From Roseibium sp. TrichSKD4 (lineage in GTDB: Bacteria; Pseudomonadota; Alphaproteobacteria; Rhizobiales; Stappiaceae): 34,887 nucleotides of DNA. The notes below the pieces were generated by a model, which saw only the letters and a program-made list of their open reading frames with translations, had not been told where the DNA came from and did no database searches. The number at the start of each line of letters is the position of its first letter. The stretch's first letter is position 1. Where the stretch lies: contig NZ_GL476319.1 in the NCBI RefSeq assembly GCF_000148725.1, positions 2,009-36,895 on the forward strand, written 5' to 3'. Position numbers and translations under genes: made by a program. Below, one piece after another: positions 1 through 34,887 of the stretch.

Positions 1-624
1 TGCGAACTGTGCGTGGAACTCCAGCTCGAGAATGAAGACTATTCAGTTATTGGGCCAGCTCAGGAAGTCGCGCAATACTTCGCAGCTGGAAATAGTACCC
101 TGTCAGAGAATGAAGCCAACTACGGCCAAATTGAAGTTCTCGAAGACGAACTGCGCAAATACGGTGTCGCATACACGTATCGCTATGGGGATGGTGGTGA
201 ATATGAGCGTGGCGGCGGCTATTGGTCGCCTGAAGAGCCAGACGAGCATTACGAATATACCGGCGACGAACCTCAGGTCTCCCGATACGCAATTGATGAA
301 GCGTTGCAGGAGGATGACCCGATATCCGCTGTCCGGCGTCTCGCCGACAACGCAGAGCGTATGACCGGTTCGCACCTTCCCAAATTCTCCATACATCCAG
401 ACGCTCTGCGGGCGGCGAAAGAAAATGGTCTTCTGCCTTCGCCAAATCCCGATGGAACACAGTCCTATCGAGCCACGGTGAAAGAGGTCGTTGAAGTAAC
501 AGTTTCGTTCGATGCTTTCCCTGACGACGATCTGCGGGCAACTGCCATTGAGGCTGCTTCCCAGTCTCACCCTCGCACTGAGACGGTAGTAGATCGGAAA
601 GTTGTAGAGATATCCATATCATGA
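1..624 (+). CDS. Hypothetical protein, 5' end probably outside the window
   Basis: The frame is open from the first base of the window to a TGA at 622-624, so the start may lie upstream; a GTG at 13 is the first in-frame start candidate. The visible protein (about 207 residues) is acidic, with a Gly/Tyr/Glu-rich stretch around residues 60-85 (repeated YG, GGG, YEY), followed by a region rich in Asp and Ala. It has no signal peptide or membrane segment. I recognise no family. It runs in the same direction as the ATPase cassette downstream but is separated from it by a leftward gene, so it need not share a transcript with it. Confidence 0.55.
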   Translation, partial: CELCVELQLENEDYSVIGPAQEVAQYFAAGNSTLSENEANYGQIEVLEDELRKYGVAYTYRYGDGGEYERGGGYWSPEEPDEHYEYTGDEPQVSRYAIDEALQEDDPISAVRRLADNAERMTGSHLPKFSIHPDALRAAKENGLLPSPNPDGTQSYRATVKEVVEVTVSFDAFPDDDLRATAIEAASQSHPRTETVVDRKVVEISIS

Positions 625-640
625 CCAACTCAGTAAGGAA

Positions 641-1069
641 CTACCCTTTTGGGTCAAGTCGGCATTCAGAAATCTCGAATACACCCTGATCACAAAACCA
701 AACATCAATCGGTAGGCGATGCACCCTCACAGTCACTTTCATTCTTTGAATGTGGTTCGCACAGGTTCGTTCGCTTCGCCGGCATATCAGGATCACTCCA
801 GCATTCCGCCGCGTTAGAATTGCGTAATTCAAAGCCTGACCGATCGATTCCGCCCATTTGTCACTCCAATCGACCTCGATTGCATGTGACTTGGTAAGAC
901 AATCGACACGCACCTTCGAATTTCGTTGCCGATACGCCGCCTCAATCGATCCGGCTAACTGCGTACAATAGGCACGGTTGTAATCGCCTTCTTTCGGCTT
1001 GCGAACTTCCTGAGCCAAGGCATACGTCGAAAAAAACAAATAACAGGCACACAAAAAGAACTTGTTCAC
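641..1069 (-). CDS. Exported small protein with a PD-(D/E)XK nuclease-like core
   Basis: The 142-residue protein starts at a GTG (1069), with AAGGGG about 8 bases upstream. Residues 1-20 form a clear signal peptide with an ALA-Q type cleavage point. The body holds a block around residues 54-82 with D56, E65, D67, K71 and the string KWAESIGQALNYA, then a hydrophobic strand (GVILI, 91-95). I recall similar signal-peptide proteins in many Proteobacteria; the D...ExD...K pattern within strand-helix elements resembles the PD-(D/E)XK nuclease fold. Enzymatic activity is inference. It is transcribed away from the ATPase cassette and ends 16 bases from the preceding convergent gene. Four or more cysteines would suit a disulfide-bonded periplasmic protein. 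Confidence 0.65.
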   Translation of the reverse strand: MNKFFLCACYLFFSTYALAQEVRKPKEGDYNRAYCTQLAGSIEAAYRQRNSKVRVDCLTKSHAIEVDWSDKWAESIGQALNYAILTRRNAGVILICRRSERTCANHIQRMKVTVRVHRLPIDVWFCDQGVFEISECRLDPKG

Positions 1070-1182
1070 ATCAATCCCCTTCGAAGATCACGACCACCCC
1101 TGTGAAGGGCTTCGAGTGACCGCTGTGGGCAGAACATAGCCTTCCATACCTAACCCTTACAATCACATCACGGAGAATTCTC

Positions 1183-2184
1183 ATGGCTACTGTCACCGTT
1201 GACAGGGCATCGACCCTGCTTGGCCATTTGGTGGACGCCAACATTCCTGCCCACCTTTGGGGCGCACCCGGTATAGGCAAGTCCGACACAGTCAAGGCGC
1301 TTGCAAAGGGTCGAGGCGCAGACCTGGTCGACATTCGCCTGTCCATGTTCGATCCGGTCGACCTGCGCGGTTTGCCGACCATTACCGACGGTTCCACCAG
1401 CTGGCTGCGGCCTGCCATTTGGCCAAAAGAAGACAAGCCGACAATCTTGTTCTTTGACGAGATGGACCGCGCTGCGCCTGCCGTTCAGAACGCCGCGCTC
1501 CAGATTGTTCTCGACCGAAAGATCGGTGAACACAAGTTGCCCGATCAGGTCCGGATTATTGCGGCTGGCAATGGTGAGACCGACCGTGTCGGCACCAACC
1601 GCACCTCAACAGCTGCCAATGACCGCTTTGCCCATATCCAGATTGAGCCAGACGTCGATGCTTGGAAGGATTGGGCCTATCGCGCCAACCTACACCCGCT
1701 CGTAGTGGCCTTTGTTTCCTTCCGCCCTGATCTCTTGCACTACACGCTCAATGAACAGCTGAAGAGTGACCGGAGCTCCAAGACACGCCCCACCCCCAGA
1801 GGGTGGCAGGATGTTGCCAGCTTCGCAGATCATCCGGTTGATATTCAAGCCGATCTGGTGGCAAGTCGGATTGGTGACGGACCTGCGGCAGAGTTCAACG
1901 GCTTTGCGCAGATCTTCCGAGAACTGCCATCGCTGGACGGAGTAATTTCTGACCCAACGGGTTCAGCCATTCCGTCATCCCCCGGCGGCCGTTTCGCTAT
2001 CGCCATCGGCTTGGCGATGAAAGCGGACCCAAGCAACTATGCCAATATCCTCACCTATGCGGATCGGCTTCCCGGTGACGTTGCTGCGATGCTGGCCATT
2101 GATGCGACACGGCGTGACCCCGGCCTCTCTCACACCAAGGCACATATCGACTTCCTTGCCCGAAACAAGGAACTGTTTCAGTGA
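1183..2184 (+). CDS. MoxR-type AAA+ ATPase
   Basis: This 333-residue cytoplasmic ATPase has a Walker A at residues 27-34 (GAPGIGKS), a Walker B at 87-92 (ILFFDE) and a sensor-1-like IAAGN at 125-129, in the order usual for MoxR/CbbQ/GvpN-type AAA+ proteins. Such proteins work with a VWA-domain partner to remodel or activate a target, and a VWA-type gene lies two positions downstream. The ATG at 1183 is preceded by a GGAG about 8 bases upstream. The stop overlaps the GTG of the next gene (GTGA), so the two are translationally coupled. The specific substrate cannot be read from the sequence. Confidence 0.88.
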   Translation: MATVTVDRASTLLGHLVDANIPAHLWGAPGIGKSDTVKALAKGRGADLVDIRLSMFDPVDLRGLPTITDGSTSWLRPAIWPKEDKPTILFFDEMDRAAPAVQNAALQIVLDRKIGEHKLPDQVRIIAAGNGETDRVGTNRTSTAANDRFAHIQIEPDVDAWKDWAYRANLHPLVVAFVSFRPDLLHYTLNEQLKSDRSSKTRPTPRGWQDVASFADHPVDIQADLVASRIGDGPAAEFNGFAQIFRELPSLDGVISDPTGSAIPSSPGGRFAIAIGLAMKADPSNYANILTYADRLPGDVAAMLAIDATRRDPGLSHTKAHIDFLARNKELFQ

Positions 2185-2540
2185 ACCAGCGATCGGAAGA
2201 TGTCCTTGTCCAAGTTGACCAAACCGGCAGTGGTTCAGGCTTCACCACTTTGGCCGGCCTACGCATTCCAGAAATTGCCTTTGCTCCGCATCGGGGCACC
2301 TTTGTCTCCGGGGCTGGGGTTGCTGCAAATGAACCTGCAGCATCGCTCCTGTCGGACCTCCACCATCATGGGATTACCGGTCCAATGAGGATCGTCGCTC
2401 CCGGCAAATGGAGCTTGAGCGGCAGTTTCAAGATCAAGGAACTGGAACACGATACAGGCACCTCCAGAGAAGATCGGATCAAGGTACTTCTCTTGGGTGT
2501 TGGGCCCGTCGAACTCCACCCTCATGAGGCAGACACATGA
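2181..2540 (+). CDS. Small protein resembling a reduced TP901-1-type phage tail tube protein
   Basis: The 119-residue protein starts at a GTG overlapping the ATPase stop and ends in an ATGA overlap with the VWA gene, so the three form one coupled unit. Its layout recalls TP901-1-family major tail proteins: an N-terminal strand with 'VLVQVDQTGSGSGFTTLAGLR', a central 'VSGAG' followed by a helix, then 'GKWSLSGSFKIKELEHD' and a final 'LLLGVGPVEL' strand. The WRELL-type segment usually present before the SGxG strand is missing and the protein is about 20 residues shorter than the family. This assignment is by eye and moderate at best. If right, the domain has probably been recruited as a partner of the ATPase/VWA pair rather than serving in a virion. 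Confidence 0.45.
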   Translation: MNQRSEDVLVQVDQTGSGSGFTTLAGLRIPEIAFAPHRGTFVSGAGVAANEPAASLLSDLHHHGITGPMRIVAPGKWSLSGSFKIKELEHDTGTSREDRIKVLLLGVGPVELHPHEADT

Positions 2541-3712
2541 ACGTTCCAATCAAACCCGCTGGCGGCCGGATTACAAAAGCCAGAACCCAGCTGCTGCTGC
2601 GCGAACCCTTTTTCGGCTGTATCCTGATGCATCTGCAGGAAGAAGCCAGCACCGACTACCCAACCTTTGCAACAGACGGAACCACCCTCTTTTACAATCC
2701 TGATTACGTGGATCAGATCACCGATGAAGAGATCAAGGGTGTTCTGGCGCATGAGGCTATGCATGTCGCCCATAATCACCATACCCGTCGCGGGCATCGA
2801 AACCCGGAAGACTGGAATGAAGCGTGTGATCTTGCCATCAACCCGGATTTGATCGAGCAAGGGTTTCATATGCCCGGCCAACCTGCCGTCGACCCAAACT
2901 TTACCGGGCTATCTGCTGAAGCAATTTATGCCCAAATTCAGGTGCAGAAACAGCAAGACCAACACAAGGCGGCTGGACAAGGAACCAAGCCTTCTACATC
3001 CCCCGGCCTTGGCGAGGTCAAAGACGCAGCACCTGCTCATGACCCGGCTGCCCTGAAGGCTGCCGCGGCCAAAGCGCAGACCATGGTGCGTCAGGCCCGC
3101 ATGATGGCACGCAAGAAACAAGGCGGTTTGTCTTCATCTCTGGAACGCCAGATCGAAACCATGGTGGAACCGGTTGTCGATTGGCGTCAGATCCTTCGCT
3201 CATTCATCGATGACAGACAACAGACCGACTTTTCATGGCTCCGACCCAATCGGCGATTGATCCCTCAAGGCATCTATATCCCGGGCCAGATCCCGGACGG
3301 CATTTCTCATGTTGTGCTGGCAATCGACACGTCCGGCTCAATCGATCAGAACGCTCTGGCATCCTTTGCGTCTGAAATTGAAGCCGCCATTCAAGATGGT
3401 GCGATCCAACGGCTGACCGTTGTCTATGCGGACCGGGAAGTGAAAGGCCATGTCACCTTTGAGGCCATGGACGACTTCACAATCCAACCGGTTGGCGGTG
3501 GGGGAACATCCTTCGCCTCTACCTTCGAATGGATCGAAGACAATGCCGACGATGCCGTCGCAGTGATCTACTTCACGGACCTTGTTTGTCGGGACTTCGG
3601 CATGGAACCCCACTGCCCTGTTCTGTGGGCCACATGGGGCGATGAACGTCGCTTTCCGGAACTGGCTGCCGCCGCTCCCTTCGGCGAAGCGATTTTTCTG
3701 TCCAACAGATAG
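2537..3712 (+). CDS. VWA-like protein with metallopeptidase-type N-terminus (DUF2201-like)
   Basis: The 391-residue protein has two parts. The N-terminal part carries a zinc-binding HExxH (HEAMH, residues 72-76) followed by more His residues and by NEACDLAINPDLI near 94-105, as in the putative metallopeptidase domain of DUF2201 proteins. The C-terminal part is a VWA-like domain with a MIDAS-type DTSGS at 263-267 and a later GGGTSF. A charged linker rich in Lys/Ala/Gln joins them. MoxR ATPases and VWA proteins form working pairs in many bacteria; here the genes are coupled through one small gene. Peptidase activity is inferred only from the motif. The target is unknown. Confidence 0.85.
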   Translation: MNVPIKPAGGRITKARTQLLLREPFFGCILMHLQEEASTDYPTFATDGTTLFYNPDYVDQITDEEIKGVLAHEAMHVAHNHHTRRGHRNPEDWNEACDLAINPDLIEQGFHMPGQPAVDPNFTGLSAEAIYAQIQVQKQQDQHKAAGQGTKPSTSPGLGEVKDAAPAHDPAALKAAAAKAQTMVRQARMMARKKQGGLSSSLERQIETMVEPVVDWRQILRSFIDDRQQTDFSWLRPNRRLIPQGIYIPGQIPDGISHVVLAIDTSGSIDQNALASFASEIEAAIQDGAIQRLTVVYADREVKGHVTFEAMDDFTIQPVGGGGTSFASTFEWIEDNADDAVAVIYFTDLVCRDFGMEPHCPVLWATWGDERRFPELAAAAPFGEAIFLSNR

Positions 3713-3722
3713 GAACCATTTC

Positions 3723-4088
3723 ATGATGACAAATGAAGACCGGGTCGATGATATCGGCCCGAGCGTGGAAGACTTTGCCCTGCGCATGGGCCTTTCAATC
3801 GAAGTCGAGCCAGGAGACGTTGCAGGCGATTTGATTGCCGCGGTCCTCCACTGGCTTCAGGCCAACACCGATTGTGAAGAGCACCCTGATCCTCGTCTGG
3901 CCGCATTGGATGCGGCGCGTCGAGGGATCGGCCACTACATCACCGAAACAAACATCGACTACAGCGCAGAAGAAGTCGACGAGCTTGGGCCTGACAGCTT
4001 TGTTGCGATCGATGCCAACTGCAACGGCCAGAGATGGCTTGTCACTCCCCATATCAAACCAGACATTTCCGGAGAGCCCTATGCCTGA
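3723..4088 (+). CDS. Hypothetical acidic protein
   Basis: A 121-residue acidic protein starting at the first of two adjacent ATG codons, with AGGA about 8 bases upstream. It begins 10 bases after the VWA gene and overlaps the next gene by 8 bases, so it belongs to the same operon. No signal peptide, membrane segment or known motif is seen; the C-terminal half (FVAIDANCNGQRWLVTP) looks like alternating strands. I do not recognise the family. Its constant contact with the ATPase cassette makes a role in that system possible. Confidence 0.7.
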   Translation: MMTNEDRVDDIGPSVEDFALRMGLSIEVEPGDVAGDLIAAVLHWLQANTDCEEHPDPRLAALDAARRGIGHYITETNIDYSAEEVDELGPDSFVAIDANCNGQRWLVTPHIKPDISGEPYA

Positions 4089-5058
4089 GTACACATTCTC
4101 GGTCGCTGCCGATTCTCGCAATTACTTTGACGTGCAGATTGTGGCTGCCAATCCAGATGAAGCCAAGCGTATGCTTCAAACGGAGCTGGCTGAAAGCTCA
4201 AACCTCCATGTGTTTTCGGTAGAAAGCGCTGGCGTCAAACAAGAGGTTGGCGAAGACCTCGCGCTTAATAACGACCCGATCACCAAAGACTACACCACCT
4301 TGGAAATGGAAGCGGCCCTGTGTGTCTGGGAATGGATCAACGAAGTCACGTTGCTCGACCATGAAACGAAATCACCTGAGTGGATTACACTTCGGGAGAA
4401 CCTTGGTTCTATCGAACTTCGTCACAAGTCCATGGATCTTGGGAAATGGTGCCTGAAGGTCTTCGACATTTGCACAAAGGACGATCAGGATATTTTCGAG
4501 GGCCACCCTTACGACTTCGAAGTCATTCCGGCCATTATGAGCTTTGTGGAAGTCGAGACTCACGACTACACCACTCCTGCCCCTGAGCAGGTTGCTCCAA
4601 AGCTGCTGAAAAAACTCGGCATCCACGTCCCCGAGACCGGTCCGGGATACTGGAAGGAAACACCCGAAAAGGATCTGGATTTCTTCCAGGAAAGAGCTGC
4701 CAACGAAGGTTTCTTTCGCAACTACGAAGCAGTGTCACTACGGCTCACCAAAGACACCATTTCCTCTCTACTTGTGGCAATGGATAAGTGTCAGGCCATG
4801 TTTAGCAGTGGGGATCACATTTTTGTCGAGACAACCTTTCTGGATAAGGTTGCCCCCGATATGGAAGTCATCACTGCAGACAGTGACCCGGAATTCGACA
4901 TGAACTTCCGCCACAGCAGCACGAACACGATTATTCGCTGCTCTTCATCCGGCGCCAGTGTCATCTTTCAAGCGAACGACATGCACACCGCCGACTGCAT
5001 AGTCACCGAGGAACTTTCGGTGAGACAGTTACAAGACCTTTATCGGCAGCTCAGCTGA
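4081..5058 (+). CDS. Hypothetical protein, last gene of the ATPase/VWA cassette
   Basis: A 325-residue protein whose ATG at 4081 lies inside the end of the preceding gene (8-base overlap). The in-frame ATG codons further upstream overlap that gene and are less likely. The N-terminal 45 residues (PEYTFSVAADSRNYFDVQIVAANPDEAKRMLQ) look like a small beta-alpha module of the kind found in short phage proteins. The middle is helix-rich and acidic with many Trp and Tyr residues, and the C-terminus is predicted mixed. No catalytic motif is recognised. A terminator-like hairpin follows, which would close this transcription unit. Confidence 0.75.
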   Translation: MPEYTFSVAADSRNYFDVQIVAANPDEAKRMLQTELAESSNLHVFSVESAGVKQEVGEDLALNNDPITKDYTTLEMEAALCVWEWINEVTLLDHETKSPEWITLRENLGSIELRHKSMDLGKWCLKVFDICTKDDQDIFEGHPYDFEVIPAIMSFVEVETHDYTTPAPEQVAPKLLKKLGIHVPETGPGYWKETPEKDLDFFQERAANEGFFRNYEAVSLRLTKDTISSLLVAMDKCQAMFSSGDHIFVETTFLDKVAPDMEVITADSDPEFDMNFRHSSTNTIIRCSSSGASVIFQANDMHTADCIVTEELSVRQLQDLYRQLS

Positions 5059-5084
5059 TTCCAACCCAAACCGACCAGTTTCCG

Positions 5085-5105
5085 CCGGCCATGAGCCGGT
5101 TTTTT
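5085..5105 (+). terminator. Intrinsic terminator-like hairpin before the sliding clamp gene
   Basis: CCGGC (5085-5089) pairs with GCCGG (5095-5099) around a 5-base loop, with a possible G-U extension, and is followed directly by six T residues (5100-5105). It sits 27 bases after the stop at 5058 and 19 bases before the clamp gene start. The stem is short, so it may only partly terminate or may attenuate expression of the downstream genes. Confidence 0.55.
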
Positions 5106-5123
5106 CGTTTTCAGGAGCAAATT

Positions 5124-6323
5124 ATGCAGACAACTATGCCAGAAACTCACACTGCCCTGCCCGCTGTCATCCCTTCCAACGAAATCATCATTGACCGTGC
5201 CGACTTTCTGCGTGCTGTCACGAATGCAAAACAGATCGCAGATAAGCCCAAACCCAAAGAGGCCATCGGGCCAAACCATTATCTTTATCTCTGCAGCACC
5301 GGAGGCGGAATATCGGCTACGGCAACCGACTTTGACACGGTGACAAGCACCCTATGCAAGGGGGACGCCCCCCAAGACTTCTTTGTCGCCCTTCCGGCCC
5401 ACCAACTATTTGGTCTCATTGCAAAGGCTGACCCATCAAGAAATGTGGTGCTCGCCTGCGCACCTGGCATTACCGAGCTCACGATCGGTGCGATTTCGGT
5501 CGATATCGAAACACCGGACTGGAGCCTTTGCGACATGCCAGTGGTCGCATTCCAGCACAAGATGGTCACTGCCGAAACCGAGTTTCTAATTCCCACCCAT
5601 GTGCTACGGGATGCATTCCGCAAGACACTGCCATCTGTCAGTACGGAAGAGGTTCGCTACTACCTCAGAGGCGTCTATCTACATGCCTATAATGGCAAGT
5701 TTCGCGCTGCTTCTACAGACGGACACCGCCTCACGATCTTCGAAGACGATCTTCCACCTGGTGTTACCGACATACCGCCGATAATTATTCCGACCAAGGG
5801 AGTTCAGGAAGTTGTTCGGATGTTGTCGAGGAAAGGAATCGACGCCTCCTCACAAGTGAAGGTCATTGTCGATGAGGCAGGCGTATTCTTCCAATTCGGT
5901 GACTACGAACTTCTGGCAGTCAAGGCGATTGACGGCACCTTTCCTGACTATCAGCGCTTAATCCCAGCAATGCCCGTGAACTTTGTCAGTTTCGAAGCGC
6001 AAAAGATGGAGGATGCGCTGAAAGCGCTATTGAGCATTAAGCCCGAATTCAACCGCGTTCTGTGCTCCTTCGAAGAAAGCGGTATTCATCTGTCGGTTTC
6101 AACAGAGGAAGGCGCAAAATCTCGCACCAGTTTGAAAGCCAATCTGGAAGGCATTGACCCCATACAGATTAAATTCAATGGGCAATTCATCTCCGATCTA
6201 ATGAAGCTCATAGAGGGCCGAGCTCGTGTCTGTATCGATCACAATAATCAGCCTGTCGTATTGCAGGACGTAAGCGACGACCGGATGACCTACCTCGTCA
6301 TGCCCCTGAAAATCGACGGATAA
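5124..6323 (+). CDS. dnaN: DNA polymerase III beta subunit (sliding clamp) homologue
   Basis: The 399-residue protein has the length of a three-domain bacterial beta clamp (E. coli DnaN is 366 residues), with a roughly 20-residue N-terminal extension. Family landmarks are in place: STDGHRL at 197-203, AIDGTFPDYQRLIP at 268-281 and a C-terminal YLVMPLKI resembling the YVVMPM end of host clamps. The clamp encircles DNA and tethers the polymerase. The ATG at 5124 follows TCAGGAG. The sequence diverges clearly from chromosomal clamps, and no polymerase or clamp loader is visible nearby, so it presumably uses host replicase components. It precedes the methyltransferase gene by 11 bases. Confidence 0.93.
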   Translation: MQTTMPETHTALPAVIPSNEIIIDRADFLRAVTNAKQIADKPKPKEAIGPNHYLYLCSTGGGISATATDFDTVTSTLCKGDAPQDFFVALPAHQLFGLIAKADPSRNVVLACAPGITELTIGAISVDIETPDWSLCDMPVVAFQHKMVTAETEFLIPTHVLRDAFRKTLPSVSTEEVRYYLRGVYLHAYNGKFRAASTDGHRLTIFEDDLPPGVTDIPPIIIPTKGVQEVVRMLSRKGIDASSQVKVIVDEAGVFFQFGDYELLAVKAIDGTFPDYQRLIPAMPVNFVSFEAQKMEDALKALLSIKPEFNRVLCSFEESGIHLSVSTEEGAKSRTSLKANLEGIDPIQIKFNGQFISDLMKLIEGRARVCIDHNNQPVVLQDVSDDRMTYLVMPLKIDG

Positions 6324-6334
6324 AGGACGATCCC

Positions 6335-8131
6335 ATGAATGCTATTGTCCCACGCCAAACGGTTGAACAGGTCGTTACCGCTCGAGATCAAACCCTTGAG
6401 AAATACGAACATGCCTTTGAAAAAGTTGAGGAAGCAAACGAAGCCTTGAAAGAGGCTCGCGCTATGTGGAAACAGGCCGCACCAGATTTTGACGGTCGCT
6501 ACTACGAAGCCGGTCGAGAAGCCGAATCCTTCTTCAAGGTCGTTTCTATGCCGGATCGATATCAATATCTGGCAACAGCAAAACGTCTAGTCGATATCAC
6601 GGTGTGGCAGCATGTCGTGAGCATCTCCGGCATTGAAGACCTGATGGATCGGAACGAAAAAGAAAAGCTCCGAGACCAGATGAAGTACCGGGCACCGCAT
6701 CAAAGGTCAGCAATGGAGGTTATAGACACTTTGGAGCGCTATGCAGATGACGCCGAAGACCCAAACGAACATGGAATTGGGTTTCGGATTATCCGCCACT
6801 TCGAAAGGGAAATAGAGGCCCTGGAAGATCACCCCGAAATTCTGGAAGCGCTTTCCGGTGAAGGGGTTGATCGTATTCGGGCTGCCAGTCGTCGGATCTT
6901 GGATTCTGTCGCATCAATCTCAGGTGGGTCCGGTCTCCTAGAGGGGCTAACGAATACCATCCAGAAGCTGGAAGAATGGGTTGCAACACCGAAAGGGTTG
7001 CCGCCTGTTACAGTTGATAACATCATGGCGACTTTGACCGGGCTGTTGGGCCAGTCAAACGACATTTTCCTTCGTGGTATTGCCAACTCTTTTTCCAGTT
7101 TGGACCGGCGCTTCCGATCCCACGACGGCTTCAAGATTGGTAACCGCATTATCATCACCAGACTGTGCGATGACTGGGGGTATGTCTCCCACGGCTATAA
7201 GGAAGATACCTTTCATGATGTGGAACGGATCTTCAAACTGCTTGATGGCGGCAAACCCGGAGCACTCTATGGCAGCATTCTCGAAACTGTTCGGCGGGAG
7301 CGATTGAAAGGAACCCGTGCGCACCAGTCAGAGCATGAAGGAGATTACTTCAAAATCCGTGTTTTCAAGAATGGTAATGCTCATCTTTGGTTTACCCGCA
7401 AAGACCTCCTCACGAAGGTCAACAAACTGTTGGCCGAATATTATGGCGAAGTCGTAGGCGATGGGCAGTGCTCAGAAGAAGACCCACTCTTCAACCAAAA
7501 GACCACACCAGCCAAACGCTATGGTTTTTTCCCGACACCGGACCCTGCAGCTGACCGTGTACTGGAGAAGGTTGACCTCAGACGGGGCATTGATGAGCCG
7601 GAACTGCGTATCTTGGAGCCTTCCGCCGGGACGGGACAGCTGGCTAAGCGAGCAACGCGGAAAATTGCAGCAAGACACAACTACCGTGTAGAAGAAAACG
7701 GTCGAACGTCATGGGAATCCACTGACTACACATGCAAGGCGCTGGTCGATTGTGTGGAACTGCAGCCCCACCTTGCCGATGATCTGGAAAGCACGGGCCT
7801 TTTCAACAGGGTCATGTGCGCAGACTTTCTCAAACTGGACCCGGCCGTCACCGGATTGTATGACCGCGTTATCATGAACCCACCATTTGATCGGGAGCGA
7901 GATATTGATCATGTAGTACATGCTCTGTCATTCCTGAAACCGGGTGGGACACTGACGGCTATCATGTCGGCAGGAACAGAGTTTCGAGAAACAAAAAAGT
8001 CCAAGGCCTTCCGTGACTTGATCGGGAAAATGAATGCAAGAATGCAGGATCTGCCAGAGCGTTCGTTTGCTGAGTCCGGAACCAGCGTCAACACACTGGT
8101 CTTGCATATTAAAAAACCTGCAGAAAAATAA
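6335..8131 (+). CDS. DUF4942 domain fused to an N6-adenine DNA methyltransferase domain
   Basis: A 598-residue protein. The N-terminal 100 residues are helical and charged. The middle ends with the GNAHLWFTRKDL / KVNKLLAEYYG block (about 347-375) that marks DUF4942. The C-terminal part is a class I methyltransferase: LEPSAGTGQLA (about 427-437, SAM binding) and the catalytic MNPPF (about 512-516) of amino-methyltransferases. It would transfer a methyl group from SAM to adenine in DNA, probably of the phage itself. It starts 11 bases after the clamp stop with AAAGGA upstream, so clamp and methyltransferase are co-transcribed, which could link modification to replication. A strong terminator follows. 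Confidence 0.88.
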   Translation: MNAIVPRQTVEQVVTARDQTLEKYEHAFEKVEEANEALKEARAMWKQAAPDFDGRYYEAGREAESFFKVVSMPDRYQYLATAKRLVDITVWQHVVSISGIEDLMDRNEKEKLRDQMKYRAPHQRSAMEVIDTLERYADDAEDPNEHGIGFRIIRHFEREIEALEDHPEILEALSGEGVDRIRAASRRILDSVASISGGSGLLEGLTNTIQKLEEWVATPKGLPPVTVDNIMATLTGLLGQSNDIFLRGIANSFSSLDRRFRSHDGFKIGNRIIITRLCDDWGYVSHGYKEDTFHDVERIFKLLDGGKPGALYGSILETVRRERLKGTRAHQSEHEGDYFKIRVFKNGNAHLWFTRKDLLTKVNKLLAEYYGEVVGDGQCSEEDPLFNQKTTPAKRYGFFPTPDPAADRVLEKVDLRRGIDEPELRILEPSAGTGQLAKRATRKIAARHNYRVEENGRTSWESTDYTCKALVDCVELQPHLADDLESTGLFNRVMCADFLKLDPAVTGLYDRVIMNPPFDRERDIDHVVHALSFLKPGGTLTAIMSAGTEFRETKKSKAFRDLIGKMNARMQDLPERSFAESGTSVNTLVLHIKKPAEK

Positions 8132-8137
8132 ACGGAA

Positions 8138-8169
8138 AAGGCACACCCGACCTCAATCGGGTGTGCCTT
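8138..8169. terminator. Bidirectional intrinsic terminator between convergent genes
   Basis: A perfect 13-bp stem, AAGGCACACCCGA (8138-8150) with TCGGGTGTGCCTT (8157-8169), encloses a 6-base loop. It lies between the stop of the methyltransferase gene (8131) and the stop of the leftward gene (8182). Read leftward, the stem is followed by TTTTCC, a usable T-tract; read rightward the tract is poor (CTT), but the stem is strong. Confidence 0.85.
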
Positions 8170-8181
8170 CTGACAGGTGGC

Positions 8182-8637
8182 CTACCTGCCCGCGCACCCA
8201 CCTCGCGCGTTGATTTCGTCAATAACCTCATCATTCACCCTTCGATATTTCTCCGGGTCGATAGCTTCCCATCCCTCCCAATTGGATTTGCGGAAAGAGA
8301 GCCTCCGAGGATAAGGGGTGTAAACAACATAGGCCGCAAGATCATCCCTCTGTAATTCTATCGTGGAAAGATAAACTTTAACTTCGACTTGGTCGGATTC
8401 TTTTGTTTCATAAATTCGTTCAGCTTCATATTTCGCAATTTCTAATGCTCTGTCAGGTGATAATGGACCGAGAATTTTGACCTCGGAGAACTCAACTTCT
8501 CGAAGATCACCATAATCGTCCGACTTGAGATAGTTCTTTGTGGATTGATCAACGATACGACACTCAATGGCGTTCGCTTCTATAGCGAAAAATGAGGCCC
8601 AAACTCCCAAAAGAAAACCGTACTTCAAATGTGCCAT
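8182..8637 (-). CDS. Exported small hypothetical protein
   Basis: The 151-residue protein starts at the ATG at 8637, chosen because AAGGAGGTG stands just upstream; a longer start is possible but has no such site. Residues 1-22 (MAHLKYGFLLGVWASFFAIEANA) form a signal peptide ending ANA, followed by a mature part with one Cys near its start and another near its end. The mature part is acidic with alternating strand-like stretches and no known catalytic motif. It faces the methyltransferase gene across a shared terminator and diverges from the small HTH gene. It looks like a lysogenic-conversion type cargo gene, but the function is unknown. Confidence 0.75.
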   Translation of the reverse strand: MAHLKYGFLLGVWASFFAIEANAIECRIVDQSTKNYLKSDDYGDLREVEFSEVKILGPLSPDRALEIAKYEAERIYETKESDQVEVKVYLSTIELQRDDLAAYVVYTPYPRRLSFRKSNWEGWEAIDPEKYRRVNDEVIDEINARGGCAGR

Positions 8638-8749
8638 CCGCACCTCCTTGTTGAAATTAGAAGTCAATAAAACGAAAATTTCGAGTATTCTGCAGTCTAA
8701 GAAAACACGACCTCACTTATCTGACAACCTGTCAAATCGGAGCACTTTA

Positions 8750-9028
8750 ATGGAAGACAAAGAACTATTTAATGCTTGGGTGGCCTCACTTGGCTTCAAC
8801 GAACGGGAGCTCCGATCTGCTGGGGAACTCCTAGGTTTTGACAAAAACCAAATCTACGCTGTAAGAGCTGGAAAGCGTCCACTGAAAAAGGCTGAGAAAC
8901 TCGCCATGGCTGCTGTCAAAGCTGAACTCGCAGAGTGGGCTCCTGAGCACGATAAAAATCTACTCGCATTAGGACTATTGAAGGAGACCCTTTTCGACAA
9001 AGGCAGCGACAAGACCGAAGCAGCCTAG
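8750..9028 (+). CDS. Small helix-turn-helix DNA-binding protein
   Basis: A 92-residue protein whose ATG at 8750 follows CGGAG. Residues about 17-50 (ERELRSAGELLGFDKNQIYAVRAGKRPL) match the pattern of a Cro/XRE-like HTH, where a recognition helix precedes a turn with GKRP. It stands alone between a leftward exported-protein gene and the end of the leftward operon, so it has its own promoter within about 110 AT-rich bases (8638-8749). Its stop shares the palindrome CTAG with the stop of the convergent gene. It may regulate itself or the neighbouring exported protein. Confidence 0.7.
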   Translation: MEDKELFNAWVASLGFNERELRSAGELLGFDKNQIYAVRAGKRPLKKAEKLAMAAVKAELAEWAPEHDKNLLALGLLKETLFDKGSDKTEAA

Positions 9029-9828
9029 CGGTACCACCTGGAAAACAGGCTTTCGAAGCTCAGATAATTGTAATGCACAGCAGCGTGATCCAGAGCACGC
9101 AACGTCTTCTCAAGAACTGTACGGTCAACTGAGGCGCGGACTTTTCTCTGCGCTTTTTCGTCCACTTTGATAACCTGGACCTTATCCGGGCTGCGAAATA
9201 GCCATTTATCCAGCCAGACAACATCATCAAGGATCTTGTATAGATAACTGCTCATCGACGACTGTAAGCGGTCCAGTGACATCATTGCAGTCAGCTTTAC
9301 GTCAGCGATTGGTCGCGGACCGGACCCTGAGTTAGGCACCCCGTCCAATTCAGGCGAACGTAACAGCGTAATCTGGGCCTTCTCCATGTCCTTTCGGAAT
9401 TCAAGCCCTGCATACCAACGAAAATTTGCAATCTCAGCGGCGACCGCTTCCTCTTCGTACCTATTGTCCTCAAACTTACCGGAGAACATCAGCCATTCGA
9501 ACGGAGCTGCATTGTGATCTGAAATAACAACGCTGTCTCGAGAAACTCGCCAGTCAATTGGCCGCCCCTCCCGACCGCCGTGCTTGTTTTCCCGTTCGCT
9601 AAATTGGGACACGAAAGGTTTAGGATATGGATTGATGGACTGACCATATATACGTTCGACCATGTCGTAGAACTTGCGCCGACGTACCTCAAATTCCTCT
9701 GACCGGGCGTAATGAAAAGCGAGCGGCTTCGGGTTCACACGATGCGGCCAACCAAAGCTGTGAGCGCATCGGATAGATTGAAGTGCTTCGGCAGCCTGAA
9801 CTGCTTTCAAAATCTGGTTCACTCTCAC
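9025..9828 (-). CDS. Hypothetical phage protein, last gene of the leftward operon
   Basis: A 267-residue basic protein. The C-terminal half, with an LD..L..M...Y..LDDVVWLDKWL segment near 205-225 and a final VLEKTLRALDHAAVHY segment near 240-257, faintly resembles the DUF6456-type HTH proteins of alphaproteobacteria and their phages, in which a DVC/DV segment precedes a C-terminal helix. That resemblance is weak. Its start overlaps the preceding gene by ATGA, and its stop overlaps the convergent HTH gene by four bases, so the operon ends here with no room for a separate terminator. Confidence 0.65.
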   Translation of the reverse strand: MRVNQILKAVQAAEALQSIRCAHSFGWPHRVNPKPLAFHYARSEEFEVRRRKFYDMVERIYGQSINPYPKPFVSQFSERENKHGGREGRPIDWRVSRDSVVISDHNAAPFEWLMFSGKFEDNRYEEEAVAAEIANFRWYAGLEFRKDMEKAQITLLRSPELDGVPNSGSGPRPIADVKLTAMMSLDRLQSSMSSYLYKILDDVVWLDKWLFRSPDKVQVIKVDEKAQRKVRASVDRTVLEKTLRALDHAAVHYNYLSFESLFSRWYR

Positions 9829-10022
9829 TTCCCCTTTTGGATTGAGGCTTCCGATTGGAAGGCAAATGGTACTCCAGATAATTTCAGCACGTTAATACCG
9901 TGCAATAGATAGCTCACTTCCTCTTCAGTCAGGTTCAGGGCTTTGCATTCAGCGCCATCAACCAACCGCAACTCCAGTTCCTTGCCTAATTCTTCGCTCT
10001 TTCGAACCATGACGTGGCGCAT
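9825..10022 (-). CDS. Small hypothetical protein
   Basis: A 65-residue protein with AGGA upstream of its ATG at 10022 and an ATGA overlap with the next gene. The sequence has an acidic middle (LTEEEVSYLLHGINVLKL) that reads as one amphipathic helix, with a Ser/Gln/Lys tail. The order of short overlapping genes is typical of phage early operons. No family is recognised. Confidence 0.65.
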   Translation of the reverse strand: MRHVMVRKSEELGKELELRLVDGAECKALNLTEEEVSYLLHGINVLKLSGVPFAFQSEASIQKGK

Positions 10023-10034
10023 GATCGGTTCCTA

Positions 10035-10199
10035 TTACTTGGATTTTTGCTCTGTTACTTTCCGTCCCATTTGGGAAAGTCTCACACGCTTTCCGGTTTT
10101 GGGATCTACCCATGACAGTGGCTTGAACCCTTCTTCCGTCCGTCTGTTACGTCTTTTTCGTTCTGCAGCCCTCTTGGGTAGTAACCAATTTTTCGCCAT
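10035..10199 (-). CDS. Small highly basic protein, 54 residues
   Basis: A short frame from ATG 10199 to TAA 10035, preceded by GCGGAG seven bases upstream. The product, beginning MAKNWLLPKRAAERKRRNRR and containing WVDPKTGKRVRLSQMG, is strongly basic, which suggests nucleic-acid binding. It fits precisely between the 65-residue gene (12 bases downstream) and the HicB-like gene in the same orientation, which supports it as real. No family is recognised. Confidence 0.6.
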   Translation of the reverse strand: MAKNWLLPKRAAERKRRNRRTEEGFKPLSWVDPKTGKRVRLSQMGRKVTEQKSK

Positions 10200-10306
10200 T
10201 AAACGTCTCCGCTCTGTTTGGTTGAGGTGCTCGTGTCAATCACAAACGCAATTGCGGTTCATTTTCACGGATTTTGAACCACAAACTCGGCATAAAAACT
10301 GCGAAT

Positions 10307-10504
10307 TTATTGTTCCAACTCGGCTAGATCAGTTTCGTAATCTTCTACGAGAGCTTGGAATGCTTCCTGCGGATTTTGTTCGGGCGCGCACTCAGCTATT
10401 ACAACGTCGGATACGTTTTCTATCTGGACGAACATGGTCCCGTCTTCATGGGCAACTCTCCCGGTGTAACCTCGGTGCTCTATGATTGCTTCCTCTTGGT
10501 GCAT
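10307..10504 (-). CDS. HicB-like antitoxin-fold small protein
   Basis: A 65-residue protein reading EHRGYTGRVAHEDGTMFVQIENVSDVVIAECAPEQ then AFQALVEDY. This is the strand-strand-helix pattern of HicB-type antitoxins (YxGYTGxV...G...GRV.GI.DVV.F.G....E...AF...VDDY). HicB usually pairs with the RNase HicA, which carries a conserved His in a dsRBD-like fold. No HicA-like gene is visible next to it, so it is either solitary or has lost its partner. It sits 8 bases after the HTH gene in the leftward operon. Confidence 0.6.
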   Translation of the reverse strand: MHQEEAIIEHRGYTGRVAHEDGTMFVQIENVSDVVIAECAPEQNPQEAFQALVEDYETDLAELEQ

Positions 10505-10512
10505 CGCCTTGC

Positions 10513-10812
10513 CTACTGCCCCTGTCCCGCCCCAAGCGGTTCAATCTTCCAATCGAACACATTGAGACGCCCACCGCATTGTAATTGCCCATCCGTCTTA
10601 CGGTGGATGGACTTCAGAATATCCAAACGCCTTTGGCGTTCTCGGTCACTCCAGGCACCACGCCCACGGTATTTTGAACGATTGATGAGGCCACTGACCT
10701 GGCCTTTCGTCAGCCCTAGGAACGCAGCGATTGTCGCTTCCGCATGCCCCTTCACCCACAGCACATAAATTGTGAAAACGATGTCATCTGAGTGCTTCTG
10801 TTTCGGCATCAC
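10513..10812 (-). CDS. Small helix-turn-helix protein
   Basis: A 99-residue basic protein. Residues about 12-48 (FTIYVLWVKGHAEATIAAFLGLTKGQVSGLINRSKYRGRG) form a clear HTH of the kind found in sigma-region-4/GcrA/resolvase-like proteins, with a WVKG.....IA..LGLT.GQVSGLI core. The start is a double ATG (10812/10809) one base after the helicase stop, so translation is coupled to the helicase. A role in regulating late transcription is possible but not shown. Confidence 0.72.
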   Translation of the reverse strand: MMPKQKHSDDIVFTIYVLWVKGHAEATIAAFLGLTKGQVSGLINRSKYRGRGAWSDRERQRRLDILKSIHRKTDGQLQCGGRLNVFDWKIEPLGAGQGQ

Positions 10813-10813
10813 A

Positions 10814-12214
10814 TCACCCGTTCAGTTCTTCAATCCGAAAGGCTGGGCCATTGAAAATAAACTCTCTCTTTTCCCCACGCGCACCGTTCCGGTTCTTGAT
10901 CATGGTCAACTCGCACTTGCCCTTGGCCTTGTTGTATTTGTCGAGCCAAGAGAGAAAATCCTTGTCTCCGCATTCTTCTTCATAGCTGTTGCAATGGGGT
11001 TTGCGATCCTTGAGCCATTCGTCACGGCGCACTGTCGCGATGACCCAGTCAGCGTCCTGCTCAAGCGCACCGCCGCCATCAAGATCGGACAGATGAAGAG
11101 AAGGATCATCCCGGCGCTGCGCCTGCCGTGTGACCTGTGAAAGAAGGACAACTGTAATTCCAAGTTCCTTGGCGAAGCTCTTGCACTCGGACGTGACATG
11201 CTCCATGCGCTCGAATTTGTTCGAGAACCGCGCGCGGCTTCTGATCAATCGCAAATGGTCAATGAAGCAGGAGCCTATTCCGTAGCGGTGCTTCCACAGC
11301 ATTAAGCGTTCGTAGATCACTTCCAGTGCCAGTTTTGGCCGGTCATCGATGTGAATGCGTTCCTCGGACAAACGCCTTTCGGCTTCGGTAATGTTCTCCC
11401 GATCAAAAAACTCATACGTTCCCGAGATAATCGATTTCAGGCCAACCCCGGATTCACTGGACAGCACGCGAGAGCTCATCCGTTCGTGATCCATTTCGGC
11501 TTGGAAGAAACCAACCGGATCAAAATACTGCCACCGGCGCGCCAACTGCATGGCAAGAACCGTTTTACCACCCCCTTGCGGGGCCGCGATTGCCCCGAGA
11601 TCTCTTGGGAACGCTCGACCCATGATTTCATCAAGTGTCGGTAGACCAGTATCGCATCCAGGTACTTGATCCTGCTCGTTTGCCATAAGACTGGAACGCA
11701 CAGCAGCGCTGACACTTTGCCCGAGAGTGACACTGGGCTCCGCTTGAGAGTTCAAATTGATGCCATCGACCCGCTCTTTCATCGCACACAGAACGTCGTA
11801 GGAATCAGCCCCCGGTTTAGCGAGCTCCTTTTTGACCCAGTTCGCGGTTTCATCCAGTGCCCGCGCCCGCCATGCATCAACGATGATGTCGACAAAATCC
11901 ATAGGTGAAACAGTCTCGCCGGACTGACTTTCCCGCAACAGGGCGGTTAGATAATTGAGCGTCAACAGTCCATCGCGACCGTCTTCCTCATATTCGTCCC
12001 CGATCCGTGCCACCAACAAATTGAGGGAAGCCTTCTTGCCGGCAGACAAGATGCTTCCCATGGCTTCATAAATCCTCTGATTGATTGGGCGGATAAAATG
12101 CTCAGCCTTCAGTGTTTCGAGAACTTCAAAATAAGCGGAAGGATTGTCGAGCAATGATCCCAGTACGGATCGCTCTGCCATGATCGTCTGGTGGACCTTG
12201 TCGTTATTCTGCAT
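10814..12214 (-). CDS. dnaB: DnaB-like replicative DNA helicase
   Basis: A 466-residue protein from the ATG at 12214, which overlaps the primase-like gene by 11 bases; an alternative ATG at 12247 would add 11 residues. The N-terminal domain begins AERSVLGSLLDNP and matches the DnaB N-terminal helical domain. The ATPase core has a Walker A at 211-218 (APQGGGKT), a Walker B-like CFIDHLRLI near 316-324 and a LLSQVTRQ motif typical of DnaB (LSQLNR). It would load as a hexamer at the phage origin and unwind DNA. It is somewhat shorter than E. coli DnaB (471 residues). With the primase-like protein upstream it forms the core replisome. Confidence 0.92.
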   Translation of the reverse strand: MQNNDKVHQTIMAERSVLGSLLDNPSAYFEVLETLKAEHFIRPINQRIYEAMGSILSAGKKASLNLLVARIGDEYEEDGRDGLLTLNYLTALLRESQSGETVSPMDFVDIIVDAWRARALDETANWVKKELAKPGADSYDVLCAMKERVDGINLNSQAEPSVTLGQSVSAAVRSSLMANEQDQVPGCDTGLPTLDEIMGRAFPRDLGAIAAPQGGGKTVLAMQLARRWQYFDPVGFFQAEMDHERMSSRVLSSESGVGLKSIISGTYEFFDRENITEAERRLSEERIHIDDRPKLALEVIYERLMLWKHRYGIGSCFIDHLRLIRSRARFSNKFERMEHVTSECKSFAKELGITVVLLSQVTRQAQRRDDPSLHLSDLDGGGALEQDADWVIATVRRDEWLKDRKPHCNSYEEECGDKDFLSWLDKYNKAKGKCELTMIKNRNGARGEKREFIFNGPAFRIEELNG

Positions 12215-13352
12215 GAGCTTGGAAAGTCTCCCATAATTCAAGACCATCGCCGAGCGCCGGCATCTCTTGAGGCACAACCTTCAGGCCAACAGCTGTTTGT
12301 TTTTCTAGGCAGATGGCAGCGGACCGCGCTCCTGGCGGCATGGCAGTCTGGTGCCGGTTTTTCTGGTAAACCGCCTTGTCTCCGTCCTGAAACAGATCAA
12401 GACGCTCAACGAAGGACGGGGCTTGAAAGGCTTCCATCCCGCCAGTGGAAATGCAGGCCCACATCGGGAACCGGCAATTGTGCAAAAACCAAAGACCAAG
12501 CGCCGTTTCCGGCCCTTCCATCAGGCCGACCCTGGGGCCATCGCCCCCTATCCGGCAAACTCCGCCAGCGTAACTGCCATAGGTTACCTTGCTATCAAGG
12601 TCAGGGCGTTCGGTTTCCAGCTTGCGGCCATCTTGAGACAGGAAGATCCGCTGCATGGCGACGACATCCCCGAATGGATCGCGGATGAAAAAAACAATGG
12701 CAGGAAAGTCCGGACCGTACCGAACCAGCCGCTTGTTCTCGTAGACACGAAGCGGGTCATATTCCAGCGCCGGATGAAAACCAATATGCGCTCGCTGATC
12801 AGATGGCCACTCGCTCATCGGCGGGAGCTTGCGGTGGATCAGGTAAGCTTCAGCCAACGTCCCCTTCAAGAGTTGACACTGTTCAGCCACTTCTCTTGCG
12901 GTTTCGGCGCGGCGCATTTTCCGCGCTTCTGTTTTCTGTTGCTGCTCTTGCTGTCGCCTTGCGTTAGCTTCCCGGCGTTGATTGATCTTCCGCTCACGCT
13001 CCTGTCGGTCCTCATCGGATTCGGTCCTCTTCTTCTCGAGGCCAAAATACTCCCGGCACCACTCGTAAGCGCGAGCATAAGCATCACGGCCCTTGTGGTT
13101 GCCGGTCAACTCATAGGCAACGTAGTTGATTGGGGCACCGCCGATCTTCTGCGAGTAACGGCGCCAACTCCCGCGGTCCCCACCCTCCAACTCCATTTGG
13201 TAGGATGAGGCATAGCGGGTTCCGGTCTTTTTCGGAGTTAGCAATGCCAACTTGCCAACCTTCATCCAATCAGGATGGAACCGGTCCAGCACCCGTTCAA
13301 GGTTGGAATAAAGCAGTTGGTGAATTTCTTCTGTATCATCGACAAAGGGCAT
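12204..13352 (-). CDS. Toprim-domain primase-like protein (DUF7146/Toprim_3 type)
   Basis: A 382-residue protein from the ATG at 13352. Earlier in-frame starts lie inside the resolvase gene and give an implausible N-terminus. After an N-terminal region with a WRRYSQKIGG block comes a long Lys/Arg/Gln/Glu-rich coiled-coil segment (about 105-150), then AYLIHRKLPP...IGFHPAL typical of DUF7146. A Toprim domain follows with VGLMEGPETALG (catalytic Glu), ISTGGMEAF and LFQDGDKA (acidic DxD-like). It would synthesise primers for the DnaB-like helicase. No CHC2 zinc finger is visible at the N-terminus, so template recognition may differ from full-length primases. Confidence 0.82.
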   Translation of the reverse strand: MPFVDDTEEIHQLLYSNLERVLDRFHPDWMKVGKLALLTPKKTGTRYASSYQMELEGGDRGSWRRYSQKIGGAPINYVAYELTGNHKGRDAYARAYEWCREYFGLEKKRTESDEDRQERERKINQRREANARRQQEQQQKTEARKMRRAETAREVAEQCQLLKGTLAEAYLIHRKLPPMSEWPSDQRAHIGFHPALEYDPLRVYENKRLVRYGPDFPAIVFFIRDPFGDVVAMQRIFLSQDGRKLETERPDLDSKVTYGSYAGGVCRIGGDGPRVGLMEGPETALGLWFLHNCRFPMWACISTGGMEAFQAPSFVERLDLFQDGDKAVYQKNRHQTAMPPGARSAAICLEKQTAVGLKVVPQEMPALGDGLELWETFQAHAE

Positions 13353-13372
13353 GGGGGCGTGCTCTCTGTCTA

Positions 13373-14002
13373 TCAGGAGACAGCAGAGAACAGCGTGCCT
13401 TCCGGCTCTGCCTGCAGCTTCAAGTGAAGTGCAATGCAAAGCGCCTCAGCAGCGTCCCCGCTTTTGGTCTCATGCCCTCTCGCAAGAGCAGTTTCGCGGG
13501 CTTTCTTTTTGTACCAATCACGTCGGTTTTTTGCTTCCACTGTATGGGGAGGCTTTCCAATCCCGACAGTTCCGCGCCATTCATTCGATGGCACGTAGAC
13601 TGGCTGCAATCCTCGACGGATACAAACTGTGGACATGAGAAACGCAAGGCTGATCAGGAAGTGTGTCACTTCAAAACTGGTGCCACCAACCTTAACCTTC
13701 TTCTTGGCTTCACCAGCAAACATTGTCGCGTGGTTGATTTCTGTTTTGGTCCGCTCGAGAGACCCGGGTTGGGGCTGCTCGATGGCGATGGTATCCGGCT
13801 TGTGCTTGACCAGCCATGCATCCAGTTCGCGCTGATACCAGTCGCCAACCTTGCCGGCATATGCGGCGTCGATCTTTCCCGCAGGAAGTTCAAAAGGACG
13901 TTTGATCTTGCACCGCATAGTGCCGGAGGAAATCCCCTCCGGCGTGATGAGACCCCACCCGGTGCAGGTCTTGGAGACGTCCAGACCGGCATAGCGGGTC
14001 AT
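13373..14002 (-). CDS. RuvC-like Holliday junction resolvase
   Basis: A 209-residue protein with an RNase H-like fold: GLDVSKTCTGWG with D8 at the N-terminus, then TIAIEQPQP with E75, and a C-terminal HETKSGDAAEALCIA with D183. This is the acidic triad of RuvC-type resolvases. It would cut branched DNA made during phage replication or recombination. It overlaps the preceding gene by ATGA and is followed 20 bases later by the primase-like gene. At 209 residues it is longer than E. coli RuvC (173), the extra length lying in the middle region. Confidence 0.85.
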   Translation of the reverse strand: MTRYAGLDVSKTCTGWGLITPEGISSGTMRCKIKRPFELPAGKIDAAYAGKVGDWYQRELDAWLVKHKPDTIAIEQPQPGSLERTKTEINHATMFAGEAKKKVKVGGTSFEVTHFLISLAFLMSTVCIRRGLQPVYVPSNEWRGTVGIGKPPHTVEAKNRRDWYKKKARETALARGHETKSGDAAEALCIALHLKLQAEPEGTLFSAVS

Positions 14003-14598
14003 TCCATCCCCTCCTCGGCCATTGCGTCTTCAAAGTCATCTTGGCCATCACTTTCTGAATTGTCATTGCTGCTTTCAGGATGTTCACCCTTGATTACCGA
14101 GGTTTCCGCCTCCATCGAAAGCACAAGATCACGTTCGGCGCGTCCGCGGGCGAAGCCTTCAATCCACTTTTGACCAGCCGATGTCGCCAAATCATGAGGG
14201 TTAGCCGCATCCACTTCACCCAAACGGCCCGCCTTCAACCCGTCAGCAAAAGCCTTTTCATCGATTGGAGTACGGTCTGGTTCCGTGCTGATAAGATCCA
14301 GAAGCGACGCCTGCTTCTGGCGAACATCGAACCCTGCTGCCTTTAGATATCCCAGCGTCAATGTTGTTTCATCGACAAAGTCCTGCACTTTGTCATCGCT
14401 ATCACTGGAGAGAAGTTTCGCAGCCTGTTTGAATGCGCCTTCGTTAATGTCGAGCTTTCCTGCCTTTTTCAAAATAGCGCTAGCATCACCATTGGCAGAA
14501 GCAATGCTCTGGCGGGCCTTGTTGTACTTTTGCATCAAGACTAGAACGACAGCATCTTTGGGCGGTTCGTTCTGTTGTGTATTCTCTGCTTCACTCAT
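13999..14598 (-). CDS. Phage protein with a ribosome-modulation-factor-like segment
   Basis: A 199-residue acidic protein. The N-terminal 100 residues are helical, with a pattern (KAGKLDINEGAFKQAAKLL....VQDFVDETTLTLGYLKAAGF) seen in short alphaproteobacterial phage proteins. Residues about 124-160 (DGLKAGRLGEVDAANPHDLATSAGQKWIEGFARGRAE) match the EGxxAGxxG...NP....S....W..GW..G layout of RMF/CrpP-like domains. The tail is very acidic. RMF itself dimerises ribosomes; here the segment may only be a related small fold. It sits between the unknown 127-residue gene and the resolvase with ATGA overlaps on both sides. Confidence 0.65.
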   Translation of the reverse strand: MSEAENTQQNEPPKDAVVLVLMQKYNKARQSIASANGDASAILKKAGKLDINEGAFKQAAKLLSSDSDDKVQDFVDETTLTLGYLKAAGFDVRQKQASLLDLISTEPDRTPIDEKAFADGLKAGRLGEVDAANPHDLATSAGQKWIEGFARGRAERDLVLSMEAETSVIKGEHPESSNDNSESDGQDDFEDAMAEEGME

Positions 14599-14978
14599 GA
14601 CATTTGCTCCAATTTGGTTTTGTTTGGGAGGGAGGAAGTGACTTCAGAGGCAAGGACCGAAAGGCTGACAAAGCCCCTGCCCCCGACGGCTTCAAACTGA
14701 CTAAATTCTGAGCGTATGCGCTGAGCCAACAACTGGTCGGGCTCTGCGTTCCATGTGTCTAATACCGCTTCAAAGCCAGCCCGCGTTATCGCTACGCCGG
14801 TTTTGGCAGACCGGAACAAACCCGCATTTTCCGGCCGTTCATTCACGTAAGCCCGGATATGACTAAGCAGGTCTTGATGCGCACAGTGCAAAAGAGTGCA
14901 AATGCTTTTTGAGCTGACGAAAAAGCATCCGTTTTCCAAATAAACGAAGCTACGCGACAACGGTGGATTCGGTGCCAT
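14595..14978 (-). CDS. Hypothetical protein
   Basis: A 127-residue protein from the ATG at 14978, selected because GGAG lies nine bases upstream; longer starts would run into the methyltransferase gene. The first 45 residues contain four cysteines or near neighbours (ENGCFFV, SICTLLHCAHQD), after which come helical segments ending near EVTSSLPNKTK. No known motif is recognised. It begins five bases before the MT-A70 gene ends and overlaps the next gene by ATGA. Confidence 0.6.
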   Translation of the reverse strand: MAPNPPLSRSFVYLENGCFFVSSKSICTLLHCAHQDLLSHIRAYVNERPENAGLFRSAKTGVAITRAGFEAVLDTWNAEPDQLLAQRIRSEFSQFEAVGGRGFVSLSVLASEVTSSLPNKTKLEQMS

Positions 14979-14982
14979 GGTC

Positions 14983-15675
14983 TCACTCCAGAATGAGGCG
15001 CCCCTGACCAGCAATTTCAAGCTCTCGCAAGGGATCCTTGCGCTGCAGCAGTGCAGACTTCCGGCCAGTTTCTTGAAGGTCAGTGGTGTCAAACTTTGTC
15101 GCTTCGATACCAGCGACATCCCAACCGTCTCGGCTTTGACGCCCAAAAACATCAACCCGGAAATAATCGGGGCGAACTAAGCGGCTGATCAGATCGTAAA
15201 ACTCATCCGGTTTACGGGAGTGTTCTCGCACACATCCCTCAAACTTGGATGGAAAGGCCTTGTGGAATGGGTTCCCGATGGTCGCAAGGTACACTGTCTC
15301 ATGCATGGACCGTGCTCTGTACCCAGTCCCCATGTGCTGTTTGCCGTTGACCGTGCGCTTGTCCCAAACAAGCTCGGTTTTGTATGTAAATCCCCAAGTA
15401 TCAAGCAATGCCTGCTTATGGCCTGGGCTCATCCATGAACAAACCCAGAGCAGAAGAAGGCAGTTGTCGCTGGCAAGTTGGCCGATGGGGAGATCGAGGA
15501 TTTCGTCAAAAGACATTGTGTCATAGTGCGCTTCAGCGCCACGCAACTTGCCTTTGTTGGAATAGGTGTCGAAATCCCAAGGTGGGTCTACCACGATGAC
15601 GTTGTAGCGGAAGAGTGGAAGGTCGTGGACTCGTTGGACGACAAGAGCTGGGAGATTTTCCAAAACGGCCCCCAT
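14983..15675 (-). CDS. MT-A70 family adenine methyltransferase
   Basis: A 230-residue protein with the MT-A70 catalytic DPPW at residues 30-33 (VVDPPWDFDTYS), a LLLLWV strand, a KTELVWDK segment and a GTGYRARSMHETVYLATIG block, all diagnostic of this family. Bacterial and phage members methylate the N6 of adenine in DNA. It is the second gene of the leftward operon, seven bases after the Cro-like gene, so it is made early and could modify phage DNA before or during replication. The C-terminal 40 residues after the ...YFRVDVFGRQSRDGWD motif are an extra tail. Confidence 0.88.
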   Translation of the reverse strand: MGAVLENLPALVVQRVHDLPLFRYNVIVVDPPWDFDTYSNKGKLRGAEAHYDTMSFDEILDLPIGQLASDNCLLLLWVCSWMSPGHKQALLDTWGFTYKTELVWDKRTVNGKQHMGTGYRARSMHETVYLATIGNPFHKAFPSKFEGCVREHSRKPDEFYDLISRLVRPDYFRVDVFGRQSRDGWDVAGIEATKFDTTDLQETGRKSALLQRKDPLRELEIAGQGRLILE

Positions 15676-15681
15676 AGTAAA

Positions 15682-15933
15682 CTAAGCCGTACCATTGAAG
15701 GTTTCCGCACTCAATTCAGACTTAAAGGCTTCGTTCGCGGCGACGACTTCCTCCCTATCCAATGGGGTAAGTTCTACCACCACATCTATGTATTTTTGAG
15801 GCAGCGCACAGTCACGCCCCCACTTCAGGACCGCATATTTTGTACGATCAAACCCACGGCGTTCGAGTTCTTCACGTAACTTCTTTGGGCCTCCGGCCAA
15901 CGAGATCACCTGTTTGAGCGTAAACTTAGCCAT
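15682..15933 (-). CDS. Cro/YdaS-like regulator, first gene of the leftward operon
   Basis: An 83-residue protein with an HTH in residues about 5-50: FTLKQVISLAGGPKKLREELERRGFDRTKYAVLKWGRD..ALPQKYIDVVVEL. The L..AGG...L...L......V..W...G.IP layout is that of YdaS/Cro-type phage regulators. It diverges from the XRE repressor gene across 113 bases holding the shared operator. By position and size it would be the Cro-like counterpart that shuts off the repressor and tunes early transcription. No strong Shine-Dalgarno is seen before its ATG, only GGA. Confidence 0.8.
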   Translation of the reverse strand: MAKFTLKQVISLAGGPKKLREELERRGFDRTKYAVLKWGRDCALPQKYIDVVVELTPLDREEVVAANEAFKSELSAETFNGTA

Positions 15934-15958
15934 AATTAATCCATTAATTTTGCATTTT

Positions 15959-15974
15959 ATCTATTTTATTAGAT
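15959..15974. promoter_or_regulatory. Operator, 16-bp palindrome with ATCTA arms
   Basis: The sequence ATCTATTTTATTAGAT is a dyad (arms ATCTA/TAGAT). The identical 16-mer occurs at 18401-18416, and the flanks TT and TTTT also match, making 22 identical bases. A looser copy (12 of 16) lies at 15996-16011 just before the repressor gene. The positions, at the two early promoters, fit a phage repressor operator. Confidence 0.65.
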
Positions 15975-15993
15975 TTTTTTTCTCTGCAGTCAA
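15963..15993 (-). promoter_or_regulatory. Predicted leftward early promoter overlapping an operator
   Basis: On the minus strand a -35 like TTGACT (15993-15988) is followed after 19 bases by TAAAAT (15968-15963); an alternative -10, AATAAA, gives a 17-base spacer. The palindromic operator at 15959-15974 covers the -10, so a bound repressor would block the Cro-like gene and the leftward operon. Confidence 0.5.
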
Positions 15994-16046
15994 CTTTCTT
16001 TTTTTGTAGATTATTCCTGCATGCCCAACAGCCACAGGAGAACTAG

Positions 16047-16550
16047 ATGGATAATTTGTTAGGGACAGATTTCGAATGGGGATTGCGGGTGCGAAAATTT
16101 AGATCTCGCTGGCGCCTGACGCGCGAAGAACTCGCTAAAGAAACTGGTGTAAGCCATCACATAATAAATCGTATAGAACGCGGCGAAGTGCGGGCCCCTC
16201 GGGGCAACAAAGGTGCTTTGATTGCTAACTTTTTCAATGTGTCAGAGGAATATCTGAAGACCGGCAAGGCGCACAGTGACGGTGACCCACCCTATGACAT
16301 CCTCGACCAGTGGGATGAAGAGGAAAAGATCGTGTTCAAACCAGACTCTCCTTACGCCCCAACAATCAAACTCACAGCGACAGAGGACAATCCTTCACTA
16401 GAGCAACTGAAACACGATCTAGCAAAGAAATACACGAAGGAAATTTCTGATCGCGCGTTTCAAGGCAAGTTGGGCTTTGAAGAAGGTATAACGATATACG
16501 GAATACTATTTGAAACATTGAAGGAGTTTCAGAAAAGCTTCAAAGACTGA
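16047..16550 (+). CDS. XRE-family repressor without a self-cleavage domain
   Basis: A 167-residue protein with AGGAG before its ATG. Residues about 8-66 form a classic XRE HTH (VRKFRSRWRLTREELAKETGVSHHIINRIERGEVRAP...LIANFFNVSEEYL). The C-terminal part is acidic with a helical end and has no S24-peptidase features (no AxG cleavage site, no Ser/Lys dyad region). It diverges from the Cro-like gene, so it is the likely prophage repressor. Induction would then need an anti-repressor, proteolysis by the host or another route rather than RecA-driven autocleavage. The two downstream genes are on the same strand. Confidence 0.82.
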   Translation: MDNLLGTDFEWGLRVRKFRSRWRLTREELAKETGVSHHIINRIERGEVRAPRGNKGALIANFFNVSEEYLKTGKAHSDGDPPYDILDQWDEEEKIVFKPDSPYAPTIKLTATEDNPSLEQLKHDLAKKYTKEISDRAFQGKLGFEEGITIYGILFETLKEFQKSFKD

Positions 16551-16593
16551 GAAATTTTCTCAAATATTTCTGAAATTGATACGTGAGGATATT

Positions 16594-16884
16594 ATGAAGC
16601 CAGTCTTTACGAACACCAGCTCAAATAGTTCAATAAATCCTACCCAATTATCAAGCGATCGAGATGTCGAAGTATTTATTTATGACTATGACAGTTTCAA
16701 ATTCTATGCGAATAAGCTTGGCATTTGGCCATTCATATTGGCTGAGTCCGAAACCTCCTTCGGAATAGCTGAGCCTGACAACCTCCCAGAAAATGAGAAA
16801 CGTCAATTAATGGCGATATATGAGTACGTAATTTTTGGATTAATTGAACATACAGGGATAAAAAAATGCAAAAAGAATTCGTAG
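16594..16884 (+). CDS. Hypothetical protein, repressor operon
   Basis: A 96-residue protein starting at the ATG at 16594, with GAGGAT just upstream. It has an acidic, aromatic middle (VEVFIYDYDSFKFYANKLGIWPFILAESETSFGIAE) and a helix near the end. AT content is higher than in the replication genes. It overlaps the next gene by 19 bases. No family is recognised. Confidence 0.65.
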   Translation: MKPVFTNTSSNSSINPTQLSSDRDVEVFIYDYDSFKFYANKLGIWPFILAESETSFGIAEPDNLPENEKRQLMAIYEYVIFGLIEHTGIKKCKKNS

Positions 16885-17465
16885 AGCCTGTCAGCATTAG
16901 AACATTGGAAACCGGGTTACTTGGAGGCGACCTAACAAAAGACCTTTACAAGACCTGGCTACACGCATCCGGCGTGCTTAACAATGACTTTATTCCTCAT
17001 ATTCCGTTTCTTATACAGCTGGCACCGCACGCTGAAACTGGTGACGTACCCAAAATTTTGAGAGTTGGCCAACGCTCGCTGATGAAAGAAAACTTTGGTG
17101 ATGAGTGGCTACATGAAACTGAGCAAAAAACAAATGAAGCGTACAGCGATATAGACGAAAATTTTAGGGGTTTCGTGGCTCAAGGCTATCACGACCTGAT
17201 AAAAACACGGGAGCCAGTGTTGGATGTTATTTCTGCAAAATGTCAACTTCCTGGAAGCGGGCGAACTATTTGGGAAAAGTACACCCGCCTCCTCCTACCC
17301 ATTGAACTAAACATGGGTTATTGGATGATCATCTGCGCCGCTGAGCGCTTTGATCGGGTCGGATCTTTCGCTCAACAAGATCAGTCAACCCCGCTTTATC
17401 ATTTCCTACAAACCAAACAACTTCCGGTATCTCAACCGGCGGCACCACCCATCGCAGCGCGTTAG
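16866..17465 (+). CDS. PAS-like sensory domain protein
   Basis: A 199-residue protein. It starts with a helical ETGLLGGDLTKDLYKTWLHASG segment, then an IPHIPFLIQLAP stretch, ILRVGQRSLMKENFG, and later GYHDLIKTREPVLDVISAKCQLPGSGRTIWEKYTRLLLPIE. The order (doublet of strands, 'tr.P.....' helix, then a Y.RLLLPL strand) is that of PAS_5-type sensor proteins of alphaproteobacteria. No output domain follows. Next to the repressor, it could sense a host signal that influences lysogeny; that is inference. The last 46 codons overlap the convergent GNAT gene. Confidence 0.6.
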   Translation: MQKEFVEPVSIRTLETGLLGGDLTKDLYKTWLHASGVLNNDFIPHIPFLIQLAPHAETGDVPKILRVGQRSLMKENFGDEWLHETEQKTNEAYSDIDENFRGFVAQGYHDLIKTREPVLDVISAKCQLPGSGRTIWEKYTRLLLPIELNMGYWMIICAAERFDRVGSFAQQDQSTPLYHFLQTKQLPVSQPAAPPIAAR

Positions 17466-18051
17466 GTCGCAATTCGGTAAATCCATACTTGGTGGCTAAG
17501 TTCTTCTGCCGAACATCTTCATCTGACATCAGTGCCCAAATACAATCAGGCTCCCAATGGAGATGTGCATAGACTTGAACAGTCTGGGCGAGAATTTGCC
17601 CAACTCTCTTTTCACGGTATTCGGGAGCCACCCAAAGCTCCGCCAAGTATACCGGCTTTTCAGGTGTCACATTCCAGAACTCAGGCAGCGCTGCAGCTAA
17701 TTGTGCTGCTTCACCATTTTTACCCCTCAATATCTGTGGAAGATAACAAGCTACGTACTGCCGCAGGCTCCAACCTGAGAACTGCCCTCGTTTTCCCGCC
17801 GCCAGACAAACGGGTTTTTGTTTTAATTTTCCATTCGGAGTTGTGTAGCCAACCAAAAAAAATACGTCATTACCCTGGAGAACATTTCTATCTGTACTTG
17901 TAAACGGCGTCAATTTCTTTTGCGTTGAGCGTAACTGCCTCTCCACTTCAAATACATCATCGACATCCCGTAAATGTATCCCCATTTCTTTTAATTCGTT
18001 TATGCTTTGCGAGATGAAGTTACATATATCTATTTTACTTATCTTTAACAT
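17329..18051 (-). CDS. GNAT-family N-acetyltransferase-like protein
   Basis: A 240-residue protein from the ATG at 18051, which has AGGAG eight bases upstream. Motif A is visible near 150-175 (VYLAELWVAPEYREKRVGQILAQTV, a variant of the Q/RxxGxG acetyl-CoA loop), followed by a CIWALMSDEDVRQKNLATKYGF segment typical of GNAT enzymes. The N-terminal 140 residues are not family-typical. The gene follows the small 94-residue frame by four bases and its last 137 bases overlap the PAS-like gene on the other strand. A regulatory or toxin-like acetylation role is possible, but the substrate is unknown. Confidence 0.72.
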   Translation of the reverse strand: MLKISKIDICNFISQSINELKEMGIHLRDVDDVFEVERQLRSTQKKLTPFTSTDRNVLQGNDVFFLVGYTTPNGKLKQKPVCLAAGKRGQFSGWSLRQYVACYLPQILRGKNGEAAQLAAALPEFWNVTPEKPVYLAELWVAPEYREKRVGQILAQTVQVYAHLHWEPDCIWALMSDEDVRQKNLATKYGFTELRPNALRWVVPPVEIPEVVWFVGNDKAGLTDLVERKIRPDQSAQRRR

Positions 18052-18055
18052 GATA

Positions 18056-18340
18056 CTATCTCCTAACTTCCTGCCAACAGACGGGTTCAGGAGCAGCCGG
18101 GTAGACGAGACCCATCCCTGCTGCAAAGCAGAGTGAGCCGTCACCCGGGGTTTCTGCCACACAGACTGGGACAGTCGCATTGCCGGGAGCCCGGCACGCG
18201 GCTGCGCCCGTTGGCCGGAGGACTTTTTCGACCAGCCGGTCGGTGACGTGGGCACCCTCCTCAAAGACGAGACCCACCAGTGCTATGTCACATCCCATCC
18301 TTCGCACTGTTTCTTGGAGCGGTCGGATCGGTCGCCGCAT
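18056..18340 (-). CDS. Possible small Cys-containing protein upstream of the GNAT gene
   Basis: A 94-residue frame whose stop lies four bases before the GNAT start, so the two could be coupled. It is much more GC-rich than its neighbours, and its codon choice does not resemble theirs. The C-terminal half has four cysteines and many Gly/Pro. No family is recognised and the start lacks a good Shine-Dalgarno, so this could be a non-coding leader. An 11-bp direct repeat (GACGAGACCCA at 18104-18114 and 18266-18276) lies within it. Confidence 0.35.
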   Translation of the reverse strand: MRRPIRPLQETVRRMGCDIALVGLVFEEGAHVTDRLVEKVLRPTGAAACRAPGNATVPVCVAETPGDGSLCFAAGMGLVYPAAPEPVCWQEVRR

Positions 18341-18358
18341 GAACCGCTCATTTCGGAA

Positions 18359-18374
18359 ATCCCATAAAATAGAT
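18359..18374. promoter_or_regulatory. Second operator copy in the rightward control region
   Basis: ATCCCATAAAATAGAT matches 14 of 16 bases of the operator palindrome read in the opposite direction. It lies 27 bases upstream of the perfect copy at 18401-18416, and just before the leftward frames ending in the GNAT gene, so a repressor could bind both sites cooperatively. Confidence 0.5.
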
Positions 18375-18392
18375 TTTTTTGCAATACGCTTA

Positions 18393-18423
18393 TTGACATT
18401 ATCTATTTTATTAGATTTTTATA
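18393..18423 (+). promoter_or_regulatory. Predicted rightward early promoter with embedded operator
   Basis: A consensus -35 TTGACA (18393-18398) and a -10-like TTTATA (18418-18423) are 19 bases apart, and the perfect operator palindrome ATCTATTTTATTAGAT fills 18401-18416 between them. This would place the recombination operon starting at 18541 under the same repressor as the leftward operon. About 120 bases of leader separate the promoter from the first gene. Confidence 0.6.
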
Positions 18424-18540
18424 CAGCTATCGAAAGTGGAGACCTCGTTTCCAACCACCAATTTTTTGCCGACACAGGCTCGCCAATCACGTGGACGGGC
18501 AACGGTGAGTTCTGGCCTGCTGCTCAGGAGCTGTACTTAA

Positions 18541-19821
18541 ATGAAGATTGTTTCCCTATCCGCGGAGAATTTTAAACGGCTTCGGGCGGTCAGCATCTCC
18601 CCCGATGGTAATCTTATCGAATTGACTGGAGGGAATGAACAAGGAAAGTCGTCTATCCTTGATGCAATTTGGGCTGCTATTTGCGGCAAATCTGCCGCCC
18701 CTGCTCTACCTATTCGCACGGGAGAGGAAGTTGCCATTATCAAGCTTGATCTTGGTAGTTTGAAAATCACCCGTAAGTTCATCAACAAAACTGACGGCAC
18801 TACAACAACTTCCCTCGTAGTTGAAAACGAGGAGGGTCATCGTCAGTCCCCACCTCAGAGAATCTTGGACGACCTTACAAACACCCTTAGCTTTGACCCA
18901 CTTGAGTTCACGCGCTTAGACCCCAAAAAACAGTCATCTTTTTTGCGGTCACTCGTACCGGACTTCAACTTTGAAGAAGCTGACAGGCAAATCCAAGAAC
19001 TGATGGAAGAGCGGCGGGATACGAACCGTGAGCTTGCCCAAGCAAAAGCGCGTCTCGAAGCGTGTAGCGTCCCAGATGATGCCCCAAACGACCCCATCGA
19101 TGTAGCCTCATTGATTGAGAGTATGGAAAAGGCAGCAGCTTCGAATGACATGCGTCAACAGCAGCTCTCTCGCCAACGGGAACTTGATCAGCAGAAGCAA
19201 AACGCAGAGGCGTCAATAGAGAACTACCGCAAGGAGATTGCGGCTGCCCAAGAACAGATCGAAAAACTCGGGGCCTACTGGCGTGAAGTAGACACAGAGA
19301 GTAAGAACCTCCCTCCCCTGCCGATTGAACAAGATCTCTCCGTTATCCGCCAACGCATTCAAGAAGCTGAAGAACACAATCAGATGTTCAATGCTGCGCA
19401 AACCAAGGTTCAAATCCGCAATGAATGTGAAGCACTCTCAACGTTGTCATCTGAAAAATCGGCAGCACTAGAAGACGTTCGACGTTCAATTTTGAGTGCC
19501 GTCCAGGAAGCTGACCTACCAGTCGAGGGACTGAGCTTCACAACCGATGGTGTGATGGTTGATGACCTCCCCTTTGAAAATCTGAGCCAAGCAAAACAAC
19601 TGCAGGTCTCAATCGCTGTTGCTGCAGCTCTTGATCCAAAACTGCGAGTGATCCGTGTCAAGGATGGAGCGCTTTTGGGTCAAAAGAAGATGGAGGAACT
19701 CTCAGAGTTTGCAGATCAATTCGACATGCAAATCTGGGTGGAAACCGTGGAGTCGGATCGGCCTGCAGCCATCGTTATCGAAGATGGCAGTGTGTCCTCT
19801 ACTCAACAAGATGCTGAGTGA
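18541..19821 (+). CDS. SMC/RecF-like ATPase of the phage recombination operon
   Basis: A 426-residue protein with GGAG upstream of its ATG. The N-terminus reads KIVSLSAENFKRL..VSISP.GN..ELTGGNEQGKSSILDAI, with a Walker A at about 30-37, as in RecF/Rad50-like ATPases. The middle (about 140-300) is a coiled-coil region rich in Glu/Gln/Arg. The C-terminus carries a signature-like NLSQAKQLQVSIAVAAAL, then a VIRVKDGALL strand where the Walker B Asp is followed by Gly rather than Glu. It probably assists the RecE/RecT-type pair in DNA processing. The missing Walker B Glu suggests slow or altered hydrolysis. Confidence 0.85.
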   Translation: MKIVSLSAENFKRLRAVSISPDGNLIELTGGNEQGKSSILDAIWAAICGKSAAPALPIRTGEEVAIIKLDLGSLKITRKFINKTDGTTTTSLVVENEEGHRQSPPQRILDDLTNTLSFDPLEFTRLDPKKQSSFLRSLVPDFNFEEADRQIQELMEERRDTNRELAQAKARLEACSVPDDAPNDPIDVASLIESMEKAAASNDMRQQQLSRQRELDQQKQNAEASIENYRKEIAAAQEQIEKLGAYWREVDTESKNLPPLPIEQDLSVIRQRIQEAEEHNQMFNAAQTKVQIRNECEALSTLSSEKSAALEDVRRSILSAVQEADLPVEGLSFTTDGVMVDDLPFENLSQAKQLQVSIAVAAALDPKLRVIRVKDGALLGQKKMEELSEFADQFDMQIWVETVESDRPAAIVIEDGSVSSTQQDAE

Positions 19822-19830
19822 GAGGCGACC

Positions 19831-20235
19831 ATGAACAGGGTTTTTCTCTTCACACCCGCCAACATGTCGCCTTGGGATGCGGGGCAACTCCAACGATATC
19901 TGACAACCTCTAGAATTCCTACCGCTACTCAAGCTGGGATAGAAAAAGACATTTATCTCTACAGGGATAAAGACGCATTTAGTAACGCACCGCACCTGCT
20001 CGAAGTTTTGGCGTATGGTGAGCTTAGAAAAACTGCCGAATGGGCAAATACCGCGGTCGTTTTTTCTACAGCTTCCAGCACAGCCCACTTTCTGGCTGGA
20101 TTGATGCAGGGGCACGGTAAACGGGCAATCCTGATAGCGGACGGCTCTGATCAACAATCCGTCATTGATTGGATTTATCCGGAAGTCGTCCAGGGTTTTG
20201 AAGAAGCGTTTGATCTTTTGAAGGGAGCGGCATGA
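19831..20235 (+). CDS. Small protein resembling the nucleoside 2-deoxyribosyltransferase-like fold
   Basis: A 134-residue protein with GAGAGG upstream. It starts RVFLFTPANMSPWDAGQLQRYL and contains TAVVFSTASSTAHFLAGLMQGHGKRAILIADGS near 74-107, then a Y...V...FEEAFDLL end. A strand, an S/T-rich turn, a helix with GHGKR and another strand resemble the NDT-like/DUF4406 Rossmann-type fold found in phages. The match is by pattern only, and the usual catalytic Glu is not obvious. The gene is coupled to the exonuclease gene by ATGA. Confidence 0.45.
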   Translation: MNRVFLFTPANMSPWDAGQLQRYLTTSRIPTATQAGIEKDIYLYRDKDAFSNAPHLLEVLAYGELRKTAEWANTAVVFSTASSTAHFLAGLMQGHGKRAILIADGSDQQSVIDWIYPEVVQGFEEAFDLLKGAA

Positions 20236-21332
20236 TGGGCCTTCCCCTTCCAGATCTTAGACCCGGCGATGAAGTCCCCTGTGGTCTTTATTTCAACCTT
20301 GATGAAAAAATCTATCATGCGGACCCGACAGCGAAAGGCTCCAGCGCTCTCAAGGCGATAGCGATTGACCCCGTTGAGTGGAAGTTTGACGACCTCTACG
20401 AGGAAGACAAGGACACCGACGCGCTGTTGTTCGGTTCGGCGCTGCACGCACGTATGCTCGAAGGTCAGGACGTTTTCAACGCCAAGTTCTGCCAGAGGTT
20501 TTCCCTGACTACTGACGGAATGCTGGTCACCGATCAAGATCTCAAGGATTTCCTGGTTGAGCATGGGCAGAGTGCTGTGTCCCGCGGAAACAAGGCGGAG
20601 CGTATCAAGCGCGTTCTCGAGATTGCGCCAGAACAAAAAATCTTTGACGTGGTCAAGGAGACTTATGATCGGGAGAACGAAGGCAAGATCCAGCTGAAAC
20701 CTCGCTTATGGGGCCAGATAGAAATTGCTTGTCGGTGGGTACAACAGGATCCAACACTCTCGGCGGTCATGGAGAATGGCACCTTCGTGGATGGTGCTCC
20801 GGAAGTTTCCATCTTCTACGAGGATCGCGGTCCTGACGGTGATCAAACACCGGTTCGATTGAAGGGACGCCTTGATCGGCTTTTGCGCCACGCCATCATC
20901 GATCTTAAGACATTTGCCCCACGTACCAAGGGCGATATCTACCAGCTTGCGCTGAAGACCATCGATTCCATGCGGTACGACCTGCAGGAAGCCGCCTACC
21001 AACGATGCTGGCAGATTGCCAAAGCCGCTCACGAAGGTGGCACACTCGATATCTATGGCGATGAGCCCTTCGAGGGGTTCCTCGATGAGTGTTTTGACCG
21101 GGACAAACCAAAATGGATTTGGGTCATGGTCAAACGAACCGGTGCCCCACAGCCGTTGGTTCTCGATTGGACGCCTCATTTCGCCAAAGCGGCTGCAGCA
21201 TCACGCATTGAAGAAGCCATCCGTACCTATCGCTCCAAGCGAGATGAGTATGGCGATGCACAGGAATGGCCCGCTGCTAACCCACCATTCGAAGTCACCG
21301 ATGACGACCTCCCTACCTGGTTCGGACGATAA
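20232..21332 (+). CDS. RecE/exonuclease VIII-type PD-(D/E)XK exonuclease (DUF3799-like)
   Basis: A 366-residue protein. The N-terminal LYFNLDEKIYHADPTAKGSSALKAI and ALLFGSALHARMLEG blocks and the nuclease core VRLKGRLDRLLRHAIIDLKTFAP (about 200-222: Asp then D-L-K) followed by YDLQEAAYQRCW match the RecE/DUF3799 family. The enzyme would resect double-stranded ends 5' to 3', making single strands for the recombinase encoded next (RecT, three bases downstream). It overlaps the preceding gene by ATGA. Confidence 0.9.
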   Translation: MMGLPLPDLRPGDEVPCGLYFNLDEKIYHADPTAKGSSALKAIAIDPVEWKFDDLYEEDKDTDALLFGSALHARMLEGQDVFNAKFCQRFSLTTDGMLVTDQDLKDFLVEHGQSAVSRGNKAERIKRVLEIAPEQKIFDVVKETYDRENEGKIQLKPRLWGQIEIACRWVQQDPTLSAVMENGTFVDGAPEVSIFYEDRGPDGDQTPVRLKGRLDRLLRHAIIDLKTFAPRTKGDIYQLALKTIDSMRYDLQEAAYQRCWQIAKAAHEGGTLDIYGDEPFEGFLDECFDRDKPKWIWVMVKRTGAPQPLVLDWTPHFAKAAAASRIEEAIRTYRSKRDEYGDAQEWPAANPPFEVTDDDLPTWFGR

Positions 21333-21335
21333 CCC

Positions 21336-22382
21336 ATGACAAACAATCTTCCTATCGAACAGTCCGTCGGAGCTGCTCTTCCTGAACTTGATGATGAAAC
21401 AACGTTTTCACCTTCAGGCATTTTTGATCTGAAGCGGTTTGAAGCGGTATCGCGTGTCGCAACGGTAATGGCCAGTTCTCCCCTGATCCCTGAAGCTTTG
21501 AAAGGAGACACAGCAGAAGCGGCATTCGCAAACTGCTTCCTAGTCTGCAATCAGGCTGCAACTTGGAAAATGGACCCCTTTGCAGTCGCACAGTGTGTGT
21601 CCTCTTATCAAGGAAAGCCGATTTACGAAGGTAAGGTCATAGCTGCTGCCCTTCGATCCTGCCTTGGGATAACACTCCACTACCACCTTTCTGGTGAGGG
21701 AGATGATCGTTCAGTTATTGTCTCTGATTCACCCTTAGGCGACGACGGAAAATCCCCTTCATCGGCCAGATGGATAAAAGGGAATTTCCGTGAGTGGCGC
21801 ACACTTGACAAGCAAGGAAACGCCAAGGCGATTTGGCTCCACAACCGAGATCGTCAGCTTCGTTATCGCGGTACACGCGAATGGACCCGTGTCTACGAGC
21901 CGCGCATCATTCTCGGAGTTTATGCAGAAGACGAGTTTGACGAGATTTCCCGCTCCCAGCGGGCGGAGCTTGCAAAAAACACGAGCCAAACTGCAAACCC
22001 GTTAATTTCCCAAGGCACCAAACCACAACAGCCGAATAATTCCCGGCATCCCATCGACCAAACGACCGGGACACAAGGTGCAGGCAATTCGGCTGGGTCT
22101 TCTCCTGCCCAGTCCAGCGTGCCTGCACCGAAGTTTCGCGCAGCGCTAGAGGAATTTTCCAAGACCTTGCTGCGCCTTGACGCAAACAACCTTGAAAAAG
22201 GTCGCAAGACGTTCTGGCAAGATAACCCACCCTCCGAGAAACCATCTGCACAACTGGAGCAGCTTGAGGAGAAAATCTACCAGGCGCATGTGAACCGGTG
22301 TGCTGGAAAGCTCACCCCGCAAGATACCTCAGCGTATGTGGCTGAACTGATTGAAGAGGTGTTCCAATGCTCCTCTTCCTGA
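21336..22382 (+). CDS. recT: RecT-family single-strand annealing recombinase
   Basis: A 348-residue protein. The first 200 residues contain the RecT signature order: FSPSGIFDLKRFEAVSRVATVMASSPLIPEAL, then FANCFLVCNQAATWKMDPFAVAQCVSSYQGKPIYEGKVIAA and later DRQLRYRGTREWTRVYEPRIILGVYAEDE. A Gln/Ser/Pro-rich linker (about 210-260) and a helical C-terminal domain follow. It would coat single strands made by the neighbouring exonuclease and anneal them, as in Rac RecET or lambda Red. It is co-transcribed with the exonuclease gene and overlaps the next gene by 16 bases. Confidence 0.9.
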   Translation: MTNNLPIEQSVGAALPELDDETTFSPSGIFDLKRFEAVSRVATVMASSPLIPEALKGDTAEAAFANCFLVCNQAATWKMDPFAVAQCVSSYQGKPIYEGKVIAAALRSCLGITLHYHLSGEGDDRSVIVSDSPLGDDGKSPSSARWIKGNFREWRTLDKQGNAKAIWLHNRDRQLRYRGTREWTRVYEPRIILGVYAEDEFDEISRSQRAELAKNTSQTANPLISQGTKPQQPNNSRHPIDQTTGTQGAGNSAGSSPAQSSVPAPKFRAALEEFSKTLLRLDANNLEKGRKTFWQDNPPSEKPSAQLEQLEEKIYQAHVNRCAGKLTPQDTSAYVAELIEEVFQCSSS

Positions 22383-22999
22383 AAGTTGACACGAGTGGCT
22401 TGATCCGGAGCGAATTGCCGCTGGATCATGACCAACAACCGTGGGCGGTACGGATCGCCTTTGATCACTGCGATGCGGATGGCAACCGGATTTCGGCCGC
22501 TGACGTTCTGATCAAGGCAAACGACCGCCCCATTAGCAATGCCGCAGAAGCCATTCATGGCATCTCTGCGCGCCATTCAGAAAAGTTTGGACTGTCCGAG
22601 AGACCAGTCCTGCACCAACTGGCCGACGTCGCAGCAAAGTCAGCTGAGACTGTTGCTATAAGCTATTCGGATTTTGACACGCGGGTGATTGACTCCCTCC
22701 TGCTACGTCTGGCGAAAGCGCTTGGCAAACCATCTGACACGTTCTTGAAACGGTGGCGTCGGCCAGGCCTTACCTTCCTCACCGTTCAAGATCCTGTTGC
22801 CAAGCAGGAATGCGAACTCAGGCAAGACGAAAACCCGGAAGAACTGCGTTCCCCAACACTCGATGAAGCCATGGAGTTGTTGCTTGAAGAACCTTTGTCA
22901 AATGAGCGGCGAACTGCAGACGACAATCTCCGTCGACTGAAACGGCTTTTCTTCCATCTCAGGGAAAAAGGGCACTTCAAAGAAGTCCTTGCGCTTTAA
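22367..22999 (+). CDS. DnaQ-fold protein with degenerate exonuclease motifs
   Basis: A 210-residue protein that begins LFLKVDTSGL, where active DEDD exonucleases have D-x-E-T-T/S-G-L. It continues with an AEAIHGIS segment (like the AxxxHGI of exonucleases), AISYSDFDTRVID in place of the HNxxFD motif, and finally SPTLDEAMELLLEE..RRTADDNLRRLKRLF, aligning with the HdAxxDa end. The first Glu and the catalytic His appear replaced, so the fold is clear enough but activity is doubtful. It follows RecT with overlap, so a structural or regulatory role in recombination is plausible. Confidence 0.65.
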   Translation: MLLFLKVDTSGLIRSELPLDHDQQPWAVRIAFDHCDADGNRISAADVLIKANDRPISNAAEAIHGISARHSEKFGLSERPVLHQLADVAAKSAETVAISYSDFDTRVIDSLLLRLAKALGKPSDTFLKRWRRPGLTFLTVQDPVAKQECELRQDENPEELRSPTLDEAMELLLEEPLSNERRTADDNLRRLKRLFFHLREKGHFKEVLAL

Positions 23000-23068
23000 G
23001 CGCGCCGCAACCAGTGGGGCGGGCGCGACCGTCCTAGTCAAAGTTTCCGATACAAACGGACAAATATC

Positions 23069-23332
23069 ATGAACCTGAAACCGTCACATTTAGGCCTCTT
23101 GGCGATTCCGCAAAATCCAAATCAACGCGGTGCTTCAAAACCAGAACGCACCAAGCTGGATAAGCTCAATAACCGGCTCGCCGAAGCCGATCGTTTCATT
23201 CATCCAACCAAAGGCTTTCGGAAAATTAGCAGCAAACGCGCCAAAGCCGCACAACTCACCGCCGAAATCCAGCAGGGCTATTTCCCGCTCTCGCTAGATC
23301 GCATCAAACGAGAACTGAAGTTGATGCGCTGA
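23069..23332 (+). CDS. Hypothetical basic protein
   Basis: An 87-residue very basic protein (LGLLAIPQNPNQRGASKPERTKLDKLNNRLAEADRF...RAKAAQLTAEIQQGYFPLSL) with a helical, charged middle. Its ATG has no strong Shine-Dalgarno. The preceding 69 bases hold inverted repeats, GCGCTT-T-AAGCGC (22991-23003) and CGCGCC/GGCGCG (23001-23006/23022-23027), with no T-tract. No family is recognised. Confidence 0.6.
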   Translation: MNLKPSHLGLLAIPQNPNQRGASKPERTKLDKLNNRLAEADRFIHPTKGFRKISSKRAKAAQLTAEIQQGYFPLSLDRIKRELKLMR

Positions 23333-23382
23333 TTGAAGTCACCTGAGAATGCGCCATCCCGAAAGACAGGAAAGTGAAACAG

Positions 23383-24078
23383 ATGAAGTTCCGTGTCATT
23401 GATTTTGAAACAACCGGTCTGCCGTCAGACACGCGCAAAGCCATTTGTGAAGCTGCGTTTTGCGATTTGGATGCTGAAACAGACATCATCGCGGACCCAG
23501 TGTCGACCCTTGTTGATCCGGGCCACTCGATCCCGCCTGAGACGATGGCCGTCCATCACATCCGAGATCAAGACGTGGCAGGTTGCCCCTCCCCAACCGA
23601 AGCCTGCCGGATGCTGATGGGCGGCATGGGTGAGGAAGATGTTTTCGTCGCCCACAATATCGAGTTTGAGAAGTTCTTCTTCGGTGGTGGCGATCATCGC
23701 TGGATATGCACTCTGAAATGCGCAGTCCGTCTTTGGCCCGATGCTCCCAGCCACAAGAACCAGGTTCTTCGTTACTGGAAAGGTCTAACCGACCTTGGAG
23801 ACTTAGCACTCCCGGCCCACCGCGCTGGACCAGACACGTTTGTTACGGCCCATTTGCTGCGACTGATGCTCGATGAAACCAGTGTTGGTCAGTTAATCGA
23901 GTGGACTGGAATGCCGTTGATCCAGACAAAGGTCAACTTCGGCAAACACAAGCATTCACGGTGGATTGATCTGCCGACAGATTACATCCGCTGGATCGCT
24001 AACGACGCTGACAAATTGGATGCGGATACCAAGGCAACTGCGCGTTATTGGCTGGAGCAGAGAGGTGGCGAGGCATGA
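23383..24078 (+). CDS. DnaQ-like 3'-5' exonuclease with a C-terminal DUF3820-like segment
   Basis: A 231-residue protein; the ATG at 23383 is preferred to the GTG nine bases earlier because it leads straight into FRVIDFETTGL. Active-site motifs are in order: DFETTG (D6/E8), VAHNIEFE (the usual FD is FE) and HRAGPDTFVTAHLL, where His and Asp of the DEDDh set stand. After about residue 180 comes VNFGKHKHSRWIDLPTDYIRWI, the FGK.KG..I.DLP..YL.W pattern of DUF3820. It would trim single-stranded DNA ends. It overlaps the next gene by ATGA. Confidence 0.85.
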   Translation: MKFRVIDFETTGLPSDTRKAICEAAFCDLDAETDIIADPVSTLVDPGHSIPPETMAVHHIRDQDVAGCPSPTEACRMLMGGMGEEDVFVAHNIEFEKFFFGGGDHRWICTLKCAVRLWPDAPSHKNQVLRYWKGLTDLGDLALPAHRAGPDTFVTAHLLRLMLDETSVGQLIEWTGMPLIQTKVNFGKHKHSRWIDLPTDYIRWIANDADKLDADTKATARYWLEQRGGEA

Positions 24079-24440
24079 CCCTCGCGCAGTGCCGGCCCAG
24101 AATCCTAGACAAGGACTGGACCTCTTGGGTCCACGAGCTCCCATGCGTGGTGACCGGTCGCATCGGTGAAGGTGTCCAGCAAGCGCACATCCGTTACGTC
24201 GATCATGAAGCCGACAAACCCCTGACCGGCATGGGACGCAAACCGGATGATCGGTACTCGTTACCGCTGTGGTGGGAACAACACCAGCGTCAGCACTCCA
24301 TGAATGAACGGGAGTTTTGGGAACGGGAGGGAAAGAACCCGCTCTTGATCTGCGCTCGGCTTCAGGAACTGTTCCCAGATACGCATGCAGCGACAATTTT
24401 CATTCTCGCGCAAATCGATCCGAAGTGGAGAAGACGATGA
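24075..24440 (+). CDS. DUF968/Ref-like HNH nuclease-type protein
   Basis: A 121-residue protein from the ATG at 24075 (ATGA overlap). It contains PCVVTGRIGEGVQQAHIRY, then GMGRKPDDRYSLPLWWEQHQRQHSMNEREFWEREG. This is the layout CVVTG....AH.R....G.G.KPDD....PL...HH..QH....FW of DUF968/Ref-type HNH nucleases of phages, with His residues at the expected places although the second Cys of the usual pair is absent. P1 Ref is a RecA-dependent nuclease, so a recombination role fits the neighbours. Confidence 0.75.
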   Translation: MTLAQCRPRILDKDWTSWVHELPCVVTGRIGEGVQQAHIRYVDHEADKPLTGMGRKPDDRYSLPLWWEQHQRQHSMNEREFWEREGKNPLLICARLQELFPDTHAATIFILAQIDPKWRRR

Positions 24441-24775
24441 ACGCACATGACCCCAACATGAAAACCGAAAAATCCGGATTCCCCAACAGCGATAGTCGTT
24501 TCGGACGTGCGGATTACAATCTAGCTCCGGGACAACCAGCGCGAAAACCGGCGCCGGAAATCCGAAAAGTGATGTCGGAACTTCTGGAGCAACAAGAGGT
24601 CGAACTCAGGGAAGCGAATGGCCAACTTGAAGTTCAACACGCCCAATTAAACGACCTCACTGCCGATATCGCCGATATGACCGCGAAACGAGATGAGGCG
24701 AAACAGCAAGTCACAGCCCTTCGTGCTGCCCTCTCCGCGCTCTACAGCGAGCAACCGAACGATCAGGAGCGGTAG
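24437..24775 (+). CDS. Coiled-coil hypothetical protein
   Basis: A 112-residue protein from the ATG at 24437 (ATGA overlap with the nuclease gene). The first 40 residues are polar and probably disordered (HDPNMKTEKSGFPNSDSRFGRADYN). Residues about 45-105 form a continuous heptad-rich helix (ELLEQQEVELREANGQLEVQHAQLNDLTADIADMTAKRDEAKQQVTAL). It is the last gene of the recombination operon before the leftward SLATT cassette. A scaffold or DNA-binding accessory role is possible; no family is recognised. Confidence 0.7.
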   Translation: MNAHDPNMKTEKSGFPNSDSRFGRADYNLAPGQPARKPAPEIRKVMSELLEQQEVELREANGQLEVQHAQLNDLTADIADMTAKRDEAKQQVTALRAALSALYSEQPNDQER

Positions 24776-24816
24776 TCTCCATGAAAAAAGACAGATTCAA
24801 CCCCGCTCAAGAAGCG

Positions 24817-25356
24817 TTACGAAACTGCGCCGCATTCAGATTGCTTCCTATAAGTGTAACCTTCAAAGGAAAGCACCGAAGCCAACGGGCTTTGCCACCA
24901 CGGAATAATGAGCCGCTCGCCTGCGGGATAGATACCTGTTGCATCCAGCGCATCATTATAAGCTTTCGCGTCGATAGCACGCAGTGTCGGCGGTTCACTC
25001 GCTGTTATTCGGATCATCTGGGCCTGCCATTTTGCACAAGCATCCTCGCAGCCATCCAATTGTCCCTCAATGTCAGCCAGCAGATAATAATAATCTTTCT
25101 GCAGCTGCTGATGGGTTCGAGCTCGCCCTGCAAGATCAAAAACAAGCTGGATCGATCCGACAGTAGCAATCAAGGCACCAATATAAATCAAGTCGATCCC
25201 AAACTCGGAACTCAAGTCACTCATCGCACCGGCACCGAGGATCACGACAAGGAAACTCAGCACCTTATTGAACCGATCGAAAAGTCTCAGGCATGCAGTG
25301 TGATACAGCGCATTGCGCAAGATATTGAAGCGGAGATTGTCGCGATCCATGGCCAT
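24817..25356 (-). CDS. SLATT-domain two-transmembrane protein
   Basis: A 179-residue protein with two closely spaced hydrophobic helices (about 31-46 and 58-75: LSFLVVILGAGA and IYIGALIATVGSIQLVFDLAG), followed by ARTHQQLQKDYYYLLADIEG and then ITASEPPTLRAIDAKAYNDALDATG. The 2TM hairpin, the H..L...Y..L helix and the EPP....D....N motif match SLATT domains, known as membrane effectors linked to SMODS/SLOG nucleotide-signalling defence systems. No nucleotide cyclase or SLOG sensor is seen beside it. It runs opposite to its surroundings with two small genes before it, the layout of a phage moron. Confidence 0.72.
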   Translation of the reverse strand: MAMDRDNLRFNILRNALYHTACLRLFDRFNKVLSFLVVILGAGAMSDLSSEFGIDLIYIGALIATVGSIQLVFDLAGRARTHQQLQKDYYYLLADIEGQLDGCEDACAKWQAQMIRITASEPPTLRAIDAKAYNDALDATGIYPAGERLIIPWWQSPLASVLSFEGYTYRKQSECGAVS

Positions 25357-25358
25357 TG

Positions 25359-25538
25359 TCAGTCGTCCTTCGGTCGTGTTGCTAGTGTTTCCACTTGTTG
25401 TCCAGTGTCGGTGTCTGCGCTGGGTAAAGAGGCCGCACCAGCGACCGTGTCTTGTGATTGTTTTAGCGGCTGCCTTGGTCCCAGAGATTTGTTGAACATC
25501 ATTGTTGGATCAACAGCTTCTACGAATTTCTTACTCAT
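25359..25538 (-). CDS. Small hypothetical protein upstream of the SLATT gene
   Basis: A 59-residue protein from the ATG at 25538, with AAGGAAG upstream. It begins MSKKFVEAVDPTMMFNKSLGPRQ and continues with a polar Ser/Thr/Asp/Gln-rich, probably disordered tail. It ends two bases before the SLATT start, so the two are coupled. It could be a modulator or sensor for the membrane protein; no family is recognised. Confidence 0.6.
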   Translation of the reverse strand: MSKKFVEAVDPTMMFNKSLGPRQPLKQSQDTVAGAASLPSADTDTGQQVETLATRPKDD

Positions 25539-25680
25539 GAGATTCACTTCCTTCTGTCTCGTTCAGATCGAGGTGATAGGGGCCGGTGTGCGTTGCGTCG
25601 CGCATCGGCTCCATGAATACATTACCAGTAATGTTCTGCTTTTGTCCAAGCGAAACGAGATAGCCCATCCAAGGGACCAT
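25531..25680 (-). CDS. Small hypothetical protein, first gene of the SLATT cassette
   Basis: A 49-residue frame from the ATG at 25680 to TAA 25531, overlapping the next start by eight bases (CATGAGTAAG holds both). The product begins MVPWMGYLVSLGQKQNITGN and ends in an acidic NETEGSESHE. GAGAG lies about six bases before its start. The precise overlap suggests a real coupled gene, although at this length chance is not excluded. Confidence 0.5.
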   Translation of the reverse strand: MVPWMGYLVSLGQKQNITGNVFMEPMRDATHTGPYHLDLNETEGSESHE

Positions 25681-25710
25681 ACCGGACTCTCATTTTGCTG
25701 AAGTTGTTGC

Positions 25711-25743
25711 CGCCCAACTTGGGCGGGTTCGCCCGCCCCTTTT
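25711..25743 (+). terminator. Overlapping hairpins with a terminator-like form
   Basis: GGGCGGG (25721-25727) pairs with CCCGCCC (25732-25738) across a TTCG tetraloop and is followed by CTTTTC. A competing hairpin, CGCCC (25711-25715) with GGGCG (25721-25725), uses the same 5' arm, so the two exclude each other. The spot lies between the leftward cassette and the rightward run beginning at 25799. It may terminate rightward read-through or act as an attenuator. Confidence 0.5.
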
Positions 25744-25798
25744 CTGAACGCATCGCGACAGTGCGTTCCGACAAGGAACACAGCCAAGGAGGTCAAAG

Positions 25799-26170
25799 AT
25801 GAACATGCAATCAATAAAGCGAATGTTCGAACTGATAAATAGTTCTCATCAGCGAGCCACGGACGAACACAGTGAATTCCTTACTCTTTACGAGAGCCTC
25901 GTTGTCCAGTCCACGCCCGCCTGTTCTCGGGAATTCGGTAAAATCAACGTACGTGTTACAAATCATGGCAAAAAGCAGGACTATTTTCTTGAACTGACCC
26001 CTGCTGATTTTGCTTGGTGGCGCGAGAGAATCCTTCATGGAGGCGTTCGGTTCACGAACGGCGTCAGCGATGTTCGCGCATCCATTTACGAACGCTTAGC
26101 GAACTCGGCGCAGGCGCACATGCTCGAACCTTCCGAGCGCGCGGAACTCATAAACATTCTGAAATCCTAG
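25799..26170 (+). CDS. Hypothetical protein
   Basis: A 123-residue protein with a strong AGGAGG upstream of its ATG. It has a helical N-terminus (SIKRMFELINSSHQRATDEHSEFLTLYESLV), a central strand pair (INVRVTNHGKKQDYFLELT) and a helical end with ERLANSAQAHMLEPSERAELINILKS. No signal peptide or membrane segment is seen. It is the first gene of the rightward run after the SLATT insert. No family is recognised. Confidence 0.7.
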   Translation: MNMQSIKRMFELINSSHQRATDEHSEFLTLYESLVVQSTPACSREFGKINVRVTNHGKKQDYFLELTPADFAWWRERILHGGVRFTNGVSDVRASIYERLANSAQAHMLEPSERAELINILKS

Positions 26171-26188
26171 ACTTGACGCAGCAGAATT

Positions 26189-26242
26189 CCCCTGCCCACG
26201 ACCGCTAAACCATGGACAGGGGCGCAACGGCCGCAAGCGGCC
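26189..26242 (+). promoter_or_regulatory. Hairpin-forming leader upstream of the TerB-like gene
   Basis: CCCCTG (26189-26194) can pair with CAGGGG (26217-26222), and GGCCG (26229-26233) with CGGCC (26238-26242) around a CAAG loop. The second hairpin ends 23 bases before the TerB-like ATG. There is no T-tract, so this is more likely a translational or RNA-stability element than a terminator. Confidence 0.35.
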
Positions 26243-26265
26243 ATCACCAACCGAAGGAAGCTAAC

Positions 26266-26694
26266 ATGCTTGGAAAATTGAAACAAAAGCTCGAAGGATC
26301 GATGAACCGGTTCAAGGGCAAGACGGACTTTCTGGAAGCGGTATGTGCAGCAGCCGCACTGGTCGCCGCAGCAGACGGCGAGATCGAGGATGCGGAAATC
26401 AAGGCCACCATTCAGGGCATCTCCTCCAATCCGGTACTTGCTGGCGCGTTCCCGTCTCGCCAGATCGAACAGACGCTGGAGCAGATGTTCGAACGGACCA
26501 AGGGCCGTGCTGGGCGCATGGGTCTCTATGGCGAGATTGACGACATCAAGGACGATCCGGAAATGGCAGAGACGGTCTATCTGACCGCACTCGACATCTC
26601 CGAAAGCGACGGCCAGATCGAGCCTGAAGAAAAGGCGGTCCTTGAGAAGATCGCCGCCAAGCTTGGCTTGAACCCGGCAAATTACGACGTCTGA
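26266..26694 (+). CDS. TerB-like protein
   Basis: A 142-residue protein whose ATG at 26266 has AAGGAAG upstream. It has the tellurite-resistance TerB/DUF533-type all-helical fold pattern: FLEAVCAAAALVAAADGEIEDAEIKATIQGI in the first half and a second copy-like segment, AETVYLTALDISESDGQIEPEEKAVLEKIAAKLGL, each with the acidic ADGEI / SDGQI loop. Such proteins act near the membrane in stress and phage-response systems; the exact role is unknown. A single-pass small protein and a band-7-like protein follow, so the three may act together at the membrane. Confidence 0.85.
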   Translation: MLGKLKQKLEGSMNRFKGKTDFLEAVCAAAALVAAADGEIEDAEIKATIQGISSNPVLAGAFPSRQIEQTLEQMFERTKGRAGRMGLYGEIDDIKDDPEMAETVYLTALDISESDGQIEPEEKAVLEKIAAKLGLNPANYDV

Positions 26695-26696
26695 TC

Positions 26697-26822
26697 GTGT
26701 TCTCGTTCCTCATTTTGATCAGTGGCATCGCGCTTGGTTGGTACCTGCGCGGTGCGGCGGGAAAGGCCAACCCGATCAACTACATCAAAGGCCTGTTTTC
26801 AGGAAAGGACGGGGCGCAATAG
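26697..26822 (+). CDS. Small single-pass membrane protein, 41 residues
   Basis: A short frame from GTG 26697 to TAG 26820-26822, two bases after the TerB-like stop, so translation is probably coupled. The product starts MFSFLILISGIALGWYLRG, one transmembrane helix, and has a short basic tail. No separate Shine-Dalgarno is seen. Its fit between TerB-like and band-7-like genes supports it as real. Confidence 0.6.
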   Translation: MFSFLILISGIALGWYLRGAAGKANPINYIKGLFSGKDGAQ

Positions 26823-26863
26823 CGCCCTGCCACCTCAACGAAAGACGCAGGAAAGGATCCAAC

Positions 26864-27268
26864 ATGAAAGATTTCGGGATCGGAGCGATTGTAGCCGCGA
26901 TCAGCATAGCATGTCTCGGACTTGTTGTCGGCGGTGGTTGGTACTCATACAAAACCGTGCAGGTCTGGGGTGCCGAGATGAGCGGCAAGGCTATCCTCGC
27001 AGAGGCAGAATTCAGCAAACAGGCTCGGGTTAAAGAGGCGCAAGCAAAAGCAGATGCGGCCTCGCTTGAGGGGCAGGCCGAACTGACCCGTGCCGAGTTT
27101 GCTGCAAAAGCAAATGCTGCACTGACTGAAGGACTGGGCGGCCCGGAAGCGTACCTTCGCTACCTCTACATTCGAATGCTTGAGGAACAAAGAGCGTCAA
27201 AACAGGTGATTTATCTTCCAACAGAAGCAGGTATGCCAATCCTCGAAGCTGGACGTCTCGGCAAATAA
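26864..27268 (+). CDS. Membrane-anchored band-7/SPFH-like helical protein
   Basis: A 134-residue protein from the ATG at 26864, with AAAGGAT upstream. Residues about 6-29 are one transmembrane helix (GAIVAAISIACLGLVVGGGWYSY). A long Ala/Glu/Lys-rich coiled coil then resembles the C-terminal coiled coil of SPFH proteins (AILAEAEFSKQARVKEAQAKADAASLEGQAELTRAEFAAKA). It ends with a GGPEAYLRYLYIRMLEEQ...VIYLPTEAG block, as in prohibitin-like proteins. No band-7 globular domain is present, so it is a truncated relative. It probably forms membrane assemblies, perhaps with the two genes before it. Confidence 0.7.
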   Translation: MKDFGIGAIVAAISIACLGLVVGGGWYSYKTVQVWGAEMSGKAILAEAEFSKQARVKEAQAKADAASLEGQAELTRAEFAAKANAALTEGLGGPEAYLRYLYIRMLEEQRASKQVIYLPTEAGMPILEAGRLGK

Positions 27269-27300
27269 GCACCCGCCCAAAGGTCAACGAGATGGCTGGA

Positions 27301-27600
27301 TGACGTTAGCAGGTGCCAAGACGGCCAATAAATGTCCAGTGAACCTGCCCTGTCGACTAGAGACTAGTCGGCCCTAACGCCGGGGTTACGAGCGTGACAG
27401 CCCGGAGAGACGGGCAACCTGAGAAATTTGTGGGCTGCTGTGTCGCGGACATTTAGCCCACGCCCAATCCGAAAATAACCGCCTTTGGAATGGTGAGCCA
27501 GGGCGACACAGCCGAAGGATTGGGACCGCTGCGACGGACATTTGGGGGCCTGTGCCGGGCCTCAACTTAGCTCGCAGGTAAAGCCCTCCCAAGGCAGGCA
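27301..27600 (+). ncRNA. Candidate structured non-coding RNA with loop-loop (kissing) pairings
   Basis: No gene fits the 353 bases between 27268 and 27622. Instead there are nested perfect pairings: hairpin C GCAGGT/ACCTGC (27309-27314/27343-27348); hairpin D, 9 bp (27352-27360/27364-27372, with one G-U); hairpin E GCCCG/CGGGC (27400-27404/27411-27415); hairpin P GTGGGCT/AGCCCAC (27430-27436/27455-27461); hairpin B CCCAATCC/GGATTGGG (27463-27470/27517-27524). The 18-base loop of P splits into GCTGTGTCGC, complementary over 10 bp to 27503-27512 in the loop of B, and GGACATTT, complementary over 8 bp to AAATGTCC (27330-27337) in the loop of C. A second GGACATTT at 27536-27543 could compete. I do not recognise a known RNA family. 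Confidence 0.6.
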
Positions 27601-27621
27601 AGAAATTTGAAAGGAACGGCC

Positions 27622-27849
27622 ATGAGCAAATCAAGCGAAGATACCACCCGCAGCTATGCGGCAGGAAAAGCCATCATCGATGGCCGGGATCCGAATGAAG
27701 CTCCAGAGATAATGATGACGCTGGAGCAGACCGTAGCCGCTGTGCTGCTCCTTCTTTACCCCGACCATAGGATGGCGGCGGCAATGCTCAATGAGGGCCT
27801 GCTCGAAGGCGTAGAACGGCGAATTTCAATGCATCAGGCCAAACGTTAA
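27622..27849 (+). CDS. Small hypothetical protein
   Basis: A 75-residue protein whose ATG at 27622 follows AAAGGAACGGCC. It has a polar start and a helical middle (MMTLEQTVAAVLLLLYPDHRMAAAMLNEGLLEGVERRISM), which is hydrophobic but interrupted by YPDH, so it is probably a soluble amphipathic protein. It is the first gene after the structured non-coding stretch, whose RNA could be its leader. No family is recognised. Confidence 0.65.
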   Translation: MSKSSEDTTRSYAAGKAIIDGRDPNEAPEIMMTLEQTVAAVLLLLYPDHRMAAAMLNEGLLEGVERRISMHQAKR

Positions 27850-27866
27850 TCCGAAAGGACGCTCCT

Positions 27867-28076
27867 ATGACGAACACACTCGGCGATGCACTGCCTGCAA
27901 AAATGAAAGAAATTCGGGAGGTTTTTATCCCGGCGTACCAAGAGATCGGTCCGGCTGGAGCGTTTGCCATCGCAATGATGAACGCTGCGTTGACAAGGGC
28001 AGAAATTGCCATGGCTGAAGGTGATGTTGTCGCCATGCTCGCAACTCACGAAGAGCTTTCCGAGTTCAAACTATGA
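27867..28076 (+). CDS. Small hypothetical protein
   Basis: A 69-residue helical protein (EIREVFIPAYQEIGPAGAFAIAMMNAALTRAEIAMAEGDVVAMLATHEEL) with AAAGGA before its ATG. Its stop overlaps the next start in an ATGA. The composition suggests a two-helix soluble fold. No family is recognised. Confidence 0.65.
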   Translation: MTNTLGDALPAKMKEIREVFIPAYQEIGPAGAFAIAMMNAALTRAEIAMAEGDVVAMLATHEELSEFKL

Positions 28077-28234
28077 AGGCCGGTTCTATGGATGCTTTAG
28101 GCTTTTTGCTGGTGGTGCTGCTGTCAGTAGTGACGTTCAAACCGGAAGCACTCGGCGGATGGATAGCCAAAGTCCACAAAGGCTACGAAAGCCAATCAAC
28201 CGACAACCCTCAACAGTTGAGGCCCGACAGATGA
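28073..28234 (+). CDS. Small membrane protein, 53 residues
   Basis: A short frame from ATG 28073 to TGA 28234, with ATGA overlaps at both ends. The first half has one hydrophobic helix (ALGFLLVVLLSVVTF), followed by a basic and polar tail with GGWIAKVHKGYESQS. The two exact overlaps with neighbours in the same direction are good evidence that it is translated. The function is unknown. Confidence 0.65.
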   Translation: MKAGSMDALGFLLVVLLSVVTFKPEALGGWIAKVHKGYESQSTDNPQQLRPDR

Positions 28235-28497
28235 CAGTTCTAAAGAAAGCCATGCCGTGGGCATGCACCTACCGCCACCAAGGTGCTGCGTATGGCGTAA
28301 CCATCTGCCACGATGATCCAGAGCAACTCTACGCGCAAATGAGCGCCGTGTTAGACGGCTTCGAGATCGAAGGATGGTCAGCCGGATACGTCCCCTCAGC
28401 CGCCAATTTGGAAGAGGGAACGAGGGAAGCCGAAAATGAGCCGACACCTGCCCCTTATCGGGAGTGGGTAGATCAATTCCGCAAACAGGTAAATTGA
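28231..28497 (+). CDS. Hypothetical protein
   Basis: An 88-residue protein from the ATG at 28231 (ATGA overlap; GAGG nine bases upstream). It contains KKAMPWACTYRHQGAAYGVTICHDDPEQLYAQM and then a DGFEIEGWSAGYVPSA block, which looks like alternating strands and a helix, and an acidic tail. No family is recognised. Confidence 0.7.
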   Translation: MTVLKKAMPWACTYRHQGAAYGVTICHDDPEQLYAQMSAVLDGFEIEGWSAGYVPSAANLEEGTREAENEPTPAPYREWVDQFRKQVN

Positions 28498-28510
28498 GAC
28501 CCGATAGATC

Positions 28511-28930
28511 ATGGATGACGATAAGCGAATGACCGCTCTCGTGGCCTACCTGCGCCAACACAACCTGAATGACTGGGCTGCTATAGCCTCATTCCTGCAG
28601 AAAACCAGCTCAGAGCTCGAGGCTGAGAACAAAGACCTAAAAGTGCGGATCAAAGCGGCAGAAGCTGCAAATGAACTTGACCGATCACGTGTCGCGAGAG
28701 CTCTCACTGCGCTCAACTCAGCAGTTAGAGGGCGTCAATGGGTGCTTGAAGGACGCGGCCCCTATGAGTGGGACGATGACGACTATCGAGCCGAATTCAG
28801 CTTGTGGGTTGATGACGTACAGAAAGCTGCAGAACTTTTCGCGATAATCGCTCGCGACTGGCACGGTTGCCCGATGGACGCAACCGAAATTCGGCACGCC
28901 CGCGCGATGCTTGCGCCAACCATGGCTTAA
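28511..28930 (+). CDS. Coiled-coil phage protein
   Basis: A 139-residue acidic protein. Residues about 30-65 form a coiled coil (FLQKTSSELEAENKDLKVRIKAAEAANELDRSRVARAL), then an RGRQWVLEGRGPYEWDDDDYRAEFSLWVDDVQ segment follows, typical of short accessory phage proteins. No catalytic motif is recognised. The gene is 13 bases after the previous one and 11 bases before the next. Confidence 0.7.
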   Translation: MDDDKRMTALVAYLRQHNLNDWAAIASFLQKTSSELEAENKDLKVRIKAAEAANELDRSRVARALTALNSAVRGRQWVLEGRGPYEWDDDDYRAEFSLWVDDVQKAAELFAIIARDWHGCPMDATEIRHARAMLAPTMA

Positions 28931-28941
28931 AGGTTCGACAG

Positions 28942-29268
28942 ATGAAAACAGGAATCGAGCGCATCGCCACCGAACGCCAACGCCAGATCGAAGGAGAAGG
29001 CTGGTCGGCAGAACACGATGACGACCACACCCACGGTGAACTCGCTGCTGCGGCGGCATGTTACGCGAATCCGCTGCATATCAGGATCACGGGTACTGGT
29101 GTTTGTTACTCAGAGTCAGCAAACAACATTCCCATAGGCTGGCCGATAAATTGGGGGTGTTATTACTGGAACCCATCCACTGACCCGATCCGCAATCTTG
29201 AAAAGGCTGGCGCATTGATCGCCGCTGAGATCGACAGATTGCTACGCCGTCAGAACCGAAAAACTTGA
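28942..29268 (+). CDS. Phage protein with the GIERIATERQRQIEGEGW motif
   Basis: A 108-residue protein starting at the ATG at 28942 (AGG eight bases upstream). The N-terminal ERIATERQRQIEGEGWSAEHDDDHTHGELAAAAACYA is a block I know from many small tailed-phage proteins, in which a conserved EHDD.H..GEL follows. The later PIRNLEKAGALIAAEIDRLLR is also family-typical. Function is unknown even in the family; the His/Asp cluster suggests metal binding. Confidence 0.8.
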   Translation: MKTGIERIATERQRQIEGEGWSAEHDDDHTHGELAAAAACYANPLHIRITGTGVCYSESANNIPIGWPINWGCYYWNPSTDPIRNLEKAGALIAAEIDRLLRRQNRKT

Positions 29269-29277
29269 GGCCTGCAG

Positions 29278-29472
29278 ATGCCGAACCGGATCAAAAGCTA
29301 CCGCGAGAAATCAGGCATGACCCTTGAACAACTCGCTGAAAGGACCGGTTCGAGCAAGGCATATATGTGGTCTTTGGAAAACAAGGCCAGTCCGAAACCA
29401 ACAGTGCAATTGGCTATCAAGCTCGCACGGGCTTTTGGCGTCACGGTTGAACAGCTTTTTGCAGAGACGTGA
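29278..29472 (+). CDS. XRE-type HTH protein
   Basis: A 64-residue protein that is just one HTH domain: RIKSYREKSGMTLEQLAERTGSSKAYMWSLENKASPKPTVQLAIKLARAFGVTVEQLF. It is the size of controller proteins and small phage regulators. The methyltransferase gene starts 12 bases downstream, so an autoregulatory or methyltransferase-controlling role is possible. Confidence 0.88.
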   Translation: MPNRIKSYREKSGMTLEQLAERTGSSKAYMWSLENKASPKPTVQLAIKLARAFGVTVEQLFAET

Positions 29473-29484
29473 AGGACCTGATCA

Positions 29485-29991
29485 TTGAACAAACCCGTTC
29501 TGGATCCATGCTGCGGTAGTCGAATGTTCTGGTTCGACAAAGCCGATGAAAGAGCAATATTCGGTGACATTAGATCAGAGCGCCATGAGCTTAAGGATGC
29601 CTCCAGCAAGGGCGGCTCTCGTCAACTTGTCATCCATCCTGACCTGCAGCTCGATTTCTGTCAGCTGCCCTTTCCGGATGAGCAATTTCACTTAGTCGTC
29701 TTTGATCCACCGCACCTCGTCCACAACGGCTCACATAGCTGGCTAGCGAAGAAATATGGGAAGCTTGGCACCGCTTGGCGGGACGATGTCCGGTGTGGGT
29801 TTGCAGAGTGTTTTCGGGTGCTGAAACCATTCGGTACTCTAATTTTCAAATGGAGCGAAGCGGACGTGAAAGTGTCTGAACTTCTCATGCTCACCGAAGA
29901 AAAACCGCTGATCGGGAACCGGTACGGGAAGAGATCCCAATCGCACTGGTTGGTTTTCATGAAACCCGGCCGGGAGGCCCATTCGGAGTAA
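29485..29991 (+). CDS. DNA methyltransferase-like protein
   Basis: A 168-residue protein from a TTG start at 29485, chosen because AAGGA lies upstream and the next in-frame start would remove the SAM motif. The start leads into PVLDPCCGSRMFWFDKAD. A FHLVVFDPPHLVHNG motif (about 69-83) stands where amino-methyltransferases have DPPY/NPPY, and KPFGTLIFKWSEADV follows. It fits the small phage DNA methyltransferases of this type; the modified base is not determined. It follows the XRE gene directly. Confidence 0.82.
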   Translation: MNKPVLDPCCGSRMFWFDKADERAIFGDIRSERHELKDASSKGGSRQLVIHPDLQLDFCQLPFPDEQFHLVVFDPPHLVHNGSHSWLAKKYGKLGTAWRDDVRCGFAECFRVLKPFGTLIFKWSEADVKVSELLMLTEEKPLIGNRYGKRSQSHWLVFMKPGREAHSE

Positions 29992-29995
29992 GACA

Positions 29996-30265
29996 ATGGC
30001 AAAGCGCTGGACCATGGAAGAGGATGAGTTTCTCTTCAATTTCTACTGCACTGCAACTGAGAGGATGATCGCCCTCAATGATCTGGATCGGTCACCATCA
30101 GCAATTAGGGCTCGAGTGAAGCTCATGCAAGACTCCGGGGCCTGGCGGGTACTGGAAGAGTGGTCTGAGGCAATGTCAGCGTTTCAGGAACGCTACGACG
30201 CCTGTTTCATCAACGCTGCCAAAACGAAAAAGCCTAAACCCAAGCATCTAAAAGTCGTCAATTAG
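29996..30265 (+). CDS. Small Myb/SANT-like or HTH protein
   Basis: An 89-residue basic protein with GGAG upstream of its ATG. It starts KRWTMEEDEFLFNFYCTATERMIALNDLDRSPSAIRARVKLMQDSGAW. The W...ED..L.......R.....L.RS..AI..R...L pattern resembles Myb/SANT-like DNA-binding proteins of phages. The C-terminal tail is Lys/Pro-rich. DNA binding is a reasonable inference. Confidence 0.65.
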   Translation: MAKRWTMEEDEFLFNFYCTATERMIALNDLDRSPSAIRARVKLMQDSGAWRVLEEWSEAMSAFQERYDACFINAAKTKKPKPKHLKVVN

Positions 30266-30278
30266 TGAGGCTAGACCG

Positions 30279-30917
30279 ATGTTCCATACCTCAGACTTTA
30301 TAGCCGCCGCCAAAGTACCGAGGCACCTTCTACCATGGAAGAGTGAAGACCATACCCGAAATGCCAGGCTTCACGATGGACATGCATTCCTATTTGACGC
30401 CACCTCCCTCGCTGCCCTGCACTTGGTCGATGATCACGGCTTTAACGGCTACACCATCATGGATGACAGTGACTGGGAAATCCAACGCCATATGGAGGCA
30501 ATCCGCGCTGCAACAGGCCGCGTCCTGAAAACCGGACTCGGGTTCGGTTGCTTTGTCCGTGCCTGTCTTCAAAAACCGGAAGTCGACCACATCGATGTTG
30601 TCGAGATCGACCGCGCGATCATTGACCACTTCGGTGCGGAGTTTGCCAGCAATGACCGAGTTACGATCCATCATGCCGATGCCTTCAAATTCCGTCTCGA
30701 CGGCAGGCAATGGGATATGGCCTGGCACGACATCTATTGTGACGGGAATGACGGCCTTCAAAGTCTGCACGGCGAACTTCTGATCCGGTACCGCGATCAC
30801 GTCAAACGGCAAGGTGCATGGCAATTCCCGCGTTGGGCAGCCAGACTTTGGACGCGGTGCTACGGAGAACACCTTGTCGGCTCGCCACGACCATCCCGAA
30901 CCTCATGCGTGGAGTGA
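30279..30917 (+). CDS. Spermidine synthase-like SAM-dependent methyltransferase-fold protein
   Basis: A 212-residue protein with GAGG before its ATG. Residues about 80-115 (GRVLKTGLGFGCFVRACLQKPEVDHIDVVEIDRAIIDHF) are the GxGxG and acidic VEID motifs of class I methyltransferase folds, in the arrangement of spermidine synthases. DRVTIHHADAFKF and WDMAWHDIYCDG follow. Its N-terminal beta domain is short. It might bind SAM or decarboxylated SAM; the substrate is unknown. Related stand-alone proteins occur in tailed phages. Confidence 0.75.
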   Translation: MFHTSDFIAAAKVPRHLLPWKSEDHTRNARLHDGHAFLFDATSLAALHLVDDHGFNGYTIMDDSDWEIQRHMEAIRAATGRVLKTGLGFGCFVRACLQKPEVDHIDVVEIDRAIIDHFGAEFASNDRVTIHHADAFKFRLDGRQWDMAWHDIYCDGNDGLQSLHGELLIRYRDHVKRQGAWQFPRWAARLWTRCYGEHLVGSPRPSRTSCVE

Positions 30918-30922
30918 CCATC

Positions 30923-31330
30923 ATGAAGCACACAAACGTATTAGAATTCAAACCAGAGGAGATGATTGAGGAAAGCGATATGCCGAACAGGTATCCGGCA
31001 ATCTTCAAGGACAAAGCGGCAATAGCAAAGGCCAGAACCCAAGGTCTGATCGCTCATTTCTACATTACCCGCGAGAGGATCCTCTACACGCCAAATGATG
31101 TGGCTGAGTACCTCACACGTTACCGCCAACCAGCAACCAGAATCGGAGCAGAACAATGTCCAGAAAACAATCCAAAGGGTCGGCATCAGGAGGAACCGCC
31201 GATTGCAAGCGCCTCTTCGAATACAAGGGATATTGGATTAGACCAAATGAGCGTGGAAGACCCGGGTTCCTCAAGTGCTGGATGCAAGACGGAAACGCGA
31301 AACGCCGCAAGCTTAATGCTGAAACGCTAG
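30923..31330 (+). CDS. Excisionase/HTH-like protein overlapping the integrase gene
   Basis: A 135-residue protein from the ATG at 30923. The first 70 residues include YPAIFKDKAAIAKARTQGLIAHFYITRERILYTPNDVAEYLTRYRQPA, a winged-helix MerR/excisionase-like pattern ending in a DVAEYL helix. The remaining tail is polar. The frame continues 175 bases into the integrase gene in another reading frame. Position just before the integrase fits an excisionase that directs excision. Alternatively, the real gene could stop earlier or the tail may be non-essential. Confidence 0.62.
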   Translation: MKHTNVLEFKPEEMIEESDMPNRYPAIFKDKAAIAKARTQGLIAHFYITRERILYTPNDVAEYLTRYRQPATRIGAEQCPENNPKGRHQEEPPIASASSNTRDIGLDQMSVEDPGSSSAGCKTETRNAASLMLKR

Positions 31331-32511
31331 AGGACGCCTGTGCTGAATTAATCCGTGACGTTGAAGTCACTCCAGCAAAAGCAAACGACCCAATAAACGT
31401 CATGTTTGCGGCTGTTGTTAATGACTACAGACAAAGGGTTCTTATCTCCAAACGCAAGATTCGCCGAGACCAAAGAACAGGGGAGACAGGGGAAAGTATC
31501 AGTTCGACCGAATCTGGCTTGGACAAAACCGTAGAACGGCTTGTCGAATTTATGTCAATGAAGGACGCAGATGGCCTTCCCCGTAGTTCAAACGGCGCAG
31601 CGTTCACATGCGGCGAACTAACGTTGAAGATGCAACACGCATTTTATCAGTACCTAGCTGAAACATACGGGCTTTCTACAAAGAGCATTTCTATCTACAT
31701 GGTGACCATTCAAGCTGCCCTGAACAAGGCTACCATCCCCTATTTGAAGCCCACTGAAAACGGTAAGATAGAGGTACAAATCCTCACTCGTGCGCCGACA
31801 ATCGTTACTGATGACAAGTCAATATCCGAAATCATCGGTAGGGCAAGCACAAAAAACGCTCAAAAGAACCGGCCACTGCTCAAGTTTGAAGAGATGGCGC
31901 GTTTCATCGACTCTATCAAATACGAGCATGCGTTTAGATACGTAGTTATAGCCCTAAACACTTGGGCACGTCCGGAAGCAATCCATGATCTGAACTTTCA
32001 TACTCAAATCGATATGGACTATGGGCTTGTCCAACTGAACCCTGAAGGACGACTACAAACCAAGAAATATCGCCCCACAATTCGTCTGACCAACAACCTT
32101 AGATGCTGGGCAGAATATTGGAACACTGACTACCCAATGCAGTTTCGAGGACAAAAGGTTCTCACCGCGAAGAAGCCCATTAATGCGGCTTTTGCGGCAG
32201 CCGGGTTTCCTGAATTATCACGTAAAGAGATAAGAGCATTTATGTTTACTCAATCCCGGCGGGTTCTTTTGTCCAACGGGCAAAGGTTGTCAAAAACTCA
32301 ACGTTCCGAGTGGATCGGGCATGCATCACAGGAGGGGTCAAGCACCGGAGAATTTTATGAACGTTTCGACCCGGAGTTTCTTGAAGAGGCAATGGAAGCA
32401 ACGGACCTAGTTATCCAGGAAATTCAGAAACATTTGGTGATTCGTTCTTTGATTGCTCCTGTGAGCAAAACGGGAACAAATAACGTCGTAAAAGGTAACT
32501 TTGGAGGCTAG
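31156..32511 (+). CDS. int: Tyrosine recombinase (phage integrase)
   Basis: A 451-residue protein. The N-terminus has an AP2/arm-binding-like segment (EYKGYWIRPNERGRPGFLKCWMQDG), then a core-binding helical region. The catalytic domain shows ALNTWARPEAIHDL with Arg272, RKEIRAFMF with Lys357/Arg360, EWIGHAS with His389 and FYERFDPEFL with Tyr401 as the nucleophile. The usual HxxR box reads KEIR, a known variant. It would catalyse integration at the tRNA-Pro 3' end just downstream. It overlaps the excisionase-like gene by 175 bases. Confidence 0.92.
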   Translation: MSRKQSKGSASGGTADCKRLFEYKGYWIRPNERGRPGFLKCWMQDGNAKRRKLNAETLEDACAELIRDVEVTPAKANDPINVMFAAVVNDYRQRVLISKRKIRRDQRTGETGESISSTESGLDKTVERLVEFMSMKDADGLPRSSNGAAFTCGELTLKMQHAFYQYLAETYGLSTKSISIYMVTIQAALNKATIPYLKPTENGKIEVQILTRAPTIVTDDKSISEIIGRASTKNAQKNRPLLKFEEMARFIDSIKYEHAFRYVVIALNTWARPEAIHDLNFHTQIDMDYGLVQLNPEGRLQTKKYRPTIRLTNNLRCWAEYWNTDYPMQFRGQKVLTAKKPINAAFAAAGFPELSRKEIRAFMFTQSRRVLLSNGQRLSKTQRSEWIGHASQEGSSTGEFYERFDPEFLEEAMEATDLVIQEIQKHLVIRSLIAPVSKTGTNNVVKGNFGG

Positions 32512-32533
32512 TTACTGCCGCATTACTGCCGCA
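32512..32533 (+). repeat. Tandem 11-bp direct repeat next to the integrase gene
   Basis: TTACTGCCGCA occurs twice without a gap (32512-32522 and 32523-32533), immediately after the integrase stop and about 60 bases before the tRNA 3' end. Tandem short repeats in this position are the usual form of arm-type integrase binding sites, so this is a reasonable guess for one. Confidence 0.5.
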
Positions 32534-32592
32534 CTTAAACTGAGAGCCACCTTTTGTTCTGCAGGAATTTCCGCTAAGTTATTGAAATCAAA

Positions 32593-32669
<77 letters not shown>

Positions 32670-32688
32670 AGCCGTTGATTTGCAGGGG

Positions 32689-32715
32689 TTTATAGCGCTT
32701 CCTGACCTCGGTCAA
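32689..32715 (-). promoter_or_regulatory. Possible tRNA-Pro promoter
   Basis: On the minus strand TTGACC (32715-32710) and TATAAA (32694-32689) stand 15 bases apart, about 20 bases before the tRNA. The spacing is a little short. The rest of the 282-base stretch 32670-32951 shows no gene, and I see nothing else in it. Confidence 0.45.
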
Positions 32716-32951
32716 GAGGGGATCAAAAAGGTTTTTGCTCGACTGGGGACAAATATGTGCAAACTCCGTTGGATGGTCTGTTGCGCACATCGATGCCTCT
32801 CCCCTGTTCCTCCGCCGTTTCGCTTGGGTATACGCCTCCCAATCGGCAAACAATGGGGCCAGTTCTCGGAAAATATGCCGACAGAACAAATCCGTCGGCA
32901 AGGCGAGTACGGTTTGAATATCGAAGTACGACTTTCTGCATCGTTTCGGGC

Positions 32952-34142
32952 TTATTCGGTACTGAGGGTGCGCCAGGCCCGCACCAAAGGGATCGCGATT
33001 TGAGAGAACAAGGCAGTCCCCCAAAACAGGTTGCCAACGAGGGCTGGAACGTGAGGCACAATGAAGAACGTGGCAATCGCCAGTGCAATTCCGAACAGGC
33101 GGATTGGCGCTGTCCAGAACTCCTTCGCCAACCTGTGCTCGATCGTCGAGCTGATATCCCACAACATTGCGATGTAACCCGCCAGCCCAAAACAGCCGAT
33201 CGCTGCATATTTGGTGGGGTATGGCTCCCAGAAACCGACTTTAACTTCAGCGGCCAACGCGACACCAACCATGACGCCACACAGCATCAGGATCAAATGG
33301 GAGAGCCACCAGGTGACCAGTGTCTTGACCTTGGTATCGCGGGCTTTACCGTTGCCAACAAAGTCAAAATAGATCCAACACATGACAAACATAGCGACGC
33401 CGCCAATCACAAAATTGACCAAGACATCAGGCGATACCTTGTAGATGCCCTTCTCGGACAGCGTCACAACCAGTTTGAAGAACCCCTCCCCCAAGACGAT
33501 AAAGGTCAACAGAGCAAACCGCTCTGACAGATGTCCGATCCTCGGGGCAAATCGCTCGTGCCGTAGCACACTTATTTTGGGGACCATGTAAACGGTTTGT
33601 GTTGCTACCATTGTCAGGCCAAACAACAGGTAGCCATATGGCTGCGGTAGAAACGCAGAAATCAAGAACAATACCGCAAAAATCAGGAAGTTACGTGTTT
33701 GCTCTGCGCAGAGTGACTGGCTTGTGGCGTTGGTCCGACGGGCCCGAAAATAAAGTGCAGCAAGCAAGGCACGATTAACAGCAAAGCCGACAGTGAAGTA
33801 TGTCCACCCGTAAGACCCAATTGCCGGGATAGACGCGGCCATAAACATGACAGTCACAATCATGGCCGACATGATTAGCCTGTGCCAGATATCGGTACTG
33901 ACATAAATCGAGTTGAAAACGCTGAGCTCACCCCACGCGTACCAAAGAGCGATAAAGACCCCAGCGAAGATCAAGAAACCGCTGACATCCAAGTGGTGAG
34001 AAAGATAGTTCCCCAAAAGGAAGATCGTGACCACATGGATCAAATCATAGAATAGTTCCGTCCAGTGGACATGATCGTGAACGTGGTCGAGGTCTTGATG
34101 GTGTTGCGGCTTGCGCCACATCGGATGGTCGTGAAGTGCCAT
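32952..34142 (-). CDS. LtrA-family (low temperature requirement A) membrane protein
   Basis: A 396-residue polytopic membrane protein with about ten or more hydrophobic helices. The N-terminus is His/Asp-rich (HDHPMWRKPQHHQDLDHVHDHVHW) and runs into TELFYDLIHVVTIFLLG, the W.ELF.DL..V signature of the LtrA family (PF06772). A His/Asp-rich N-terminus suggests metal binding. The function of the family is not settled. It lies beyond the tRNA on the host side, so it should be a chromosomal gene, not part of the element. Confidence 0.88.
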   Translation of the reverse strand: MALHDHPMWRKPQHHQDLDHVHDHVHWTELFYDLIHVVTIFLLGNYLSHHLDVSGFLIFAGVFIALWYAWGELSVFNSIYVSTDIWHRLIMSAMIVTVMFMAASIPAIGSYGWTYFTVGFAVNRALLAALYFRARRTNATSQSLCAEQTRNFLIFAVLFLISAFLPQPYGYLLFGLTMVATQTVYMVPKISVLRHERFAPRIGHLSERFALLTFIVLGEGFFKLVVTLSEKGIYKVSPDVLVNFVIGGVAMFVMCWIYFDFVGNGKARDTKVKTLVTWWLSHLILMLCGVMVGVALAAEVKVGFWEPYPTKYAAIGCFGLAGYIAMLWDISSTIEHRLAKEFWTAPIRLFGIALAIATFFIVPHVPALVGNLFWGTALFSQIAIPLVRAWRTLSTE

Positions 34143-34339
34143 AGTTTTTTTCCCGCTGAGCGACCTAAAAGTCGAACACAGATAGGAAAGTTACCTAGGG
34201 ATCACAATATCTAAAGTTGGACTGGTCCAGTTTTCAAAGAGGAACGTCACAAAGCGCACCAATGATATTCGTTTGCCGCAGCGTTGTCGGAAACCGACGA
34301 TAAGACTGCCGCAAAAATTATAGGTCGCCTTTTCTTACG

Positions 34340-34834
34340 TCACTCAACCGCGCCGATCGATGGAGAGACGATACGGTCACCTGCCTTTATCCCGAGGCGG
34401 TTGGAAGTTCCCGCCAATACTTCAAGGACATATTGGGCGGGCTTTCTAGAAGGAATAATCTTTTCCGAAAATGGTGTCGTGTTTTCTGCGATTCGTACGA
34501 TTTCGCCAGCCTTTGAAATGAAAATGATATCGAGTGAAAGCGGCGTATCTTTCATCCAGAAATACCGATCTCCCTCCCCGTCAAAGATAAACAACATGCC
34601 TTCATCATCGGCCATTTCTGTCCGATACATGAGCCCACGACCGCGTTCCTTGGAAGATTTGGCCACTTCCGCTTGAAAAACGTGGCTCTTGCCACCAGAC
34701 AGCACCTTGATTGTTTCAACAGCAAGATCGAGCCTCGGTGGTGTCTCCGCTCCGGATGGCGAGTGCAAAGCAATCAGCATCGCAAAGGTGGCCATAAGAA
34801 CGAAGTGGACATATTTTGAAAAACGCAATGACAT
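34340..34834 (-). CDS. DUF192 family exported protein
   Basis: A 164-residue protein with a signal peptide (about residues 1-30, FVLMATFAMLIALHSPSGAE) and the DUF192 core: HVFQAEVAKSSKERGRGLMYRTEMADDEGMLFIFDGEGDRYFWMKDTPLSLDIIFISKAGEIV and ending VLEVLAGTSNRLGIKAGDRI. This is a common host protein in alphaproteobacteria, of unknown exact role. The 197 bases between it and the LtrA gene hold no clear gene. Confidence 0.9.
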   Translation of the reverse strand: MSLRFSKYVHFVLMATFAMLIALHSPSGAETPPRLDLAVETIKVLSGGKSHVFQAEVAKSSKERGRGLMYRTEMADDEGMLFIFDGEGDRYFWMKDTPLSLDIIFISKAGEIVRIAENTTPFSEKIIPSRKPAQYVLEVLAGTSNRLGIKAGDRIVSPSIGAVE

Positions 34835-34887
34835 TTTAGGCCTTCAAACGCGGACACTGAGGAAACTCAGCACCCCTACCTTGCAGC

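Follow-up and report, generated by a model that had tools for sequence, protein, structure and literature searches.

The window analysed here is a stretch of 34,887 nucleotides from Roseibium sp. TrichSKD4 (contig NZ_GL476319.1, positions 2,009 to 36,895). One open reading frame (ORF) ends at position 27268 and another has its ATG at 27622; the neighbouring genes include a stomatin-like gene upstream and a gene for 75 amino acids downstream. The region between the two ORFs, in a prophage, is free of genes, as a sequence-only reading had claimed. Its folding energy is modestly low (z -2.08), 4 of 100 shuffles being equally good. The only tRNA found in the window is a tRNA-Pro on the opposite strand, 5.3 kb from the conserved core described below. 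The end of ORF 31156-32511, which looks integrase-like by eye and has no PHROG match, adjoins this tRNA (window 31156-32669), which is likely to be an attachment site. At the right end of the window lies an LtrA-like gene with relatives of up to 78% identity in mostly marine genomes, many of them from Ruegeria and its kin. The features of the RNA-bearing stretch are collected in the table.

Features of the RNA-bearing stretch, in coordinates of the window
Feature	Position	Strand	Basis or remark
RNA-bearing gene-free stretch, whole	27269..27606	+	approximate limits, from the stop of the upstream ORF to a Shine-Dalgarno-like stretch before ATG 27622
Motif A, conserved H-type pseudoknot, with flank	27292..27354	+	covariance model built without the window, 51 bits, E 1.5e-10
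Stem a, 5' strand UGGC	27293..27296	+	pairs with 27324-27327; overlooked in the sequence-only reading
Loop 1, UGGAUGAC	27297..27304	+	nearly invariant; most letters demanded by the search patterns
Stem c, 5' strand	27309..27317	+	register of the family; hairpin C as first described is 27309-27314
Loop 2, AAGACG	27318..27323	+	demanded by the search patterns
Stem a, 3' strand GCCA	27324..27327	+	pair counts and covariation
Loop 3, UAAAUGUCCA	27329..27338	+	includes the P/C partner 27330-27337; partly demanded by the patterns
Stem c, 3' strand	27340..27348	+	pair counts and covariation
9-bp hairpin with loop AGA	27352..27372	+	predicted fold of the window only; z -1.45
Motif B: GUGACA, hairpin GCCCG-GAGAGA-CGGGC, AAC	27394..27418	+	pattern matches in 66 viral contigs
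Hairpin P with inner stem GUGUC/GACAU	27430..27461	+	exact; folds locally, z -4.08; no homologue found
Hairpin B (CCCAATCC/GGATTGGG)	27463..27524	+	exact; z -2.54; no homologue found
Second GGACATTT	27536..27543	+	present; absent from 32 other motif A loci examined

The conserved core of the stretch, motif A (27293-27348), is, by comparison with its relatives, an H-type pseudoknot of two stems, a and c. Its segments follow each other in the order a, UGGAUGAC, c, AAGACG, a', UAAAUGUCYA, c'. The family is defined by covarying stems a and c together with the loops UGGAUGAC, AAGACG and UAAAUGUC, and this combination is found in the window, where stem a has four of four pairs, stem c is paired at seven of nine positions with the two mismatches near its inner end, and all three loops are present. 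The runner-up match of the motif A model inside the window scores 9.1 bits. The start originally given for the RNA, 27301, drops the first eight bases of the core. ACGAGA stands directly before motif A in the window (27287-27292) and in loci L054, L108, L142 and L151; in L142 and L151 it is itself preceded by a hairpin like AATTCGCCCGNNNGGGC. The 8-mer GAAGGCAG occurs downstream of motif A in 7 of the 63 motif A groups, and its counterpart in the window is AAGGCAGGC at 27591-27599.

The first lead to the relatives came when 385 genomes belonging to the same class as G001, which carries the Roseovarius albus locus L030, were scanned. Weak matches at E up to 0.1 were found in 36 genomes, and most of them are probably due to chance. 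L054, which lies within a tRNA array, matches window positions 27287-27340, and L055, whose genome has two sites of this sort, matches 27392-27419; in both the pairing is kept with other bases. Patterns built from the L054 and L055 pieces matched 34 viral contigs for motif A and 66 for motif B, and a looser motif A pattern, with both stems unconstrained, matched 83. Copies identical in the core and the near flanks were treated as one (18 more loci of the looser pattern are duplicates of this kind); L159, without the AATGTC block, was excluded. The resulting 79 distinct motif A sequences come from 72 IMG/VR contigs, five named phages, L054 and the window, and form 63 groups by their downstream sequence. 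Alignment A1 contains 62 of the groups, one contig having ended too soon. Alignment A2, used for the covariance model and the test of paired changes, contains 51 and excludes the window; it also omits L213 (not in A1), L228 (close to L205) and nine groups with irregular gaps or unusual lengths.

Other routes to relatives were less productive. The whole stretch had no Rfam match and no BLASTN match in phage and plasmid records, and BLASTN did not find the RNA beside relatives of the stomatin-like gene (18 loci) or of the 75-aa gene (5 loci), where the best score of the motif A model was 11.6 bits (E 0.82). The integrase used as bait in genomes brought up no relatives. BLASTN with a single motif A member found none in plasmids and E. 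coli genomes, and the model found none in 321 genomes from the class to which G779 belongs, an absence that carries little weight.

Both stems of motif A covary. All four pairs of stem a are formed in 59 of the 63 groups, by types that include GGTC/GACC, GGAC/GTCC, AGAC/GTCT and ACCC/GGGT. Its second pair is kept in 62 groups (G-C in 23, A-U in 23, U-A in 14, and others; shuffled mean 0.49) and its fourth in 59 (shuffled 0.60). Positions 2-7 of stem c are paired in 54-59 groups, with shuffled means of 0.38-0.75, and registers shifted by one base pair much more poorly. Because the first motif A pattern had fixed the inner bases of stem a, this stem was recounted on the 40 groups found independently by other searches (L173 and above); 37 have all four pairs. 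In the 51 rows of A2, 93.4% of the cells pair, compared with 67.7% after shuffling, and 112 cells are changed on both sides, compared with 35.1. The covariation score of both stems is 0.566, compared with 0.147, and for each of these three measures none of 500 shuffles reaches the observed value. Stem a was counted in this test only in rows ungapped there, and the choice of rows favours clean pairing in A2, while the counts for the separate stems use all 63 groups. The loops are nearly invariant as well, in part by construction, since the search patterns required much of loops 1-3. The stems contain 40 G-U cells and 10 A-C cells, an excess to be expected of an RNA read on this strand, and the lengths of the segments vary by single bases, which argues against coding.

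Further pairings within the core are less certain. A possible third helix, UGGA/UCYA, is compatible with 60 of the 63 groups, and loop 2 can alternatively pair with loop 3 (GACG/UGUC), in each case without covariation. In one subgroup the nested fold that is predicted joins the 5' strand of stem a to a CCGGCC further downstream and also forms GACG/UGUC; neither pairing covaries, but both are alternatives. In the nine sequences around L154 the helices predicted beyond the core have paired changes at 9 of 39 pairs; the nested prediction for this subgroup cannot represent a pseudoknot and gives the 5' strand of stem a another partner.

The sequence-only reading had described a different arrangement, in which the loop of hairpin P kisses both hairpin B and hairpin C. 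All five helices are exact. The loop of P (27437-27454) is fully covered, 27437-27446 by 27503-27512 and 27447-27454 by 27330-27337, and the second copy of GGACATTT is present as described. None of 5000 dinucleotide shuffles contained a perfect 7-bp hairpin with its entire loop taken up by two perfect pairings of at least 8 bases, in a test framed post hoc, after the result was known; a relaxed 6/6 version of the arrangement was seen in 8 of 5000. Complements of 10 bases occur somewhere in 1542 of 5000 such shuffles, so that the 10-bp P/B pairing by itself is unremarkable. Hairpin C is a covarying helix and corresponds to stem c, so this part of the proposal is borne out by the homologues. The pairing of P with C is not. 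Its partner in C, AAAUGUCC, is loop 3 of motif A, and in the 60 motif A groups whose downstream sequence is long enough, a complement of 8 bases to the copy's own loop 3 occurs in the window alone (1 observed, 0.7 expected from mononucleotide shuffles). If this pairing belonged to the design of the family, the complement would be expected in the relatives.

It had also been proposed that the second GGACATTT exchanges partners with the first, giving a switch. The arrangement is exact and, as noted, did not arise in the strict shuffle test. However, the complement for the P/C pairing is absent from the other motif A groups, the pairing would occupy the conserved loop 3, and GGACATTT is found in 0 of 32 other loci. 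Moreover, the lowest-energy fold contains an inner stem within the P loop, GUGUC/GACAU, which had been overlooked and which competes with both kissing pairings. A switch of this kind is therefore very improbable. Comparison of the downstream part with 239 loci gave nothing convincing beyond motif B, the best other match being L062 (E 0.02 over 79 bases). An exact 16-base pattern of hairpin P had six matches, all unrelated, and a group I intron, suggested by GACTAGAGACTAG, was rejected: the sequence is a plain hairpin and matches no Rfam intron model. The original interpretation as an interlocking and possibly new RNA is thus partly supported. The structured element is real, as the covarying stems in the relatives of motif A show, and the interlocking fold backed by the data is the pseudoknot of stems a and c, a different one from P/B/C.

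Motif B has the general form GUGACA, GC-NN-G, loop GAGAGA, the complement of the first strand, and AAC. Its two varying stem pairs are both formed in all 43 independent copies, which none of 2000 shuffles achieves. A looser form, allowing the loop GAAAGA, occurs 3' of motif A and on its strand in 16 of 60 groups including the window, and by chance in none of 1200 mononucleotide shuffles. The motif A model found no motif A on the 65 other viral contigs with strict motif B. Of 31 records with strict motif B, 30 have one copy and one has two. When ARAGORN places a tRNA at most 400 nt after strict motif B, it starts 2 or 3 nt later in six of eight cases (L080, L088, L113, L118, L130 and L135, of which L080 and L135 are mutually similar), a spacing that would suit a role of motif B in marking or making the tRNA 5' end. 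An ORF of at least 50 aa begins within 70 nt downstream of 41 of 69 strict sites, a raw count without a control. A GU-ending helix on the 5' side of motif B is not established (mean length 5.14; shuffled mean 4.82, sd 0.19, maximum 5.35). In Stenotrophomonas phage Pokken a motif B-like hairpin (17953-17974) lies 1.7 kb before motif A, not 3' of it, and precedes the first tRNA of a cluster.

Motif A is almost confined to phages. Exactly one copy is present in 39 of 40 records, one of which is genome G327; as many of the contigs are fragments, this copy number is a lower bound. The exception is Burkholderia phage Mica, which has a variant missed by the pattern. In overlapping draws of bacterial genomes (398 of the phylum, 385 of the class of G001) there were three pattern matches, and only that in G327, the L054 copy in its tRNA array, has the stems. 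The named carriers are Xanthomonas phages RiverRider and PB119, Stenotrophomonas phages Pokken, Paxi and Piffle, and Mica. In the regions read from five of these six, the RNA lies inside a tRNA cluster in four and behind an integrase gene in Mica, and nothing is annotated at the RNA except a short hypothetical ORF in PB119. Twenty neighbouring proteins from 14 loci include integrase, tail protein, terminase, endolysin, a ParB-like protein, RNA ligase, repressor, phosphatase and homing endonuclease. The neighbours are not wholly random, since an integrase gene is the closest ORF on the upstream side at three of the 14 loci scanned, and again in Mica. A tRNA lies within 600 nt of motif A in 17 of the 63 groups, compared with 13% of random positions on the same contigs, and every ARAGORN tRNA within 3 kb is on the motif A strand.

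Several individual loci have unusual tRNAs or other RNA-related features. L154, L165 and L168 have, about 170 nt after motif A, a 119-nt match to the 71-position tRNA model, which suggests an enlarged variable region. By eye an extra stem within the RNA, CATCATC/GATGATG, carries this tRNA, which another hairpin seems to replace in L167 and L153. The motif A contig L163 (1599-2015, 3302-3387) carries a permuted tmRNA and a sub-threshold Proteo-phage-1 RNA. In L182 an RNA ligase gene (228-1295) lies close behind motif A on a contig with several tRNAs, and in L108 an ARAGORN tRNA with anticodon CTA, labelled tRNA-Pyl (8989-9065), lies 0.8 kb from motif A.

None of 4227 Rfam 15 families matches motif A or B at its family threshold in the window and 19 motif A loci, in agreement with the sequence-only reading, which had recognised no family; a scan of 19 motif B loci found tRNAs only. 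The HDV ribozyme is a nested double pseudoknot; the order of segments in motif A is that of a simple H-type pseudoknot. The Rfam HDV-like models have no match in the window or the 19 loci, nor in five loci at E up to 1. The covariance models of GOLLD and ROOL give no match at gathering score in the window and 19 relatives, and none at E up to 1 in five loci. Nevertheless GOLLD and ROOL are the nearest known kind, and the theta ribozymes the nearest element found beside tRNAs. GOLLD is described as an RNA of phages and prophages, often near tRNA islands, sometimes with tRNAs inside, and of unknown function (PMC12286853). Some motif A loci also have a tRNA or tmRNA inside or beside the RNA, but many GOLLD members exceed 800 nt, whereas the stretch in the window has about 340. 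ROOL is phage-borne and often near tRNA islands, with several pseudoknots and no known partner (PMC12286853). The motif A RNA is likewise phage-borne and pseudoknotted; however, it does not match the ROOL model, and ROOL env-120, which forms a cage, is 659 nt long. Like GOLLD and ROOL the motif A RNA is phage-borne; its proximity to tRNAs, by the counts given above, is modest. Theta ribozymes are presented as small HDV-like RNAs beside phage tRNAs (PMC10879173), a class from which motif A differs in having no Rfam HDV-like match. Proteo-phage-1 RNA (RF03044) is another small structured RNA, named for phages of proteobacteria, and its sub-threshold copy in L163 lies about 1.9 kb from motif A, but its sequence and fold are different. 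Nothing recognisable as motif A was found in the published literature, which is weak evidence as most subscription papers lay outside the search; the absence from Rfam 15 is the stronger evidence of novelty.

The stretch appears, from these comparisons, to encode a member of an unclassified, strongly conserved, pseudoknotted RNA that occurs in dozens of otherwise unrelated phages. Its low copy number, its near restriction to phages, its changing neighbours and its conserved core within a changing body point to an RNA acting in trans. We consider it rather probable that motif A belongs to a new family of phage noncoding RNA of this kind, similar in character to GOLLD and ROOL but separate from them; that any particular target could be named correctly is improbable at best. 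Such an RNA would be transcribed, and would either be released by cleavage of a longer phage transcript or have a terminator of its own. In favour of a separate RNA, an intrinsic-type terminator lies downstream of 12 of 47 motif A copies, compared with 6 upstream and 4 antisense; against it, these 12 are the only copies with a terminator nearby. The copy in the window, which has no promoter-like or terminator-like site on the + strand within the stretch, may simply be read through with its operon. The invariant loops of the pseudoknot would form the binding site for a single conserved partner (a host protein or RNA), and the rest, which changes rapidly, would serve as a scaffold. During infection the free RNA, like GOLLD and ROOL, might act in host takeover, in counter-defence or as part of an RNA assembly.

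The main rival to a trans-acting RNA is that motif A might be a self-cleaving ribozyme, or a processing element that resists or is cut by an RNase, setting the 5' end of the RNA that follows or the 3' end of the preceding gene or tRNA, with motif B as a companion element for what comes after it. The compactness of the pseudoknot, its nearly invariant loops and its free flanks would suit this role, as would its position: in the 22 unobstructed of 37 loci the median distance from the previous ORF is 66.5 nt, and the UGGAU block follows a tRNA by 7, 5 and 13 nt in L146, L226 and L236. The tRNA starts 2 or 3 nt downstream of strict motif B fit as well, and the HDV-like theta ribozymes are proposed to act in this way beside phage tRNAs (PMC10879173). 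However, motif A is not overlapped by any Rfam ribozyme in the loci scanned, it offers no cleavage site that could be named, and even phages with arrays of many tRNAs have a single copy, so that we regard such a role as unlikely. Less likely still is a cis-regulatory element of its own operon, either riboswitch-like or an antitermination site. The copy in the window does have co-directional genes on both sides and neither a terminator nor a promoter of its own, and an ORF often follows strict motif B closely, by the uncontrolled count given above. But the neighbouring genes share no single function, there is one copy per genome, and in the same 22 loci the median distance to the next ORF of at least 90 aa is 361 nt.

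A more specific form of the trans-acting reading can be put forward tentatively, at somewhat less than even confidence. Motif A may be the invariant active or binding site of an unnamed class of phage RNAs, horizontally spread among dissimilar phages and with a fast-evolving body. These RNAs may be catalytic themselves, or may act on a single conserved machine of the host, such as a nuclease, the ribosome or RNA polymerase, by disarming or redirecting it. A compact pseudoknot in which over 20 bases hardly vary and the stems covary strongly, usually single in each genome of dozens of dissimilar phages and absent from Rfam 15, marks a missing class of phage RNA. It would stand as a separate family beside GOLLD, ROOL and other phage RNAs whose purpose is still sought. 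As the conserved core is only about 55 nt long, its structure, its possible self-cleavage and its host partner are directly testable.
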